Shown: positions 1 through 64,000 of the stretch, piece by piece
Position numbering within the stretch: position 1 is the first letter of the stretch
How the letters are laid out: every line of letters begins with the position of its first letter
Made by a program: the position numbers and the translations under genes
Assembly (NCBI RefSeq): GCF_002117445.1
Contig: NZ_CP019937.1
Coordinates: forward strand, 2,353,501 to 2,417,500
Direction of reading: 5' to 3'
Origin: Ketogulonicigenium robustum
GTDB lineage: Bacteria; Pseudomonadota; Alphaproteobacteria; Rhodobacterales; Rhodobacteraceae
DNA length: 64,000 bases
Notes under the pieces: model-generated
Told to the model about the DNA's origin: nothing
The model's input: the letters and a program-made list of their open reading frames with translations, nothing else
Databases searched by the model: none

Positions 1-2630
1 TGCAGGCCGGTTTCGACCAAACTATACCAGCTATCATCCGCCGCGCCGGTGTCGCCCGCCGCGCACACGATCAGCCAACATTCGGCGCGGGTCAGGGCGA
101 CATACAACAGGCGCAGGCGTTCGTCGTTGCGGGCTTGCCGCGCAGCGTCGCGCAGGGCGCCGACAGCATCAGGCGCGGGGCTGCTGGGCCAAAGTGCGGT
201 GCCATCGGGGTGGATCGCAAAGGCATCGTCGCGCGCGGGACGGCGCTTTTCGGTTTCCGGCATGATGACGATCGGCGATTCCAACCCCTTCGAGCCATGC
301 ACAGTCATCACGCGGATCTGGTTGGCCCCGCTGCCCTGCTGGCGCTTGATCTCTAGCGCGTCGGCTTCCATCCACTCGATAAAACCCGTCAGGCTGGGGA
401 TGTTGCCTTCCTCGTACGCCAGCGCCTGCGAGAGGAGCGCGTCGATCCCGTCCTCGGCCTCTTGGCCCAGACGGGCCAGCAAGCGCAGGCGGCCGTTGTG
501 GCGCAGCAGCAGGCGGTTGATCAGGTCGTAGGGGCGCAGAAAGTCGGCATGGTCGCGCAGATCGTTCAAGATCGCCAAAACCTCGGGGGCGTCGGCGGCC
601 CGCAGCGCCTGCCACAGCGGCGCGCCTTTAGGGCGAGCGTGGGCCAGCGTGAACAGATCTTGTTCGGTAAAGCCTAGCAAGGGCGATTTAAGTGCGGCGG
701 CCAGCGACAAATCATCCTCGGCAAGGCTGAGGAACTTCAGCAGTGCCATCACATCGCGCACGGCCAGCTCCGCACCAATGCGCAGGCGGTCGGCCCCCGC
801 AACGCGCAGCCCGCGGGCCTTCAGCGCCGCAATAATATGGCCAAAGATGGCAGATCGGCGCTGCACCAAAATCAGAATGTCGCCTTCGCTGACACGGCGA
901 CGCGTGGTGCCATCGCCGCTGGGCAGCCAGTGGTGCGCGACCATATCGGCACAGGCATCGGCCACGCGTTCGGCCAGTATACGGCTGGGGTGCATCGGGC
1001 TTTGCAGATCGACAGGGTCGAACCACTCGCCCAGATCGGGCGCGTCGCCGGATGCGACCACGGGCGGCCACAGGTCTACACGGCCTGGCAGGTTTTCCTT
1101 GAATGCGATATGGGTGGATTTGTCGCCCAACCCCGCTTGATGGTTCGTGAATACCGCGTCGACCAGCCGCAGGATTGCCCAAGACGACCGGAAGGAATGC
1201 TCTAGCGCCAGCGTATTCAGCCCGTCGCCCGCATCGCGCAGGCGTGCGGCAAAATCGTCGCGCATCCGCTGGAATTCGGTCGGATCGGCCCCTTGGAACG
1301 AATAGATCGACTGCTTCATATCGCCGACCACGAATATGGTGCGCGGCCGGTCGGTGCGCTGCCCGTCGCCTGCGGCAAATTCCTGCGCCAGCGCCGCGAT
1401 CACCTGCCACTGGCGGGGGGATGTGTCTTGTGCCTCGTCCACCAGAATATGGTCGATGCCGCCGTCCAGCCGGAACAGCACCCACTGCGCCACAGCCGAA
1501 TCTTGCAGCAAGGCGCGGGTTTTTTCGATCAGATCGTCAAAGTCCAACTGCCCACGCAGCAGCTTCTGCGTCTCGTAGGCGGGCACGAAGGCGCGGGCGA
1601 AACGATCCAGCGCGATAGATTTTTCCAGCGTGTCCAAGGCCTTTAGCCGATCAAGGGCCGCGCCGGTTCGCTCCATCCATTCGAAAACCTCGTCTGCGAT
1701 AGGGGCCATCGCGGCAATGGCGGCTTTGTGGTTTGATTGGGGAAAGCGGCCGACTTTGGGTTGTCCCGCAAATTCGCCTGATTTGGTGATGAACAGATCG
1801 GCGAGGGTCGCCAGATCATCCGCGGTGGGCGCATCGAATGACAGGCCCTGCAGCTGTGCCGCAAAGCTTTCATAGTTTTTGCTGAGGCCTTTGAAGACGC
1901 TGGCGACATCTTGCGCCAGTTTGCGGTCGGCGGCGGTGACGGCGATGGCATAGGCGTCGGCGCGCGTTGTGCCGGTGGGCAGGTCCAGCGCGTCGTACAG
2001 CGCATCGGTACTGGCCGATTCTGTGAAAGCTGGCCCCATAAAATGCGCGCGCTTTGCGGTGATCGTCGCCAGAAAATCGTCAAAACTGCCGCCGCCCAGA
2101 TGGCGCATCACGTCGTCGATCAGGCCGCGATCAGCGCCCAAGGCCATGTCCTCGGCCACCTCTTGGCGCAACAGCTCGGCGGCGCGGTCTTCCATTTCGG
2201 TGAAGGCGGGGGTGATGCCTGCCTCCAGCGGGAAGCGCCGCAAGACCGAGGCGCAAAAGGCGTGGATGGTCTGGATTTTCAACCCGCCCGGAACCTCCAT
2301 CGCTTGGGCGAACAGGCGGCGGGCGGTGGCCAATTGGTCGGCATCAACCGCGTTGTCGGCGCCCAGACGCAGCAGCTGCGCTTGCAGCGCGTCGTCATCC
2401 ATCATCGCCCACAGCCCGAGGCTGCGGAACAGGCGGTTCTGCATCTCGGCGGCGGCGGCTTTGGTGTAGGTCAGGCACAGAATATTCTGCGGATCGACTC
2501 CGTCCAGCAGCAACCGTGCCACGCGGTCTGTCAGAACGCGCGTTTTGCCCGACCCCGCGTTGGCCGAAAGCCAAGTCGAGGCGCGCGGGCGTGCCGCCTG
2601 CACCTGCCGTTGGGTTGCAAGATCGGTCAT
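1..2630 (-). CDS. addA: Double-strand break repair helicase-nuclease AddA (3' end outside window)
   Basis: Large subunit of the AddAB helicase-nuclease, which resects double-strand breaks for RecA-dependent repair. The first 876 codons are visible and the reading frame stays open to the left edge. Walker A (ANAGSGKT) lies at residues 23-30, the DEAQD box near 398-402 and UvrD motif VI (YVALTRAE) at 843-850. The family is usually about 1,100-1,150 residues, so the C-terminal RecB-like nuclease domain should lie beyond the edge. The ATG overlaps the addB stop codon (ATGA), so the two are translationally coupled. The family call rests on the three helicase motifs plus the addB partner. Confidence 0.96.
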   Translation of the reverse strand, partial: MTDLATQRQVQAARPRASTWLSANAGSGKTRVLTDRVARLLLDGVDPQNILCLTYTKAAAAEMQNRLFRSLGLWAMMDDDALQAQLLRLGADNAVDADQLATARRLFAQAMEVPGGLKIQTIHAFCASVLRRFPLEAGITPAFTEMEDRAAELLRQEVAEDMALGADRGLIDDVMRHLGGGSFDDFLATITAKRAHFMGPAFTESASTDALYDALDLPTGTTRADAYAIAVTAADRKLAQDVASVFKGLSKNYESFAAQLQGLSFDAPTADDLATLADLFITKSGEFAGQPKVGRFPQSNHKAAIAAMAPIADEVFEWMERTGAALDRLKALDTLEKSIALDRFARAFVPAYETQKLLRGQLDFDDLIEKTRALLQDSAVAQWVLFRLDGGIDHILVDEAQDTSPRQWQVIAALAQEFAAGDGQRTDRPRTIFVVGDMKQSIYSFQGADPTEFQRMRDDFAARLRDAGDGLNTLALEHSFRSSWAILRLVDAVFTNHQAGLGDKSTHIAFKENLPGRVDLWPPVVASGDAPDLGEWFDPVDLQSPMHPSRILAERVADACADMVAHHWLPSGDGTTRRRVSEGDILILVQRRSAIFGHIIAALKARGLRVAGADRLRIGAELAVRDVMALLKFLSLAEDDLSLAAALKSPLLGFTEQDLFTLAHARPKGAPLWQALRAADAPEVLAILNDLRDHADFLRPYDLINRLLLRHNGRLRLLARLGQEAEDGIDALLSQALAYEEGNIPSLTGFIEWMEADALEIKRQQGSGANQIRVMTVHGSKGLESPIVIMPETEKRRPARDDAFAIHPDGTALWPSSPAPDAVGALRDAARQARNDERLRLLYVALTRAECWLIVCAAGDTGAADDSWYSLVETGL

Positions 2631-5536
2631 GCCAAATCCTCGGGCTGGGGGGTGTCGCTGTCGCCCCATTCGCCAAAGCGGGACAGGTGGTCGTAATCGC
2701 TGGCGTGCTTCACCGCGAAAGGCGCGATGCGGGCGGTGTACCCGCGATCATATTGCATCCAGGCATCGATCAACTGCTGCAACTGATGCCAGATGACGGG
2801 CGGCGGCAGTTTTTCCAGCGGGGCGGGAACTTGTTTCGGGTTCGATCCCAGCCCGATGAATGTCGCATTTACGACATTGCAAGCGCCGATCTTTTCGAAT
2901 GCGCCGCGGCTGACCATAGCGGCCTCGATCAGCAACTGCTTGTCGAAGAATTCCTGTGCCTTCACCGAGGGCGGATCGCCGGTTTTGTAGTCGTAAATCA
3001 GGGCCTCGCCCGCGTCGTTCAGGTCGATCCGGTCGGCTTTTCCGGACAAAGTGAACTCGTGCACGCCAAGGGGAACCTCGCCGCGGCTTTCCATCAGTGT
3101 CGGGGTGCCGATGTTTTGGCGCTCGACCTCGGTCGTCAGAAAATAGGGGGCGGTGCGACGGATCTGCGCCAGCCATTGCCGCGCGGTGATGGGCCAAGGG
3201 CAGGTGTCGTCGATGACTTGCGCTGCGATGGTGTCCAGTACCGCAGCGGCATCGGGCGCATCGGGCGCGGTGCCGGTATTGATGAACCCTTCGAACACGC
3301 TGTGGATGACAGTGCCGCGCAACCGCGCATCCGCGCTTTGGTTCAGCGGCCCCAGTGCGTTCAACCGCAAGATGGTACGGGCATAGATCGCGTATGGGTC
3401 GCGCAGCAGTGTTTCGATTGCGGTGACCGACAGCTTCTGCGGCCGCGCCGAAATTGGCGGGCGAGGGGAGGGGCGCTGTGCGGCGGGGGTGGGTGCCTTG
3501 GGTATCGATAGGTCGTTTGCGGCGGCAAGCCATGCAGCGCCGCGCGCGCGCATATCCGCCAGTGCGGCAGGGCCGCTTTGCGCGGGCAGCCCATCCAGCA
3601 AATTGGTCAGGCGATTGACCCAGCGCGCGGCGACCGTTTCGGCATCAGCCGAGCGGACGGCGCGTGAAATCCAGACCTCGGGCGCTGCGGCGGCTTGTTG
3701 ATAGTCGTGTGCCGCCAGCCCGATGCGCCGTTCGGGCAGCAAAAGGCCCGCCCGCGCACGCAGAGCGCGGTTCAGCCACGGGTCGGCGCTGCTGGTGCCC
3801 GGCCAGACGCCTTCGTTCAACCCCGCCAAAATGACCAAATCAGCCCCTTGCACGCGCGCCTCTAGTGTGCCCCAAACCAGAATTTGTGGGTGTCCGGCAT
3901 CGGGGTTGCGCACCTCGGCCCCGCGCAGGACCCCATCCAGAATGGCGGTAAAATCGCGCGGCGGTATCGTGCCGGCGTGGGGCGCGTGCAGCTGTAAATC
4001 GGTGATGACCGCCAGCGCTTTGCGGCCCGCGGCTTCCTCCCAAAGGGCGGGGCCGCGGGTGATATTGGCTGCGCGATCCAGCAGCAGATCCAAATGGTTC
4101 GTCAGGGGCTGCGCGCCGACGCTAGCCAGCCCGCTGGTAAAGCTGATGATCCATTCAACCCACGCGCGCCGGTGGGCGGGGGCGCTTTTATGGCCAGCCC
4201 ATTCCAACAGAGCGGTGGCATCGGGAAACGGCATGCCTTCGCCGCGGATGAACAGTTCCAACGCGTGGCTGTTCAGCAAGTGTTGGCCGCGTTCGGCATC
4301 GGCGTGGGCCAGCGGGTGCTTTAGCAGCGCCAGCAGGCTTTCGGCATCCAGCTTTTGGCCGAACAGCCGTGCGACTTGCCGCAGAAGGCGACCGGGGGGC
4401 GATAGGGGCAGCGGCTGCCCCGCGCTGTCATCGGGCAGCACCGACCAGCGGTCCAGCGCGGCGGCGACTTGTCGTGTCAGCATCCGGTCGGGGGTAATCA
4501 GCGCGGCGGTGCGCCCTTCGTCCAACGCGGCGCGCAGGCGCAGGGCGATGGTTTCCGCCTCTAGTCGCGGGGATGGCGCCTCTAGCAGCGTCATATGCTG
4601 CGTTGCGGTCAGCAGATCGCCCAGATCTTTACCCTCGTGCCGCCACTGGTCGGTGACGGGCGCGGGGCGAAGCGACAGCGAAATCAGACGGTTGCGCGCG
4701 GCGTCGGGCGGGTTGTCGTTGGCCCACCGCTGGATGTCGGCAGGGGCCATGCCAAGTCCGTCAGCTATCTTTCGAAAGCGGAACTGGGGGTGGTCTTCGG
4801 CGGCCATGGCATCGCCGATCGCATCCCACGCGGCGGGGGGCATGTCGAAATCAAACCCCGGCAGAACGATGGCACCCTGCGGCAGGCGGGCAACGGCGCG
4901 CATCAGCATTTGCGTCGCCCCGCGCGACCCAGTCGAGCCTGCGATGATGATTGGGTCTTGCGGCGGATGGTCCTGCCAATGGGCGGCCAGCCGTTCGATG
5001 ACCATCCGCTGACGGGCTTCGCGGTCGGGCGGGGCCGATGCGTCAAAATAGGCGCTGATGATTTTCAGAAATTCCAGCGTGCGCTGCCAATGCCCCGATT
5101 GGTCGGTCACATCCAGCGCGGCGATGACATCGGGGCTGACGCCTTCGCCCTGCATTTCGTCCATCAGACCGGCAAGGCTTTCAGCCAGATCGTACAGCGC
5201 CGAACGCGGGGCAAGGTCGGGCGCGGCATCCAGCAACTGCGCGATCAGCCGCGTCAGTTCCAGCCGGCGCTGCAGTGCGGGAACGGGCAGCGGCAAATCA
5301 GCGGCCACCGGGTCCAGTGCCAGATCGGTCACCAGCCGGATGCGCGGCAGTATTTGCGCGCCGCCCGCGTCGAACAGGCTGCGCAGGCGCCGCTGCATGC
5401 GCGATGTGTTGACGTAAACCGTGACGCGGGCCCAATCCTCGGGGGGGCGGCAAGCCATGCGGGTGCGTAGGCCCGCGATCAGGGCAGCGGGGAAATCAAC
5501 CCCCGGCGGCAGGCCGAATAGGCGCGGTGCGGGCAT
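2627..5536 (-). CDS. addB: Double-strand break repair protein AddB
   Basis: Second subunit of AddAB: an inactivated helicase fold plus a C-terminal PD-(D/E)XK nuclease. The nuclease domain shows RGTVIH near residue 740 and the catalytic D849-Y850-K851 in the segment YDYKTGDPP. I chose the ATG at 5536 (MPAPRLFGLPPG, 969 residues) because family members begin just before this conserved PRxFGxPPG segment. ATGs at 5572 and 5617 in the same frame would lengthen it and overlap tsaE. It lies 4 nt after tsaE and overlaps addA by 4 nt. In the alphaproteobacterial gene order I know, amgK and murU lie between tsaE and addB; here they are absent. Confidence 0.94.
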   Translation of the reverse strand: MPAPRLFGLPPGVDFPAALIAGLRTRMACRPPEDWARVTVYVNTSRMQRRLRSLFDAGGAQILPRIRLVTDLALDPVAADLPLPVPALQRRLELTRLIAQLLDAAPDLAPRSALYDLAESLAGLMDEMQGEGVSPDVIAALDVTDQSGHWQRTLEFLKIISAYFDASAPPDREARQRMVIERLAAHWQDHPPQDPIIIAGSTGSRGATQMLMRAVARLPQGAIVLPGFDFDMPPAAWDAIGDAMAAEDHPQFRFRKIADGLGMAPADIQRWANDNPPDAARNRLISLSLRPAPVTDQWRHEGKDLGDLLTATQHMTLLEAPSPRLEAETIALRLRAALDEGRTAALITPDRMLTRQVAAALDRWSVLPDDSAGQPLPLSPPGRLLRQVARLFGQKLDAESLLALLKHPLAHADAERGQHLLNSHALELFIRGEGMPFPDATALLEWAGHKSAPAHRRAWVEWIISFTSGLASVGAQPLTNHLDLLLDRAANITRGPALWEEAAGRKALAVITDLQLHAPHAGTIPPRDFTAILDGVLRGAEVRNPDAGHPQILVWGTLEARVQGADLVILAGLNEGVWPGTSSADPWLNRALRARAGLLLPERRIGLAAHDYQQAAAAPEVWISRAVRSADAETVAARWVNRLTNLLDGLPAQSGPAALADMRARGAAWLAAANDLSIPKAPTPAAQRPSPRPPISARPQKLSVTAIETLLRDPYAIYARTILRLNALGPLNQSADARLRGTVIHSVFEGFINTGTAPDAPDAAAVLDTIAAQVIDDTCPWPITARQWLAQIRRTAPYFLTTEVERQNIGTPTLMESRGEVPLGVHEFTLSGKADRIDLNDAGEALIYDYKTGDPPSVKAQEFFDKQLLIEAAMVSRGAFEKIGACNVVNATFIGLGSNPKQVPAPLEKLPPPVIWHQLQQLIDAWMQYDRGYTARIAPFAVKHASDYDHLSRFGEWGDSDTPQPEDLA

Positions 5537-5540
5537 GTCA

Positions 5541-5990
5541 TCAAACAGCAAGGCGGGCCTCCCATGTTGCATCGCCGCTGATTGCCACGCGGTGGGTGCC
5601 ATCGGGCAGCGCAGCAAAAGACAGCGTCAGGGCGTGGGCGGGGGTCAGGCTGCCCAAACGGTCGGGCCATTCGATCAGGCAGATCGCGTCGGCGAAAGCA
5701 TCCGTCAAGCCCAGCTCGATCACCTCGTCTGGGTGGGTCAGGCGGTAGAGGTCGCTGTGCCAGATTTGCACATCCGCATCATAGGTTTGCACCAGCGTGA
5801 AGGTGGGCGAGGGCACATCCTCGTGCGGATTTTGCAGACGCGCGCGGATCAGGGCGCGGGCGAAAAATGACTTTCCGGCCCCAATCTGTCCCTCCAGCAG
5901 CAGAACGTCGCCGGCGTGCAAAAGCGCGGCAAAATGGGCGGCTAAGGCGGCGGTATCGGTTTCGGTGCGCAGCGCGATGTTCTGTTCCAT
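5541..5990 (-). CDS. tsaE: tRNA threonylcarbamoyladenosine biosynthesis ATPase TsaE
   Basis: P-loop ATPase that cycles the TsaB-TsaD complex during t6A37 modification of ANN-decoding tRNAs. It has 149 residues, the usual family size. The Walker A segment GQIGAGKS sits at residues 34-41 (Lys40), followed by the conserved SPTFTLVQTY and a C-terminal LIEWPDR segment. The ATG at 5990 was preferred over an in-frame ATG at 6026 because the protein then starts directly before the conserved domain. It is the second gene of the leftward cluster DivL-like, tsaE, addB, addA, with 49 nt to the upstream gene. Confidence 0.95.
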   Translation of the reverse strand: MEQNIALRTETDTAALAAHFAALLHAGDVLLLEGQIGAGKSFFARALIRARLQNPHEDVPSPTFTLVQTYDADVQIWHSDLYRLTHPDEVIELGLTDAFADAICLIEWPDRLGSLTPAHALTLSFAALPDGTHRVAISGDATWEARLAV

Positions 5991-6039
5991 GGCCCTAGAT
6001 GTGGCAGGCCCGATGCCGCCCCGCAAGCGCGAAGCAGCC

Positions 6040-7551
6040 TTACGCGATGTGGCGTACGGTCATTTCCGGTTCCAACAACCGCCGTGCCTCGAGCGAGCGG
6101 AAGCCGATCATGATCCGCCCCCCGCCGATGCTGCTGAGCCGTAGCTCGGTGCTAGGATCTAGCCTGCTCCACACGTGGGGCGTGCGGTCATTTTCGGGCT
6201 GGCGCAGCCCAGCGGTGGCCGCGCCAAGCGCGCTGGCCGAGAATTGCTTGTGCCACCTGTCGAACTCCGTCTCGAGCGAGAGCGGCGCCACACCGTCGGG
6301 CGGCAGCGACCACATCTGGTAATAGGCCGCGTTTGCAACGACCAGATTGCCCGAATGCGCAAAGACGGCAATGGCTTCCTCCAGCGCGCCGATCACGCCG
6401 TGCAGGGTGTCGATTTCGGCGCGGAATGCGCGGGTCACGCGAATTTCCGGGGATATATCCTCGAACAGCACGGCCATGGCATTGTCGGGGTAGGGTTGGG
6501 CAGTGACGCGAAACGTGCGGCCGTCGCCCAGGTGCCATGTCTCGGACAGGCTGCTGTGCAGCACGCCGTCGGCTTCCAAGGATGTCAGTTTTGCGCGCCA
6601 ATCCAGATAGTTGCGCGGCTCGGGCAGCACGTGCGAGGCACGCAACCTGTCAAAGAAACCGGCAAGGCTGGGGCGTTGCAGTAAGAAGCTTGTCGATAGG
6701 TCGGTCAGGTCGGTTAGCGCGGGGTTAAACTGCATCAGGCGGCGCTGGCGGTCGAAAAGGGCGATCCCCATCGGCAGCCCGGCATAGATCTGCGCGATGC
6801 CGTTCAAAAACTGCTTGCGGGCAGCCTCGGCTGCCGTTTGCGCGGTCACGTCCAATGCGAAACACATGGTTTGCGCCCCGCGGCTGATCTGCGAGATATG
6901 GTAGTCGCGGGGTTTGCCCTCGTGGGTCGCGAGGCTGGCCGTGTTGGCTTTGGCGGGAAACAGGCTGGGCAGCGGCCAGCCGAGATTGACCTGCGGCGGC
7001 AGCAAATCCAAATAGCTTTGGTTTGCCCAAACGACGCAGCCCTGATCATCCTCGACCCAGATGACCTGCGGGCTAGCGGCGGCCAGTGCCCCCAGAATTC
7101 CGTCGTCGCGGGTGGGCAGGGCGCCCTCGCCGGGCAGGCCCACCAGATCGACGCGGGTTAACCCGCCGCGCCGCAGCACCGTTAGCCTTTGCTGCGCATC
7201 CGGTGCGTCCAATGACAGCACGCCGTAATGCCCCAGCGCGGCCAGCTTGCGCGGCAGGTCGGCGAAGCGCAGCGACAGATGTGCGACTGCCTGCGCCTTG
7301 TTGGGGGGCAGCGCCCCTGCGACTACAGCGTCGACGTCACCCTTGGAATCGATCAGAACGCCATCTTCAAAAATCAGGGTCGCGATGCTGTGCGGCGCAT
7401 TGGCTTTACGCTGAGCGCTGCGTTTGCGGCCCCAAACCCACAGCATTCCTGCCGTGGCGCTAGCTGCTATGGTCGCCGAAATGGTTGTCGCCAGCCACGG
7501 GGGTAGCGAAAGAAAGCCAGACAGTTCGATTGTGCCAAATGGCGATTCCAT
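6040..7551 (-). CDS. DivL-like membrane PAS protein without a kinase domain
   Basis: A 503-residue protein with one N-terminal membrane segment (LPPWLATTISATIAASATAG, then WVWGRKR) followed by PAS-like domains. The second half carries LPEPRNYLDW and HLGDGRTFRV, which resemble the PAS_7-type domains of DivL. After the last PAS domain (GGGRIMIGFRSL) the protein ends within about 20 residues. No DHp helix and no HATPase N, G1 or G2 boxes are present. From memory, divL also precedes tsaE in Caulobacter, which supports the assignment. In Caulobacter DivL controls CckA and therefore CtrA; that role here is inference. The start at 7551 (MESPFGTIELSG) was preferred over 7593. A CtrA-type box lies 47-61 nt upstream. 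Confidence 0.7.
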   Translation of the reverse strand: MESPFGTIELSGFLSLPPWLATTISATIAASATAGMLWVWGRKRSAQRKANAPHSIATLIFEDGVLIDSKGDVDAVVAGALPPNKAQAVAHLSLRFADLPRKLAALGHYGVLSLDAPDAQQRLTVLRRGGLTRVDLVGLPGEGALPTRDDGILGALAAASPQVIWVEDDQGCVVWANQSYLDLLPPQVNLGWPLPSLFPAKANTASLATHEGKPRDYHISQISRGAQTMCFALDVTAQTAAEAARKQFLNGIAQIYAGLPMGIALFDRQRRLMQFNPALTDLTDLSTSFLLQRPSLAGFFDRLRASHVLPEPRNYLDWRAKLTSLEADGVLHSSLSETWHLGDGRTFRVTAQPYPDNAMAVLFEDISPEIRVTRAFRAEIDTLHGVIGALEEAIAVFAHSGNLVVANAAYYQMWSLPPDGVAPLSLETEFDRWHKQFSASALGAATAGLRQPENDRTPHVWSRLDPSTELRLSSIGGGRIMIGFRSLEARRLLEPEMTVRHIA

Positions 7552-7597
7552 ACAACAGCCCCGGCGCTTTACTGCCGGAAGCCTCGGGTTCAATGCC

Positions 7598-7612
7598 TTA
7601 ATAATTGGTTAA
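7598..7612 (-). promoter_or_regulatory. Candidate CtrA-binding box upstream of the DivL-like gene
   Basis: Read on the minus strand the site is TTAACCAATTATTAA, which fits the CtrA full-site pattern TTAA-N7-TTAA and includes the preferred TTAACC half. It lies 47-61 nt upstream of the DivL-like start codon, in a position to act on its promoter. This is a motif match only. AT-rich gaps can produce it by chance, but intergenic DNA here is mostly GC-rich. Confidence 0.5.
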
Positions 7613-7682
7613 TTCGTGATGGTGAATCTTTACCAAAATGCACTCATAGGTTGTGTTGTGGCGCCAAGGCAACGCTTTTGGC

Positions 7683-7708
7683 TGAAAACAAGGCGCGCCG
7701 TGTTTTCA
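7683..7708 (-). terminator. Inverted repeat overlapping the regB stop codon
   Basis: Perfect 8-bp arms TGAAAACA and TGTTTTCA flank a GC-rich centre that contains GGCGCGCC. One arm includes the regB stop codon. On the minus strand this would form a hairpin at the end of regB, but no U-tract follows, so terminator function is uncertain. It may also protect the 3' end of the transcript. Confidence 0.35.
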
Positions 7709-9151
7709 GGCGCCAGTCCAGAAAGGACGGTTTTCACCAAAGCCGTCGATTGCGTCCAGCGGGGGGGCCTCTAGCAGGGCGCGGGGCCAGCTGACGGTCA
7801 CAACCGCACCGTGATCGGGGTCATCCACATCCGGAACCGCATTCGAGAAGCTGGGTCGCCCGCCCGAGCGTTCCAGAAGGGTTTTGGCGATGAACAGGCC
7901 CAGCCCCATCCCTTCGTAACCGGGGCGGCGCGCGGCGTTTTCGGTCGGGCGGCGGCGATGGACAAAGGGGTCGCCGATACGGCCGATCACCGACGGGGGG
8001 AAGCCCTCGCCGTCATCGCAAATCCGCACGCGCAGGGTCGTCGGGTCCCAGTAATATTCAACCCGCACGGTGGTTTGTGCAAAATCGACCGCATTCTGGA
8101 TCAGGTTGCGCAGGCCATGGATGACTTCGGGGCGGCGCAGGACGGTGGGTTGAGGGCCTGCGCTGGCTTCGACATCGTCGGCAACCAGAAAGACAACTTC
8201 TTTCCCGCGGGCCAGATGTGGCTCGGCGGCTTCGTGCAGCAGCGCCTCTAGCGGGGCGCGCAGCAGCAGGCGGTCTTCTTTGCCGGCACGGCCCATCGAA
8301 TGCAGGATGTCGCGGCAGCGGTTGGCCTGATCCAGCAGCAGCGCCGCATCGTCGCGCAGATCGGGCTGGCCATCCAGATCACGCACCAGTTCCGCTGCGA
8401 CTAGTTTGATCGTCGCAAGCGGGGTGCCCAGTTCATGCGCAGCCGCCGCCACGACCCCGCCCAGGTCGGTCAGCTTCTGCTCGCGCGCTAGGGCCATTTG
8501 CGTCGCCAGCAGCGCTTCGTTGATCTTTTGCAGTTCCAACGTGATCTGGCGGGCATAGACCGACAGGAAAATCACCCCGACGATCAGCGCCAGCCAGAAC
8601 CCGAACAGGAAGATGTCCGGCATCTCGAGGGTCGAGCCATCGGCCAGCACCATCGGCACGTAAAACACCCGCAGCAGCGAGATGACGACAATCGCCAGAC
8701 CCGCCAGCAGCAAGGTGCCGCGGCGCGTCAAGACCGCCGCGCCGATTGTGACCGGCGCCATGATCAGCAGCGCAAAGGGGTTGTTCAGCCCCCCGACCAG
8801 ATACAGCAGCATGCCCAGCTGCACGATATCCAGCATCAGGAACGACATCGCCTGGCGCGCCGACAGCCGCGTGCTTTGCGGGAACAAGACGGTCGACAGC
8901 ACGTTCACCGCCAGCGACAGGCCAATCGCGATGGCCACCGGCCCCACTGCAATGCGCAGGTGGAACAGCCCGACCGCAACGCAAACTGCCCCAGCCTGAC
9001 CTATGATGGCCATCCAGCGCACCAAGACCAGCGTGCGCAGCCGCACCAGATTGGAATCCCGTGTCGTGGTGAAAAGCTGGCTTTCGCTGCCAACATCGGG
9101 GAACAGGTCGGCTATGCCGGGCGCATCGGCGAGGATCGGTTTGGCAGCCAT
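7706..9151 (-). CDS. regB: Redox sensor histidine kinase RegB/PrrB
   Basis: Membrane histidine kinase of the RegB/RegA (PrrB/PrrA) global redox system. It has about six membrane segments in residues 45-200, with the conserved quinone-binding heptapeptide GGLNNPF at 120-126. The phosphorylated histidine is His239 in AAAHELGTPL. The redox-active cysteine of the family is Cys279 in DQANRCRDIL. The C-terminal ATPase domain shows the N box, DDGEGFP and GMGLGLFIAKTL. I chose the ATG at 9151 because AAGGA sits 6 nt before it; the in-frame ATG at 9172 has no good ribosome site. It is divergent from regA, with no senC/prrC between them. Confidence 0.95.
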   Translation of the reverse strand: MAAKPILADAPGIADLFPDVGSESQLFTTTRDSNLVRLRTLVLVRWMAIIGQAGAVCVAVGLFHLRIAVGPVAIAIGLSLAVNVLSTVLFPQSTRLSARQAMSFLMLDIVQLGMLLYLVGGLNNPFALLIMAPVTIGAAVLTRRGTLLLAGLAIVVISLLRVFYVPMVLADGSTLEMPDIFLFGFWLALIVGVIFLSVYARQITLELQKINEALLATQMALAREQKLTDLGGVVAAAAHELGTPLATIKLVAAELVRDLDGQPDLRDDAALLLDQANRCRDILHSMGRAGKEDRLLLRAPLEALLHEAAEPHLARGKEVVFLVADDVEASAGPQPTVLRRPEVIHGLRNLIQNAVDFAQTTVRVEYYWDPTTLRVRICDDGEGFPPSVIGRIGDPFVHRRRPTENAARRPGYEGMGLGLFIAKTLLERSGGRPSFSNAVPDVDDPDHGAVVTVSWPRALLEAPPLDAIDGFGENRPFWTGA

Positions 9152-9251
9152 GGCATGTCCTTGCGTCGTCATGAAAGTTCGCCGCCATTGTCTGCCGTGG
9201 CGCGCAAATGTTCAATCGCGCGCTTCTATTTGGTTAAACCCGCTCGCCCGC

Positions 9252-9276
9252 TGCGACAGCCGCGCAAAATGTCGCA
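9252..9276. promoter_or_regulatory. Candidate RegA-binding inverted repeat in the regB-regA gap
   Basis: TGCGACA and TGTCGCA form a perfect 7-bp inverted repeat with an 11-nt spacer. This fits the GCGNC...GNCGC pattern reported for RegA/PrrA sites. A further half-site, GCGAC, lies at 9283-9287 and another near 9370. The repeat sits roughly in the middle of the divergent promoter region, about 100 nt from each start codon, so autoregulation of both genes is plausible. No binding evidence is available. Confidence 0.6.
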
Positions 9277-9388
9277 TTTGATGCGACCGATTGACGCTTA
9301 AACACATGCGCATTAGGGTATCTGGCGCATTGAGCGAGCATGATTGCCCGTGACATGCCCAGAATGGCGCGACAGAAGGTATCGTCCG

Positions 9389-9940
9389 ATGGATCACGAG
9401 GATTTGGATCTTGGCCCCGACAGAAGTTTGCTTCTGGTTGATGACGATGACGCGTTTCTGAAGCGTCTGGGTAAAGCCATGGAAAAACGGGGCTTTGCCG
9501 TGCAGTTGGCCGAAGGCGTTGCCGAGGGCAAGGCCGAGGTGGCCCAAAACCCACCCGCCTATGCCGTGGTCGATTTACGGCTGGAAGACGGCAACGGGCT
9601 GGATGTGGTCGAGGCCCTGCGCGAGAGTCGCCCCGATTGCCGCATTGTCGTGCTGACCGGTTATGGGGCCATCGCGACGGCGGTTGCTGCGGTGAAAATT
9701 GGTGCAATTGACTATCTGTCGAAGCCCGCCGATGCGACCGATGTGACGAATGCGCTGTTGGCCCGCCGGTCTGACCACCCCGCGCCGCCCGAAAACCCCA
9801 TGAGCGCCGACCGCGTGCGCTGGGAACACATCCAGCGTGTCTACGAATTGTGCGACCGCAACGTATCCGAAACAGCGCGCCGCCTGAATATGCACCGCCG
9901 CACGTTGCAACGCATCTTGGCCAAGCGCAGCCCCAAATAG
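9389..9940 (+). CDS. regA: Global redox response regulator RegA/PrrA
   Basis: DNA-binding response regulator paired with RegB; in relatives it controls photosynthesis, respiration, carbon and nitrogen fixation genes. It has 183 residues, the usual length. The receiver domain has the acidic cluster VDDDD at 17-21, phospho-acceptor Asp62 in VVDLRLEDG and the SKP motif. A short proline-containing linker (HPAPPENP) leads to a Fis-type helix-turn-helix ending in ETARRLNMHRRTLQRILAKR, the nearly invariant RegA tail. The start at 9389 gives MDHEDLDL; an in-frame upstream ATG at 9344 is unlikely. It is convergent with the HD hydrolase, with a 1-nt gap. Confidence 0.96.
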   Translation: MDHEDLDLGPDRSLLLVDDDDAFLKRLGKAMEKRGFAVQLAEGVAEGKAEVAQNPPAYAVVDLRLEDGNGLDVVEALRESRPDCRIVVLTGYGAIATAVAAVKIGAIDYLSKPADATDVTNALLARRSDHPAPPENPMSADRVRWEHIQRVYELCDRNVSETARRLNMHRRTLQRILAKRSPK

Positions 9941-9941
9941 A

Positions 9942-10535
9942 TTAGCCAGACGTTAGCTGGCGGAAGCGCGCAATAAAATCTGCGCGCACCGCTGGGGCAG
10001 GGCGCAGGGTGATTGCCAGTCCCGCGCGCAGGCCAGCGGGGCAGCGACCGATCAGCTTGTCGGCCTCGGGCGGGGTGAAGCCTGCGATTTCGACGGCCTC
10101 CAGCCATGCCGATATTTTATCGGCAGCCTTGATCTTGCGCTTGATCGCTGCGGGTATCTGCGCGGGCAGCCCAAAACGCGTGTGGATCGCGGCGGTTAGG
10201 CGCGCATCCAGCGTGGCATAGCCCGCCCCGACAGCGGCCTTTACCGGCGATATCATGTCGCCAATCACATATTCAGGGGCGTCATGCAGCAAGGCGGCTA
10301 ATCGCCATTGTGGCAGGTCGGGGTTGTCGCGGGTGAAGATTTGTTCAACCAGCAGCGAATGTTCCGCGACAGAATAGGCGTGATCGCCGCGCGTCTGCCC
10401 ATTCCAGCGCGCTACGAACGACAGGCCGTGGGCAATATCCTCGATCTCGATATCCAGCGGCGATGGGTCCAGCAGGTCCAGCCGCCGCCCCGATAGCATG
10501 CGTTGCCAGGCGCGTTGTGCTTTTGCGGCAGTCAC
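9942..10535 (-). CDS. HD-domain phosphohydrolase (YfbR-like)
   Basis: A 197-residue HD-superfamily protein. Metal-binding residues are visible in [11 protein letters not shown] (residues about 52-62) and [12 protein letters not shown], giving the H...HD...D pattern of YfbR-type 5'-nucleotidases. The substrate is probably a nucleotide, but this is a family inference. It is divergent from ahcY and convergent with regA, so it seems to be transcribed alone. Confidence 0.82.
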
Positions 10536-10607
10536 TTTGGTTGTTCCTTTACATATCCGGTGCTAAACCAGCCCCAACTCACCAGATCAGATCAAGGAGC
10601 CGCCGCA

Positions 10608-12002
10608 ATGGCGCAGGATTACGTCGTCAAAGATATTGCACTGGCAGATTTCGGCCGCAAGGAGCTGGACATCGCCGAGACCGAAATGCCCGGCCTGATG
10701 GCCCTGCGCGACGAATTCGGCGCATCCAAGCCGCTGGCGGGTGCGCGCATCGCGGGCAGCCTGCACATGACGATCCAAACCGCGGTTCTGATCGAAACGC
10801 TGAAGGCGCTGGGCGCGGATGTGCGCTGGGCCAGCTGCAACATCTTCTCGACCCAAGATCACGCGGCCGCCGCCATTGCGGCCACTGGCACGCCGGTATT
10901 CGCGATCAAGGGTGAAAGCCTCGAGGAATACTGGACCTACACCGACAAGATCTTCCAGTTCGCCGAAGGCACCTGCAACATGATCCTGGACGATGGCGGT
11001 GATGCGACGCTGTACATCCTGCTGGGCGCGCGGGTCGAGGCGGGCGAGACCGATCTGATCGAGGTGCCCACCAGCGAGGAAGAAGTCTGCCTGTTCAACC
11101 AGATCAAAAAGCGTCTGGCTGAAACCCCCGGCTGGTTCACCAAACAGCGCGACGCCATCAAGGGCGTGTCGGAAGAAACCACGACGGGCGTGCACCGCCT
11201 GTACGACCTGCACAAAAAGGGCCTGCTGCCGTTCCCCGCGATCAACGTGAACGACAGCGTGACAAAGTCGAAGTTCGACAACAAATACGGCTGCAAGGAA
11301 TCGCTGGTGGACGGCATTCGCCGCGCGACCGACGTGATGATGGCGGGCAAAGTGGCTGTGGTCTGCGGCTATGGCGATGTGGGCAAGGGATCGGCTGCCT
11401 CGCTGGCTGGGGCTGGCGCCCGTGTGATCGTGACCGAAATCGACCCGATCTGTGCCCTGCAGGCGGCGATGGATGGCTTCCAAGTCACCACGCTGGAAGA
11501 CGTGGTCGAAACCGCCGATATCTTCATCACCACGACCGGCAACCGCGACATCATCCGCATCGAACACATGCGCCGCATGAAGGACATGGCGATCGTCGGC
11601 AATATCGGCCACTTCGACAATGAAATTCAGGTCGCCGCGCTGAAGAACCACAAGTGGACGAACATCAAAGAACAGGTTGATATGATCGCCATGCCCTCGG
11701 GCAACCGCATCATCCTGCTGTCCGAGGGGCGCTTGTTGAACCTTGGTAACGCCACCGGCCACCCCAGCTTTGTGATGTCTGCCAGCTTTACCAACCAAGT
11801 TCTGGCGCAGATCGAACTGTGGACCAAGGGCAGCGAATACGCCCCCGGCGTCTACATCTTGCCGAAGCATCTGGATGAGAAAGTCGCCCGTCTGCATTTG
11901 GCCAAGATCGGCGTGAAATTGACCGAGCTGTCGCCCGCGCAAGCCGACTATATCGGCGTCACCGTTGCAGGCCCGTTCAAGCCCGAGCACTACCGCTACT
12001 AA
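10608..12002 (+). CDS. ahcY: Adenosylhomocysteinase
   Basis: NAD-dependent S-adenosylhomocysteine hydrolase, which clears the product of SAM-dependent methylation to adenosine and homocysteine. It has 464 residues. Conserved segments include [25 protein letters not shown], the NAD-binding [12 protein letters not shown] at about 252-262, TTTGNRDII, and the C-terminal KPEHYRY. The start is fixed by AAGGAG 8 nt before ATG 10608. Linkage of ahcY to the reg locus is familiar from Rhodobacter. The 72-nt upstream leader shows no obvious SAH riboswitch. Confidence 0.98.
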
Positions 12003-12012
12003 CACGAATTCC

Positions 12013-12041
12013 GCCCCGCGCAGCCAGCCTGCGCGGGGCGA
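12013..12041 (+). terminator. Hairpin after ahcY
   Basis: An 11-bp perfect GC-rich stem (CGCCCCGCGCA with TGCGCGGGGCG) with a 7-nt loop begins 11 nt after the ahcY stop codon. No T-tract follows, so this is a strong RNA hairpin and only a possible intrinsic terminator. Confidence 0.55.
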
Positions 12042-12108
12042 TGACCCGCGCGGCCAAGGGCCTTGTAACGCGGATATGATGGCGCTTGTGCATCACACAT
12101 TAGACTTT

Positions 12109-12121
12109 ACAATTTAATTGT
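12109..12121. promoter_or_regulatory. AT-rich palindrome upstream of the TonB receptor
   Basis: ACAATTTAATTGT is a perfect 13-bp odd palindrome, 180-192 nt upstream of the receptor start, in a markedly AT-rich stretch of an otherwise GC-rich region. This is a plausible operator for a metal-responsive repressor, but it does not match the ICE (Irr) consensus I know. The 298-nt gap between ahcY and the receptor holds only this and the ahcY hairpin. Confidence 0.4.
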
Positions 12122-12300
12122 TGATCTTTTTTGTCGGGTCTGGCAACGCGAATTTCAGGTCGCTAGCCAGAGCTTTCGGACATCCCATTTGCGGAAACGA
12201 TAAGCTTCAGCGCGCTATGTCTGGGCGGGCTTTCCGCTTTGCATACCTTCCATTCATATTTGCCTGCCGCGGCGCAGGTTTTTGCATAGGGAAGTTCGCG

Positions 12301-14304
12301 ATGAACAACCGCATTCGTTTGATCAATTCGACCGCCGTGGCGCTGGGCATCGCGCTGATGGCCGCCCCGGCCGTCGCCCAAGACGCAGGCCTTGTCCTTG
12401 GCCGCATCGTGATCGGCTACACCGCGGACGGCACCCCCGTTTACGCAGGCGAAAACACCTCGATCCTGGAAGGTAGCGCCGTGACCGCACAAGGTGGCAC
12501 CGCCCGTATCGACGACGTGCTGCGCCAAGCGCCCGGCGTTCTGACCACCAACAACGAAGCCGGTCAGCCGGGTATCGCCGTTTCCGTACGCGGCCTGTCG
12601 GGCAGCGGCCGTGTCGCCATGGAAGTCGAGGGCGTGCCCCAGAACTACCGCTTCAATCCTGCAAGCGGCGACAGCGAAAGCTATGCCTATGTTGAATCGG
12701 CCTTCGTCTACGGGATCGACGTGACCCGCGGCGCGGCTGTGACGGCGGGCGGTTCGGGTCTGGCAGGTGCGGTGAACTTCCGCCTGCTGCGCGCCGAAGA
12801 CGTGGTCTCGGGCGAGGGCTTCGGGGGTATTGCACGTCTCAGCTACGGCACCGAAGATTCCGACTTCCAGCGCACCGTTGCCGCTGGCTACATCAACGGC
12901 CCGTATTCGATGATGGCCGGTGTGACCAAGCGCACAGCTGATGAGTCCAAAGACGGCGAAGGCACCACGATCAGCAATTCGGATCGCGACACTTCGGGTT
13001 ATATGGCCCGTGCGGGTTATGATATTGCTGCGAACCAAAGCCTCGACTTCTTGGTTACACACACGGAAGCTGAATTCGGCGCAAACTCGTACCGTCAGGA
13101 AATGAAATCGGATCTGGCCAAGCTGTCGTATGGCTTCCAGTCGGGCAACATGGTCAACCTGACCGCCGACATCTATTATAGCTTCACCGGCACCGAAAAC
13201 CTTGCGGGTCTGACCGGCACTGGTTCCTTTGTCGGCCGCGAATACAACGTCACGACGACCGGCCTGAACATCCAGAACATCAGCGAGCTGTCGTTCGGCG
13301 CGTTTGACCTGACCTCGACCAACGGCCTGACCTACAACCACGACGAAGTCGGCGGCAACAACGGTGGCCTGACCCCGGTTGACGGCACGGGCGCGCGCCT
13401 GTCGCTGTTCACCGAAAACGTCTTCACCAACGGGCCGTGGGAATTCACCGGCGCGCTGCGCCTTTCGCAATACAAACTTGACGGCACCTATGTCGGCGGT
13501 GCCAATTCGCCCGTCGCCACCGGCGATGTCGCCTTGGACGACTTCGTTGCCGATCCCAAGCTGACACTGGCGTATCGCAGCAACGACTGGCTGCAAAGCT
13601 ACGTCTCGCTCTATCAGACTTCGCGCGCGCCGACCGTGCAAGAAACCCTAATGGACACCGTGCGTGACTACAGCATGTACGGTCTGGGCGTGTACTACTG
13701 GATCGCCAACCCCGATCTGAAGACCGAACGTTCGACCGGGGGCGAGCTGGGCTTTAACATCGACAAGTCTGACGTATTCACCGCTGGCGACAGCCTGACC
13801 GCACGTATCGACTACTTCGTGATGGATATCGAAGATTACATCGCCATCACCACCGATCCGGCCGGCCACATCTACAGCTACGAAAACATCGCGGGCACCA
13901 CGCGCAGCGAAGGTCTGGAAATCGAGGCGACCTACGAGAACGAATTCGTCTCGGCCGTCCTGTCGTACACGAATTCCAAATCGGAAATTGCAGACGGTTC
14001 GAACTATGACCTGCAACCCAGCAGCACCTATTCGGCGACGGTCGCCGGTCACTTCCTGGACGGTAACTTGACGGCTGGCGCGACCTACAGCTACACGGCT
14101 GGCGGCACGTCGTACACCACCAAGGACACGACGGAATCCTACGGCCTGTGGGACGTCTTCGCCAGCTACATGGTCACCGACAACCTTGCCGTTACGGCCA
14201 AGGTTTCGAATGCCGGCGACGAGGTCTATGTGCCGTGGGGTATTGATAACGGCAGCAACGGTGCAGGTCGCAACGTTTATGTCGGCGCACAAGTGCGCTT
14301 CTAG
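12301..14304 (+). CDS. TonB-dependent outer-membrane receptor, heme-receptor-like
   Basis: A 667-residue receptor. A signal peptide of about 28 residues ends in APAVAQ, and a TonB-box-like segment follows (GRIVIGY). The plug domain runs from about residue 50 to 170 (ARIDDVLRQAPGV, ISVRGLSGSGR-type motifs), then a 22-strand barrel ending in aromatic VGAQVRF. The segments SRAPTVQE and NPDLKTERS resemble the FRAP and NPNL boxes of hemoglobin/heme receptors. The histidine normally found between these boxes is absent, so the substrate is open. No hmu/bhu transport genes are adjacent. The start at 12301 was chosen because it begins a clean signal peptide (MNNRIRLINSTAVALG). Confidence 0.88.
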   Translation: MNNRIRLINSTAVALGIALMAAPAVAQDAGLVLGRIVIGYTADGTPVYAGENTSILEGSAVTAQGGTARIDDVLRQAPGVLTTNNEAGQPGIAVSVRGLSGSGRVAMEVEGVPQNYRFNPASGDSESYAYVESAFVYGIDVTRGAAVTAGGSGLAGAVNFRLLRAEDVVSGEGFGGIARLSYGTEDSDFQRTVAAGYINGPYSMMAGVTKRTADESKDGEGTTISNSDRDTSGYMARAGYDIAANQSLDFLVTHTEAEFGANSYRQEMKSDLAKLSYGFQSGNMVNLTADIYYSFTGTENLAGLTGTGSFVGREYNVTTTGLNIQNISELSFGAFDLTSTNGLTYNHDEVGGNNGGLTPVDGTGARLSLFTENVFTNGPWEFTGALRLSQYKLDGTYVGGANSPVATGDVALDDFVADPKLTLAYRSNDWLQSYVSLYQTSRAPTVQETLMDTVRDYSMYGLGVYYWIANPDLKTERSTGGELGFNIDKSDVFTAGDSLTARIDYFVMDIEDYIAITTDPAGHIYSYENIAGTTRSEGLEIEATYENEFVSAVLSYTNSKSEIADGSNYDLQPSSTYSATVAGHFLDGNLTAGATYSYTAGGTSYTTKDTTESYGLWDVFASYMVTDNLAVTAKVSNAGDEVYVPWGIDNGSNGAGRNVYVGAQVRF

Positions 14305-14334
14305 GATCCTCGGTTAGTTGCATTCCCGAGGGCG

Positions 14335-14367
14335 AAGGGCCGGGTGGTATCCACCCGGCCCTTCCTT
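14335..14367 (+). terminator. Intrinsic terminator after the TonB receptor
   Basis: A 13-bp perfect stem (AAGGGCCGGGTGG with CCACCCGGCCCTT) closes on a 3-nt loop and is followed by CCTTTTG. It lies 31 nt after the receptor stop codon. Confidence 0.85.
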
Positions 14368-14434
14368 TTGCATTCATGCTTGCCTTGCTGTCCATCTGGG
14401 GTGAACATGCACCATCTATTTGAAGGAGTAGACC

Positions 14435-14776
14435 ATGGGCAAACGAGACGATCTTATCGCGAAGTATGCAGCAGATCTCAGTGACAAATGCGGTGTTCAG
14501 CCGGATCTGGCGCTGCTGACCAAGGTGACGATCGGGGTGGGGCCGGCGATCTATAACGCCGATTCCGAAACCGTGGCTGCCAGCGACCCGACCGAGCTTG
14601 AAACCGTCAAAAAGAACTTTCTGATGAAAAAGCTGGGTCTGCCCGACAGCCCCGAGCTGGATGCCGCCATCGCGACCGTCATCGAGACCTACGGCAAATC
14701 CGAGCGCAACAAGTATCGTGCCGTTGTTTACTACCTTCTGACCAAGCATTTCGGCAAAGAATCCGTCTACGCTTGA
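14435..14776 (+). CDS. DUF2853 family protein
   Basis: A 113-residue soluble, mostly helical protein with no signal peptide. Conserved-looking segments are KRDDLIAKYA at the N-terminus and NKYRAVVYYLLTKHFGKESVY at the C-terminus, which I recognise as DUF2853. The function is unknown. A strong ribosome site (GAAGGAG) precedes the ATG by 7 nt. It stands alone between two hairpins and is probably monocistronic. Confidence 0.85.
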   Translation: MGKRDDLIAKYAADLSDKCGVQPDLALLTKVTIGVGPAIYNADSETVAASDPTELETVKKNFLMKKLGLPDSPELDAAIATVIETYGKSERNKYRAVVYYLLTKHFGKESVYA

Positions 14777-14889
14777 CGCTGGGGGCTGTCGCCGCGGCCA
14801 CAGGTGTCGCGGCGCGCCCTAATCGGGCTTTTCATTCCGTGCCGGTTCGGGCACAGGGGCGTTAGGTTCCCAATCCAAAAGCCGCTCAA

Positions 14890-15798
14890 ATGTCCCCGCT
14901 TCATGGCATCGCGCTGAAGGTCTTGTCCGTCCTTCTTTTTCTGGTCATGCAATCCATGATCAAATACGTCTCTGACGATATCCCACCGGGGCAAGCGGTA
15001 TTCTTCCGATCCGTCTTCGCGACGCCGGTCATCTTCGCATGGCTGCTGGCGCGGGGCGAGCTGCGGACAGGCCTGCGCACGTCGAACCCACTGGGCCACC
15101 TGATGCGGGGCGTTATCGGCACCAGCAGCATGCTCTTTGGGTTTGCTGCCGTCGCCTACCTGACCCTGCCCGAGGCAACGGCCATCGGCTACACATCCCC
15201 GCTGCTGGTCGTAATCTTTGCCGCCGTCCTGCTGCACGAGAAGGTGCGTGCCTTTCGCATGACCAGCGTAGCGTTGGGGCTGGTCGGGGTGTTGATCGTG
15301 CTGTGGCCCAATCTGGTGGGCGGGCAGGGCACCAGCAGTGCGCTGGGTGTGGTGATGGCGTTGGCAGCGGCGTTTTTTGCCGCACTGGTGCAAATCATCG
15401 TTCGCAGGTTGGTCGATTCCGAAAGTACGGCCTCGATCGTTTTCTGGTTTTCGGTATCGGCTTCGCTGATGTCGCTGCTGACAATCCCGTTTGGCTGGGT
15501 GGTGCCGACACCGCTGCAGGCCGTGCTGCTGATCTCGGCAGGGTTACTGGGCGGGCTGGCGCAGATATTTATGACATCGGCCTACCGCTATGCCGACGCA
15601 TCGCTGGTCGCGCCATTCGACTATATGTCGATGTTGTTTGCGTTGGTGATTGGCTATGTGGTGTTTGGCGATGTGCCGACGGTGAACATGTTGGTCGGCG
15701 GGGCCATCATCATTGCGGCGGGCATCGTGATTATCCTGCGTGAGCAATACCTGGGCAAGCAGCGCGCGCGCCAGCGCAAGGTAACTCCACCTGCGTGA
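14890..15798 (+). CDS. DMT-family (EamA) membrane transporter
   Basis: A 302-residue integral membrane protein with ten predicted helices arranged as two EamA repeats, each of about 140 residues. The first half carries RSVFATPVIF and the EATAIGYTSPLLVVIFAAVLLHE region typical of the fold; the second carries SAYRYADASLVAPFDYMSMLFA. The substrate cannot be told from sequence; relatives export amino acids, metabolites or take up SAM. There is no clear ribosome site before ATG 14890. It is convergent with ilvE across a shared terminator. Confidence 0.88.
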   Translation: MSPLHGIALKVLSVLLFLVMQSMIKYVSDDIPPGQAVFFRSVFATPVIFAWLLARGELRTGLRTSNPLGHLMRGVIGTSSMLFGFAAVAYLTLPEATAIGYTSPLLVVIFAAVLLHEKVRAFRMTSVALGLVGVLIVLWPNLVGGQGTSSALGVVMALAAAFFAALVQIIVRRLVDSESTASIVFWFSVSASLMSLLTIPFGWVVPTPLQAVLLISAGLLGGLAQIFMTSAYRYADASLVAPFDYMSMLFALVIGYVVFGDVPTVNMLVGGAIIIAAGIVIILREQYLGKQRARQRKVTPPA

Positions 15799-15827
15799 AA
15801 AAGGGCGGCCCGACAGGCCGCCCTTTT
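15799..15827. terminator. Bidirectional terminator between the DMT transporter and ilvE
   Basis: A 12-bp stem, AAAAGGGCGGCC with GGCCGCCCTTTT, and a CGACA loop. A-runs and T-runs on both sides make it usable for both convergent genes. Confidence 0.9.
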
Positions 15828-15844
15828 CAATTCTGCCCAGCGGC

Positions 15845-16717
15845 TTAGCTGCGGACGTACTTTTCGTAGGTCTCGGCGATGTCCAGCGTCAGGGCACCGA
15901 TTTCGTAGTTATAAGTGTCGGCGATCGAGGACACCGGCGTCACTTCAGCGGCAGTGCCGGTCAGCCAGCACTGCTCGAACGTTTCCAGCTCTGATGGCTC
16001 GATGTGGCGTTCGTGGACGGTGATGCCCTTCTCGCGCAGCAGTTGGATGACGGTCTGACGGGTGATGCCGTTCAGGAATGCATCGGCCAGCGGGGTGTGT
16101 ACTTCGCCGTCTTTCACGAAGAAGATGTTCGCACCGGTCGCCTCGGCCACATAGCCGCGGTAATCCATGAACAGCGCATCGGAATAACCCTGCGCATGCG
16201 CGGCGTGCTTGGACATGGTACAGATCATGTAAAGGCCGGCAGCCTTGGCGGCCACGGGGATGGTTTCGGGCGAGGGGCGCTTCCACTTCGAGATGCCGAT
16301 ACGGGCCCCCTTGGTTTTCGCGTCGCCGTAATAGGCACCCCATTCCCAGCCAGCAATCGCCAGACGCACGGGGTTACCTTCGGAGGAGACACCCATTTCG
16401 GGGCCAGCGCCGCGGAACGCGATGGCGCGGACGTAGGCGTCGGTCCAGCCGTTGGCTTTCAGCATCTCGTATTTGGCGGCTTCGATTTCTTCGACCGAAT
16501 AGGGGATTTCCATATCCAACAAGTTTGCCGACGCGCGCAGGCGCTTCGAGTGCTCGACACCCTTGAAGATTTTGCCATTGTAGCACCGCTCTCCCTCGAA
16601 CACCGAGGAGGCGTAGTGCAACGCGTGGGTCAGAATGTGGACGTTGGCGTCGCGCCATTCGACCAGCTTGCCATCCATCCAGATTTTGCCGTCACGATCA
16701 TCATAGTTCCCGGCCAT
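15845..16717 (-). CDS. ilvE: Branched-chain amino acid aminotransferase
   Basis: Fold type IV PLP aminotransferase catalysing the last step of Val, Leu and Ile synthesis and the first step of their breakdown. It has 290 residues. The segments HALHYASSVFEGERCY near the N-terminus, VAAKAAGLY with the likely PLP lysine, and GYVAEATGANIFFVKDG mark the family. The start at 16717 (MAGNYDDRDG) has GGAGG 8 nt upstream; an in-frame start at 16867 is unlikely. It is divergent from petP, with a 148-nt gap. Confidence 0.95.
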   Translation of the reverse strand: MAGNYDDRDGKIWMDGKLVEWRDANVHILTHALHYASSVFEGERCYNGKIFKGVEHSKRLRASANLLDMEIPYSVEEIEAAKYEMLKANGWTDAYVRAIAFRGAGPEMGVSSEGNPVRLAIAGWEWGAYYGDAKTKGARIGISKWKRPSPETIPVAAKAAGLYMICTMSKHAAHAQGYSDALFMDYRGYVAEATGANIFFVKDGEVHTPLADAFLNGITRQTVIQLLREKGITVHERHIEPSELETFEQCWLTGTAAEVTPVSSIADTYNYEIGALTLDIAETYEKYVRS

Positions 16718-16865
16718 CGCCGTATCCTCCAAATTCCACTTGTTTCGCGTAAACAGGTAATTATGGATATAATGTTGCGCGAAATTGTGGCTTTCGTAAT
16801 GCTTCGAACTTGGAATGTCAACGACGCTGACATATTGTGCGTCAAAAGAATGAGAGGATGACGTC

Positions 16866-17369
16866 ATGTCCGATAGCGCCGGATTTCAGGGGGGGCAGGC
16901 CCTGCTGTTCCTGACGGATGAACAGCTGCGCAAGGGAATCGTGGCGATGTATTTCGCCTATCGCGGCTTCACCAGCGAGCCTGACCGGATCCTGGTCGAC
17001 TATGGTTATGGCCGCGCGCATCACCGTGTGCTGCACTTTGTTAACCGCCGCCCGGGTATGACGGTGAACGGGCTGCTGACCATTTTGGGCATTACCAAGC
17101 AAAGCCTGAACCGCGTTTTGCGTGTATTGATCGAAGACCAAATGATCGATTCCCGTGTCGGCCCCGAGGATAAGCGCGAGCGGCACCTCTATCTGACCGA
17201 GAACGGCGCAAAGCTGGAACAGGCGCTGGCCGACGTGCAGACTGACCGCATGCGGCGCGCCTATCGCGCCGCTGGCCCCGAAGCAGTGGCTGGTTTTCGC
17301 ACCGTGCTTGAGGCAATGATGGATTTGGACGAGCGGCGCATCTATGAAAGCCTGACGATGAAATCCTGA
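16866..17369 (+). CDS. petP: MarR-family regulator PetP
   Basis: A 167-residue MarR-type winged-helix protein. The recognition region is GMTVNGLLTILGITKQSLNRVLRVLIEDQ (about residues 62-90), followed by the wing segment DKRERHLYLTENG. In Rhodobacter capsulatus PetP and PetR are needed for cytochrome bc1 expression. The pairing with an OmpR-type regulator immediately downstream supports that identity. AGAGGA precedes the ATG. petABC itself is about 37 kb away in this window rather than adjacent. Confidence 0.85.
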   Translation: MSDSAGFQGGQALLFLTDEQLRKGIVAMYFAYRGFTSEPDRILVDYGYGRAHHRVLHFVNRRPGMTVNGLLTILGITKQSLNRVLRVLIEDQMIDSRVGPEDKRERHLYLTENGAKLEQALADVQTDRMRRAYRAAGPEAVAGFRTVLEAMMDLDERRIYESLTMKS

Positions 17370-17418
17370 CCGGCCCCGTAACCGGCGGGCGCTAGTCAAA
17401 GACCAAGGGAGAGCCACC

Positions 17419-18126
17419 ATGGATCAGCCGCATCTGTTGATCGTCGATGACGATGCGCGCATTCGGGCGCTGCTGCAGAAATTCTTGCAGCGCAACGGCT
17501 TTCTGGTGACGGCTGCGCGCGATGCGGCCCATGCGCGGCGTTTGCTGGCGGGGCTGGAATTCGATCTGGTGGTGCTGGATGTGATGATGCCGGGTGAAAA
17601 CGGCATTACGTTCTGCCGCGACATCCGCAGCACCCTCGGGGTGCCGGTGTTGCTGCTGACCGCGCGGGGCGAGACATCGGACCGGATCTCGGGGCTGGAG
17701 GCTGGGGCCGACGACTACCTGTCGAAACCGTTCGAGCCGAAGGAGCTGCTGCTGCGCATCAATGCCGTGCTGCGCCGCACGCCGACCACGGAATTGCGGG
17801 CGAACCAACCCAAGGTGCTACAGATGGGCGCGGCCCGCTATGATGCCGAACGCGGCGAGTTGTGGCTGCACGGCACCTTGCAGCGCCTAACCGCGACCGA
17901 GGCGCAGTTGATGCGCGTGCTGGCCGCGCGCGCGGGCGCCGTGGTCACCCGCACAGAGTTGGTCGAGGAAATGAGCCGTGGCCCCGAGCCGCTGCAGGAA
18001 CGCGCGGTCGATGTGCAAATTACGCGGCTGCGCCGCAAGCTGGAACCTGACAGCCGCCAGCCGCGCTACCTGCAAACGGTGCGGGGGTCGGGCTATATGC
18101 TGGCGGTTGACGGCGTCGGGCCGTGA
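17419..18126 (+). CDS. petR: OmpR-family response regulator PetR
   Basis: A 235-residue response regulator. The receiver domain has DDD at 10-12, phospho-acceptor Asp54 in VVLDVMMPGE, and the SKPFEP motif near 104. A winged-helix effector domain follows (residues about 140-232), ending in RYLQTVRGSGYMLAVDG. The gene follows petP after 49 nt. Its last codon overlaps the GTG start of the next small ORF. No cognate histidine kinase lies nearby. Assignment to PetR rests on the petP neighbour and domain type. Confidence 0.85.
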   Translation: MDQPHLLIVDDDARIRALLQKFLQRNGFLVTAARDAAHARRLLAGLEFDLVVLDVMMPGENGITFCRDIRSTLGVPVLLLTARGETSDRISGLEAGADDYLSKPFEPKELLLRINAVLRRTPTTELRANQPKVLQMGAARYDAERGELWLHGTLQRLTATEAQLMRVLAARAGAVVTRTELVEEMSRGPEPLQERAVDVQITRLRRKLEPDSRQPRYLQTVRGSGYMLAVDGVGP

Positions 18127-18374
18127 ACTTTTCCAACGGCTATGACCCCGACAAAGCGCCGCCCTATCGCATTGTCATGCGCGAGCCTGCGGTCAAGCGC
18201 TTTGCCCTGCGCCACGGTTTAGCCTTGCCCGAGGCTGCGGCGCTGCTGCTTGCCCACATGGCCGATCGGGCAGGCGCGGCCAACGACCTGCACCGCGGCG
18301 TTCTGCGCCGCCGCCCGCTGCCGCCAGATGATCTGGATGCGCTGGCGGCCGAGGTTTTTACCCCATCAACGTAG
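18123..18374 (+). CDS. Small hypothetical protein coupled to petR
   Basis: An 83-residue ORF whose GTG start overlaps the petR stop codon (GTGA). Codon use is GC3-rich like that of its neighbours, and the sequence looks protein-like, with an alanine/leucine-rich helical core (LALPEAAALLLAHMADRAG). I do not recognise a family. No signal peptide, membrane helix or cysteine is visible. It runs 17 nt into the 3' end of the convergent ubiH-like gene. Coupling suggests a role with PetR, but this is inference. Confidence 0.6.
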   Translation: MNFSNGYDPDKAPPYRIVMREPAVKRFALRHGLALPEAAALLLAHMADRAGAANDLHRGVLRRRPLPPDDLDALAAEVFTPST

Positions 18375-19569
18375 GCAGGCCGTTCAGGCTAGGGCTGATA
18401 CCCGCCGCCTCGCGCATCATGGCGCGGCGCAAGGGCGGCAGCGCGTTGATCGCCCCGAGGCCGATGTCGCGTGCCGCCCGCAGCATGCTGTTGTCGTTCG
18501 AAAACAGTTTCGTCGTGCCGTCGGTCACCAGCGCCAGCGCCAGAATTTCGGGGCGGCGCCATGTTTGGTAACGGGCCAGCACATCAATCGCGCCAATATC
18601 CTCGCCGCGTTGGCGCGCGGCGGTGATTACATCGGTCAGCGCGGCGACGTCACGCAGGCCCGCATTCAGCCCTTGGCCAGCCACAGGGTGCAGCCCATGC
18701 GCAGCATCCCCCACCAAAGCGACGCGCGGCGCGACAAAGCGTTCCGCCAGCGACAGGCTAAGGGGAAAGGCGCTGCGGGGCGTTGCCAGTGTGATCTCGC
18801 CCAGAAAGCTGCCGAAGGCGGGGCGTAGCGCGGCCAGAAAGCCTGCGTCATCCATCGCCATCAGCGCGCGGGCACGGGTTTCGTCCTCGCTCCAAACGAT
18901 CGAGCTGCGGTTGTCGGGCAGGGGCAGAATGGCCAGCGGGCCGCCGGGCATAAAGAATTGGTGGGCGATGCCGTGATGCGGCAGAGTGTGGGCAATAGCG
19001 CAGGTTACAGCCATTTGCCCATAGGGGCGGGGGCTGCGGTCGATGCCAGCGCGGCTGGCCGTACCGCTGGATTTGCCATCGGCACCGATCAATAGTTTCC
19101 CGTGCAACACCCGCCCGTCGTGCAGTGTGACACGCGCGCCGCTGGTGGTGACGGCCTGCGCGATGACCTTGGCCGGGGCGATGTGGTCGATCCGCGGCTG
19201 CGCGGCCAGCGCCGACAGCAGCGCGCGGCGCAGGTAGCGGTCTTCGATCATCTGGCCCATGGGGCCGTCGTCACCCTCGGCCGCGTTGAAATGCAGCATG
19301 AAGGGGGCAGGGCCTTCGCCCGCACGGCCATCGGTCACCTTGATCTGGCGGATCGGGGTGGCGTGATCTGCGGGCCATGCGCCAAGGCGGCCCAGCATGC
19401 GCACCGTTCCGGCCGAAAGGGCATAGCTGCGCCCATCGAACTGGTCGGCGCTGCGCGTTTCGACCGGCATCGCGTCAATGACAGCGCAGCGCAGCCCCCC
19501 GCGCGCCAGCGCCAGCGCTTGCGCAGGCCCGTTCAGCCCGCCCCCGATGATCAGAACGTCGTATTCCAT
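18358..19569 (-). CDS. UbiH/UbiF/Coq6-family FAD monooxygenase
   Basis: A 403-residue flavin hydroxylase, probably of ubiquinone synthesis. The Rossmann fingerprint is GGGLNGPAQALALARGG at the N-terminus, the DG motif lies in LIGADGKSSGTASR, and the GD motif in ALVGDAAHGLHPVAGQGLN. Which ring position it hydroxylates cannot be told from sequence. The start at 19569 (MEYDVLIIGGG) puts the Rossmann strand at the very N-terminus, as is usual; an in-frame ATG at 19674 is rejected. It is divergent from the amidase. Confidence 0.9.
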   Translation of the reverse strand: MEYDVLIIGGGLNGPAQALALARGGLRCAVIDAMPVETRSADQFDGRSYALSAGTVRMLGRLGAWPADHATPIRQIKVTDGRAGEGPAPFMLHFNAAEGDDGPMGQMIEDRYLRRALLSALAAQPRIDHIAPAKVIAQAVTTSGARVTLHDGRVLHGKLLIGADGKSSGTASRAGIDRSPRPYGQMAVTCAIAHTLPHHGIAHQFFMPGGPLAILPLPDNRSSIVWSEDETRARALMAMDDAGFLAALRPAFGSFLGEITLATPRSAFPLSLSLAERFVAPRVALVGDAAHGLHPVAGQGLNAGLRDVAALTDVITAARQRGEDIGAIDVLARYQTWRRPEILALALVTDGTTKLFSNDNSMLRAARDIGLGAINALPPLRRAMMREAAGISPSLNGLPTLMG

Positions 19570-19651
19570 GGCCAAAGTGCTAGGGCGCGCGCGGGCGATT
19601 GTCCATGCGCGATTGCGTGCTAGGGTAGCAGCAACAAGCAGGGGGTGGATC

Positions 19652-20977
19652 ATGGAAAACTGGCTGTTTGCCACAGCGGCAGATCTGGGGCGTGCGATCG
19701 GGACAGGGCGGATCGACCCTGTCGCGCTGGCCGAGTGTTATCTGGACGCCATCGCCGCGCACCCCAAGGCCGCGCATATCTACGCCCGCACCCATCCAGC
19801 CCGCACCAAAGCCGAGGCCGAAGCCGCCCGTACCCGTGCGCGGGCAGGCAACCGCCGCAGCCTGCTGGATGGCGTACCCGTCAGCTGGAAGGATCTGATC
19901 GACAGCAAAGATATCGCGACCGAGGCGGGAACCGCCCTGATGGAGGGGCGCATCCCCACCGAAGACGCGGCCATTCTGCGCGACGGCACAAAGGCGGGCC
20001 TTGTGTTTTTGGGCAAAACCCACCTCAGCGAGATCGCGTTTTCCGGCCTTGGCTATAATCCGGTGACGGCAACCGCCCCGAATGTGCATGGCGATGATCT
20101 TGCGCCGGGGGGGTCGTCGTCAGGGGCGGCAGCGTCGCTGGCGTTTGGCCTTGCGGCGGGGGCCATCGGGTCGGACACGGGCGGCTCGATCCGATTGCCG
20201 TCGGCTTGGCAGGGACTGGTTGGCTTCAAGCCCGCGCACGGCGCGCATTCGCTGGACGGTGTGGTGCCGCTGTGCCGCCGTTTCGATACGATCGGCCCGC
20301 TGGCCCGCTCGGTCGAGGATGCGATGTTGCTGGATGCCGCTTTGGGCGGGGCGCAGGTCGATCTGGCGGATGCCAGCCTGCAGGGGGTGCGCTTGGCGGT
20401 GCTCGATACCGTGGTGGGCGATGATCTGGACCCCGCCGTTGCCGATGCAACCGACCGCGCCATTGCGCGGCTGGGGCAGGCGGGGGCCAGCATCACGCGG
20501 CTGTCACTGCCTGCTGTGGCATCGGCCTACCCCCTAGCCGCCCTGCTGTACGCCCCCGAGGCGTGGGCCTTTTGGCGCGACTACATTACCCCCGCGCCCG
20601 AAAAGATGTTCGCCCAAATTTACGAACGCGTCGCAGCGGGGCAGCAGGTTCCCGCGCCCGATTACATCGCCGCGTGGGATGATCTGCACGCGCTGCGCCG
20701 CACCTATGCGGCTGAAACCGCTGGGTTCGATGCAATATTGTGCCCGGCCGCGCCCATCGTGGCGCCCAGTGTCAGCCGCCTGATTGCGGATGATGACTAT
20801 TATAAAAAGGTTAATCTGATGGCGCTGCGTAACACGCGGCTGGCCAATTTGTTCGGCCTCGCCTCGGTCAATTTGCCGTTGGACACGCCGATGACGGGCC
20901 TGCTGTTGAACGCGCTGCCGCAAGATCAGGGCAAGGTGCTGCGGATCGCCGCCGCAGCCGAGCGGGCTTTGGCCTGA
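19652..20977 (+). CDS. Amidase (amidase signature family)
   Basis: A 441-residue amidase-signature enzyme. The Ser-cisSer-Lys triad is visible: Lys80 in GVPVSWKDLID, the cis-serine in PGGSSSGAAA (155-157), and the nucleophile Ser179 in GSDTGGSIRLPSAW. The fold is that of GatA, allophanate hydrolase and AtzF, but no GatB or GatC gene is nearby, so it is more likely a catabolic amidase. The substrate is unknown. The start at 19652 follows GGGGG at a short distance. No partner genes are evident. Confidence 0.9.
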   Translation: MENWLFATAADLGRAIGTGRIDPVALAECYLDAIAAHPKAAHIYARTHPARTKAEAEAARTRARAGNRRSLLDGVPVSWKDLIDSKDIATEAGTALMEGRIPTEDAAILRDGTKAGLVFLGKTHLSEIAFSGLGYNPVTATAPNVHGDDLAPGGSSSGAAASLAFGLAAGAIGSDTGGSIRLPSAWQGLVGFKPAHGAHSLDGVVPLCRRFDTIGPLARSVEDAMLLDAALGGAQVDLADASLQGVRLAVLDTVVGDDLDPAVADATDRAIARLGQAGASITRLSLPAVASAYPLAALLYAPEAWAFWRDYITPAPEKMFAQIYERVAAGQQVPAPDYIAAWDDLHALRRTYAAETAGFDAILCPAAPIVAPSVSRLIADDDYYKKVNLMALRNTRLANLFGLASVNLPLDTPMTGLLLNALPQDQGKVLRIAAAAERALA

Positions 20978-20978
20978 A

Positions 20979-21020
20979 AAAGGGGGGCGAATCTGCCACA
21001 TTTTCGCGGCAGCCCCCTTT
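20979..21020 (+). terminator. Possible terminator after the amidase
   Basis: AAAGGGGG and CCCCCTTT form an 8-bp outer stem around a 26-nt insert that can itself fold (GCGAA with TTCGC). It starts just after the amidase stop codon. The large loop makes it a weak call. Confidence 0.35.
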
Positions 21021-21108
21021 GACTGCCGCGTTTTTCTGGACATGCCGCCGGTCTTTCCGATAGTTTTCAATGAAAAGGGGCACCAAACGACCCCGACCTG
21101 AGGCAGCC

Positions 21109-22299
21109 ATGAACGAACCCGAGCGGTTTTCCGGCCTTCCGGAATACGCATTCCCGCGCCTGCGCACGTTGATCGACCACCTGCCTGCAGGTGGCGCGCC
21201 CATTTCTATGACCATTGGCGAGCCTCGCCATGCCTTTCCGGCCTTCGTGCCCGAGGTTCTGGCCGCGCATGTCGGCGAATTCAGCAAATACCCCCCGAAC
21301 GACGGCACGCCCGAGCTGTTGGGCGCCATTTCGGGGTGGCTGCAGCGCCGCTACGGCATTGCGGTGCCGCCCGCGCAGATCGTCACGCTGAACGGCACGC
21401 GCGAGGGGCTGTATAACGCCGCCATGGCGCTGTCGCCCGAAACCAAAAACGGCCAGCGTCCCGTGGTGCTGATGCCGAACCCGTTTTATCAGGTCTATGC
21501 CATCGCCAGCATTTCTGTCGGGGCCGAGGCTGTCTATGTGCCCGCCACCGCGGACACGGGGCATCTGCCCGATTTCGCGTCGCTGCCCGCCGATGTTCTG
21601 GACCGCACGACGATCGCCTATATCTGCTCGCCTGCGAATCCGCAGGGCGCGGTGGCCAGTACGGAATACTGGCAGCAGCTGATCGCGCTGGCCGAGAAAC
21701 ACGATTTCCGGATTTTTGCGGACGAATGCTATTCCGAGATCTGGCGCGACGCCCCCCCCACTGGCGCGCTGCAAGTCGCCCATGCGATGGGGGCCGACCC
21801 CGAACGCGTGGTGATCTTCCATTCGCTGTCCAAACGGTCGAACCTGCCGGGGCTGCGGTCGGGCTTTGCCGCTGGCGGGCCGCGCTCGGTCGCGCTGATG
21901 CGGCAGTTGCGGGCCTATAACGGGGCGCCCATTCCGCTGCCGCTGCAGCGCGTGTCCGAGCGCGCTTGGGCGGACGAGGCGCATGTCGATGAAAGTCGCG
22001 CCCTTTATCAGCAGAAATACGCAATTGCCGACCGTATTTTCGGGAACGTGCCGGGCTATATGCCCCCGCAGGGCGGCTTTTTCCTGTGGCTGCCCGTCCC
22101 CGATGGCGAGGAAGCGGCCATCAAGCTTTGGACGCAAACCGGCGTGCGGGTTCTGCCCGGCGCCTATCTGTCGCGCGAGATTGACGGCTTCAACCCCGGC
22201 AAGGGGTATATCCGTGTCGCGCTGGTGGAAGATCTGGAAACGACCGAGCGCGGCTTGCATCTGATCCGCAGCTGTCTTTACGGCAACGAAGGGGGTTAA
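21109..22299 (+). CDS. Class I/II PLP aminotransferase (DapC-like)
   Basis: A 396-residue fold type I aminotransferase. It shows SMTIGEPRH near the N-terminus, the segment PNPFYQVYA, SPANPQGAV, DECYSEIW, and the PLP lysine Lys242 in HSLSKRSNLPGLRSGF. The tail has YIRVALVEDLETTERGL. The combination resembles N-succinyldiaminopimelate aminotransferase (DapC) of the lysine and peptidoglycan pathway, but substrate cannot be proved from sequence. It ends 3 nt before ftsK, so the two are probably co-transcribed, which would fit an envelope or division link. Confidence 0.85.
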   Translation: MNEPERFSGLPEYAFPRLRTLIDHLPAGGAPISMTIGEPRHAFPAFVPEVLAAHVGEFSKYPPNDGTPELLGAISGWLQRRYGIAVPPAQIVTLNGTREGLYNAAMALSPETKNGQRPVVLMPNPFYQVYAIASISVGAEAVYVPATADTGHLPDFASLPADVLDRTTIAYICSPANPQGAVASTEYWQQLIALAEKHDFRIFADECYSEIWRDAPPTGALQVAHAMGADPERVVIFHSLSKRSNLPGLRSGFAAGGPRSVALMRQLRAYNGAPIPLPLQRVSERAWADEAHVDESRALYQQKYAIADRIFGNVPGYMPPQGGFFLWLPVPDGEEAAIKLWTQTGVRVLPGAYLSREIDGFNPGKGYIRVALVEDLETTERGLHLIRSCLYGNEGG

Positions 22300-22302
22300 G
22301 CG

Positions 22303-25300
22303 ATGGCCTATCCAACACGCGACCGCGACCCATTGCTGGGCGGTGACCTACAGGCGCTGATCGAGCGTCGCGGCAAAGAGGTGATCGGCGGCATCGTCGC
22401 CTTTGCCGGTTTGCTGGCATGGGTCATGCTGGCCACACATTCCCCCGAAGATCCCAACTGGCTGAACGCCACCGATGCGCCGGTTCGCAACTGGCTGGGG
22501 CCGTTGGGCGCATCCTTGTCGCACCCGATGTTCATGGTGGTGGGCAAGGCTGCTTGGATCGTGCCGCTGGGTATGGTCGCGTGGGGCCTGCGTTTCGTGT
22601 TCCACCGTGGTGACGACCGCGCCATGGCGCGCGCCACGTTCATCCCCGTTGCGATTGTCGTCACATCGCTGTTTCTGGCGACATTGGCCCCCGAAGGCCA
22701 AGGCAGCTATAATTACCGTGCGGGCGGCATGCTGGGCTATACAGTGCTGTCCATGCTGCTGACGGTTGCGCCGATCGGCAATTCCTTTGCCACGGGCCTG
22801 CTGTCGGGGCTGTTGTTCGTCGGCGGGGCTGGCATGACCCTCTATGCCTTGGGCGTAACCCTGCGTGAGGTGCGCACTTTGGGCGCTGCAGTCTTTGGCG
22901 GGTCGCTGGCGGGCGCTTTGGCCGGGGCCAGTTTCCTCAAGGGCGCGGCGGATCGGGGTGCGGCGCTGTCGCGCAGCGCCTCGGCGTTGTCGCGGGGGGC
23001 ATCGGCGGGCATGGCGCAGCATTTGGCGGGCCGTTTGGAAAGCCGCCAAGCCGCGCGCAGCCAGACCTATAACGATGACCAAGGCTTTGACGATTTCGTG
23101 GTCGAGGATGACGATCTGGGCTATGATGTCCCCGTTTACGATACACCCGCCTACGACCCGGCCGAGGCACAGCGCCCGCGTGGCAACATGTTCGCCCGCG
23201 ACGCGGCGCGTGATGGCGCTCGCGCGGCTGTGAATGCCCCGCCGCTAGATGACTTCACCCCAGAAGTTGCACATCGCAAAGCGGCAGTCATTCGCCCCGC
23301 AGCCGGAGCGTCGATCCCGCCAGCGCCGCCTGCATTGGATGCCGTGCAGGATGCCCCCATGCCGCCCCGTGCGCGTCTGGATGAAGACGACATGCCGCGC
23401 CCATTTGGTGATGGCCCCGCGCCCTATCCGCCGGCGTGGGATGAAGTGGCCTCGCATATCCACCGCTTTGACGATGTGACCGAACCGCCTGCGCGCGAGC
23501 CTGCCGGTTTCCTCTCGCGCGCTTCGGGGATCTTCCGACGCGCCGCCGGGATCGAGCCTGCCCGTGAATTCCCGCGCAACGACCTGCCGACACCCGAATT
23601 GGTTGCGCGTCAGCCGCGCACCGATGCGGTGGGCATGCCCGACGGCGACCGCATTCGCAGCAAGATTTCCGAGGCGATTGCCGCGCGCAAAGACGACGAA
23701 GGGGTGATCAACCCGCTTGTCGCCCCCCAACCCGTGCCGCGCCCGCGCCGCGCCGCGCTGCCCGATACCGGCCTGCGGGTCGAGCCGCCCTTGACCGCAA
23801 CCATGGCGCCGCTGGTGGCCCAAATGGCCGCGCCGCTGGTGCCCCCAGTTGCATCCTATGCTGCGCCCGCCGCCGTGCACCACGACATGGGGCATGATGG
23901 CGAAGGCTGGGCTGTGCTGCCCCCAAAACCCGCACGTCCGGCGCATTTCCACACGCCCACTGCGCCGCAGGTTCACGCCGCGCCTGTGCAGGCCGATGGG
24001 GTTACCGGCCACCATGTTCTGCCGCCGATGCCGCATCGTCCGGTCGCCCCTGCGGCCGTGCGGGCTGAGCAGGCTGGCCGCGTGCTGCCGCCCGTTCCGC
24101 CGCGCCCGACGATGCCGTCTGCGCCTGCCGGTATGGTGCCGCACATGCCCGCGCCGTCTGTGCGCGCCCCTGCGGTTGACGCACCTGCGACCAGCCATAC
24201 CCACATCGAAGAGGCGCGCTTTGATGCGCCCCGTTTTGATGCACCCCGTTTTGAAACACCGCGCCCCCCCTCCCCTACTGCGGGGCAGGGCATCGATTTC
24301 ACGCAAAACAGCCCCTTGGTTGCCGCAAACACCGCCGAGGAGCCGCCGCTGAACATCTTTGACCCCGACATGGCTGACTTGGGCGAAGATCTGTTGTTGG
24401 ATGCGGGCCAAAGCTGGGAAAGCACGGGCACTGCCCAAATCCACCCGCAGGCCCGCGTCACGCGCGCCGTCGGCATGGGCGCGCTAGAGCGTTCGGGCCA
24501 AGCAGCGGGCCGCGCGCAGATCGAGAAAAGCCGCTTTGCCGATTACGAACTGCCGCCCATCGCCCTGCTGAGCGACCCGTCCGAGATCGAGCGGCACGAC
24601 CTGTCCGACGACCAGTTGGAGGAAAACGCGCGTCTCCTCGAGACTGTGCTGGAGGATTACGGCATCAAGGGCGAGATCGTCTCGGTTCGCCCGGGCCCCG
24701 TCGTGACGATGTACGAGCTGGAGCCAGCGCCCGGCCTGAAAGCCAGCCGCGTCATCGGCTTGGCCGACGACATCGCCCGTTCGATGTCGGCGCTGTCGGC
24801 GCGCGTTTCGACCGTTCCGGGGCGCACCGTCATCGGGATCGAGCTGCCCAACGCCCGCCGCGAAAAAGTGGTTCTGCGCGAGATTCTGGAAGCCAGTGAA
24901 TACGGCAACGAACAGATGCGCCTGCCGCTGGCTTTGGGCAAAGACATCGGCGGCGAGGCGATCGTCGCCAATCTGGCCAAGATGCCCCACTTGCTGATCG
25001 CGGGTACGACGGGTTCGGGGAAGTCGGTGGCGATCAACACGATGATCCTGTCGCTGCTGTACAAGCTGTCGCCGGACGAATGCCGCCTCATCATGATCGA
25101 CCCAAAAATGCTGGAACTGTCGGTTTACGACGGCATCCCGCATCTGCTGTCGCCCGTGGTGACCGACCCCAAAAAGGCCGTCGTCGCCCTGAAGTGGGTC
25201 GTGGCGGAAATGGAAGAGCGCTACCGCAAGATGTCGCGCATGGGTGTGCGCAACATCGAGGGCTACAATGGCCGCGTGCGCGACGCCTTGTCGCGCGGCG

Positions 25301-26055
25301 AGATGTTCAGCCGCACCGTCCAGACCGGTTTTGACGAAGAAACCGGCGATCCCATCTTCGAGACCGAGGAAACACAACCGCAGCTGCTGCCCTTCATCGT
25401 GGTGATCGTCGACGAGATGGCCGACCTGATGATGGTCGCTGGCAAGGAAATCGAGGCCTGCATTCAGCGGCTGGCGCAGATGGCCCGCGCATCGGGGATC
25501 CACCTGATTATGGCAACGCAGCGGCCTTCGGTCGATGTGATCACCGGCACGATCAAGGCGAACTTCCCCACACGGATCAGCTTCCAAGTGACGTCGAAAA
25601 TCGACAGCCGCACCATTTTGGGCGAGCAGGGTGCCGAGCAGCTGCTGGGCATGGGCGATATGCTTTATATGGCTGGCGGCGGTCGCGTCACGCGCGTGCA
25701 CGGCCCGTTCGTGTCGGACGAGGAAGTCGAAGAAATCGTCAACTACCTAAAAACCTATGGCCCGCCGGATTACCAGTCGGGTGTGGTCGAGGGGCCCGAT
25801 GACGACACCGAAAGCGACATCGACGCTGTGCTGGGCCTGAACACCGGCGGCAACAGCACGGGCGATGACGCGCTGTACGATCAGGCCGTTGCTATCGTTG
25901 CGCGGGATCGCAAGTGTTCGACCAGCTACATCCAGCGCAAGCTGGGCATCGGCTATAACAAGGCCGCGCGTCTGGTTGAGCAGATGGAAGAGCAGGGCGT
26001 CGTTACCCCCGCAAACCACGTGGGCAAGCGCGACATTCTGCTGCCCGAGCCGTAG
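22303..26055 (+). CDS. ftsK: DNA translocase FtsK
   Basis: Septal DNA pump and divisome protein, 1,250 residues. The N-terminal 190 residues hold four membrane segments. A long proline-rich linker with acidic patches runs from about 200 to 740. The motor follows, with Walker A GTTGSGKS (Lys907) and Walker [12 protein letters not shown] near 1034, then a C-terminal gamma winged helix ([24 protein letters not shown]) near 1205-1230 that would read KOPS sites. The linker is unusually long and carries degenerate VLPPxPxRP segments and three tandem FDAPR-type units. It follows the aminotransferase by 3 nt. Confidence 0.97.
24217..24261 (+). repeat. Tandem 15-bp coding repeat in the FtsK linker
   Basis: Three 15-bp units encode [10 protein letters not shown] and RFETP in a row. 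Synonymous differences between units (GCG/GCA, CGC/CGT) suggest an older duplication rather than a very recent slippage. The repeat sits in the disordered linker of FtsK. Confidence 0.85.
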
Positions 26056-26180
26056 GGCAGGGCGAAATCCCGCCGGTTTGGGGCTGCCGCACGCCTCTGT
26101 TATCGGCTGACTGCAGGGCCGTCATTGACGGCCCTGCTTTGCGCCCCGACATTAAGGGAAACAAGCCCTTGGGGAAAAAC

Positions 26181-26804
26181 ATGATCCTGAACAGACGTAA
26201 CATGATTGCCGGTCTGGCCGCAGCCGCCCCCGTCTTGGCGGCAAGCAGCCTGCCCGCGCTGGCGCAACAGCAAGTATCGCTGGATCAGATTTCGGCTTAT
26301 TTGAACGGGCTGCAAACGGTCGAAGGGCAGTTCACACAAGCCAATTCAGACGGCAGCCGGTCCAGCGGGACCATCTATATCAAACGGCCGGGCCGCCTGC
26401 GGTTCGAATATGCGGGGGATGATACGCTGATGCTGGCCTCGGGCGGGCAGCTGGCGATCTTTGATCCGCGATCCAACCTGCCGCCCGACCGATACCCGCT
26501 GAACCAGACACCGCTGAACATCATCTTGGAACGCAATGTCGACCTGTCGCGGCGCAATATGGTGCGCGGTCTGCAAGTGCAGGGCGATCGGGCCACCGTA
26601 ACCGCGCAAGACCCCGACCACCCCGAATACGGATCGATCGAGCTGGTATTCGCCACCAACCCGATGACGCTGTGGCAGTGGACGGTGATTGACCAAGCGG
26701 GCGGGCGCACGACGGTCAGTCTCTCGCAGATCAGGCTGGGCGGGCAGCTATCGGATTCGATCTTCAACATCGAATCCGAAATGCGCCGCTGGGAACGCCG
26801 CTAA
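26181..26804 (+). CDS. lolA: Outer-membrane lipoprotein carrier protein LolA
   Basis: Periplasmic chaperone that carries lipoproteins from LolCDE to the outer membrane. It has 207 residues with a signal peptide ending around LPALAQQ (residues 22-28). The mature part shows the LolA pattern: TVEGQFTQ, GTIYIKRPGRLRFEY, GGQLAIFDPRSN, and TTVSLSQIRLGGQLSD near the end. Start at ATG 26181. It is the third gene of the run aminotransferase, ftsK, lolA, an arrangement common in alphaproteobacteria. Confidence 0.94.
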   Translation: MILNRRNMIAGLAAAAPVLAASSLPALAQQQVSLDQISAYLNGLQTVEGQFTQANSDGSRSSGTIYIKRPGRLRFEYAGDDTLMLASGGQLAIFDPRSNLPPDRYPLNQTPLNIILERNVDLSRRNMVRGLQVQGDRATVTAQDPDHPEYGSIELVFATNPMTLWQWTVIDQAGGRTTVSLSQIRLGGQLSDSIFNIESEMRRWERR

Positions 26805-26806
26805 CA

Positions 26807-26839
26807 AAAAGCCCCGCCAGTTACGCTGGCGGGGCTTTT
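26807..26839. terminator. Bidirectional terminator between lolA and the transglycosylase
   Basis: A 14-bp stem (AAAAGCCCCGCCAG with CTGGCGGGGCTTTT) with a 5-nt loop, serving the convergent genes on both sides. Confidence 0.92.
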
Positions 26840-26859
26840 ACATTCAGATCCGCCTAAAC

Positions 26860-27444
26860 TCAGATGCGTCCGCACGCCCGCAGCTGTGCGTCATACATGA
26901 TCGCACGGCCTTCCAATTCGGATGCGATGCGCATCAGCCATGCTTTGGAATTGTGGCTGCCACGGCGGTAGCCGTTCCGGCCCTCGTGATACGCCAGATA
27001 CTGGTTGCGCGTATCGTTCATGGGGATGTTCAGCTCGTTGCGGGTGCCGCTCATATACCAGCCCATAAAGTCGGTGGCATCGCGGATTTCGTGGCGCTGC
27101 GCGCTGCGGCGGCCGGTGATCTGGACATATTCGTCCCACGTGCCATCCAGCGCCTGGCTGTAACCATAGGCCGAGGATTGCCGCCCGATTGGCAAAACAC
27201 CCAGCGTATACTGGTGCGGGGGGCGGGCGTTGCCGATGAATTTGCTTTCTTGGTAGATGATCGCCATCTGCACAGAGACGGGCACGCCCCATTTGTGTTC
27301 TGTCGCCGTAAAGGCGCGCAGATACTGCGGGCGCTGTGCCACAATGCTGCAGGCATCGTCCAGATTGCGGGGGGCGCTGAATTCACGGCTGCCACAGCCC
27401 GCGACAAGAATCGCAAGCAACAGGGCTCGAATAGTTCTGCTCAT
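26860..27444 (-). CDS. Lytic transglycosylase lipoprotein (SLT domain)
   Basis: A 194-residue lipoprotein with lipobox LVAGC (Cys17). The SLT-type catalytic glutamate is probably Glu66 in AIIYQESKFIG, followed by YGYSQALDGTWDEY and YLAYHEGRNGYRRG, which match the fold's substrate-groove motifs. It would cleave peptidoglycan glycan strands from the inner face of the outer membrane. The 195-nt gap to hspQ holds no clear site. Confidence 0.87.
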   Translation of the reverse strand: MSRTIRALLLAILVAGCGSREFSAPRNLDDACSIVAQRPQYLRAFTATEHKWGVPVSVQMAIIYQESKFIGNARPPHQYTLGVLPIGRQSSAYGYSQALDGTWDEYVQITGRRSAQRHEIRDATDFMGWYMSGTRNELNIPMNDTRNQYLAYHEGRNGYRRGSHNSKAWLMRIASELEGRAIMYDAQLRACGRI

Positions 27445-27639
27445 CTGCCTCGGGCCATATTTTATTTTATTGCGTCAAGTTTACCCCAAGGTGGATGGTT
27501 TGGGAACCTTTGTATTTATCCGCGCGCGCCTTCCCGCCGGTACCCTCACGCAGACGTGTGGCGCGGGGGTAAATCGGGCCGCTGCATGGACATATCGCCC
27601 CCGATCCGGCAAGATCACCCCAAGATGCAAGGAGCGGCC

Positions 27640-27966
27640 ATGTTCACGACACGCGCTAAATTCCACTTGGGGCAGATCGTCCGTCACCGCGTGCATCATT
27701 TTCGCGGTGTGGTTTTCGACGTCGATCCCGAATTTGCAAATTCCGAAGGGTGGTACCAGTCGATCCCCGAAGATATCCGCCCGCGCAAGGATCAACCCTT
27801 CTACCACCTGCTGGCCGAGAGCGAGGAGTCGTATTACGTCGCCTATGTCTCGGAACAGAATCTGGTGCTGGATCAATCGGGCGATCCTGTGGGCCATCCC
27901 GATGTGCCGACCATGTTCGGCCCGTTTTCCGGCGGCGTCTATGCGCTGCAAGTTCAGATGAATTAG
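27640..27966 (+). CDS. hspQ: Heat-shock protein HspQ
   Basis: A 108-residue protein of the HspQ/YccV family, also known as hemimethylated-DNA-binding. Conserved segments are FHLGQIVRHRVHHFRGVVFDVDPEF near the start, PFYHLLAESE, and YVAYVSEQNLV. In enterobacteria HspQ affects DnaA stability and Lon specificity. The start at 27640 has GGAG 5 nt upstream. No clear sigma-32 promoter was found in the gap before it. It precedes the methionine sulfoxide reductase by 15 nt and may share its transcript. Confidence 0.93.
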   Translation: MFTTRAKFHLGQIVRHRVHHFRGVVFDVDPEFANSEGWYQSIPEDIRPRKDQPFYHLLAESEESYYVAYVSEQNLVLDQSGDPVGHPDVPTMFGPFSGGVYALQVQMN

Positions 27967-27981
27967 GCTGAAAGCACTCCG

Positions 27982-28437
27982 ATGACTGTCGATTATACCG
28001 AACTGTCGAAAACCGTCGCCGCGCTGGTGGCAGGCGAAGATGATGCCGTGGCCCTGATGGCGACCGTCGCGGCCGAGGTTCACCACGCTGACGAACGCTT
28101 TGATTGGACGGGGTTCTACCGCGTGACAGCGCCCCAAATGCTGAAGATCGGCCCCTATCAGGGCGGCCACGGCTGTTTGCAGATCCCGTTTTCGCGCGGT
28201 GTTTGTGGTGCGGCGGCGCGCACCGGCACCGTGCAACTGGTGCCCGATGTCGAGGCCTTCCCGGGTCACATCGCCTGTTCATCCTCGACCCGCAGCGAGA
28301 TTGTCCTGCCCGTGCGCAACGGCGCGGGCGATCTGATCGCGGTGTTCGACATCGACAGCAACCAGCCCGCCGCCTTCACCGAGGCCGATGCCGTCGCCCT
28401 GCAAGACCTGCTCGACCGCACGTTTGCGGCGGTATGA
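27982..28437 (+). CDS. msrC: Free methionine-R-sulfoxide reductase (GAF domain)
   Basis: A 151-residue single-GAF enzyme that reduces free Met-R-sulfoxide. The three catalytic cysteines are Cys65 (GGHGCLQIPF), Cys75 (SRGVCGAAA) and Cys99 (FPGHIACSSS). Their spacing (10 and 24) is the same as in E. coli MsrC/YebR. The segment RSEIVLPV follows. It lies between hspQ and the SDR, and its stop overlaps the SDR start as ATGA, so a small stress-response operon is likely. Confidence 0.94.
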   Translation: MTVDYTELSKTVAALVAGEDDAVALMATVAAEVHHADERFDWTGFYRVTAPQMLKIGPYQGGHGCLQIPFSRGVCGAAARTGTVQLVPDVEAFPGHIACSSSTRSEIVLPVRNGAGDLIAVFDIDSNQPAAFTEADAVALQDLLDRTFAAV

Positions 28438-29267
28438 CGATGCGGCTGCTGTCACTGGGGCATGGCTATGTGGCCGAGGCGCTGGTGCGGGCGCTGCCAG
28501 CGGGCACCGAGGTGCGCGCCACAACCCGCCGCCCCGAACGCATGGCGCAGATGCAGGGTGTCACCCCGCTGCTGCTGCCCGATACCGATCTGGCCCCGCA
28601 CGTCGCATGGGCCACGCATGTGTTGGTGTCTGCCGCACCAGAAGGCGGGATTGACCCGTTCTGGCTGGCCATCGCCGAAGACATCATCGACCACCAACCC
28701 GCGTGGCTCGGCTATTTATCCAGCACCGGCGTTTATGGCGACCGGCAGGGCGCATGGGTGGATGAAACCGCCAGCGTGTCGCCCATTGGCAACCGCGCGG
28801 GCGATCGCATCAAGGCCGAGCGGTCATGGGTCGATGTTGTCCGCGCAACGCATATCTTCCGGATTTCGGGTATTTACGGGCCGGGTCGCGCGCCTTTTGC
28901 GGGCCTGCGTGCAGGCACACAGCGGCGCATCATTCGCGAAGGGCAAGTGTTCTCGCGCATCCACGTCGACGATATTGCCCAAGTGCTGCGCGCATCGATG
29001 CTGGCACCCGCACCCGGCGTCTATAACCTGGCCGATGATCTGCCTGCGCCGAATGCCGATGTCGTGGCCTACGCCGCCGAAATCGCTGGCCTGCCGCTGC
29101 CCCCCGCCGAGGATTTTGAAACCGCCGCCCTGTCGCCTATGGCGCGCGGGTTTTTCATGGAAAGCCGCCGCGTCTGCAACCGCAAGATCAAGGAAGACCT
29201 TGGCATCACGTTGCGCTACCCCAACTACCGCGTGGGGCTGCAGGCCATATTGGCCGCTGGCGCATAA
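28434..29267 (+). CDS. NAD(P)-binding SDR/epimerase-like protein
   Basis: A 277-residue extended-SDR protein of the YeeZ type. The N-terminal dinucleotide site is LSLGHGYVAEALV. YLSSTGVYGDRQGAWVDE and IFRISGIYGPGRAPF match the conserved nucleoside-diphosphate-sugar epimerase strands, and the segment FSRIHVDDIAQVL follows. The substrate is unknown. It starts inside the msrC stop codon and ends one base before the tRNA gene on the other strand. Confidence 0.85.
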   Translation: MTMRLLSLGHGYVAEALVRALPAGTEVRATTRRPERMAQMQGVTPLLLPDTDLAPHVAWATHVLVSAAPEGGIDPFWLAIAEDIIDHQPAWLGYLSSTGVYGDRQGAWVDETASVSPIGNRAGDRIKAERSWVDVVRATHIFRISGIYGPGRAPFAGLRAGTQRRIIREGQVFSRIHVDDIAQVLRASMLAPAPGVYNLADDLPAPNADVVAYAAEIAGLPLPPAEDFETAALSPMARGFFMESRRVCNRKIKEDLGITLRYPNYRVGLQAILAAGA

Positions 29268-29343
29268 TGGTGACCCCGGGTGGATTCGAACCACCGACCT
29301 ACCGCTTAGGAGGCGGTCGCTCTATCCCCTGAGCTACGGGGCC
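29268..29343 (-). tRNA. tRNA-Arg (anticodon CCU)
   Basis: A 76-nt cloverleaf on the minus strand with encoded CCA. The acceptor GGCCCCG pairs with CGGGGTC (one G-U). The anticodon stem ACCGC/GCGGT encloses loop CTCCTAA, giving anticodon CCU. The T-loop is GTTCGAATC within a GGTGG/CCACC stem. It reads AGG codons, which are rare in such GC-rich genomes. Confidence 0.96.
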
Positions 29344-29457
29344 CCAGCGCCCCTTGTCCCTATTTTGGTGCAAAGGTCAATCTTTGGCCTTTGGCAGGCT
29401 AGGAAATCTTGCGCCTGCAGGCTAGTGTTGTGGGAAAATTGATCCTCGGGGACGACC

Positions 29458-30486
29458 GTGACACGACCGCGCCAGCGCCTTTTGACCCTTCGTGATGTTT
29501 CTGAAGCCTCGGGCGTCAGCGAAATGACAGTCAGCCGTGTGCTGCGCGGCAAGGGCGATGTGTCCGAGGCGACGCGCCTGAAGGTGCAAGAGGCGGCGCG
29601 CAGCCTTGGCTATGTGCCCAATAAAATCGCCGGGTCGCTGGCGTCGCAGCGGGTCAATCTGGTGGCGGTTGTCATCCCGTCGCTGGGCAACATGGTTTTC
29701 CCCGAGGTTCTTTCGGGGATTTCGGCGACGCTGGACGGGACGGGGTTGCAGCCCGTGGTCGGGGTGACCGATTACTCGCCTGAAAAAGAAGAAAAAGTTC
29801 TGTTCGAAATGCTGTCGTGGCGCCCGTCGGGGGTAATCATTGCAGGGCTTGAACACACCGAAGCCAGTGTTGCGATGATGAAGCGCGCAGGCATCCCCGT
29901 GGTCGAGGTTCTGGACGTCGACGGCGAGCCGGTTGACGCCATGGTCGGCATTTCGCAGCGCCGTGCGGGCCAGCAGATGGGCGAGGCGATCGCCGCCGCA
30001 GGGTACCGCCGGATCGGTTTTGTCGGCACGGGGATGGAACACGACCTGCGCGCCCGCAAGCGGCTGGAGGGGTTCGAAAGCGCATTGGCTGCCCACGGGA
30101 TCGAGATTGCCGTGCGCGTTCGCTACGAGGGTTCGTCCGCCTTGCAAAAAGGGCGCGAGGAAACAGCAAATCTGCTGGACCAGGTCCCCGGCCTCGACTT
30201 CATTTACTACGCAAACGACATGGTCGGGGCAGGCGGCTTGCTGGAATTGCTGGCCCGCGGCCGCAACATCCCGGCCGATATCGGCTTGGCGGGCTTCAAC
30301 AATATCGAATTGCTGGATGGCTTGCCGCTGCGATTGGCGACGATGGACGCCTGCCGCCGCGAAGCCGGCCAGAAGGCCGCCGAGATTATCGCCGCGCGTC
30401 ACAACGACCCCAAAATGGAAGGGGGCCAGCGCATCACGCTGACCCCCATTTTGCAAAAAGGGCAGACCCTGCGGTCCGCTCCTTAG
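29458..30486 (+). CDS. LacI-family transcriptional regulator (GntR/IdnR-like)
   Basis: A 342-residue LacI-type repressor with a GTG start. The helix-turn-helix is TLRDVSEASGVSEMTVSRVLRG (residues 10-31), followed by hinge YVPNKIAGSLASQRVNLVAVVIPSL and a periplasmic-binding-like domain. The body resembles gluconate repressors. No sugar or gluconate genes are adjacent, so its regulon must lie elsewhere. It is convergent with the DsbA gene, with a 2-nt gap. Confidence 0.9.
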   Translation: MTRPRQRLLTLRDVSEASGVSEMTVSRVLRGKGDVSEATRLKVQEAARSLGYVPNKIAGSLASQRVNLVAVVIPSLGNMVFPEVLSGISATLDGTGLQPVVGVTDYSPEKEEKVLFEMLSWRPSGVIIAGLEHTEASVAMMKRAGIPVVEVLDVDGEPVDAMVGISQRRAGQQMGEAIAAAGYRRIGFVGTGMEHDLRARKRLEGFESALAAHGIEIAVRVRYEGSSALQKGREETANLLDQVPGLDFIYYANDMVGAGGLLELLARGRNIPADIGLAGFNNIELLDGLPLRLATMDACRREAGQKAAEIIAARHNDPKMEGGQRITLTPILQKGQTLRSAP

Positions 30487-30488
30487 TT

Positions 30489-31127
30489 TTACTTCGCCAG
30501 CTCGGCATCCAGAATGGACGCGATGTTCTCATAGCTCATGTTGGAATATTGCTGGCCGTTGATGAACAGGGTCGGCGTTGCGTTGACCTTGTCGTCTTCG
30601 GCGTTTTGCGTGAACCAAGCCACCAGCGACTGGGCCAAGTCTTGGTTGTTCATGCATGCGTCGATGGTGGCGTCGTTCATGCCAGCCTCGCGGCCAATGG
30701 CGCGCAAGTTGTTGGCAATCTCGGCCGGGTCGCCGCTGCCGATCCAGCTTTGCTGGTTTTCGAACAGAATATCGCTGATCCCAAAGAATCGGGTGCTGTT
30801 GTCGCCGCAACGGGCGATCATCGACGCCCACAGGCCAAAGCGGTCGAAATACACTTCGCGGAAAATGAAACGCACCTTGCCGGTGTCAATGTAGTTTTCT
30901 TTCAGCTGTTGAAACTGGTTGTCGTGGAAGTTCGCGCAGTGCGGGCAGGTGAACGACGCGTATTCGATAAAGGTAATAGGTGCATCTTCGGCACCGATCG
31001 CCATTTCGGTGATCGTGCTGGGCGCAACCTCGGTCACAGCGGTGTCTTGGGCCATTGCGCCCCCAGCATAAAAACCGCCTGCGATAGCGAATGCAGCGGC
31101 AGTCGCCATGTTGCGAATGATGGTCAT
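30489..31127 (-). CDS. DsbA-family periplasmic thiol-disulfide oxidoreductase
   Basis: A 212-residue secreted thioredoxin-fold protein. The signal peptide ends near GGAMAQ (residue 27). The active site is Cys61-Pro-His-Cys64 in ASFTCPHCANFH. A cis-proline sits in NATPTLFING near residue 185. The CPHC motif is that of DsbA oxidases. The start overlaps the stop of the DUF721 gene (ATGA), so the two are coupled. Confidence 0.91.
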   Translation of the reverse strand: MTIIRNMATAAAFAIAGGFYAGGAMAQDTAVTEVAPSTITEMAIGAEDAPITFIEYASFTCPHCANFHDNQFQQLKENYIDTGKVRFIFREVYFDRFGLWASMIARCGDNSTRFFGISDILFENQQSWIGSGDPAEIANNLRAIGREAGMNDATIDACMNNQDLAQSLVAWFTQNAEDDKVNATPTLFINGQQYSNMSYENIASILDAELAK

Positions 31128-31642
31128 TGGGCCCCCTTGGGTTTTCCATTCGATTTGACGAGAACATTGGCTGCCAACGCTTCCAACGCAAGTCGCAAAC
31201 CCGTGTCCTGAACGGAATGTGTAATCGATTCCGCCTTTTGCTGAATTTCCGGTGGGTTGGCGGCTGCTTTTGCGGGCGGCGCAGGGGAAAATTGCGCCTG
31301 CCCTTCGGCGAAACCGACCGCAGCTGTTTGGGTGATTTGGATGCGCGCAATCGCATTATAGCCGTAGACGGCATTCACTTTTTGCCGAATTTCGTCGCGC
31401 TGCATCTCCAACATGGGGGCCTGCGCACCTGTTGTCAGCAAAACCAGTGTCGCACCCACGCCCGCGCGCCCATAGGTAATTTTAACGGGGCGGCAGGTGG
31501 CGGCCAAAGCGGTGCCGACTGTTTCAGGCCAGTGTGTCAGCAGGCGCGCGGCAGCAAAGCCGCGCTGCTCGCCCACAGCGCGAATCTGCGCGGCGACCAA
31601 AGTGCTTGTCAGGGTGAATTTCTTGCCGTGTCTGGGTGCCAT
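31124..31642 (-). CDS. DUF721/DciA-like protein
   Basis: A 172-residue protein with the DUF721 N-terminal domain (residues about 12-100: LLTHWPETVGTALAATCRPVKITYG). The C-terminal third is low-complexity (Ala, Pro, Gln). DciA proteins recruit the replicative helicase in bacteria lacking DnaC. A position divergent from mutY is common for this family in alphaproteobacteria. Helicase loading is inferred from the family only. Confidence 0.82.
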   Translation of the reverse strand: MAPRHGKKFTLTSTLVAAQIRAVGEQRGFAAARLLTHWPETVGTALAATCRPVKITYGRAGVGATLVLLTTGAQAPMLEMQRDEIRQKVNAVYGYNAIARIQITQTAAVGFAEGQAQFSPAPPAKAAANPPEIQQKAESITHSVQDTGLRLALEALAANVLVKSNGKPKGAQ

Positions 31643-31735
31643 AGCCCATCATACGCTGCGGGCTGGCGTTTGGCCAAGGGATCTGTCAAAGAAACAGCCT
31701 AAATTCCAACCGATCCGATAACAGGCAGGCGACGA

Positions 31736-32779
31736 TTGTCCGTCGAATCCGACCTTCTTTTGCACTGGTACGACCAGAACGCGCGGCAGATGCCGTGGCG
31801 GATTCCGCCTGCGCTGAGCAAGGCCGGCCAGCGGCCCGACCCCTACCACATCTGGCTGTCCGAGGTGATGCTGCAGCAGACCACGGTAGCGGCCGTCAAG
31901 GCGTATTTCCTGAAGTTCACCGCGCTTTGGCCGACCGTCGAGGCCCTTGCCGCGGCGCCCGACTCCGCCGTGATGGAGGCTTGGGCCGGCCTTGGCTATT
32001 ATGCACGCGCGCGCAATCTCCTCAAATGTGCGCGCACGGTGGTTGCCGATCACGGCGGGCGCTTTCCGGCCAGTCTTGAGGGGCTCCTCGCGCTGCCGGG
32101 GGTTGGGCCTTATACGGCCGCCGCCATTGCCGCCATCGCGTTCGATTTGCCCGCGACCGTGGTTGACGGGAATGTCGAACGTGTCATGGCGCGGTTGTTT
32201 GACGAGGAAACCCCGCTGCCACCGGCCAAGCCGATTCTGACGGCCCATGCCGCCCGCCTGACGCCCCAGCAGCGGCCCGGCGATTATGCGCAGGCCGTGA
32301 TGGATTTGGGCGCGACGATCTGCACCCCCAAAAGCCCCGCCTGCGTGATTTGTCCGCTAACTGCGGGCTGCCTTGCGCGCGCGGCGGGCACGGCGCACTT
32401 GCTGCCGCGCAAACTGCCTAAAAAACCACAGCCGACGCGGTTCGGGTTAGCGTATGTCGTGCAGCGCGCCGACGGGGCGTTCTTGCTGGAACGCCGCCCT
32501 GACAAGGGGCTGCTGGGCGGTATGCTAGGCTGGCCGGGCTCGGGCTGGGCGGAAACGCCGCCTATACCCACGCCGCCGCTGCAGGCCGATTGGCAGGCCG
32601 CGCCCGATATTGCGCGCCACACCTTCACCCACTTTCATCTGGAACTGACGGTGATGGTCGCCCGCGCGCCCCTTGGGGCGAACCCCGAGGTAGGTAGTTT
32701 CATCCCCCTCGACCCCACCGCGTTGCCCACCGTGATGCGCAAGGTGCATGCCGTGGCAGCGGCAGCGCTGCAGGGGTAG
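31736..32779 (+). CDS. mutY: A/G-specific adenine DNA glycosylase MutY
   Basis: Removes adenine mispaired with 8-oxoguanine. It has 347 residues. Glu43 lies in LSEVMLQQT and the catalytic Asp144 in VVDGNVERV. The helix-hairpin-helix is [12 protein letters not shown]. The 4Fe-4S cysteines are 196, 203, 206 and 212 (C-X6-C-X2-C-X5-C). A NUDIX-like C-terminal domain begins near residue 235. The likely start is a TTG at 31736; no ATG lies early enough to keep the conserved WY...R..PWR segment. Divergent from the DUF721 gene. Confidence 0.94.
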
Positions 32780-32819
32780 TCCCTTGTCCTTTGACGGCAA
32801 AGATGGTCTGCACGGGGCC

Positions 32820-33449
32820 ATGCAAATACTGCCTGACATGACATATGAAACAGCCGCCCGCGCTGGTGGTTTTGCCCACATCGCGGGCGTAGACGAGGTT
32901 GGCCGTGGCCCCTTGGCCGGCCCTGTAACGGCTGCGGCGGTGATTCTGGACCCAGCCGCAATACCCGTAGGATTGAACGATTCCAAGAAGTTGTCCGAAA
33001 AGCGGCGGCTGGTGTTGTTCGAGCAGATCATGGCGGTGGCACAGGTTTCGATAGCCCATGCCAGCGTCGCCGAGATCGATGAACTCAACATCTTGCAGGC
33101 GTCGCATCTGGCGATGTGTCGGGCGGTTGCGGGACTGCGGGCAGATTATGTGCTGGTGGATGGCAACCTGCTGCCCAAGGCGTTGAATTTGCCCGCGCAG
33201 GCAATCATCGGCGGTGACGCAAAGTCGCTGTCGATCGCGGCGGCCTCGATTGTCGCCAAGACGGTGCGCGACCGCATTATGGTGGACTTGGCGCAACAGT
33301 TTCCGGGCTACGGCTGGGAACGCAACGCGGGCTACCCCAGCGCGGCCCACCGCGCGGCTTTGCTTACCCATGGGGTAACACCGCATCATCGGCGATCATT
33401 CAAGCCTGTGCACAACATCTTGTATCAAGGCATAAAGCCAACGCTTTGA
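32820..33449 (+). CDS. rnhB: Ribonuclease HII
   Basis: Removes ribonucleotides misincorporated in DNA and RNA primers. It has 209 residues from ATG 32820. The catalytic Asp25 and Glu26 lie in [15 protein letters not shown]. Further family motifs are [20 protein letters not shown], and [18 protein letters not shown]. It starts 40 nt after mutY and ends 88 nt before ccrM, so the three could be co-transcribed. Confidence 0.95.
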
Positions 33450-33528
33450 TACAATAAACATTTTGACTTGGCTGCAGTCCTCGCCCAAAACTAGCCCCAC
33501 ACGAGAGCGGAAAAATCCGCCGAGATGA

Positions 33529-34641
<1,113 letters not shown>

Positions 34642-34699
34642 CCCGAACGCTTACCGCCAGCGCTTTGCGGTATTTGCGTCCTGCGAAGCGCGCATGCCT

Positions 34700-34738
34700 C
34701 CCCGCCTTGGCCCGATTGGGGCCTCGGCGGGGCTTTTT
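34700..34738 (+). terminator. Intrinsic terminator after ccrM
   Basis: A two-part stem (CCCCGCC with GGCGGGG, and inside it GGCCC with GGGCC) is followed by TTTTT. It lies between ccrM and the convergent lpxK. Confidence 0.88.
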
Positions 34739-34740
34739 GT

Positions 34741-35718
34741 CTAAAGACTCAGCTTGTCCAGCGCCGCGATCAGCGGGCTTTCGTCGCGAATGTGCAAGCG
34801 CACGGGCAGCACAAGAACCTCGGCCCGCCAGTGGTCAGGCAGGCGTATCGCGTCTTTTTCCGTGGTCACCAGCCGCGCGTTCAGCGCCCGCGCTTGTGCC
34901 GCAAGCCGCGTCATAAGGGCGTCTGACAGGGGCTGATGGTCGTCCAAACCCTCGCGCCCGACGATGGTAGCCCCGAGGCTTTCCAAGCTGGTGAAGAATT
35001 TCGCCGGATTGCCGATCCCAGCAAAGGCGAAGGTGCGCAGACCCTGCCATGGCATGCCGGTTTCTAGCGGGACCAGTTGCCCCTGCAGGCGCGGGCAAGG
35101 TAGCGGCGTGGCGAAGCGCGTTTGTGCCACATCCGGGCCGATTGTCAGCACCAGATCGGCACGGGCGAGGCCAGCGGACAAGGTCTCGCGCAGCGGGCCT
35201 GCGGGCAGGGGGCGGGCATTGCCGAACCCCGCAGCCGCATCCACAACAACCAGCGACAAATCCTTGTGCACGGCGGGGTTTTGAAAGCCGTCATCCAGAA
35301 TGATCACGCTAGCACCGGCGGCGGCAGCGGCGTTTGCGCCCGCCGCACGGTCACGGGCAACCCATGTCGGGGCTTGCAGCGCAAGCAAGATGGGCTCGTC
35401 CCCGACCTCGGCCGCCGTGTGGTGCGCGGGGTTGACCTGCACCGGCCCCAGCAGCGTGCCGCCATACCCGCGCGAGACAACGTGCACCACGGCCCCCCGC
35501 GCTTGCAGCAGTGCAATCAGCGCCAGCGCCGTGGGGGTTTTTCCGGTTCCGCCCACATTGATGTTGCCCACACAAATGATCGGCACCGGCAGCTTCAACC
35601 CATCGCGCCGCAACCGTTTTGCTGTCGCGCGCGCGTAAAGGCAGCCCAATGGTGCCAGCGCGTGGGCCTGCCAGCCGGGCGCATCCGGCGGGTTTTTCCA
35701 AAATACCGGCGGCCTCAT
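34741..35718 (-). CDS. lpxK: Tetraacyldisaccharide 4'-kinase LpxK
   Basis: Inner-membrane-associated kinase that adds the 4'-phosphate of lipid A. It has 325 residues. The P-loop is VGNINVGGTGKTP (Lys60). ILDDGFQN and VTTEKDAIRLP are typical family segments. It overlaps waaA by 4 nt (ATGA) as the last gene of the pmbA, waaA, lpxK operon. Lipid A made here should therefore carry the 4'-phosphate unless removed later. Confidence 0.95.
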   Translation of the reverse strand: MRPPVFWKNPPDAPGWQAHALAPLGCLYARATAKRLRRDGLKLPVPIICVGNINVGGTGKTPTALALIALLQARGAVVHVVSRGYGGTLLGPVQVNPAHHTAAEVGDEPILLALQAPTWVARDRAAGANAAAAAGASVIILDDGFQNPAVHKDLSLVVVDAAAGFGNARPLPAGPLRETLSAGLARADLVLTIGPDVAQTRFATPLPCPRLQGQLVPLETGMPWQGLRTFAFAGIGNPAKFFTSLESLGATIVGREGLDDHQPLSDALMTRLAAQARALNARLVTTEKDAIRLPDHWRAEVLVLPVRLHIRDESPLIAALDKLSL

Positions 35719-36902
35719 TGCGCGCTCAGCTGTTCAAGCGTGTGGTGGATCAGGTCGACCACACGATTGGTGCCATCGGCCCCTGTTGTCGTGACCTGCC
35801 ATGCCGCCAGCGCCATTGCGGCGGCCTTGTCGGGGGCCAAAAGCTGGTCGATGGCACGGGCCAGTTCCTCGCCGGTGCGCAGCAGGCGGGCGGCGCCCGC
35901 GCGTTCCAGCCGCAGATAGGCCCCGCCATAGGGTTGCACATTCGGCCCCGCCAGCACGGCAGACCCCAGTGCGGCAGGCTCGAACGGGTGGCGGCTTTGG
36001 CCGTCAGGGCGCAGCGTGCCGCCCATGAAGCTGATGCTGGCCAGACGATACCACAGGCCCAACTCGACCGCAGAATCGGCCAGAAGCACGCTGGTGTTTT
36101 CGTCGATGTGGTCGCTTTCGGCGCGCAGCGTGTGGCAGAGCCCGGCGGCAGCCAGCGCGGCGGCGAAAGTCGCCTCGTCATCGGGATCGGCGGGCAGCAG
36201 CACCAGCAGCAGGCGGTGCGCACTACGCAGGGCGCTGCGCTGCGCCAGAATAACCTCGGGCAACTCGGCCAGTGTGACACCGGCGGCCAGCCAGACGGGG
36301 CGGGTGCCCAGTTCCTCGGCCAAATCGCCGCGTTCGGCGGCGTTGAACGGTAGCGCCACGGGCAGCGAATCCAGCAGGTCGTTCACCTCTACCCGCGCGG
36401 CGGGCAGGCCATCGCGGATCAGGCGCCGCGCGGTTGTGCCGTCATTGGCCAAGGCGCGGTCGAACAGCGCGGTGGGGGCCGGTTGCAGTCGCAGCGGCCA
36501 GTTCGTCCGTGGGTTGGGCAGCCGGTCGGCATTCGCATCGATCAACAGCGCAGGCATGGCGCGCGCCTTGGCCGCTTTCAGCAGGGGAACATGCAAGTCC
36601 CCTTCCATCCACAGAAGCAGATCGGGGCGCCAATGGTTCAAAAAAGCGGTGATGTCACCTGCGTCAGTGGGCATTCGTGCGACATACAGCCCCGCTGGCG
36701 CAGGAATATCGCCCTGCGGCAGCGTGACCAGCACGGCGGGCGGGTCGCCCTCGGCGCGCAGGCTGGTCGCCAATGTCTCGGCCACCGGCAGGCGTGCGGG
36801 GTCTGGGCAGTGAATCCACACGACCTGCCCGCTCGGGCGCGGCCCGTAGGCGGCCCGTTCTGCATCGGCGCGGCGCTTGGGCAGCGTGCCAAAAAACGCC
36901 AT
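35715..36902 (-). CDS. waaA: Kdo transferase WaaA
   Basis: Adds Kdo to the lipid A precursor, starting the LPS core. It has 395 residues, slightly short for the family (usually 400-430). The N-terminal half begins with WIHCPDPARLPVAE and carries PDLLLWMEGDLHVPLL. The C-terminal half has LGLWYRLASISFMGGTL followed by HPFEPAALGSAVLAGPN, typical Kdo-transferase motifs. The start overlaps the pmbA stop codon by 1 nt and its own stop overlaps lpxK. Confidence 0.9.
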   Translation of the reverse strand: MAFFGTLPKRRADAERAAYGPRPSGQVVWIHCPDPARLPVAETLATSLRAEGDPPAVLVTLPQGDIPAPAGLYVARMPTDAGDITAFLNHWRPDLLLWMEGDLHVPLLKAAKARAMPALLIDANADRLPNPRTNWPLRLQPAPTALFDRALANDGTTARRLIRDGLPAARVEVNDLLDSLPVALPFNAAERGDLAEELGTRPVWLAAGVTLAELPEVILAQRSALRSAHRLLLVLLPADPDDEATFAAALAAAGLCHTLRAESDHIDENTSVLLADSAVELGLWYRLASISFMGGTLRPDGQSRHPFEPAALGSAVLAGPNVQPYGGAYLRLERAGAARLLRTGEELARAIDQLLAPDKAAAMALAAWQVTTTGADGTNRVVDLIHHTLEQLSAQ

Positions 36903-38269
36903 TATTCGCCTGCGATAGTCATGCCTTCGACCAGCAACGACGGGATCACGCGGCTCAGGTCCTCGCGGCCATCATTTGCAGGGGTCAGGTGCAGCAGCAT
37001 GTCGCGTAGATTGCCCGCGACAGTGACCTCGTGAACGGGGTGGGTGACGACACCGTTTTCCACCCAAAACCCCGAGGCCCCGCGCGAATAATCGCCCGTA
37101 TTGGGATTGATGGTCGCCCCGATGAACGATGTGACCAGCAGACCCGTGCCCATTTGGGCGATCAGGTCGGCGCGGCTGGCGGTGCCGGCTGTCAGACGCA
37201 AGTTCCCCGCCGACGGGCTGGGCGGCCCCGACGTGCCGCGGCTGGCGTTCGCCGTGCTTTGCAGCCCCAGCTGGCGGGCCGAGGCCAGATCCAGTGTCCA
37301 AGATTGCAGGACACCGTCTTCGATAATCGCGCGGGTGCGGGTTTGCAGCCCCTCGGCGTCGAACAGGCGCGAGCCGCCGATACGCTTGCGGTGCGGCTCC
37401 TCGGTCAGGGAAAGTCCGGTTGGCAGCACCTGCGTGCCCATCGCGTCGCGCAGGAACGAGCTGCCCCGTGCGATCGACAATCCATTCAATGCATTCATCA
37501 AATTGGCAATCAGGCTCGACGAGATCCGCTCGTCGAACAAGATCGGGTAGCTGCCCGAACGGATGCGCCGTGCGCCTTGCAAGGCAATTGCCCGCTCGCC
37601 CGCGATGCGGCCGATGTCGGCGGCGCCCCGCAGGTCGGCCTGAAAGACGCGGCCGTCTGCATCCCAGTCGCGCTGCATATTAGTGCCGGTGCCCGAAATT
37701 GCGATGCAGGAAATGTTGCGTCCGGTGCGCGCATAGCCGGCATCAAACCCGTTGGTGGCTGCCATATGGATGCGGTGGTGCGAATACGCCCCCGAGGCAC
37801 TTTGCACCTGCGTCACGCCCGCAACGGCCAGTGCCGCAGCCTCGGCTTCGCGCGCGTCGTGTTCCAACTGGGCGGGGTCGGGCTCATTGCTGGGGTCGTA
37901 CAGTTCCAGCGCGGTCATGTCGGTGTCGGTGGCCAGCTGGTCGGGGTGGGCTAGGCCGAGGAAGCGATCCTCGGGGGCCTCGCGGGCCATGGCGACGGCG
38001 CGTTCGGCCATGCGGGTGATGGTGATGTCGCGCACATCGGATGCAGCCACCGCAGCCTGACGCTGCCCGACCATGACGCGCAGCCCGATATCAACCCCTT
38101 CGGACCGTTCGGCTTGTTCCAGCTTGCCTGCGCGTACATCAATCGCAACCGAAGTGCCCGCGACCGCAAGGGCATCTGCATCAGTTGCACCGGCTTTGCG
38201 GGCCGCATCCAGCAGGGCCGCCGTGATCCGGGCAAGGTCGTGGCGGTCGGACATCCGATCCAAAGGCAT
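36902..38269 (-). CDS. pmbA: TldD/PmbA-family metallopeptidase subunit PmbA (TldE)
   Basis: A 455-residue protein of the TldD/PmbA family. In E. coli the TldD-TldE heterodimer degrades unfolded peptides and processes microcins; the zinc site lies in TldD, not PmbA. Segments supporting PmbA are RVMVGQRQAAVAASD, PILFDERISSSLIANLMNALNG and FWVENGVVTHPVHEVTVAGN. The start at 38269 has GAGGA 8 nt upstream; an in-frame ATG at 38254 is the alternative. No tldD is in this window. Confidence 0.92.
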   Translation of the reverse strand: MPLDRMSDRHDLARITAALLDAARKAGATDADALAVAGTSVAIDVRAGKLEQAERSEGVDIGLRVMVGQRQAAVAASDVRDITITRMAERAVAMAREAPEDRFLGLAHPDQLATDTDMTALELYDPSNEPDPAQLEHDAREAEAAALAVAGVTQVQSASGAYSHHRIHMAATNGFDAGYARTGRNISCIAISGTGTNMQRDWDADGRVFQADLRGAADIGRIAGERAIALQGARRIRSGSYPILFDERISSSLIANLMNALNGLSIARGSSFLRDAMGTQVLPTGLSLTEEPHRKRIGGSRLFDAEGLQTRTRAIIEDGVLQSWTLDLASARQLGLQSTANASRGTSGPPSPSAGNLRLTAGTASRADLIAQMGTGLLVTSFIGATINPNTGDYSRGASGFWVENGVVTHPVHEVTVAGNLRDMLLHLTPANDGREDLSRVIPSLLVEGMTIAGE

Positions 38270-38384
38270 TGCGGTCTTCCTCTTGTCAGCTTTGGGGCAA
38301 TGTAATCACCCCAAAGCGCAAGAGCCAGCCCAGTGCCCGCAAATGCCGCCAATAAATACGGGCGGCGGGGCGAGTCACCGAATT

Positions 38385-39920
38385 CTAGAACGGCAGGGCC
38401 TGCCCGTTCAGCGTGATCGTTCCGTTGGCAATGCCCACAGTGGTGGTGCGGGTATTGGCATCAACCTGCGTGGTGTAGCCTTGCAGGCCGAACATCACCA
38501 TCGCGCCGACGTCGGGCGGCATTAGGCCGATGTTCCCCAGCGCAGTCAGTAGGGTATCGATGTTCGTCATGGTCAGGTCAATGCTGCCCTCGGGCAGCGC
38601 CCCCAGCGCATCCAACGGTGGCAGCGTGAAGGCGCCGTTCCCGCTGAGGGCTGCGCCCATAGCTGTCAGGGACAGCGGGTCGATTTTCACCGACTTCACC
38701 GCGATACCGGCATCGCCCGACAACAGCGCGTCTTCGTCGGTCAGATCGCCGGTTACGACCATATCGCCCGACAGGCCCAGCGACAGGCTGGCCGGGTCAC
38801 GCGGCAGCTCTCGATTCGGGTCCAGCATGGCCCAAAACTGATCGGCGGCGGTCAGGCCGGTGGCGCCCAATTCCAATTTATACGGCTGCGGTGCGGTGCC
38901 CGCCACGACAGGCATCAGCATTGCGAAACTCAATGTCTCGGCCGATCCCAGCGGCCCAACCTGGTCTTGGCTGACGTCGATCGCGCCCAGATTGCTGGCC
39001 ACAGCCATCCCGTGCTGGTCGAAGTTGAGGTTGAACCCCGTCACACCGATGGTGCTGCGCACAGTGGTGGCGCCGCTGACGACATCCATCACCACGTCGC
39101 GCACCGTGCCGTCTGCGGTCACCGTCAGCAGGTTGCGGGCCAGTGCGTCTTGCACGTCGCCAATCGACAGCGGTGTTTGAAGCGTAGCGGTCGATTGCGC
39201 GGCTCCGGTGCCGCCGGTCACCGTGACGTTGACGGCGCTGTCGGGCCCGCCATCGGGATCGGGCGGAATCACCACTTTCAGCGACAGCGTGTTCGAGGCA
39301 AGGGTCGACGTTGCGTCGATGTGCAGCGTGTCGTTTGCGATATCGGCGTTGATTTTGTAAATCGCGTGATGGTCGATTGATGTCATCGCACCGCGCACTT
39401 CGGGCAAGTCGGGGCCGGTTTTACCGTTTTCGGTGATGGCCCCCGCCGGAATGCGGACACCCGACCGCGGGGCGGTCAGTTCCAGCGTGATGGCGGTGGG
39501 ATCGCCCGAAACAATCAGCGTCTCGTTTTCGTAAAACAGCGTCTGCACAAAGCTAAGCTGCGAGGGCGCGCTACCATCGCCCATATCCACCATGGTCGTG
39601 TTCGTGGCATCCATGGTGTCGGGCAGGTCGACCAGCACCGACCCGCCTTCGTGCGGGGCAAAGCTGAGGGTGGGGATGAACAGCGTCGTCTCGCCGCCGT
39701 CGGAGGACGGGATAACCAGCGTGATGTCGTTGACGGTGGTGATGCCGTTGGACGTGCTTTCGGTGCCGGTGGTCAGGCTGCCGCTGGTCGATGACGCGAC
39801 GCCCGACATCAGGCCGCGCATGAAACCCCAAACCTCGGCAGGTTGCAAATCGGCATGGGCGGGGGCCGCAATCGCCAGCGCCAGCACGGATGTGCACCCA
39901 AATTTCAGAAACCGCGACAT
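38385..39920 (-). CDS. Secreted DUF2125 protein
   Basis: A 511-residue exported protein with a signal peptide ending in APAHADL (about residue 23). The body is rich in beta-strand and Thr, Asp and Gly, with few cysteines. It fits the DUF2125 family common in Rhodobacteraceae; the function is unknown. An in-frame ATG at 40028 is rejected because the signal peptide starts at 39920 (MSRFLKFGCTSVLALA). It is on the same strand as pmbA but 115 nt upstream, so co-transcription is possible but not evident. Confidence 0.78.
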   Translation of the reverse strand: MSRFLKFGCTSVLALAIAAPAHADLQPAEVWGFMRGLMSGVASSTSGSLTTGTESTSNGITTVNDITLVIPSSDGGETTLFIPTLSFAPHEGGSVLVDLPDTMDATNTTMVDMGDGSAPSQLSFVQTLFYENETLIVSGDPTAITLELTAPRSGVRIPAGAITENGKTGPDLPEVRGAMTSIDHHAIYKINADIANDTLHIDATSTLASNTLSLKVVIPPDPDGGPDSAVNVTVTGGTGAAQSTATLQTPLSIGDVQDALARNLLTVTADGTVRDVVMDVVSGATTVRSTIGVTGFNLNFDQHGMAVASNLGAIDVSQDQVGPLGSAETLSFAMLMPVVAGTAPQPYKLELGATGLTAADQFWAMLDPNRELPRDPASLSLGLSGDMVVTGDLTDEDALLSGDAGIAVKSVKIDPLSLTAMGAALSGNGAFTLPPLDALGALPEGSIDLTMTNIDTLLTALGNIGLMPPDVGAMVMFGLQGYTTQVDANTRTTTVGIANGTITLNGQALPF

Positions 39921-40057
39921 CTTAATGCTCCTTGCGACGGCACCATGATGCCTGCGGATTGGCCACAAGATTGGCCCGCAGAGCGGATGGTGCGAAACTC
40001 GCGCGGATGCTAGACGGGCTTCAACCACATTGAAAGACTAAAACCGGGACAAGCACG

Positions 40058-41257
40058 ATGGGTGGGCCAGTCAGCAGCGAAGCATTGCCGGTCGAGGCCG
40101 TCGAGGCGCTTGTCGTGGGGGCGGGCCCTGCTGGCTTGATGGCGGCCGAGGCGATGGCGCAGGCGGGCTTGCGGGTCACCATCGTCGACGCCATGCTGTC
40201 GCCCGCGCGCAAATTTCTGATGGCGGGAAAATCGGGCCTCAACCTGACCAAGGACGAGCCGCTGGACGCTTTCGTGTCGCACTACCACCCCTTGCCGCCC
40301 GTCTTGCGCCGCGCCATCGGGGCATTCGGGCCCGAAGCCGTGAAGGCCTTTGCCGAAGGGTTGGGGCAGGCGGTCTTCACCGGCTCGACCGGGCGGGTGT
40401 TTCCGGTGGTGATGAAGGGGTCGCCGTTCTTGCGGGCGTGGCTGGCGCGCTTGGGCGGCCTGGGGGTGGATTTGCGCAAGTCGTGGCGCTGGACGGGGTG
40501 GGACGGGGGCGCGTTGCGCTTTGACACGCCTAACGGTGCGCGCGGGCTGACGGCGCGGGTCACCGTGCTGGCGTGCGGCGGCGCAAGCTGGGCGCGGCTG
40601 GGCAGCGACGGTGCATGGGCAGGGTGGTTGGACGATGTCGCGCCCTTTGCCCCTGCGAACATGGGCCTGAACATGGGGTGGAGCAGCTTCATGGCCCCTC
40701 ATTTCGGCCAGCCGGTGAAGGGCGTGGCGCTGCATTGCGGCGGGGCGGTCAGCCGTGGCGAATGGGTTGTCACGGCGCGCGGAATCGAGGGCGGCGGGAT
40801 CTATCCCTTGGGGCGCCAGTTGCGCGCGGGTGCGCCGCTGCTGCTGGATTTCTTCCCTGATACCACCTTGCCCGCACTGCGGGAAAAACTGACAAAGCCG
40901 CGCGGAAAAGGCAGCCTGTCCAACTATTTGCGCAAAACGCTAGGGATGCCGCCAGTGCAGATCGCGCTGCTGAACGAATGCGCGCGCCCGCTGCCTGCCG
41001 ACCTTGCGCCGCTGCTGAAGGCGCTACCGATCCGCCACAACGGCCTGCGCCCGCTGGACGAGGCGATCTCGGTCGCCGGTGGCGTGCGTTTTGAGGCGCT
41101 GGATGAGGGGCTGATGCTGAAAGCGCGCCCCGGCACCTTCGTTGCGGGCGAGATGCTGGACTGGGAGGCCCCGACCGGCGGATACCTGCTGACCGGCTGC
41201 TTTGCCACTGGCCTTTTGGCGGGGCGCGCCGCTGCCGGTTGGCTGCGCACCCACTAA
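40058..41257 (+). CDS. BaiN/HI0933-like flavoprotein (TIGR03862 type)
   Basis: A 399-residue NAD(P)/FAD-dependent oxidoreductase-like protein. The FAD fingerprint is VVGAGPAGLMAAEAMAQAG at residues 19-37. Conserved family segments are KFLMAGKSGLNLT, LACGGASWARLGSDG, and the C-terminal GEMLDWEAPTGGYLLTGCFATGLLAG. The reaction and substrate are unknown. It is divergent from the DUF2125 gene and precedes yjbH on the same strand. Confidence 0.85.
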   Translation: MGGPVSSEALPVEAVEALVVGAGPAGLMAAEAMAQAGLRVTIVDAMLSPARKFLMAGKSGLNLTKDEPLDAFVSHYHPLPPVLRRAIGAFGPEAVKAFAEGLGQAVFTGSTGRVFPVVMKGSPFLRAWLARLGGLGVDLRKSWRWTGWDGGALRFDTPNGARGLTARVTVLACGGASWARLGSDGAWAGWLDDVAPFAPANMGLNMGWSSFMAPHFGQPVKGVALHCGGAVSRGEWVVTARGIEGGGIYPLGRQLRAGAPLLLDFFPDTTLPALREKLTKPRGKGSLSNYLRKTLGMPPVQIALLNECARPLPADLAPLLKALPIRHNGLRPLDEAISVAGGVRFEALDEGLMLKARPGTFVAGEMLDWEAPTGGYLLTGCFATGLLAGRAAAGWLRTH

Positions 41258-41346
41258 AGCGCGCCTGTTGCTCCAAGTGGCAGTTGGCAAGTCGTGTAAA
41301 CGCAGGCTATCTTGCGTATAATTCGGTCAGCAAAGGACGAACTCCC

Positions 41347-43407
41347 ATGCGCCCATTGACGCCCTCGGTCACCGTTCTGGCTGTTGCGCTGGCCAGCGCG
41401 GCCACCGCGCAGGAACGCGGCATTACCTACGCTATGACGGGTGGCCCCGGCTTGGTTGAAATGCCCAGTGCGCTTGCCTCGCCCGATGCCACTTTGGGCA
41501 CCACGCTGTCCTATGTCGGCGGTGAATATCGCCTGAACTTGGGCTTTCAGGCCGCGCCGTGGCTGTTCGCCTCGTACGGGTTGGGGTTCGTGCCCGACTT
41601 CTACCCAGATGACAGCTATTCGGTGCGCGATTTCAACCTGCGTTGGAACATCCGCGGCGAAGACGGCCCTTGGCCTGCATTCGCGCTGGGCATCAACGAC
41701 CTGACAGGCGGTTACCATTCGGGCGAGTATTTGGTCGCGACCAAGACCATATCGGATACGCTGCGTGTGACGGCGGGCCTCGGATGGGGTCGTATGGCGG
41801 GCACGGGGTCGTTCGACAATATTCTGGGGCTGGATGACCGCGACCCGTTTGACCCGACGCCCAACAGCAATTTCAGCCTGTCGCACCTGTTCCATGGCCC
41901 GATGGCCGTCTTTGGCGGCGTCGAATGGGCCTTTGCCGATGATTACACCTTGAAGGTCGAATATTCGACCGACGACGGCTACCGTGACGCCACTGGTGCG
42001 CGCCTGTTCGACCATAACTCGCCGCTGAACTTGGGTCTGACATGGCGCCCGAACAGCACATTCCACCTGAGTGCGGCCTATATGTATGGCAGCACGTTCG
42101 GCCTGTCGGGCACGTTCTTCCTGAACCCCGCCCGCGCCAGTGCACCGGCTGTTGCCGGTGCCGTGCCGCCCCCGCAGCCCATCACGCCGCGCACCGCCGC
42201 GCCGACGGTTTTTTCGCCCGAAAACATTGCCAGTCTGAACGCCGCCCTCGCCAGCGAAGGGATTTTGCTGGAAGGGGTCGAGATTACCGGCGACACCGCC
42301 CGCATCCGCTATACCAACACGCAATATCGCGCCGATGCTCAGGCGATGGGGCGCAGCCTGCGCGTGCTGACGGGGCAGTTGCCCGCCAGCGTGTCGCGTT
42401 TCGTGCTGGAGCCGATGCGCGAGGGGATCCCCCTCAGCCGCGCCAGCTTTACCCGTGCCGATCTGGAGCGGTGGGAAAATCGCGTCGGCGGCACCGAAGC
42501 CATTGCCGCCAGCCGCGATCTGCGTGATGCGGCAGGGGGCAGCGCGGGCATCGTTCCCGTCGCGCAGCAGCGCTTCCAATGGGGCTATGGCCCGACCATA
42601 GGCCAGTATAGCCGCGGCGATGGGCACCCGACCGAACTGGCGTTGGGCGCGCAAATCAACGCCAGCTACGCCATCTTGCCCAACGTTATCCTATCGGGCG
42701 AGGTTCAGGCGCGTTTGCTGTCGAACGTGAAAGATACGCCTGTGGTGCCGAACCCCGACTACCCGACGGTGCGGCGCGACGGCGGATTTTATGGCGACGA
42801 TGCCCCCGGCATCAGCCAGCTGACGCTGGCGTGGTACGACCGCCCCGCGACGAATGTTTACAGCCGCCTCAGCTTTGGCTTGCTCGAGGCTGCTTACGGC
42901 GGCCTGTCGGCCGAGCTGCTTTATAAACCCGTCGACAGCCGCTGGGCCTTCGGGGCCGAGGTGGATTACGTCGTCAAGCGCGACTACGACATGCTGTTCT
43001 CGTTCGAGGACTATGACACCGTGTCGGGGCATTTGTCCGGCTATTATGATTTCGAAAACGGCTACATGGCGCAGGTCGATGTCGGGCGGTATCTGGCTGG
43101 CGATTGGGGCGCGACGTTCAGCCTGCACCGCGAATTCGCCAACGGTTGGCGGATCGGCGGCTTCATGGCCGTCACCGATATGCCCGAGTCGGATTACGGC
43201 AGCGGGGCGTTTACCAAAGGCGTGACCCTGACGATTCCGCTGGATGGGCGCGGCGGCAAGCCGTCGCGGGCGGTGCGCGCGGTCAATCTGGATGGGCCGC
43301 TGCGCGATGGCGGTGCGCGTCTGAATGTTGCGGGCCGGTTGTATGACACGGTCCGCAGCGCGCATGGGCCGGATCTGGACGAAAGCTGGGGACGGTTCTG
43401 GCAATGA
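41347..43407 (+). CDS. yjbH: YjbH-family exopolysaccharide export protein
   Basis: A 686-residue secreted protein with a signal peptide ending at ATAQ (residue 21). The N-terminal part looks like an outer-membrane barrel (GGPGLVEMPSALAS, alternating aromatic strands), and the C-terminal part (after about 400) again shows barrel-like strands such as YGGLSAELLYKPVDSRWAFG. This is the layout of YjbH, linked to exopolysaccharide production in E. coli. It overlaps yjbF by 4 nt. The start at 41347 was chosen for its signal peptide. Confidence 0.87.
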   Translation: MRPLTPSVTVLAVALASAATAQERGITYAMTGGPGLVEMPSALASPDATLGTTLSYVGGEYRLNLGFQAAPWLFASYGLGFVPDFYPDDSYSVRDFNLRWNIRGEDGPWPAFALGINDLTGGYHSGEYLVATKTISDTLRVTAGLGWGRMAGTGSFDNILGLDDRDPFDPTPNSNFSLSHLFHGPMAVFGGVEWAFADDYTLKVEYSTDDGYRDATGARLFDHNSPLNLGLTWRPNSTFHLSAAYMYGSTFGLSGTFFLNPARASAPAVAGAVPPPQPITPRTAAPTVFSPENIASLNAALASEGILLEGVEITGDTARIRYTNTQYRADAQAMGRSLRVLTGQLPASVSRFVLEPMREGIPLSRASFTRADLERWENRVGGTEAIAASRDLRDAAGGSAGIVPVAQQRFQWGYGPTIGQYSRGDGHPTELALGAQINASYAILPNVILSGEVQARLLSNVKDTPVVPNPDYPTVRRDGGFYGDDAPGISQLTLAWYDRPATNVYSRLSFGLLEAAYGGLSAELLYKPVDSRWAFGAEVDYVVKRDYDMLFSFEDYDTVSGHLSGYYDFENGYMAQVDVGRYLAGDWGATFSLHREFANGWRIGGFMAVTDMPESDYGSGAFTKGVTLTIPLDGRGGKPSRAVRAVNLDGPLRDGGARLNVAGRLYDTVRSAHGPDLDESWGRFWQ

Positions 43408-44081
43408 AGAAAATCGGATTCTGGGCGACTGCCGCACTTATGGCGCTGGCCGGGTGCGGGGGTGGCTCGCCGTTGGCGAGTGTCGCGCAGGTTGCGGGCA
43501 AGGTGTTACCGCTGGCCATGGGTGACAGCGACACGCCGCCGCCGCCGGTTGTCGTCGACCCTGCGGTATTCCAGCCCGAAGCCATCGCCGCCCGCCCCGA
43601 CGATTATGTTGTCGTCACGGTTAATGCTATGGGCGTGAACGAAATGGCACATCGCCAACAGTTGTCGGGCGATCGGGCGACATTCATCACCCAGTCGGGA
43701 CTGCAGTTCACCTTGCAAGACGGCGTTCTGCTGTCGACACGCGGCTTCGGCGCCGATCTGGTGACCACCGGTGCCATTGATCCGGCCGCCCTTCAGGCCG
43801 TGATTCGCGCAGGCGAAGGTAGCACGACGCGCATCGTCGAGCGTCTGACCCCGCAGGGCCAGATTGAATCGCAGCGCTTCCAGTGCGTTTTCACCGCCAT
43901 CGGCCCCGAGGAGGTCGCCCTTGCCCTGTCGACGATCACCGCAAACCGCGTGAACGAGCGTTGTACAGGCCCGCAAATGATCTTCGACAACATCTATTGG
44001 CTGGAAGAATCGGGGAAAATCGCCGCCGCCCGACAATATGTCTCGCCAAGTGTTGCATATTTGCGCTTTAATCGTCTTTGA
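43404..44081 (+). CDS. yjbF: YjbF-family lipoprotein
   Basis: A 225-residue lipoprotein with lipobox LAGC (Cys18). Matching features of YjbF/GfcB are LQDGVLLSTRGFGADLVTT, and the pair of cysteines in the C-terminal half (QRFQCVF, NERCTG) that could form a disulfide. It is coupled to yjbH (ATGA). The usual yjbE and yjbG companions are absent as such; a tiny secreted peptide follows instead. Confidence 0.88.
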   Translation: MKKIGFWATAALMALAGCGGGSPLASVAQVAGKVLPLAMGDSDTPPPPVVVDPAVFQPEAIAARPDDYVVVTVNAMGVNEMAHRQQLSGDRATFITQSGLQFTLQDGVLLSTRGFGADLVTTGAIDPAALQAVIRAGEGSTTRIVERLTPQGQIESQRFQCVFTAIGPEEVALALSTITANRVNERCTGPQMIFDNIYWLEESGKIAAARQYVSPSVAYLRFNRL

Positions 44082-44180
44082 TCGCTTGGCCTGTTGCATG
44101 CACGTTGGACATGAAAGCTGCTTGCGATAATTATAGGCCACAGCGGTTCACACGCTTTGAATTCAAACTGGAGCAAAAAA

Positions 44181-44375
44181 ATGCGCCTCACCAAGACCCT
44201 GATCGCGGCCGCTCTGGCCACCACCGTTGCCGGTTCGGCTATCGCCGGCGGTTTCGCTGCTGAAGTTGTCGAGCCCCCGGTCGTCATCGTCGAGCCCGAA
44301 GCCCCCACCTCGTCCTGGGGCATCATCCTGCCGATCGCCGTTCTGGTCGGTCTGGTCGCTCTGGCATCGAGCTAA
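44181..44375 (+). CDS. Small secreted membrane-anchored peptide
   Basis: A 64-residue product: signal peptide ending in GSAIAGG, a short Val/Pro/Glu-rich stretch, then one hydrophobic helix (IILPIAVLVGLVALA). Similar short proteins are frequent in Rhodobacteraceae and are sometimes misnamed ferrochelatase. The strong upstream GGAG and the terminator directly after it suggest high expression. It lies 99 nt after yjbF and may take the place of YjbE/GfcA; that is inference. An in-frame ATG at 44157 is less likely. Confidence 0.72.
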   Translation: MRLTKTLIAAALATTVAGSAIAGGFAAEVVEPPVVIVEPEAPTSSWGIILPIAVLVGLVALASS

Positions 44376-44415
44376 TTATAAGCGATTTCTTGAAGCCGAT
44401 GCTTCCGGAAATCGT

Positions 44416-44448
44416 AAGGCGGGGTCTTCGGGCCCCGCCTTTTCTTTT
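44416..44448 (+). terminator. Intrinsic terminator after the yjb cluster
   Basis: An 11-bp stem (AAGGCGGGGTC with GGCCCCGCCTT, one G-U) is capped by the very stable TTCG tetraloop and followed by TTCTTTT. Confidence 0.92.
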
Positions 44449-44455
44449 GCGCCTA

Positions 44456-45511
44456 TCAGCGCCGATTGTTGTCTTGCCCGCGCGAACTTTGCGCCTTTGC
44501 GATTGACGCAAGCCGCAGCAACATCCGTTCGACCAGCGGCCCTTGCGGGGGCGGGTTTGCAGATCGCAAACGCAGGTCAGTTTCCAAAATGGTTTGCAAC
44601 GCGCCCTCGACGCGGTCGGTTGTCCAGCCGCGCGACTGGGCGATGATGGCATCGCGGCGTGGGCCGAAAACGGGGGGCTGCGCGCTGGATAGCCCCTCGG
44701 CCACGCCGCCGGGGTGCGTCATGGCAGCGTGGAGCTGACGGAAATGGCGCAGGGTGGCGATGCACAGGCCCACAGGCTGCACGCCTTGGGCGTACAGCAG
44801 TCGCATCTGCCCCGCGATCTCGCCGCGCCGCCCCAGTGCAACGGTGGCGATCAAGCTGTCTGTATCTGCCTCGTGACTTTGGGGGGCGTTGGCGGCGATA
44901 TCTGCAGCAGACACCGGCGCAGCATCACCCATCTTGAAAAGCGACAATTTTTCAATGGTTTGCCGCAAATCGCCCGGATCAAGCAGTTTGGATAGGGACA
45001 AGATGGCGACCCGCCCATCGTCGGCCACTTGCGTCAGGCCAGCCGTTGCCAGCATCTGCATCACCTCGTCGGGCGAGGGCGGATCATCGTAAAGGACGAC
45101 AGCGGCGAAACGAGGCGCGCCTTCGGCCAATTTGCGCAGGCTGGATCGCGCCGTCAGCGCGCCTGCGGTGATGATCAGCTGCGCGTCGCCCGCCTGCCAT
45201 TCTTTCATGGCTTTGCCGATCACCGCCGACAGCCCGTCTGTCGCATCTTCCAGCAGCACCGCCCGCGGCCCCGGAAAAAACCCGATGGCCTTGAGGGCGT
45301 CCAGCAGCATCGCGCCATCTTTGCGCAGGTCTGCAGCGGGGATGCGTGTCAGGCGCATCTCGGCCTCGGCGTTGGGGCCAAGCAGCGCGGATAGCACCTG
45401 CCGACGCCGTTCGGCCACCCGGACCTGATCCTCGCCGGCGATCAACGCACCCATCCCTGCAGGGTCGGGCCGCTGGAAAAAAGCCAGCGCGTCGCGGGCG
45501 TTCAGCTTCAT
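44456..45511 (-). CDS. holA: DNA polymerase III subunit delta HolA
   Basis: Clamp-loader subunit of 351 residues. It begins with KLNARDALAFFQRPDPAG and shows the delta pattern: ALIAGEDQVRVAERR, GFFPGPRAVLLEDATDG, and the C-terminal WTTDRVEGALQTILETDLRLRS. Its ATG overlaps the lptE stop codon by 1 nt. The arrangement leuS, lptE, holA is standard in proteobacteria. Confidence 0.93.
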   Translation of the reverse strand: MKLNARDALAFFQRPDPAGMGALIAGEDQVRVAERRRQVLSALLGPNAEAEMRLTRIPAADLRKDGAMLLDALKAIGFFPGPRAVLLEDATDGLSAVIGKAMKEWQAGDAQLIITAGALTARSSLRKLAEGAPRFAAVVLYDDPPSPDEVMQMLATAGLTQVADDGRVAILSLSKLLDPGDLRQTIEKLSLFKMGDAAPVSAADIAANAPQSHEADTDSLIATVALGRRGEIAGQMRLLYAQGVQPVGLCIATLRHFRQLHAAMTHPGGVAEGLSSAQPPVFGPRRDAIIAQSRGWTTDRVEGALQTILETDLRLRSANPPPQGPLVERMLLRLASIAKAQSSRGQDNNRR

Positions 45512-46020
45512 TACGGTGCGGGCGTGGCCGCGGTAGCGACCAGCAATTGCGTGACGATCCGTTCCGCCAGCAGGCGGGCCAGGCGATCCTCGGCGTCGAC
45601 CCTTGCGGCCGCAACCGCGCGGGTCGAGGCTGATGCCGAATAGCCCGTAAACGCATCGACTGTGCCGCTGGCGACCACGCGCCCGCCCGAATCAGTCAGC
45701 CTGTACTGGGCCGTTCCAGGGATAGTGTAGCGCAAAATCTCGCCCCCGCGCGTCTCGGCCGAGGTCACAACACTGGTCGAGACGCTGACGCTGAGGGCCA
45801 TTTCGCTGCCTTCACCCAGCGAATCACGCAGGGCTTGGCGCAGCCGATAAGCCAGCGCGGTTTCGGGAATCGCGTAGCTGATCCGGTTTGTCAGATGGTT
45901 TGCAGGGCCTGACGGGCCGTAGACCGGCGAAAATCCGCAACCGGCTAGGGCACCGGCCAACAGGACGGCCACCCCCGCAAGGGCGGCGCGTCGGGCGAGG
46001 GGCGCGCTAGGCCACCACAT
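45511..46020 (-). CDS. lptE: LPS assembly lipoprotein LptE
   Basis: A 169-residue lipoprotein with lipobox ALAGC (Cys28), followed by GFSPVYG, the hallmark start of mature LptE. It plugs the LptD barrel that inserts LPS in the outer membrane. It overlaps leuS by 14 nt and holA by 1 nt. The lipobox together with the leuS-holA setting makes the call firm. Confidence 0.93.
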
Positions 46021-48571
46021 TGACGATGCGCCCCGGAACGACGATCAGCTTCTTGGGGGCGTTCCCCTCTAGCACCTTTTGCACGGCGGGGTCGGCCAGA
46101 ACCAGCGCCTCGATTTCGGCGGCAGGCATGTCTTTGGGCACTGTCACTTCCGACCGGCGCTTGCCGTTGATCTGGATCGGCAGCGTCACGCTGTCTTCCA
46201 CCAGCATGCTTTCGTCGGCCTGCGGCCATGGGGCCAAGGCGCAAAGACCTTCGCCGCCCAGCATCGCCCAGATTTCTTCGGACAAGTGCGGGGTCATCGG
46301 TGCCATCAGCTGGGCCAATGCCAACGTGGCGCTGCGCCGCGCGCCGCGGCTGGCACCGGATTTCGACAGCGCATTCGCGAAGGTGTAGATCCGCGCGATG
46401 GCGGCGTTAAAGCCGAAGCTTTCCACCCCGCCCGTGACATCCGCAATGGTGCGGTGCATCTGGCGCAGCAGGTCTGAATCGGCGTTGGCATCGCCCGCGT
46501 CGTCGCCATGCGCAACGTCCCATCCCATGCGGAAGACGCGCGACAGGAACCGGTGGGCGGCTTCGGCGCCCGATGCCGTCCATTCCACGTCACGTTCGGG
46601 CGGGCTGTCGGACAGCACGAACCAGCGCGCAGTATCGGCGCCATAGGTCGAAACGATAGAAACGGGGTCGACCACGTTCTTCTTCGACTTCGACATTTTG
46701 GCTGACGGGATGATCTCGACTGCCTCGCCCGTTGCCTTCAGCGCGCCGTTTTCGACGTCTTCGGGGAAGTGGTAGACAGGGCGGCCATTGTTGTCGGTCG
46801 TCTTGTAAATTTCATGTGTGACCATGCCTTGCGTGAACAGCGCATCGAACGGTTCAGTCGCGGTGGCGGGCAGGTGCCCCGTGGCGTGCATCGCGCGTGC
46901 AAAGAAACGCGAATACAGCAGATGCAAAATGGCGTGCTCGATCCCGCCGATATATTGGTCGACGTTCATCCAGTAATCGACATCTTCCTTTACCGTCGGC
47001 GTCGTCGCGTGGGCATTGGTAAAGCGCGTGTAATACCAGCTGGAATCGACAAATGTGTCCATCGTGTCGGTTTCGCGCAGGGCCGCGCGGCCGCAAACGG
47101 GGCAGTTGGTGTTGCGCCATGTCGGGTGGCGGTCAAGCGGGTTGCCGGGCACGTCAAAGGTGACATCATCGGGCAGGCGGACGGGCAGGTTCTCTTTCTT
47201 CTCGGGAACGGTGCCGCAGCTTTCGCAGTGCACGACCGGAATGGGGCAGCCCCAATAACGCTGACGCGACAGGCCCCAGTCGCGCAGGCGGAACTTCGTC
47301 ACGCCTTGGCCGACGCCGTTCGCCTCGCAAAACGCGATGGCGCTCTCGATCCCTTCGTTGCCGGTCTGCTGTTCTTCACCGGCAAAGCCGCCGACATAGG
47401 CGATCTTTTCGGTCTTTAGCGGGGCAAAGGCGGGGCCGCCGTCTTCGGGCGCGGTATAGGCGGCGTCGCCCAACGGGCGCAGCACCGATACCACGGGCAG
47501 GTCATATTTACGCGCGAAATCCAGATCGCGCTGGTCATGTGCGGGGCAGCCGAAGATCGCGCCGGTACCGTAATCCATCAGGATGAAGTTGGCGATATAG
47601 ACCGGCAATTCCCACGAGGTATCGAACGGGTGGCGCACGCGCAGGCCGGTGTCAAAACCCTTCTTTTCAGCCTTTTCAAGGGCTTCTTCGGTCGTGCCGC
47701 CTTTGCGGGCATCGGCGCAGAAGGCGGCGATGTCGGCGTTTTCGGCTTCCAACTTTTTCGCGATGGGGTGGTCGGGCGAGATGCCGACAAAGCTTGCGCC
47801 CATCAGTGTGTCGGGGCGGGTAGTGTAAACCTCGATCCGGTCGGTGCCGGCGGCTTCTTCATCCGTGACGGAAAACGCGAATTGCAACCCGCGCGAGCGG
47901 CCGATCCAGTTGCCCTGCATCAGCTTGACCTTGGCCGGCCAGTTGTCCAAGCCGTCCAGCGCGCTCAGCAATTCAGGCGAGTATTCCGAGATTTTGAAGA
48001 ACCATTGCGTCAGCTCGCGCCGTTCCACATCGGCGCCAGACCGCCAGCCTTTGCCGTCAATGACCTGTTCGTTGGCCAGAACAGTCATGTCGATCGGGTC
48101 CCAGTTCACAACCGCATTTTTGCGGTAAACCAAGCCCTTATCCAACATGTCGATGAACAGGGATTGTTGCTGGCCGTAGTATTCGGGGTCGCATGTCGCG
48201 AATTCGCGGCTCCAGTCGATCGAGAAACCCAGCGGCTTCATCTGGTCGCGCATGTCCGCGATGTTTTGGTATGTCCAATCCTTGGGGTGCCCGCCCGAGG
48301 CCATGGCCGCGTTTTCTGCGGGCATGCCGAACGCGTCCCACCCCATCGGGTGCAGTACGGCATGACCCGTTGCGCGTTTATAGCGGGCGATTACGTCGCC
48401 CATCGTGTAGTTGCGGACGTGGCCCATGTGGATGCGCCCCGACGGATAGGGGAACATTTCCAGCACATAGTATTTCGGCTTGTCGTCAGAGCGTACGGCC
48501 TTGGCGGCCTCGGCCTCATCCCAAGCGGCTTGCCATTTGGCTTCGATCTCGGTGGCAGAATAGCGGGACAT
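46007..48571 (-). CDS. leuS: Leucyl-tRNA synthetase
   Basis: Class Ia synthetase of 854 residues. The HIGH-like motif is HMGH at 48-51 in [15 protein letters not shown] and KMSKS is at 625-629. The CP1 editing domain lies between, with the threonine-rich [14 protein letters not shown] zinc-ribbon-like CESC and CPVC pair is present. The start at 48571 ([14 protein letters not shown]) is canonical; an in-frame ATG at 48700 is rejected. It heads the leuS, lptE, holA operon. Confidence 0.97.
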
Positions 48572-48655
48572 AGAAGGGGGCAATCCTTTGGGGGTAATGG
48601 CGGTATTTGCCGTGGGTTTTACCCTGTCTTGGCGCGTGTTTCCATAGCCCGCAAA

Positions 48656-48681
48656 AGGAAAGGGCGGCCCGAAGGCCGCCC
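48656..48681 (-). terminator. Intrinsic terminator after the porin gene
   Basis: On the minus strand GGGCGGCC and GGCCGCCC form an 8-9-bp stem with a TTCG loop, followed by TTTCCTTTT. It lies 29-54 nt after the porin stop codon. Confidence 0.85.
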
Positions 48682-48709
48682 CCCTTTGGCGAAGTGCCAA
48701 GTTCTTGAA

Positions 48710-49987
48710 TTAGAACTTGAACGAAACTTCGACGGTGGTGCCGTTTTGCCATTCCAGCTTGCCGACTTCGTCGTCGTCCAGGTAGCTGTTCGAGGTTTCG
48801 TCTGCATCAACATACGAGACCAGCAGTTTTGCGCCCGAACCCAGGTCATAGGTGCCGCCGACGTAGTAGGCTTCGCCGCTGCCGATGTTCCAGCTGTCAC
48901 GCGACAGGTAACCGGCATTGAGCGCCAAACCGTTATCCAGTTTGTAGCCGCCTTCCAGTACGACACGAGCGTCACGGCCGCCGATACCAGCGTTGTTTGC
49001 CAGACGCTCACCGTAGTCTAGCGAGATGTCGAAGCCGTTCGAAGCGTAGGCAACTTTGACGCCGTAGAAGACGTTCTCGTCAACGAAGTCGCTGATGTCG
49101 CCGTCTTCATAAACCAGCCAGCCGCTGAGCGCGACGGGGCCGATCGGGTACGAGGCCGACAGACCCAGCGAGCTTTGCGAGTAGCCGTTGGCCGAAGTCG
49201 CGCCGCCGATTGTAAAATCGTCTGCATAGTTGGTGTAGGCATAGGACAGACGCATCGAAGCGCCAGCGTAGGTGGTGCCAACCGACAGCGCGTAGATTTC
49301 GTTCTCGTTGAGGTCGTCGCCTACTTTGTGGATGTAGACGTCGTTGGTCAGCGGGTTGTTGTCGTGGTCCCACATGGCGAAGTATTCGTCATCGCCTTTG
49401 CCTTGGTAGGCGAACACAACGTCGAACTGGCCGAAGGTGGTCGAAGCAGCCAGGTTCCATTGGCCCATGACGCTGTCATTGGTGCGGTTGGTCGGGCTTT
49501 CAACGTCGTTTGCGCTGACGGGGGTCGAGACCGACACAACGACGTCGCCGTAGTTGATGTCGCCGCGCAGGGTGTATTCGCCGTCTTGCTCCGAGAAGCC
49601 GTCTGCGAACATGGCGCCAGCGGCTTTCCATGCGTCAACTGCCGAGAACTCGTAGTCGCCGAAGTACAGGCCGCCCAGGTCGCCAGCGGTCAACCACAGT
49701 TGCAGGTTCGACGTGGTGACGCTGCTACCCAAGCTGTTGCTGGCAACGCCATTGATACGGAACTTACCGCCGAAGGTCAGGCCGTTGTCCAGCTCTTGCG
49801 ACAGGCCTGCGTACAGGCGAGCGCGCCAGTAGAAGCCGTAGTTGTCGTCCAGGCGGGCGCCGGTGGTGGTGTGGTAGGCTTCTTTGTCGTTGTAGCCCAA
49901 ACGTGCGTCACCGGTGAAGGTGACTTCTGCGGCTGCAGCGCCAGCGAAGGCGGTCAGTGCGGCCGAAGCCAGAAGGATGCGTTTCAT
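48710..49987 (-). CDS. Outer-membrane porin (Rhodobacter type)
   Basis: A 425-residue porin with a signal peptide ending in AGAAAAE (about residue 20). The mature protein begins VTFTGDARLGYN and continues with alternating amphipathic strands, ending in the outer-membrane signature VEVSFKF with a terminal Phe. Acidic loops (GDDEYFAMWDHDNN, DADETSNSYLDDDE) suggest a cation-tolerant pore. Its 221-nt upstream gap contains two hairpins. It is probably abundant, and the strong terminator fits this. Confidence 0.93.
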   Translation of the reverse strand: MKRILLASAALTAFAGAAAAEVTFTGDARLGYNDKEAYHTTTGARLDDNYGFYWRARLYAGLSQELDNGLTFGGKFRINGVASNSLGSSVTTSNLQLWLTAGDLGGLYFGDYEFSAVDAWKAAGAMFADGFSEQDGEYTLRGDINYGDVVVSVSTPVSANDVESPTNRTNDSVMGQWNLAASTTFGQFDVVFAYQGKGDDEYFAMWDHDNNPLTNDVYIHKVGDDLNENEIYALSVGTTYAGASMRLSYAYTNYADDFTIGGATSANGYSQSSLGLSASYPIGPVALSGWLVYEDGDISDFVDENVFYGVKVAYASNGFDISLDYGERLANNAGIGGRDARVVLEGGYKLDNGLALNAGYLSRDSWNIGSGEAYYVGGTYDLGSGAKLLVSYVDADETSNSYLDDDEVGKLEWQNGTTVEVSFKF

Positions 49988-50002
49988 TTTGTCCCTCGTG
50001 TT

Positions 50003-50018
50003 GCATTCCCGAGAATGC
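50003..50018 (-). promoter_or_regulatory. Small hairpin in the porin leader
   Basis: GCATTC and GAATGC form a 6-bp stem with a 4-nt loop, 16-31 nt upstream of the porin ATG, close to the ribosome site. It could tune translation or mRNA stability. Confidence 0.4.
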
Positions 50019-50054
50019 CAGTTTGCCTAGCATTGCCGGATTGTTTGCGCTGAC

Positions 50055-50087
50055 GATGGTGGTCAGACAAGTAATTTGACCACCATC
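50055..50087. promoter_or_regulatory. Perfect 11-bp inverted repeat upstream of the porin
   Basis: GATGGTGGTCA and TGACCACCATC are perfect reverse complements with an 11-nt AT-rich spacer. The centre lies about 85 nt upstream of the porin start and about 135 nt from the yggS start. Either a dimeric regulator binds it (the TGGTCA...TGACCA core looks like a GntR-type operator) or it forms a long hairpin in the leader RNA. An 11-bp perfect match is unlikely by chance here. Confidence 0.6.
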
Positions 50088-50208
50088 CTCCCGTGTTCGG
50101 CGCACCTGATGCAATGTCGCCACACAGGTGGCGTGCGCCATCCATTAGGGGTAATGTTTCAAAAGGCATCTGCCAGATGCACGATTCCTTAACGATGAGC
50201 CGATTTAA

Positions 50209-50865
50209 ATGCCGCTTCCCGATATTATCGCCCGTGTCCGCCAGGCCGAGGCTGCCGCAGGCCGCCCCGCGGGCGATGTCACGTTGATCGCCGTGTCGAA
50301 AGTGCAGCCCAACGCGCGTGTCGAGGCTGTTTTAAACGAGGGGCAACGGGTATTTGGCGAGAACCGCGTGCAAGAGGCAGCGGGTAAATGGCCCGATTTT
50401 GCCGCGCGTTTCGCGGGGGTCAGCGTGCACCTCATCGGCCCGCTGCAGACCAACAAAGCCCGTCAGGCGATGGACCTGTTTGGCGCCATCCATACCCTAG
50501 ACCGTTTACGTCTTGCTGAAACCTTTGCACGACTTGCGCAAGAAATGGGCAAATGTCCGGATATGTTCGTTCAGGTGAACACGGGGTCCGAGCCGCAAAA
50601 GGCGGGCTGCTTCCCTGACGAGGTCGATTCGCTGGTTAACGCGGCCCGCGCGCTGGATTTGCCAGTCGTTGGTCTGATGTGCATTCCGCCCGCCGATTTT
50701 GACCCAGCCCCGCATTTCGCGATGCTGGCCGGCATGGCCGCGCGCAATGGCTTGGCGGGCCTGTCCATGGGCATGAGCGGTGACTTTGAAACGGCCATCG
50801 CGCACGGGGCCACGCATGTGCGTGTCGGATCGGCGATCTTTGGCGACCGCACGGCTGCGCATTAA
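50209..50865 (+). CDS. yggS: PLP homeostasis protein (YggS/PLPBP)
   Basis: A 218-residue fold type III PLP-binding protein. The cofactor lysine is Lys31 in LIAVSKVQP. Other motifs are FGENRVQEA, HLIGPLQTNKAR and the C-terminal LSMGMSGDFETAIAHGATHVRVGSAIFG. The protein buffers PLP and affects amino-acid metabolism. The ribosome site is weak. A small hairpin (GCATCT with AGATGC, 50166-50180) lies in the leader. It is convergent with xthA, with an 18-nt gap. Confidence 0.95.
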   Translation: MPLPDIIARVRQAEAAAGRPAGDVTLIAVSKVQPNARVEAVLNEGQRVFGENRVQEAAGKWPDFAARFAGVSVHLIGPLQTNKARQAMDLFGAIHTLDRLRLAETFARLAQEMGKCPDMFVQVNTGSEPQKAGCFPDEVDSLVNAARALDLPVVGLMCIPPADFDPAPHFAMLAGMAARNGLAGLSMGMSGDFETAIAHGATHVRVGSAIFGDRTAAH

Positions 50866-50883
50866 CGGACGAGGCGCTGGCCT

Positions 50884-51672
50884 CTACAAATCGAAGGTCG
50901 CAAAGACAGGCACGTGATCGGATGGGCCGTCCCACGCGCGGACGGGGCGCAGAACGCGGCTGGAATGGCCCGCATTCGCAATATCGCGCGTGGCCCAGAT
51001 GTGGTCCAGCCGGCGGCCCTTGTCGGCGGCATCCCAATCGGGCGAGCGGTACGACCACCAGCTATAAAGCCGCCCCTCGGGGATATTGGCGCGGGTGATG
51101 TCGACCCACTCACCAGCATCTTGGGCTGCACCCAAATGTTCGACTTCGATCGGCGTGTGGCTGACAATCTTCAGCAGCGCCTTGTGGTTCCAGACGTCGT
51201 CTTCGCGCGGGGCAATGTTCAGATCGCCGACCATGATCGACTTTTGCGGTTTTTCCGCGTGGAAGTGGTCGCGCATCTGCGTCAAGTAATCCAGCTTTTG
51301 GCCGAATTTCAGGTTCTTCTCGCGGTCGGGAATGTCGCCGCCTGCGGGAACATAAAAGTTGTGGATGGTCACGCCATTGTCCAGCTGGCCTGCGACATGG
51401 CGGGCATGGCCCAGTGCGGCAAAATCAAACGCGCTAACCTCGCGGATCGGTAGCCGCGACAGGATGGCGACGCCGTTATACCCCTTTTGCCCGCGCGCGA
51501 TCATGTGGCTGTAGCCCAACGCCTTGAACACATCCACGGGGATCAGCTCGACCGGTGACTTGCATTCCTGCAAGCACAGCACATCGGGCATTTCCTCGCG
51601 CAGCAGACGCGCGACCAGTTCGGCCCGCAAACGGACCGAATTGATGTTCCAAGTGGCAAGGGTGAAGGTCAT
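50884..51672 (-). CDS. xthA: Exodeoxyribonuclease III
   Basis: AP endonuclease/3'-exonuclease of the EEP fold, 262 residues. Motifs are ATWNINSVRLR, VLCLQECKS (metal glutamate), NFYVPAGGD, VGDLNIAPREDDVW, RLDHIWAT and the terminal SDHVPVFATF. It works with MutY in oxidative-damage repair. It is on the same strand as the CenR-like gene but separated by a terminator. Confidence 0.95.
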   Translation of the reverse strand: MTFTLATWNINSVRLRAELVARLLREEMPDVLCLQECKSPVELIPVDVFKALGYSHMIARGQKGYNGVAILSRLPIREVSAFDFAALGHARHVAGQLDNGVTIHNFYVPAGGDIPDREKNLKFGQKLDYLTQMRDHFHAEKPQKSIMVGDLNIAPREDDVWNHKALLKIVSHTPIEVEHLGAAQDAGEWVDITRANIPEGRLYSWWSYRSPDWDAADKGRRLDHIWATRDIANAGHSSRVLRPVRAWDGPSDHVPVFATFDL

Positions 51673-51739
51673 CGGGCATCCTCGGGGCTGTGCGCGGCGA
51701 CCCTAACGGGGCTTGGACGGGAAATTAAGCCCCAAAGCA

Positions 51740-51769
51740 AAACGCCGGGGCAGTGCGGCCCCGGCGTTT
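51740..51769 (-). terminator. Intrinsic terminator after the CenR-like gene
   Basis: AACGCCGGGGC and GCCCCGGCGTT form an 11-bp stem around a 6-nt loop. On the minus strand the stem is followed by TTGCTTT. It ends the response-regulator transcript before xthA. Confidence 0.85.
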
Positions 51770-51776
51770 GCAAATG

Positions 51777-52463
51777 TCAGATGACCAGACGATAGCCGCC
51801 CGATTCCGTCACCAGCAGCTGTGCGTTCGAGGGATCGGCCTCGATCTTTTGGCGCAGGCGATAGATGTGGGTTTCCAGCGTGTGGGTGGTGACGCCGGCG
51901 TTATAGCCCCAGACCTCGTGCAGCAGCACGTCGCGCGCCACCACGCCCTCGGGCGCACGATAGAGGAACTTCAGGATGTTGGTTTCTTTTTCCGTCAGAC
52001 GGATCTTCTTGTCGTCCGTCGTGATCAGCATCTTGTGCGCGGGCTTGAAGATATACGGCCCCAGATTGAACACCGCGTCTTCCGATTGTTCGTGCGTGCG
52101 CAGTTGGGCGCGCAGGCGGGCCAAAAGTACGGGGAACTTGAACGGCTTTGTAATGTAGTCGTTCGCGCCCGAATCCAGCCCCAGAATGGTGTCGCTGTCG
52201 CTGTCATGGCCGGTCAGCATCAGAATGGGGCACTTCACGTTCTGCTTGCGCATCAGGCGGCAAAGCTCGCGCCCGTCGATGTCGGGCAGGCCCACGTCCA
52301 GAATGATCAGGTCGTAGTGGGGGTCTTTGACCCGCTCCAGCGCATCATGGCCGTTACCGGCTTCGAATACGTCGAATTCCTCAGTCATCACCAGCTGTTC
52401 GCTGAGGGCCTCGCGCAGGTCGTCGTCGTCGTCGACCAGCAGGATTTTTTTCAGTTGGGCCAT
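51777..52463 (-). CDS. cenR: CenR-like OmpR-family response regulator
   Basis: A 228-residue response regulator. The receiver domain has DDDDD at 11-15 and phospho-acceptor Asp56 in LIILDVGLPDIDG, with TKPFKFPVLLARLRAQLR. The winged helix ends in HTLETHIYRLRQKIE and LVTESGGYRLVI. This sequence type closely resembles CenR/OtpR, which governs envelope homeostasis in alphaproteobacteria. The start at 52463 is preferred over 52514. The kinase gene is not in the window. It is divergent from an L,D-transpeptidase gene, a possible target. Confidence 0.78.
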   Translation of the reverse strand: MAQLKKILLVDDDDDLREALSEQLVMTEEFDVFEAGNGHDALERVKDPHYDLIILDVGLPDIDGRELCRLMRKQNVKCPILMLTGHDSDSDTILGLDSGANDYITKPFKFPVLLARLRAQLRTHEQSEDAVFNLGPYIFKPAHKMLITTDDKKIRLTEKETNILKFLYRAPEGVVARDVLLHEVWGYNAGVTTHTLETHIYRLRQKIEADPSNAQLLVTESGGYRLVI

Positions 52464-52607
52464 GATCACGTCTCCATGAAATGCCGTGTTTCGCTTGTGT
52501 TGCAGGTGGTTCACGGCAGCAGGCGTTGCAAGCTATGCTACAACGGGTCACGCGCTCGTGTCATTTCGGGGCGATTGTTTCAGGATTATTGCAGGGAAAG
52601 GGGCCGG

Positions 52608-53147
52608 ATGGGCCAAGATACACTGTGGCTGACGCCCATGGGCCTGCTGTGGCGGGGGCAACGAATCGCCTGCACCATCGGGCGCGGCGGGTTGGTCGCC
52701 GACAAGCGCGAGGGCGACGGCGCCACTCCCTTCCACACCCTGCGGCTGAATGGCCTGTGGTATCGCCCCGACCGGCTGGCCCGCCCTGCGCCATGGGCGC
52801 GCCCCATCGGTCCGCTTGATCTGTGGTCGGATGACAGCGCTGCGCCCGATTACAACCAACCCGTGCGCGCGCCCTACGCCCCCAGCCACGAACGCCTGCG
52901 CCGCGCCGATCCGATGTATGATCTGGTACTGACCACCGACTGGAACATGGACCCTGCCGTGCCCGGGCGCGGATCTGCGATTTTCCTGCACCAGTGGCGG
53001 CGGCGCGGTGCGCCGACGGCCGGTTGCATCGCGATGGCGCGGGGCGACCTGATCCGCCTCTGCCGTCAGGTGCAGCCCGGAACGCCCCTGCGCATCACGG
53101 GGATGCGCCTTGCCAATCGCACGCGCGGCACTATCTTCGATGCCTAG
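52608..53147 (+). CDS. L,D-transpeptidase (YkuD) family protein
   Basis: A 179-residue protein with the YkuD catalytic pair His128 (IFLHQW) and Cys140 (APTAGCIAM). The family consensus is HX14-17 S/T-HGC; here TAGC replaces SHGC, as in one subfamily common in alphaproteobacteria. No clear signal peptide is seen, so export is uncertain. It may crosslink peptidoglycan or attach lipoproteins. It is divergent from cenR and 20 nt before the FrnE-like gene. Confidence 0.83.
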   Translation: MGQDTLWLTPMGLLWRGQRIACTIGRGGLVADKREGDGATPFHTLRLNGLWYRPDRLARPAPWARPIGPLDLWSDDSAAPDYNQPVRAPYAPSHERLRRADPMYDLVLTTDWNMDPAVPGRGSAIFLHQWRRRGAPTAGCIAMARGDLIRLCRQVQPGTPLRITGMRLANRTRGTIFDA

Positions 53148-53167
53148 CCAATATAAAGGGGGCCGCC

Positions 53168-53875
53168 ATGGCCGATGATGTGTTGAAGGTCGAGATCTGG
53201 TCCGATGTGATTTGCCCGTGGTGCTGGATCGGCAAGGCCCGCTTTGAGAAGGCGCTGGCCGGTTTTGCCCATGCCGACCGGGTCGAGGTCGTGCACCACG
53301 CCTTCCGCTTGGCCCCCGACGCCAATCCGCAGGACTTGTTCGAAAGCCTCGGGGCGAAGTTCGGCGGTGATGCGCAAACCGCGCGCCAAATGGTCGGCCG
53401 CGTCGTCGACGCCGCCGCGAACGAGGGGCTGACCTATAACCCCGAGGGGACCCAAAGCGGCGATACTATCGACGCGCACCGCGTGATCAAGTTTGCCGCA
53501 GCGCAGGGCTTGGGCGATGTCGCGCTCGACCGCCTATACAAAGCCTATTTCACGGATGGCATCCACGTGGTCGATCGCGTCGCCCTGCTGGATGTCGCAG
53601 CCGAGGTCGGCCTGAACCGTGACGACGTCAAGGCGATGCTGGACAGCAATGCCTATGCCGATGCGGTCGAGGCTGATCAGGCCCAAGCCGCGCGCTATGG
53701 TGCCGGGGGCGTTCCGTTTTTTGTCATCGACGGAAAATACGGTATTTCGGGCGCACAAGAACCCGCGCTATTCGCGCAGGCGTTGGATCAAGTCTGGGCT
53801 GAAAGCGGCCGCAGCGCGCTGAAAACCCTGCAAGGCGACGGCGCGGTTTGCGGCCCCGACGGCTGCGCGATCTGA
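53168..53875 (+). CDS. FrnE-like cytoplasmic DsbA-fold oxidoreductase
   Basis: A 235-residue thioredoxin-fold protein without a signal peptide. The active site is Cys16-Pro-Trp-Cys19 in DVICPWCWIGK. A helical insertion (residues about 60-150) and cis-Pro in GGVPFFVIDGKYG follow. The C-terminus ends with Cys228-X4-Cys233, a second motif known from FrnE proteins that helps cycle disulfides. The substrate is unknown. It follows the L,D-transpeptidase gene closely and may be co-transcribed. Confidence 0.88.
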   Translation: MADDVLKVEIWSDVICPWCWIGKARFEKALAGFAHADRVEVVHHAFRLAPDANPQDLFESLGAKFGGDAQTARQMVGRVVDAAANEGLTYNPEGTQSGDTIDAHRVIKFAAAQGLGDVALDRLYKAYFTDGIHVVDRVALLDVAAEVGLNRDDVKAMLDSNAYADAVEADQAQAARYGAGGVPFFVIDGKYGISGAQEPALFAQALDQVWAESGRSALKTLQGDGAVCGPDGCAI

Positions 53876-53881
53876 CGCGGC

Positions 53882-54550
53882 TTAGAAGTTGAAAGTCACA
53901 CCAATGTTGACGGCATTGGTGACGACATTCGTCTCCAACGTGCCGCCGGTGTTCAGATCGGTGGTATTCATCGAATAGGTGCCTTTGTATTCGCCGAACA
54001 GCGACCAGTTATCCGCAATCGGATAGCTGAGGCCGGCCATCCACGTCGCGGCGGGGCCGGTGACCTGATAGTCCGCCGTATTGCTGCCCGCACCGGCGAC
54101 TTCCACACGCGGCACTGCAATGCCCAAGCCCCCGCCGATATAGGGCGTGCCGAAGCTGAAGGCCTGCGGCCAACGCTTGTAGATGTTCAGCGTCAGGATA
54201 TTCAGCCCGTCGTTGAAACCCAGCGTGTTCAGACCGGCGTCGGTCAGTGTCTGCCCGTCGGCGTGAATCTTGTTATGCGTGAAATCGACGCCGACGCCGA
54301 TGTTGTCATCGCGCCACCATGTCGCGCGCACACCCCAATACAGCGGCATCGACAGCGACTTGCCATCCCAAGCGGCGGCAAATTCACGGTCGGCCAATGT
54401 GCTGTCGCGGTGGATGCTGACGGTACTGTCATTCGCGCCCTGAACGCCGCCGTAAAAGCCCAGCTCGACCTCGGCCATAGCCGAAGACGCGGCGCCCGCC
54501 AAAACGATGGCGGCTGCGGCGATAAAAGCGGGGCGGGGCAAAGCAAACAT
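53882..54550 (-). CDS. Small outer-membrane beta-barrel protein (LpxQ-like?)
   Basis: A 222-residue secreted barrel with a signal peptide ending in ASSAMAEV (about residue 26). About eight amphipathic strands follow, ending in terminal aromatic VTFNF. The size and the segments LGFYGGVQGANDS and WWRDDNIGVGVDFTHNK suggest kinship to Rhizobium lipid A oxidase LpxQ, but catalytic residues are not known to me, so this is only a possibility. A simple OmpW/OmpA-type barrel is the alternative. It is divergent from petA. Confidence 0.78.
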   Translation of the reverse strand: MFALPRPAFIAAAAIVLAGAASSAMAEVELGFYGGVQGANDSTVSIHRDSTLADREFAAAWDGKSLSMPLYWGVRATWWRDDNIGVGVDFTHNKIHADGQTLTDAGLNTLGFNDGLNILTLNIYKRWPQAFSFGTPYIGGGLGIAVPRVEVAGAGSNTADYQVTGPAATWMAGLSYPIADNWSLFGEYKGTYSMNTTDLNTGGTLETNVVTNAVNIGVTFNF

Positions 54551-54639
54551 GATTCGAATTCGTCAAACTGAAAGTGGCATATCGCGGGGCACCAAACACC
54601 CCCATTTAAAGCAGACCTAGTGTGCCAAAGGTTAACATG

Positions 54640-54713
54640 CAATTGTTCCACCCGCGCTTTTTCGCGCCCCGACACAATTGTGAGGTGACCGTGCCACAAA
54701 CGCGACGCTGGCA
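54640..54713. promoter_or_regulatory. Inverted repeats upstream of petA
   Basis: CAATTGT (54640-54646) and ACAATTG (54674-54680) form an inverted pair 27 nt apart. TGCCA (54692-54696) and TGGCA (54709-54713) form a second pair around a GCGAC half-site (54702-54706), a RegA-type element. The 261-nt divergent gap between the barrel gene and petA holds these and the direct repeat below. Roles are untested. Confidence 0.35.
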
Positions 54714-54772
54714 GGCCTACACATTGGGGGGCAAAGCGGGGTAAGGGTAGAAAACGCCCTTGCCTACACCCT

Positions 54773-54791
54773 TTTCGACGCCCTTTCGACG
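54773..54791 (+). promoter_or_regulatory. Direct repeat TTTCGACG with 11-bp period upstream of petA
   Basis: TTTCGACG occurs twice, starting at 54773 and 54784, one helical turn apart. OmpR-type regulators bind direct repeats with this spacing, so it is a candidate PetR site, 21-39 nt before the petA ATG. A flanking CGCCCTTGC-like element is also repeated (54755 and 54791). The location just before the ribosome site is unusual for an activator site. Confidence 0.4.
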
Positions 54792-54811
54792 GCCCTTGCA
54801 GGACATGGCCC

Positions 54812-55390
54812 ATGTCAGACACGCCCGAATTTCCCGATGTTCCCCCGCCCGCAGGCTCGCGCCGCGATGTGCTGAAAATCGCCGCCGTTGGGGGCGGCGC
54901 GGTGGCTTGCGGGGCTGCTGTCTGGCCGCTGATCGACCAAATGAACCCCTCGGCTGATGTCGAGGCCGAGGCAAAGATCCGTGTCGATGTCAGCGGGCTG
55001 CAGCGCGGCCAGCAGATGACAGTGCTGTGGCAGGGTCGCCCCGTCTTTATTCGCGCCCGCACCGATGCCGAAATTGCCCGCGCCCGCAGCGAAAGCGCCG
55101 ACCAGCTACCCGACGCCCTGGCGCGCAACGCCAACTTGCCCGCCGATGCACCGGCAGATGACGCGAACCGCGCCTTGTCGCCCGATGGCGTCTGGTTGGT
55201 TCAGATGGGCGTGTGCACGCACCTTGGCTGCGTGCCCATCGGCGGCGAGGGGGACTTCGGCGGCTGGCTTTGCCCCTGCCACGGGTCGCACTACGACACC
55301 GCAGGGCGCATCCGCAAAGGGCCGGCCCCGCGCAACCTGCCCGTGCCCCGCGCCGTTTTCATTGACGACACAACGATCGAGCTAGGCTGA
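54812..55390 (+). CDS. petA: Cytochrome bc1 Rieske iron-sulfur subunit
   Basis: A 192-residue Rieske protein. The N-terminus has a Tat-type twin arginine (Arg17-Arg18 in SRRDVLK) and one membrane anchor. The 2Fe-2S ligands lie in CTHLGC (135-140) and CPCHGSH (154-160). It moves electrons from quinol to cytochrome c1. The stop overlaps the petB ATG (TGATG). Start at 54812 follows AGGA. Confidence 0.97.
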
Positions 55391-56691
55391 TGCAAGACCC
55401 CGCCGATAACTGGCACCCCAAGGGTCGCATGGCCCGCTGGCTGGACAGTCGCCTGCCCGTGCTGCGCATGGGGCGCAGCTTTTTCACCATTCCCACGCCG
55501 CGCAACCTTAACTGGATGTGGATCTGGGGCATGGTGCTGGTTTTCGTTCTGCTGATGCAGATCGTCACCGGCATTGCGATGGCTATGCACTACGTGCCCC
55601 ATGTCGATATGGCCTTTCGCAGTGTCGAGCACATTATGCGCGATGTGCGCGGCGGACATATGATCCGCTACATCCATATGAATGGCGCATCGCTGTTCTT
55701 TTTGGCGGTGTATTTCCACGTCTTCCGCAGCCTGTTCTACGGCAGCTACCGCGCCCCGCGCGAGGTCACGTGGATCATCGGCATCCTGCTCTACGGCTTG
55801 ATGATGGCGACGGCGTTCATGGGGTATGTGCTGCCGTGGGGCCAGATGTCGCTGCACGGCACAGCCGTCATCACCAGCCTGTTCGGTGCGATCCCGCTGG
55901 TGGGCGAGGGGATCCAAAGCTGGTTGCTGGGGGGCAGTGCAGTGGGGCAGCCAGTGCTCAACCGCTTTTACGCGCTGCATTACCTGTTTCCCATCCTGAT
56001 GGTCGCGCTGGTCGCGCTGCATGTGTGGTCGGTGCACAGCACGGGCAACAGCAACCCCGCAGGTGCCGCAGTGCGCGGCAGGCGCGATACGCTGCCGTTC
56101 TGGCCTTATTTCGTCATCAAAGACCTGTTCGCGCTGGCGGTGGTGCTGGTGGGGTTCTTTGCGCTGGTGGCCTATGCGCCGAATTTTCTGGGCAATCCGG
56201 TTAATTACGAGCCTGCAAACCCGCTGGTGACGCCCGAACACATCGTGCCGGAATGGTACTTCCTGCCGTTCTACGCCGTGCTGCGCAGCTTTACCGCCGA
56301 CCTGTGGCTGGTGCGGCTGATCCACTGGGCCAGCTTCGGCACGATCGAGGCAACGCTGATTGGCGCGCTGGCAATGTTCGGGGCGGGCTTTGTGCTGCTG
56401 CTGGCACCGTGGCTGGATCGCAGCAAGGTCGCATCGGGGCGTTACCGCCCGATCCAGCGCGTCGCGTTCTGGGGGTTGGTGATCGATTTTCTGGTGCTGA
56501 TCTGGGCGGGCGCGATGCCGCCGGTGGGGATCTACCCCACCATCGCCCTGTGGGCGACGGCCTATTGGTTCGCGTATTTCCTGATCGTCTTGCCCTTCGC
56601 GCCGCTGCTCGAGAAGGTGAAAACCCCGCCCGCCTCGGTCGCCGCAGATTTCGCGCAGCGCCATAAATTGCCGGTGGAGGATGCCGAATGA
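55390..56691 (+). CDS. petB: Cytochrome bc1 cytochrome b subunit
   Basis: A 433-residue membrane protein with eight helices carrying two hemes. Heme-ligand histidines are visible in [25 protein letters not shown] and [11 protein letters not shown]. The quinol-oxidation motif PEWY is in [13 protein letters not shown]. It overlaps petA by 1 nt and petC by 4 nt. Confidence 0.97.
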
Positions 56692-57503
56692 AGGCGCTGG
56701 CCCTTGCCCTGTGTTTGCTGCCGGCTGCCGCTGGCGCGCAGGTGACGGATTTCGCTTTTTCGTTCGACGGGCCGTTCGGCAGTTATGATCGTAACCAGTT
56801 GCAGCGCGGATTGCAGGTCTACACGCAGGTCTGCGCCAATTGCCACGGGCTGGATATGGTGGCCTTTCGCAATCTGGCCGATGCGGGCGGGCCTGCGCTG
56901 CCGCCTGACCAGATGCGGGCCTATGCCCAAGTGATCGAGGTGCCCGATGGCGCGGGCGGCTTTCGCGCGGGCCAACCGACCGACTATTTCCTGCCCAGTG
57001 CCGAGGAACACGCCCCCGACCTGTCGCTGATGGCCAAGGCTCGCACGGGGCATGGCGGCCTGTCACGGCTGTGGCTTGGCATGGGCGGGGCCGATTACAT
57101 TGCGTCCTACATCGCAGGCTATGCGCCGCCGCCCGATTGCGCGCCCGCAGATTTCCCGGGCTTCTATAACACCGTGTTCAAAAGCGGCGGCTACCCTGCC
57201 GAATGCCGCGACGCCGCAGGCAACCCCACCGTCCCCGGCAGCTGGACGCAGATGGAACCGCCGCTGATCGGCGATGATGTGGGGTATGAGGACGGCACCG
57301 AAGCCACCCTCACCCAAGAGGCGCAGGACATTGCCGCCTTCCTGATGTGGGCGGCCGAGCCGAAACAGAACGACCGCAAGGCTGTCGGCATGACCGCCGT
57401 GGTCTTTCTGGCTGTGCTGGCGTGGGTGCTGTTTATGGTGAACCGCCAGCTATGGGCCCCCTATAAGCCGCGCCGCAGCACCGAAAAGGATGTGGACTGG
57501 TAA
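56688..57503 (+). CDS. petC: Cytochrome bc1 cytochrome c1 subunit
   Basis: A 271-residue cytochrome. The signal peptide ends in AAAGAQ (about residue 18). Heme c binds at Cys49-X2-Cys52-His53 (CANCH). A likely axial Met lies in [13 protein letters not shown]. One C-terminal membrane anchor ([14 protein letters not shown]) follows, then a basic tail. The ATG overlaps the petB stop codon. The gene abuts the convergent thiQ with no gap. Confidence 0.97.
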
Positions 57504-58199
57504 TCAGTCCCCCAGATAGGCCGCCAGCGCAGGGTGGGGGTCTGCCAGCGCCTCGGCTACGGGGCGGGGGGCATGGGCTGTGCCATCGGCTACCAGCACC
57601 AGATGGTCGGCCACCCGCGCTGCATCTTGCGGGTCGTGGGTGACCATGAGCATTGTCTGCCTCTCGCTGCGCAGGGTGGCGGCGGCCAGATCCAGCATGT
57701 CGTGGCGCTGCGCGGGGCCCAGCGCGGCAAAGGGTTCATCCAGCAGAACGATCGGGCGGGCCTCCAGCAGCAAACGGGCAAGCGCCGCGCGACTTTGTTG
57801 CCCGCCAGAAAGCTGCGCAGGCTTGCGTGCGGACAGACCGGCTAGACCCACGCGGGTCAACGCGTCCTCGATCTGCGCGGCCTCGGCCGCGCTGGGCCGC
57901 AGGGCGGGGCGCAGCGCAAGGGTCAGGTTCTGGCGCAGGGTCAGGTGGGGGAACAGGTTGTTGTCTTGAAACAGGATGCTGACAGGGCGCTGTTCGGGCG
58001 GCAGGTCGGTCAGGTCGCTGCCCTGCCAGTATAGCTTGCCGCTGGTCACGGGCCAAAACCCCGCGATCACCGACAGCAGCGTCGACTTCCCCCCGCCCGA
58101 TGGGCCGGTGATTGCGGTGAAACTGCCCGCAGGCAGGGCGAAGTCCGCGCCAAGGTGAAAGTCGCCCTGACGTATGTCGATATGATCAAGTCTCAGCAC
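57504..58199 (-). CDS. thiQ: Thiamine ABC transporter ATP-binding protein ThiQ
   Basis: A 231-residue ABC ATPase for thiamine/TPP import. Walker A is GPSGGGKST (Lys38), the signature is LSGGQQSRAALARLLL, and Walker B is PIVLLDEPFAALG with HDP switch histidine. The most likely start is the second of two adjacent GTG codons (58199), giving the usual length of about 232 residues and a 14-nt overlap with thiP. The order thiB, thiP, thiQ behind a TPP riboswitch settles the substrate. Confidence 0.93.
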   Translation of the reverse strand: MLRLDHIDIRQGDFHLGADFALPAGSFTAITGPSGGGKSTLLSVIAGFWPVTSGKLYWQGSDLTDLPPEQRPVSILFQDNNLFPHLTLRQNLTLALRPALRPSAAEAAQIEDALTRVGLAGLSARKPAQLSGGQQSRAALARLLLEARPIVLLDEPFAALGPAQRHDMLDLAAATLRSERQTMLMVTHDPQDAARVADHLVLVADGTAHAPRPVAEALADPHPALAAYLGD

Positions 58200-59715
58200 C
58201 ACGGCGCCCCCAACTGTCGAAAATCCAGAACAGGCCAAAGCTGAGGGTCACCAGCACCAGCCCCACACCCGCAGCGGCCTCGACCCGATAGGCCCCCAGC
58301 AGGCGCTGCATTAGCAGGGGAAGGGTCGCTTGCCCCTCGCCCGCGAAGAAGACGATCGCCCCCAGATCGCCCATCGCCAGTGCCGCCGTCAATCCTGCCG
58401 CAAAGCCGATCTGTCGCCGCATGCGGGGCAGGTAGACGATACGCAGCCGTGCCCACCCGCGCAGGCGCAGCGCGCGGGCCAGCCGGTCGTAGTCGCGGCG
58501 CACGGCATCGGCAGCGGGGGTCAGGATGCGCAGGGCAAAGGGCAGCGCCATAAGCATGTTGACCGTCATGGTCACCGCCAGCGCGGCATCGCTGGGGCGC
58601 ACGGCCCCGCGTAGCAGTAAAAACGCCCCCGCCCCCAGCACAAGGGACGAGCTGGCCAGCGGCACTGCCGTGGCCAGACCCCGCCCCAGCTTTCCGCCCG
58701 CCAGCGCCAGCGGCACGGCGACCAGCAGCACCATCGCCACCGCGCCCAAGGCAATCGTGACCGAGATGATGGCCGAGGCCCACACCGTTGCTGGCATAGC
58801 GGCCAGCCCCCAGACCCCGCCAGACAGTGCCGCGCCAAGGGGCACCAGCAAGAACACTGCCATCGCGGCAATGGCGGCGCCGTCGCCAATCGCGCTGCCC
58901 CCGGGCAGGGCGATGTGCCGATCCAGCCCGACGCCAAAGCCCGTCTGCCGCCCCAGCACCCCCGCCAGCCCCGCGGCCAGCGCACAGAGCGCGTATTGCA
59001 CCAGTGCCAGCTGAGCCGCACGGCCCAAGTCAAAGTCGAACAGGACGGCTTGATAGATCGCCAGCTCCAGCGTGGTGGCACGCGGGCCGCCGCCCAGTGT
59101 GATCGCCACGGCAAAGCTGGTCAGGCAGACCAGAAAGATCAGGGCAAAGGCGCTGGGCAGCACCTCGCGCAGCATCGGTGCCTCAAGGACGCGAAAGAGT
59201 GGGGCGCGCAGGGTGCGGGCCAAGCGCACCCGCTCGGCTGGAATGGACTGCCAGCCTTGCAAGATCAGCCGCACCGCAAAGGGCAGGTTAAAGAACACAT
59301 GCGCAATGACGACACCATGCAGCCCGTATATGGAAAAGGGCGGCAGCCCCAGCGCGGCCAGCGCGGAATTCAGCCACCCGCCCCGCCCGAACACTGCCAG
59401 CAGCCCCAGCACAGCAACCAGCACGGGCAGCAAAAATGGCGCGCCCAGCAGGCTGATGAACAGCCCGCGCCCCCAAAACTGCCGCCGCGCCAGCGCGCGG
59501 GCAATTGGCACCGCCAACCCCACCGAAAACACCGCCGACAGCAGCGCCTGCACCACGGTAAAGCGCACGGCCTGCCAGTCGGCCGCCGTCAAGCTACCGC
59601 TGAACCCCGCCGCGCGCGCCACCGCCCAAAGCGGCAGCAGGCAGAGGGCGGCCACCGCCGCCCCCAACCCTAGCGCGGCAACTGGGCCGCTTATTGCGCC
59701 AGTGCGTCGCGCCAT
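58186..59715 (-). CDS. thiP: Thiamine ABC transporter permease ThiP
   Basis: A 509-residue fused double permease with about twelve helices. Two EAA-type loops are visible (ALRLRGWARLRIVYLPRMR in the second half, ARTLRAPLFRVLEAPMLRE in the first). It overlaps thiB by 25 nt upstream and thiQ downstream, so the three are tightly coupled. Confidence 0.92.
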   Translation of the reverse strand: MARRTGAISGPVAALGLGAAVAALCLLPLWAVARAAGFSGSLTAADWQAVRFTVVQALLSAVFSVGLAVPIARALARRQFWGRGLFISLLGAPFLLPVLVAVLGLLAVFGRGGWLNSALAALGLPPFSIYGLHGVVIAHVFFNLPFAVRLILQGWQSIPAERVRLARTLRAPLFRVLEAPMLREVLPSAFALIFLVCLTSFAVAITLGGGPRATTLELAIYQAVLFDFDLGRAAQLALVQYALCALAAGLAGVLGRQTGFGVGLDRHIALPGGSAIGDGAAIAAMAVFLLVPLGAALSGGVWGLAAMPATVWASAIISVTIALGAVAMVLLVAVPLALAGGKLGRGLATAVPLASSSLVLGAGAFLLLRGAVRPSDAALAVTMTVNMLMALPFALRILTPAADAVRRDYDRLARALRLRGWARLRIVYLPRMRRQIGFAAGLTAALAMGDLGAIVFFAGEGQATLPLLMQRLLGAYRVEAAAGVGLVLVTLSFGLFWIFDSWGRRGAET

Positions 59716-60677
59716 TCATCCACCGCAGGGCCACGCAGGGCCTGCGCCTCGTCCTCGGGCAGCAGCAAGCTGGTGGCGGGGCGCAACAGATCGTCCCATC
59801 CCGCGCCAAGGCCCCCTTCGGGCATGACGGCTGGATACATCCAGTTCGTTTCGGGGATGACCGACTGGAAAGCGGGGGTTAGCATGAAGCGCAAGAAGGC
59901 ATCGGCCAGTTCAGGCTGGCGTGCACCTGCCAGTTTGGCGGCGACTTCCACCTGCATGTAGTGCCCCTCGTCAAAGGGCAGAGCCTGCAGGGAATGGTCG
60001 TTTTCGACAACGATATTGTAGGCGGGCGAGGTAGCATAGGACAGTACCAGATCGGATTCGCCCTTTAGGAACAGGCCCCAGCCTTCCGACCAGCCGGGGG
60101 TGACGGTGACGATATTGTCGCGCAGATCGGCCCAGACTTGCGCAGCCTCATCCCCATAGGCGGCCTTCACCCACATCAGCAGCCCAAGGCCGGGCGTGGA
60201 CGAGCGGGGGTCCATAATGATCACCGACGCATCCGATGCTGCCAATTCGCGAAACGACGCAGGCGTCGGGCCGCCGACGCGGCCGATCATGGCGAAGTGG
60301 CTCCAGTCATAGGGCAAGAAGACGGGGTCATCCCACGCGAGGGGCAGGTCGACATCGGGGGTGACGCCGTGCGGGGCAAACAGGCCGGTCGCCTTGGCGG
60401 CGGCGGTCAGGTTGGTGTCGAGTCCCAACAGGATGTCGGCGTCCGATGTTGAACCCTCCATCTGCAGGCGGGCCAGCAGGGCCGCGCCGTCGCCGGCGGC
60501 CACAAATTGCACCGTGCAGGCGCATTCGGCCTCGAACGCGGTTTTAACGGCGGGGCCGGGGCCCCATTCGCTGGTAAAGCTGTCATAGGTATAGATGGTC
60601 AGCACAGGGGTATCGGCATGGGCCATGCCCGCCGAAATGAATAGTCCTGCGCTGGCCAGTGCTGCGGCAAACCGCAT
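59691..60677 (-). CDS. thiB: Thiamine-binding periplasmic protein ThiB
   Basis: A 328-residue substrate-binding protein. The signal peptide ends in GMAHADT (about residue 21). Motifs are LTIYTYDSFTSEWGPGPAVK, followed by FEAECACTVQFV and a tail with MYPAVMPEG. It binds thiamine and its phosphates for ThiPQ. The ribosome site GAAAGGAA precedes the ATG. The TPP riboswitch lies 65 nt upstream. Confidence 0.93.
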   Translation of the reverse strand: MRFAAALASAGLFISAGMAHADTPVLTIYTYDSFTSEWGPGPAVKTAFEAECACTVQFVAAGDGAALLARLQMEGSTSDADILLGLDTNLTAAAKATGLFAPHGVTPDVDLPLAWDDPVFLPYDWSHFAMIGRVGGPTPASFRELAASDASVIIMDPRSSTPGLGLLMWVKAAYGDEAAQVWADLRDNIVTVTPGWSEGWGLFLKGESDLVLSYATSPAYNIVVENDHSLQALPFDEGHYMQVEVAAKLAGARQPELADAFLRFMLTPAFQSVIPETNWMYPAVMPEGGLGAGWDDLLRPATSLLLPEDEAQALRGPAVDEWRDALAQ

Positions 60678-60741
60678 GGCTGGTTCCTTTCAAAGGTGCG
60701 CCGGACGGAAAGATGACGTGGGCCGCCGCGGGGGCTGCCTT

Positions 60742-60833
60742 GACCATTCCCTCCGCCGGTATGAGCCGGTTCAGGTTCAACGGGTTCGCGCGGCTTTCGC
60801 CCGCATCTCAGCCCCAAAACAGGGACACCCCGA
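60742..60833 (-). promoter_or_regulatory. TPP (THI-box) riboswitch controlling thiBPQ
   Basis: On the minus strand the conserved TPP aptamer parts appear in order: GGGGTG, CTGAGAT (60805-60811), ACCCGTTGAACCTGAAC (60769 region), and CCGGCGGAGGGAATGG. Spacing fits the Thi-box. The 65-nt stretch to the thiB start contains GCCCCCGCGGCGG, which could pair to hide the ribosome site. Control at translation is likely. Confidence 0.97.
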
Positions 60834-60935
60834 GGTGCGCGCCACACTAGTCGAAGCCTGTCATCTTGCAAGCTCTTTCATCGAGGCGCTGTTTCCCCTA
60901 AGTCTGAAGAAACGTCGTTTCAGGAAGGACCGGTC

Positions 60936-62045
60936 ATGAGCATCAACACATTTGGCCACCTGTTCCGCTTTACCACTTGGGGTGAAAGCCACGGGCCCGC
61001 GCTGGGCGCAGTCGTCGATGGCTGCCCCCCCGGTATCGCGGTCGATGCCGCTATGCTGCAGCACTGGCTGGACAAGCGCAAACCGGGCCAGAACCGTAAC
61101 ACCACCCAGCGGCAGGAACCCGACGCGGTCGAAATTCTGTCCGGCGTGTTCGAGGGGAAAACCACCGGCACCCCGATCCAGCTGTTGATCCGCAACACCG
61201 ACCAGCGATCCAAGGATTACGGCGACATCGCCACCAGCTTTCGCCCGGGTCATGCCGATATCACCTACTACCAGAAATACGGCATCCGTGATTATCGCGG
61301 TGGCGGGCGCTCGTCCGCGCGTGAAACGGCGGCGCGTGTGGCCGCAGGCGGCATTGCGCGCGAGGTGCTGAAGGCGCTGGCTCCGCAGGTCAAAATCACC
61401 GCCTACATGGTGCAGATGGGCAGCCGCGCCATCGACCGCACCCGCTTTGACTGGGACGAGATTGCCCGCAACGATTTCTGGTGCCCTGATGCCGAAACCG
61501 CCGTGCTGTGGAACGACACGTTGGATCACCTGCGCCGCAAAGACCACGATTCCGTTGGTGCCATGATTGAGGTCGTGGCCAGCGGCGTGCCGGTCGGCCT
61601 TGGCGCGCCGATTTACGGCAAGCTCGACAGCGATCTGGCCAGCGCGATGATGTCGATCAACGCCGTGAAGGGCGTCGAGATCGGCGAGGGCATGGCCGCC
61701 GCCGCCCTGCGCGGCAGCGAAAACGCGGACGGGATCTATTACGAAGACGGCGAGATCCGCTACGGCTCGAACCACGCGGGCGGGATTTTGGGCGGGATTT
61801 CGACGGGCCAGGATATTGTTGTGCGCTTTGCGGTCAAGCCGACTTCCTCGATTCTGACGCCGCGCCAGTCGATCCAGATCGACGGCACCCCGCTGGAGGT
61901 CATTACCAAAGGCCGTCACGACCCCTGCGTCGGTATCCGCGCCGTCCCCGTTGCCGAGGCGATGATGGCGCTGGTGTTGGCCGATCATCTGCTGCTGGAT
62001 CGCGGGCAAACCGGCGGCGTGCGCGGGCATATTGGCGCGGACTGA
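60936..62045 (+). CDS. aroC: Chorismate synthase
   Basis: FMN-dependent last enzyme of the shikimate pathway. It has 369 residues. Motifs are [13 protein letters not shown] at the N-terminus, [14 protein letters not shown], and [17 protein letters not shown], with [16 protein letters not shown] and [17 protein letters not shown] near the C-terminus. AGGAAGGA precedes the ATG at a normal distance. It stands alone between the thiamine operon and a Hint-domain gene. Confidence 0.97.
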
Positions 62046-62107
62046 AATATTTCAATAATGTGATCTCATTTCGGGTCGCCGCATAAAAATAAGATTTGAT
62101 TTAAATT

Positions 62108-62133
62108 GAACGCGCTCCTAGAAGCGCGCGTTC
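62108..62133 (+). terminator. Hairpin in the aroC-Hint gap
   Basis: GAACGCGC and GCGCGTTC form an 8-bp stem with a 10-nt loop. A T-run follows at 62146-62151, a little far away. It may end aroC transcription or form a leader structure for the Hint gene. The gap (117 nt) is AT-rich compared with the rest. Confidence 0.4.
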
Positions 62134-62162
62134 TTTCGTATCATCTTTTTTGTGAGGCTCTT

Positions 62163-63341
62163 GTGGCAACAGTCACTGTGCATCTGCCTGCCGATTTTAC
62201 TATCACCCGAAATGATGGATCAAATGGTGGTCGCGGATCTTCCACCTGGAATTCCGGCCTGATTCAGGCTGGCCGCGATTACGACGCTTTTGACGGCGAA
62301 CAGATCGATCTGCGTTTTGTATTCAATAGTTCTGCCGAGCAAACCATCAGCTTTGACGACGAAGACGGCCTTTTAAAGGACGCCACGCAGTCGGTTTCGG
62401 GTGACAGCATCCCAACGGATCGCCTGAACAGCGCGATTACGATTGGCGGCACCACCTATACCCCGACGGATATCGGCACGACGATGGGCCAAGGTGCCGT
62501 TTATGTCGAAAGCGAATACGCGCTGAAATTGCAAGATGTGGCGGGCAATCTATTTAAGGTTGCAGTCATCTCTATTTCCACGGGATATCAAATTAATATC
62601 GTCGGGTTTGTTTTCGAAGGTTCTATTCCTGCCGACGGGACAATTCTCTATTTCCTGACAAACACCGGAAGCTATCTGAACGGGAATGATGCGACGATTT
62701 CGCTTGCCCCCGCGCGGCCAGTGACCTGTTTTGCGGGTGGTACCCAAATATTGACGGATAGAGGCTTGCTAGCTGTCGATGATTTGGCCGTTGGTGATAT
62801 GGTCGTGACTTTGGATGGCGGTGCTATGCCCGTGCGCTGGGTCGGTTCGCGCCATTTGTCGGCGCTGGATCTGGCTGCACAGCCGAAACTGCGTCCCATC
62901 CGCATTCGCGCCGGTGCGTTTGGCCCCGGCGTGCCTGCTGCCGACCTGCTAGTCTCGCCACAGCACCGCGTTTTGGTCAATTCGGTGGTGGCGCAGCGCA
63001 TGTTTAATGCCGCGCAGATCCTGATTGCCGCGAAAGAGCTGGTCGGCTTGCCGGGCGTGGAAGTCGCGGTCGATTTGCAGGACGTGAGCTATTGGCACTT
63101 CATGTTCGACAGCCATCAGGTGGTCTTCTCGAACAAGCTGCCGACCGAAAGCCTGTTCACCGGCAAAGAGGCACTGAAGTCTTTGGGTGCGTCGGCGCGT
63201 ATGGAAATCCTCGCCCTCTTCCCAGAACTGAGCGAGGAGCAGCTGACTACCCGCGCCCCCGCGCGGCAGATCGTCAAGGGCGCGCAGGGCCGCAAGTTCG
63301 TTGAACGCATCTTGCGCAACGGCAAACGCCTCGCAGCCTGA
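62163..63341 (+). CDS. Hint-domain (Hedgehog/Intein-like) protein with unknown N-terminal domain
   Basis: A 392-residue protein. The start is a GTG at 62163, 5 nt after GAGG; a TTG at 62106 is less likely. Residues 1-185 form a Gly/Asp/Thr-rich, beta-predicted region I do not recognise. The Hint domain begins at Cys189: TCFAGGTQILTDRG, LAVDDLAVGDMVVTLDGG, then LLVSPQHRVLV and DVSYWHFMFDSHQVV. This matches the Hint_2 type common in Rhodobacteraceae. About 85 residues follow the last Hint motif, ending basic. Self-processing and function are unproven. No signal peptide is seen, as is common for type I-secreted proteins, but classic RTX repeats are absent. Confidence 0.85.
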   Translation: MATVTVHLPADFTITRNDGSNGGRGSSTWNSGLIQAGRDYDAFDGEQIDLRFVFNSSAEQTISFDDEDGLLKDATQSVSGDSIPTDRLNSAITIGGTTYTPTDIGTTMGQGAVYVESEYALKLQDVAGNLFKVAVISISTGYQINIVGFVFEGSIPADGTILYFLTNTGSYLNGNDATISLAPARPVTCFAGGTQILTDRGLLAVDDLAVGDMVVTLDGGAMPVRWVGSRHLSALDLAAQPKLRPIRIRAGAFGPGVPAADLLVSPQHRVLVNSVVAQRMFNAAQILIAAKELVGLPGVEVAVDLQDVSYWHFMFDSHQVVFSNKLPTESLFTGKEALKSLGASARMEILALFPELSEEQLTTRAPARQIVKGAQGRKFVERILRNGKRLAA

Positions 63342-63351
63342 GGAACGATAA

Positions 63352-63377
63352 AAAGGCCGCCCGATGGGGCGGCCTTT
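63352..63377. terminator. Bidirectional terminator between the Hint gene and hup
   Basis: AAAGGCCGCCC and GGGCGGCCTTT form an 11-bp perfect stem with a 4-nt loop, between convergent genes. Confidence 0.9.
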
Positions 63378-63428
63378 CGCGTAAGTCCTGTGTCAATTAC
63401 AGGCTTGGTCCAATCGCTCTCGCGCCGA

Positions 63429-63716
63429 TTAGGCGTTGACCGAATCCTTCAGCGCCTTGGCGACGGTGACCTTGACGGCCTTGTCGGCGGGCTTCTCGTG
63501 GCTCTCGTTGGTGCGGGGGTTGCGCACCATGCGGGCCGGGCGCTCGCGGCAATAGAACTTGCCGACGCCGGGCAGCGTCACGGCGCCGCCTTCGGCGACT
63601 TCCTTGGTGATGATCGCGCCGAGGGCGTCGATTGCTGCGGCCGCTGCCTTCTTGTCGGTGCCGGTTGCTTCGGCAAGGGCGGCGACAAGCTGCGTCTTGG
63701 TCATCTGGTTTGCCAT
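63429..63716 (-). CDS. hup: HU-family DNA-binding protein
   Basis: Nucleoid protein of 95 residues. MTKTQLVAALAEATGTDKKAA starts the dimer core, VTLPGVGKFYCRERPAR leads to the DNA-binding arm, and RNPRTNE is the conserved arm tip. The PGVGKF core is HU type; here a Cys replaces the usual position after FY. The start at 63716 has AGGAG upstream. In-frame starts further up are rejected. Confidence 0.95.
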   Translation of the reverse strand: MANQMTKTQLVAALAEATGTDKKAAAAAIDALGAIITKEVAEGGAVTLPGVGKFYCRERPARMVRNPRTNESHEKPADKAVKVTVAKALKDSVNA

Positions 63717-63852
63717 GTCGTTCTCCTGTGACTTCGCCACTTCTGATGCGGGGCATTGCCGCGCTTTGGCCCGCATCAGAAGCACTTTGCCCCGTAGCTG
63801 CACTATGAAATGCGGGGCTTTGCAAGCCTTTTTGCGGTTGGTTGACGCAAAT

Positions 63853-64000
63853 TCACAGGAATGCGGTCTCGTCGAAACTACGTAACTTGCGGCTATGCAT
63901 CCGTTCCAGCGGCATGTCGCGCAGCAATTCCATCGCGCGGATACCGATCTGCAAGTGTCTGGAAACCTGCGTTTTATAGAAATCCGACGCCATTCCGGGC
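63853..64000 (-). CDS. C-terminal fragment, possibly AMP nucleosidase
   Basis: The last 48 codons of a gene entering from the right edge. The visible tail contains DFYKTQVSRHLQIGIRAM and ends SFDETAFL. The HLQIGI-type helix recalls the C-terminus of AMP nucleosidase (Amn), but 48 residues are too few to be sure. The 136-nt gap to hup shows nothing else. Confidence 0.35.
   Translation of the reverse strand, partial: PGMASDFYKTQVSRHLQIGIRAMELLRDMPLERMHSRKLRSFDETAFL

Follow-up and report, generated by a model that had tools for sequence, protein, structure and literature searches.

A short, kinase-less DivL downstream of a conserved CtrA-type box in Ketogulonicigenium robustum

In Ketogulonicigenium robustum, a gene for a short form of DivL that lacks the kinase region lies between tsaE and the sensor kinase gene regB, all three on the same strand of the 64-kb window (the whole stretch of DNA analysed, to which the positions in Table 1 refer). 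The intergenic gap between divL and regB contains a CtrA-type box. An alternative divL start, TTG at 7593, would give a protein of 517 aa. On the other side of regB, the gap to regA measures only ~170 nt (window positions 9173-9343) and leaves no room for senC, which separates regB from regA in Rhodobacter.

Table 1. Genes, protein segments and regulatory site at the divL locus (window coordinates).
Feature	Coordinates	Strand	Basis and details
tsaE, next gene downstream	5541..5990	-	TIGR00150, 86.5 bits against a cut-off of 60.1; ATG at 5990
divL, short kinase-less form, 503 aa	6040..7551	-	ATG 7551, stop 6042-6040; ORF, Pfam, AlphaFold, family search, synteny
PAS fold D, residues 393-486	6094..6375	-	AlphaFold; 17 residues remain to the protein end
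PAS fold C, residues 261-365, most conserved part	6457..6771	-	AlphaFold and Pfam PAS_7 at 260-372
Linker helix preceding PAS C, residues 248-258	6778..6810	-	Family alignment; FLNGIAQIYAG (family: FVQTLTKTFA)
PAS fold B, residues 163-234	6850..7065	-	AlphaFold and Pfam PAS_4 at 159-201
PAS fold A, residues 55-138	7138..7389	-	AlphaFold only, without a Pfam match
N-terminal helix, residues 18-50, presumed to contain the membrane span	7402..7500	-	AlphaFold secondary structure and hydrophobic stretch in the translation
Full CtrA-type box, TTAACCAATTATTAA	7598..7612	-	Pattern TTAA-N7-TTAA; 46 nt between the box 3' end and the divL ATG
regB sensor kinase, next gene upstream	7706..9172	-	NF045988

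Pfam returned only PAS families for the protein (PAS_7, PAS_8, and PAS_4) and neither HisKA nor HATPase. The AlphaFold model, computed from an input alignment of 64 family members (mean pLDDT 86), comprises one long N-terminal helix and four PAS folds and ends 17 residues after the last strand; the Caulobacter-type pseudokinase region, a DHp domain with Tyr at the phospho-acceptor site plus a CA domain, is absent from both the Pfam matches and the model. We read the protein as a membrane-anchored PAS array in which the hydrophobic helix would span the membrane. InterPro searches assigned one or two PAS domains to DivL of relatives (PMC6473078), a count that probably overlooks the weaker folds. 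These results bear out an earlier note, made from the DNA letters, that had described one membrane helix and PAS domains with no DHp or ATPase region in a gene directly before tsaE; the score of the downstream gene exceeds the NCBIfam cut-off for TsaE. The same note had placed a full CtrA box 47-61 nt upstream of the ATG, and TTAACCAATTATTAA does read there, from 7612 to 7598 on the coding strand.

The DivL identity that the note had proposed also holds: judged by synteny and family sequence, the protein is a DivL orthologue of the short Rhodobacterales form. With one genome sampled per genus, the family was matched in 109/120 Rhodobacteraceae genomes, mostly as open frames 500 to 570 codons long. 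The genome contigs yielded matches to an alignment query but none to the single protein. A TsaE-type P-loop ORF directly follows divL in 59 of the 66 complete loci, among them those of six relatives that retain HisKA. These six orthologues, 687 to 858 aa long with HisKA detected by Pfam, have His (three), Gln, Tyr, or Thr at the phospho-acceptor position, and inspection of their C-terminal parts revealed no DxGxG ATP-lid motif; they are similar to the long, degenerate DivL of Vega-Baray et al. (2022, PMC9430884), who mapped short and long DivL on a tree. Primers printed for qPCR of R. capsulatus divL (PMC9143464) provide a further link to the family. In one other genome, the forward primer matches exactly and the reverse primer with one mismatch within an open frame of 549 codons, which shares 37% identity with the studied DivL over 391 aa and carries a perfect box of its own; viral contigs scanned for the primer gave no match. 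The assignment draws on synteny, family sequence, and the primer match.

The divL box is the window's sole perfect TTAA-N7-TTAA (0.11 expected), and the 2.71-Mb genome has five perfect copies in all; 128 genomic sites match the pattern with up to one mismatch. In a second Ketogulonicigenium genome, divL has a perfect box with a different spacer, TTAACCCGGTATTAA. Another of the five perfect copies stands directly before a gene named dprA from its sequence (G000:C1:1470270-1470284), and the title of Brimacombe 2014 describes R. capsulatus dprA, a competence gene, as CtrA-regulated. One more lies between uvrB and the gene for a 238-aa predicted secreted protein (G000:C1:870579-870593), 5 nt before the open frame of the latter.

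Alignment of the locus across Rhodobacteraceae, which the earlier note had suggested, revealed a near-universal box. Within a narrow window around each start, 84/97 short divL genes have a perfect copy, whereas shuffled sequences predict 0.13 and the reversed pattern gives 0; elsewhere in these loci, perfect boxes number 3 per 281.5 kb. Some sites were masked by long open frames upstream. In a wider window, a perfect box precedes divL in 90/100 genus-level genomes (three of the 100 genes have longer open frames), and a one-mismatch site is present at most of the remaining ten. Among named species, 75/80 have a perfect box in the narrow window and four more when it is widened (79/80). The six HisKA-bearing divL genes have no perfect box upstream. 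Given its frequency well above chance and its conservation in the family, we regard the divL box as a real candidate CtrA site. A kinase-less DivL with a CtrA box is the ordinary short form throughout Rhodobacteraceae, real and strongly conserved.

The 84 aligned promoters share the consensus TTAAC-N6-TTAACC(A/T)TT, followed by AA..TT at a fixed distance of 12-17 nt. If AA..TT is the -10 element, the box would span roughly -40 to -26. The same layout has been reported for promoters that CtrA activates, osp among them (PMC9430884), and the geometry at divL predicts activation. In K. robustum, the bases after TTAACCAATTATTAA (GGCATT...GAGGCT) poorly match the CC(A/T)TT and AA..TT elements of the family.

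Two long DivL forms, G001 (716 aa) and G015 (661 aa), have C-terminal extensions in which HisKA is not detectable and a perfect box upstream; they are possible intermediates in kinase loss. In the tree, the HisKA clade lacks the box and the HisKA-less G015 has it, which suggests that the box arose around the time the kinase region was lost. The key branches are weakly supported, and we therefore claim no order of events for box gain and kinase loss.

The studied DivL is an unusual member of its family. Among 40 aligned proteins it has the lowest mean identity (30%) and the most changes at conserved columns, 20 of 94, including positions in the linker before PAS C. There, the near-invariant FVQTLTKTFA between PAS B and PAS C is replaced by FLNGIAQIYA. 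DivL of the second Ketogulonicigenium genome is 56% identical to it overall and has the linker FLNGIGQIYA. Given this divergence, the coupling of the studied DivL to CckA may differ from that in relatives.

The genome also encodes CtrA, CckA, and ChpT. CtrA and CckA, assigned from sequence, are 82-89% and 53-58% identical, respectively, to their best matches in 30 genera. No DivK-like receiver was found among the 15 receiver-domain matches in the genome; the only single-domain receivers, two in number, sit beside che genes. A one-mismatch box, GTAAGACTGGGTTAA, lies 47 nt before the ctrA ATG and another, TTACCCGCGTTTTAA, ~55 nt before the first ATG of cckA; the only near site of chpT is 299 nt upstream. 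As 128 sites in the genome match with up to one mismatch, it is chiefly conservation in the family that makes the near-boxes of ctrA and cckA informative. In 30 other genera, the ctrA site, ~50 nt upstream, is GTAA-N7-TTAA in 28, perfect in one, and begins with ATAA in one, and cckA has a perfect box in 21/30.

These components fit a positive feedback loop, which we regard as the best explanation of the locus and a highly probable one. Phosphorylated CtrA would bind the perfect site, which lies at an activator position overlapping the -35 region, and activate divL. DivL would contact CckA and hold it in kinase mode through its PAS array, and CckA and ChpT would phosphorylate more CtrA, closing the loop with a positive sign. 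Since DivK and the DivK-binding kinase part of DivL are both gone, the loop would no longer take DivK input. Studies of relatives agree with the separate steps. In D. shibae, divL has a CtrA site and its expression is reduced in each of the three phosphorelay mutants (Wang et al. 2014, PMC4046655), R. capsulatus divL is down in ctrA knockouts (Fogg 2019, PMC6363796), and P. inhibens divL1 is repressed in ctrA and cckA mutants (2025 study, PMC12363192). R. capsulatus DivL promotes CtrA phosphorylation via CckA, according to a statement in PMC9143464 that cites Westbye 2018.

The circuit is not new in kind. The earlier note had presented the feedback loop as possibly new, a suggestion that falls to Brilli et al. 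(2010, PMC2877005), who reported for cluster B Rhodobacterales a DivL without the kinase domain, the absence of DivK, and predicted CtrA control of ctrA, cckA, and divL. Earlier papers describe both the kinase-less DivL and CtrA-dependent divL expression, and our CtrA-divL finding therefore correctly recognizes an arrangement that was already known. New here are the breadth of conservation, the fixed promoter geometry, the conserved, weaker-looking GTAA site at ctrA, and the unusual DivL linker of the genus. The connection from CtrA to DivL that was predicted in 2010 from few genomes now extends to ~100 genera and 80 named species, with a divL site that is near-universal in short-DivL lineages.

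Three other accounts of the locus have to be weighed. CtrA could repress divL, which would turn the loop into negative feedback that curbs the activation of CckA. As the box overlaps the promoter core, CtrA bound there might instead obstruct polymerase, and CtrA represses some Caulobacter promoters; however, when D. shibae, R. capsulatus, or P. inhibens is deprived of CtrA, the divL transcript falls rather than rises, and we consider repression unlikely. A second account would explain why the elements downstream of TTAACCAATTATTAA match the family so weakly and why this DivL has the most changed conserved columns of the 40: the box would be a relic in the K. robustum lineage, conserved in the family but with its function lost as DivL diverged. 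Yet TTAACCAATTATTAA is intact and belongs to only five perfect copies in the genome, the same-genus genome retains a perfect copy, with another spacer, and near-boxes are kept at ctrA and cckA, all of which makes a relic quite improbable.

The protein might, finally, be an unrelated PAS sensor that sits before tsaE by chance. NCBIfam has no specific family model for it, a phmmer search against the PDB gave no match, and Foldseek against the PDB returned generic multi-PAS proteins only (DosP, FixL, PpsR, and others) with a TM-score on the query of at most 0.34, a result that does not discriminate. Against a chance neighbour stand the synteny, the sequence continuity with the family, including its long HisKA-bearing orthologues, and the match of the R. 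capsulatus divL primers within that family, so that we give this account hardly any credence.

Within the positive feedback loop, the candidate CtrA sites may be graded: perfect at divL and usually at cckA, GTAA-N7-TTAA at ctrA. R. capsulatus ctrA has the same GTAAC-N6-TTAAC site, at which CtrA binding was undetectable and the D51E variant bound with low affinity (Fogg 2019, PMC6363796). From the site conservation and these data we infer, tentatively, that, should the G weaken binding, CtrA-P would turn on its own activators ahead of ctrA, forming a two-threshold positive-feedback switch that replaced the DivK input when DivL lost its kinase region; in this genus, the signalling linker has been rewritten as well. 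We hold this elaboration to be a possibility that is more doubtful than probable. The order it implies, with the sites at divL and cckA stronger than that at ctrA, is a testable prediction. Since CtrA controls motility, competence, and gene transfer agents in the group, the loop matters for the commitment of a subpopulation to these states.

DivL of Caulobacter crescentus is likewise a membrane-anchored PAS protein upstream of CckA, and its gene presumably adjoins tsaE too; in contrast, it has a DivK-binding pseudokinase (DHp with Tyr for His, plus CA), whereas pseudokinase and DivK are both absent here. Osp of Rhodobacter sphaeroides offers another parallel as a CckA regulator under a CtrA-type site, located 54 bp upstream of the osp ATG. 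Osp, however, is a receiver-like CckA inhibitor that acts in negative feedback and exerts negative control of CckA in some relatives, whereas DivL, a PAS protein, reportedly promotes the kinase activity of CckA. The closest counterparts are the short DivL proteins of Rhodobacterales (R. capsulatus rcc00042, cluster B of Brilli et al., and the short DivL of Vega-Baray et al.), which have the same PAS-only architecture with no pseudokinase, no DivK, and a predicted CtrA site at divL and cckA. Compared with these, the 503-aa DivL of K. robustum is unusually divergent, and the linker motif before PAS C has been replaced in its genus.
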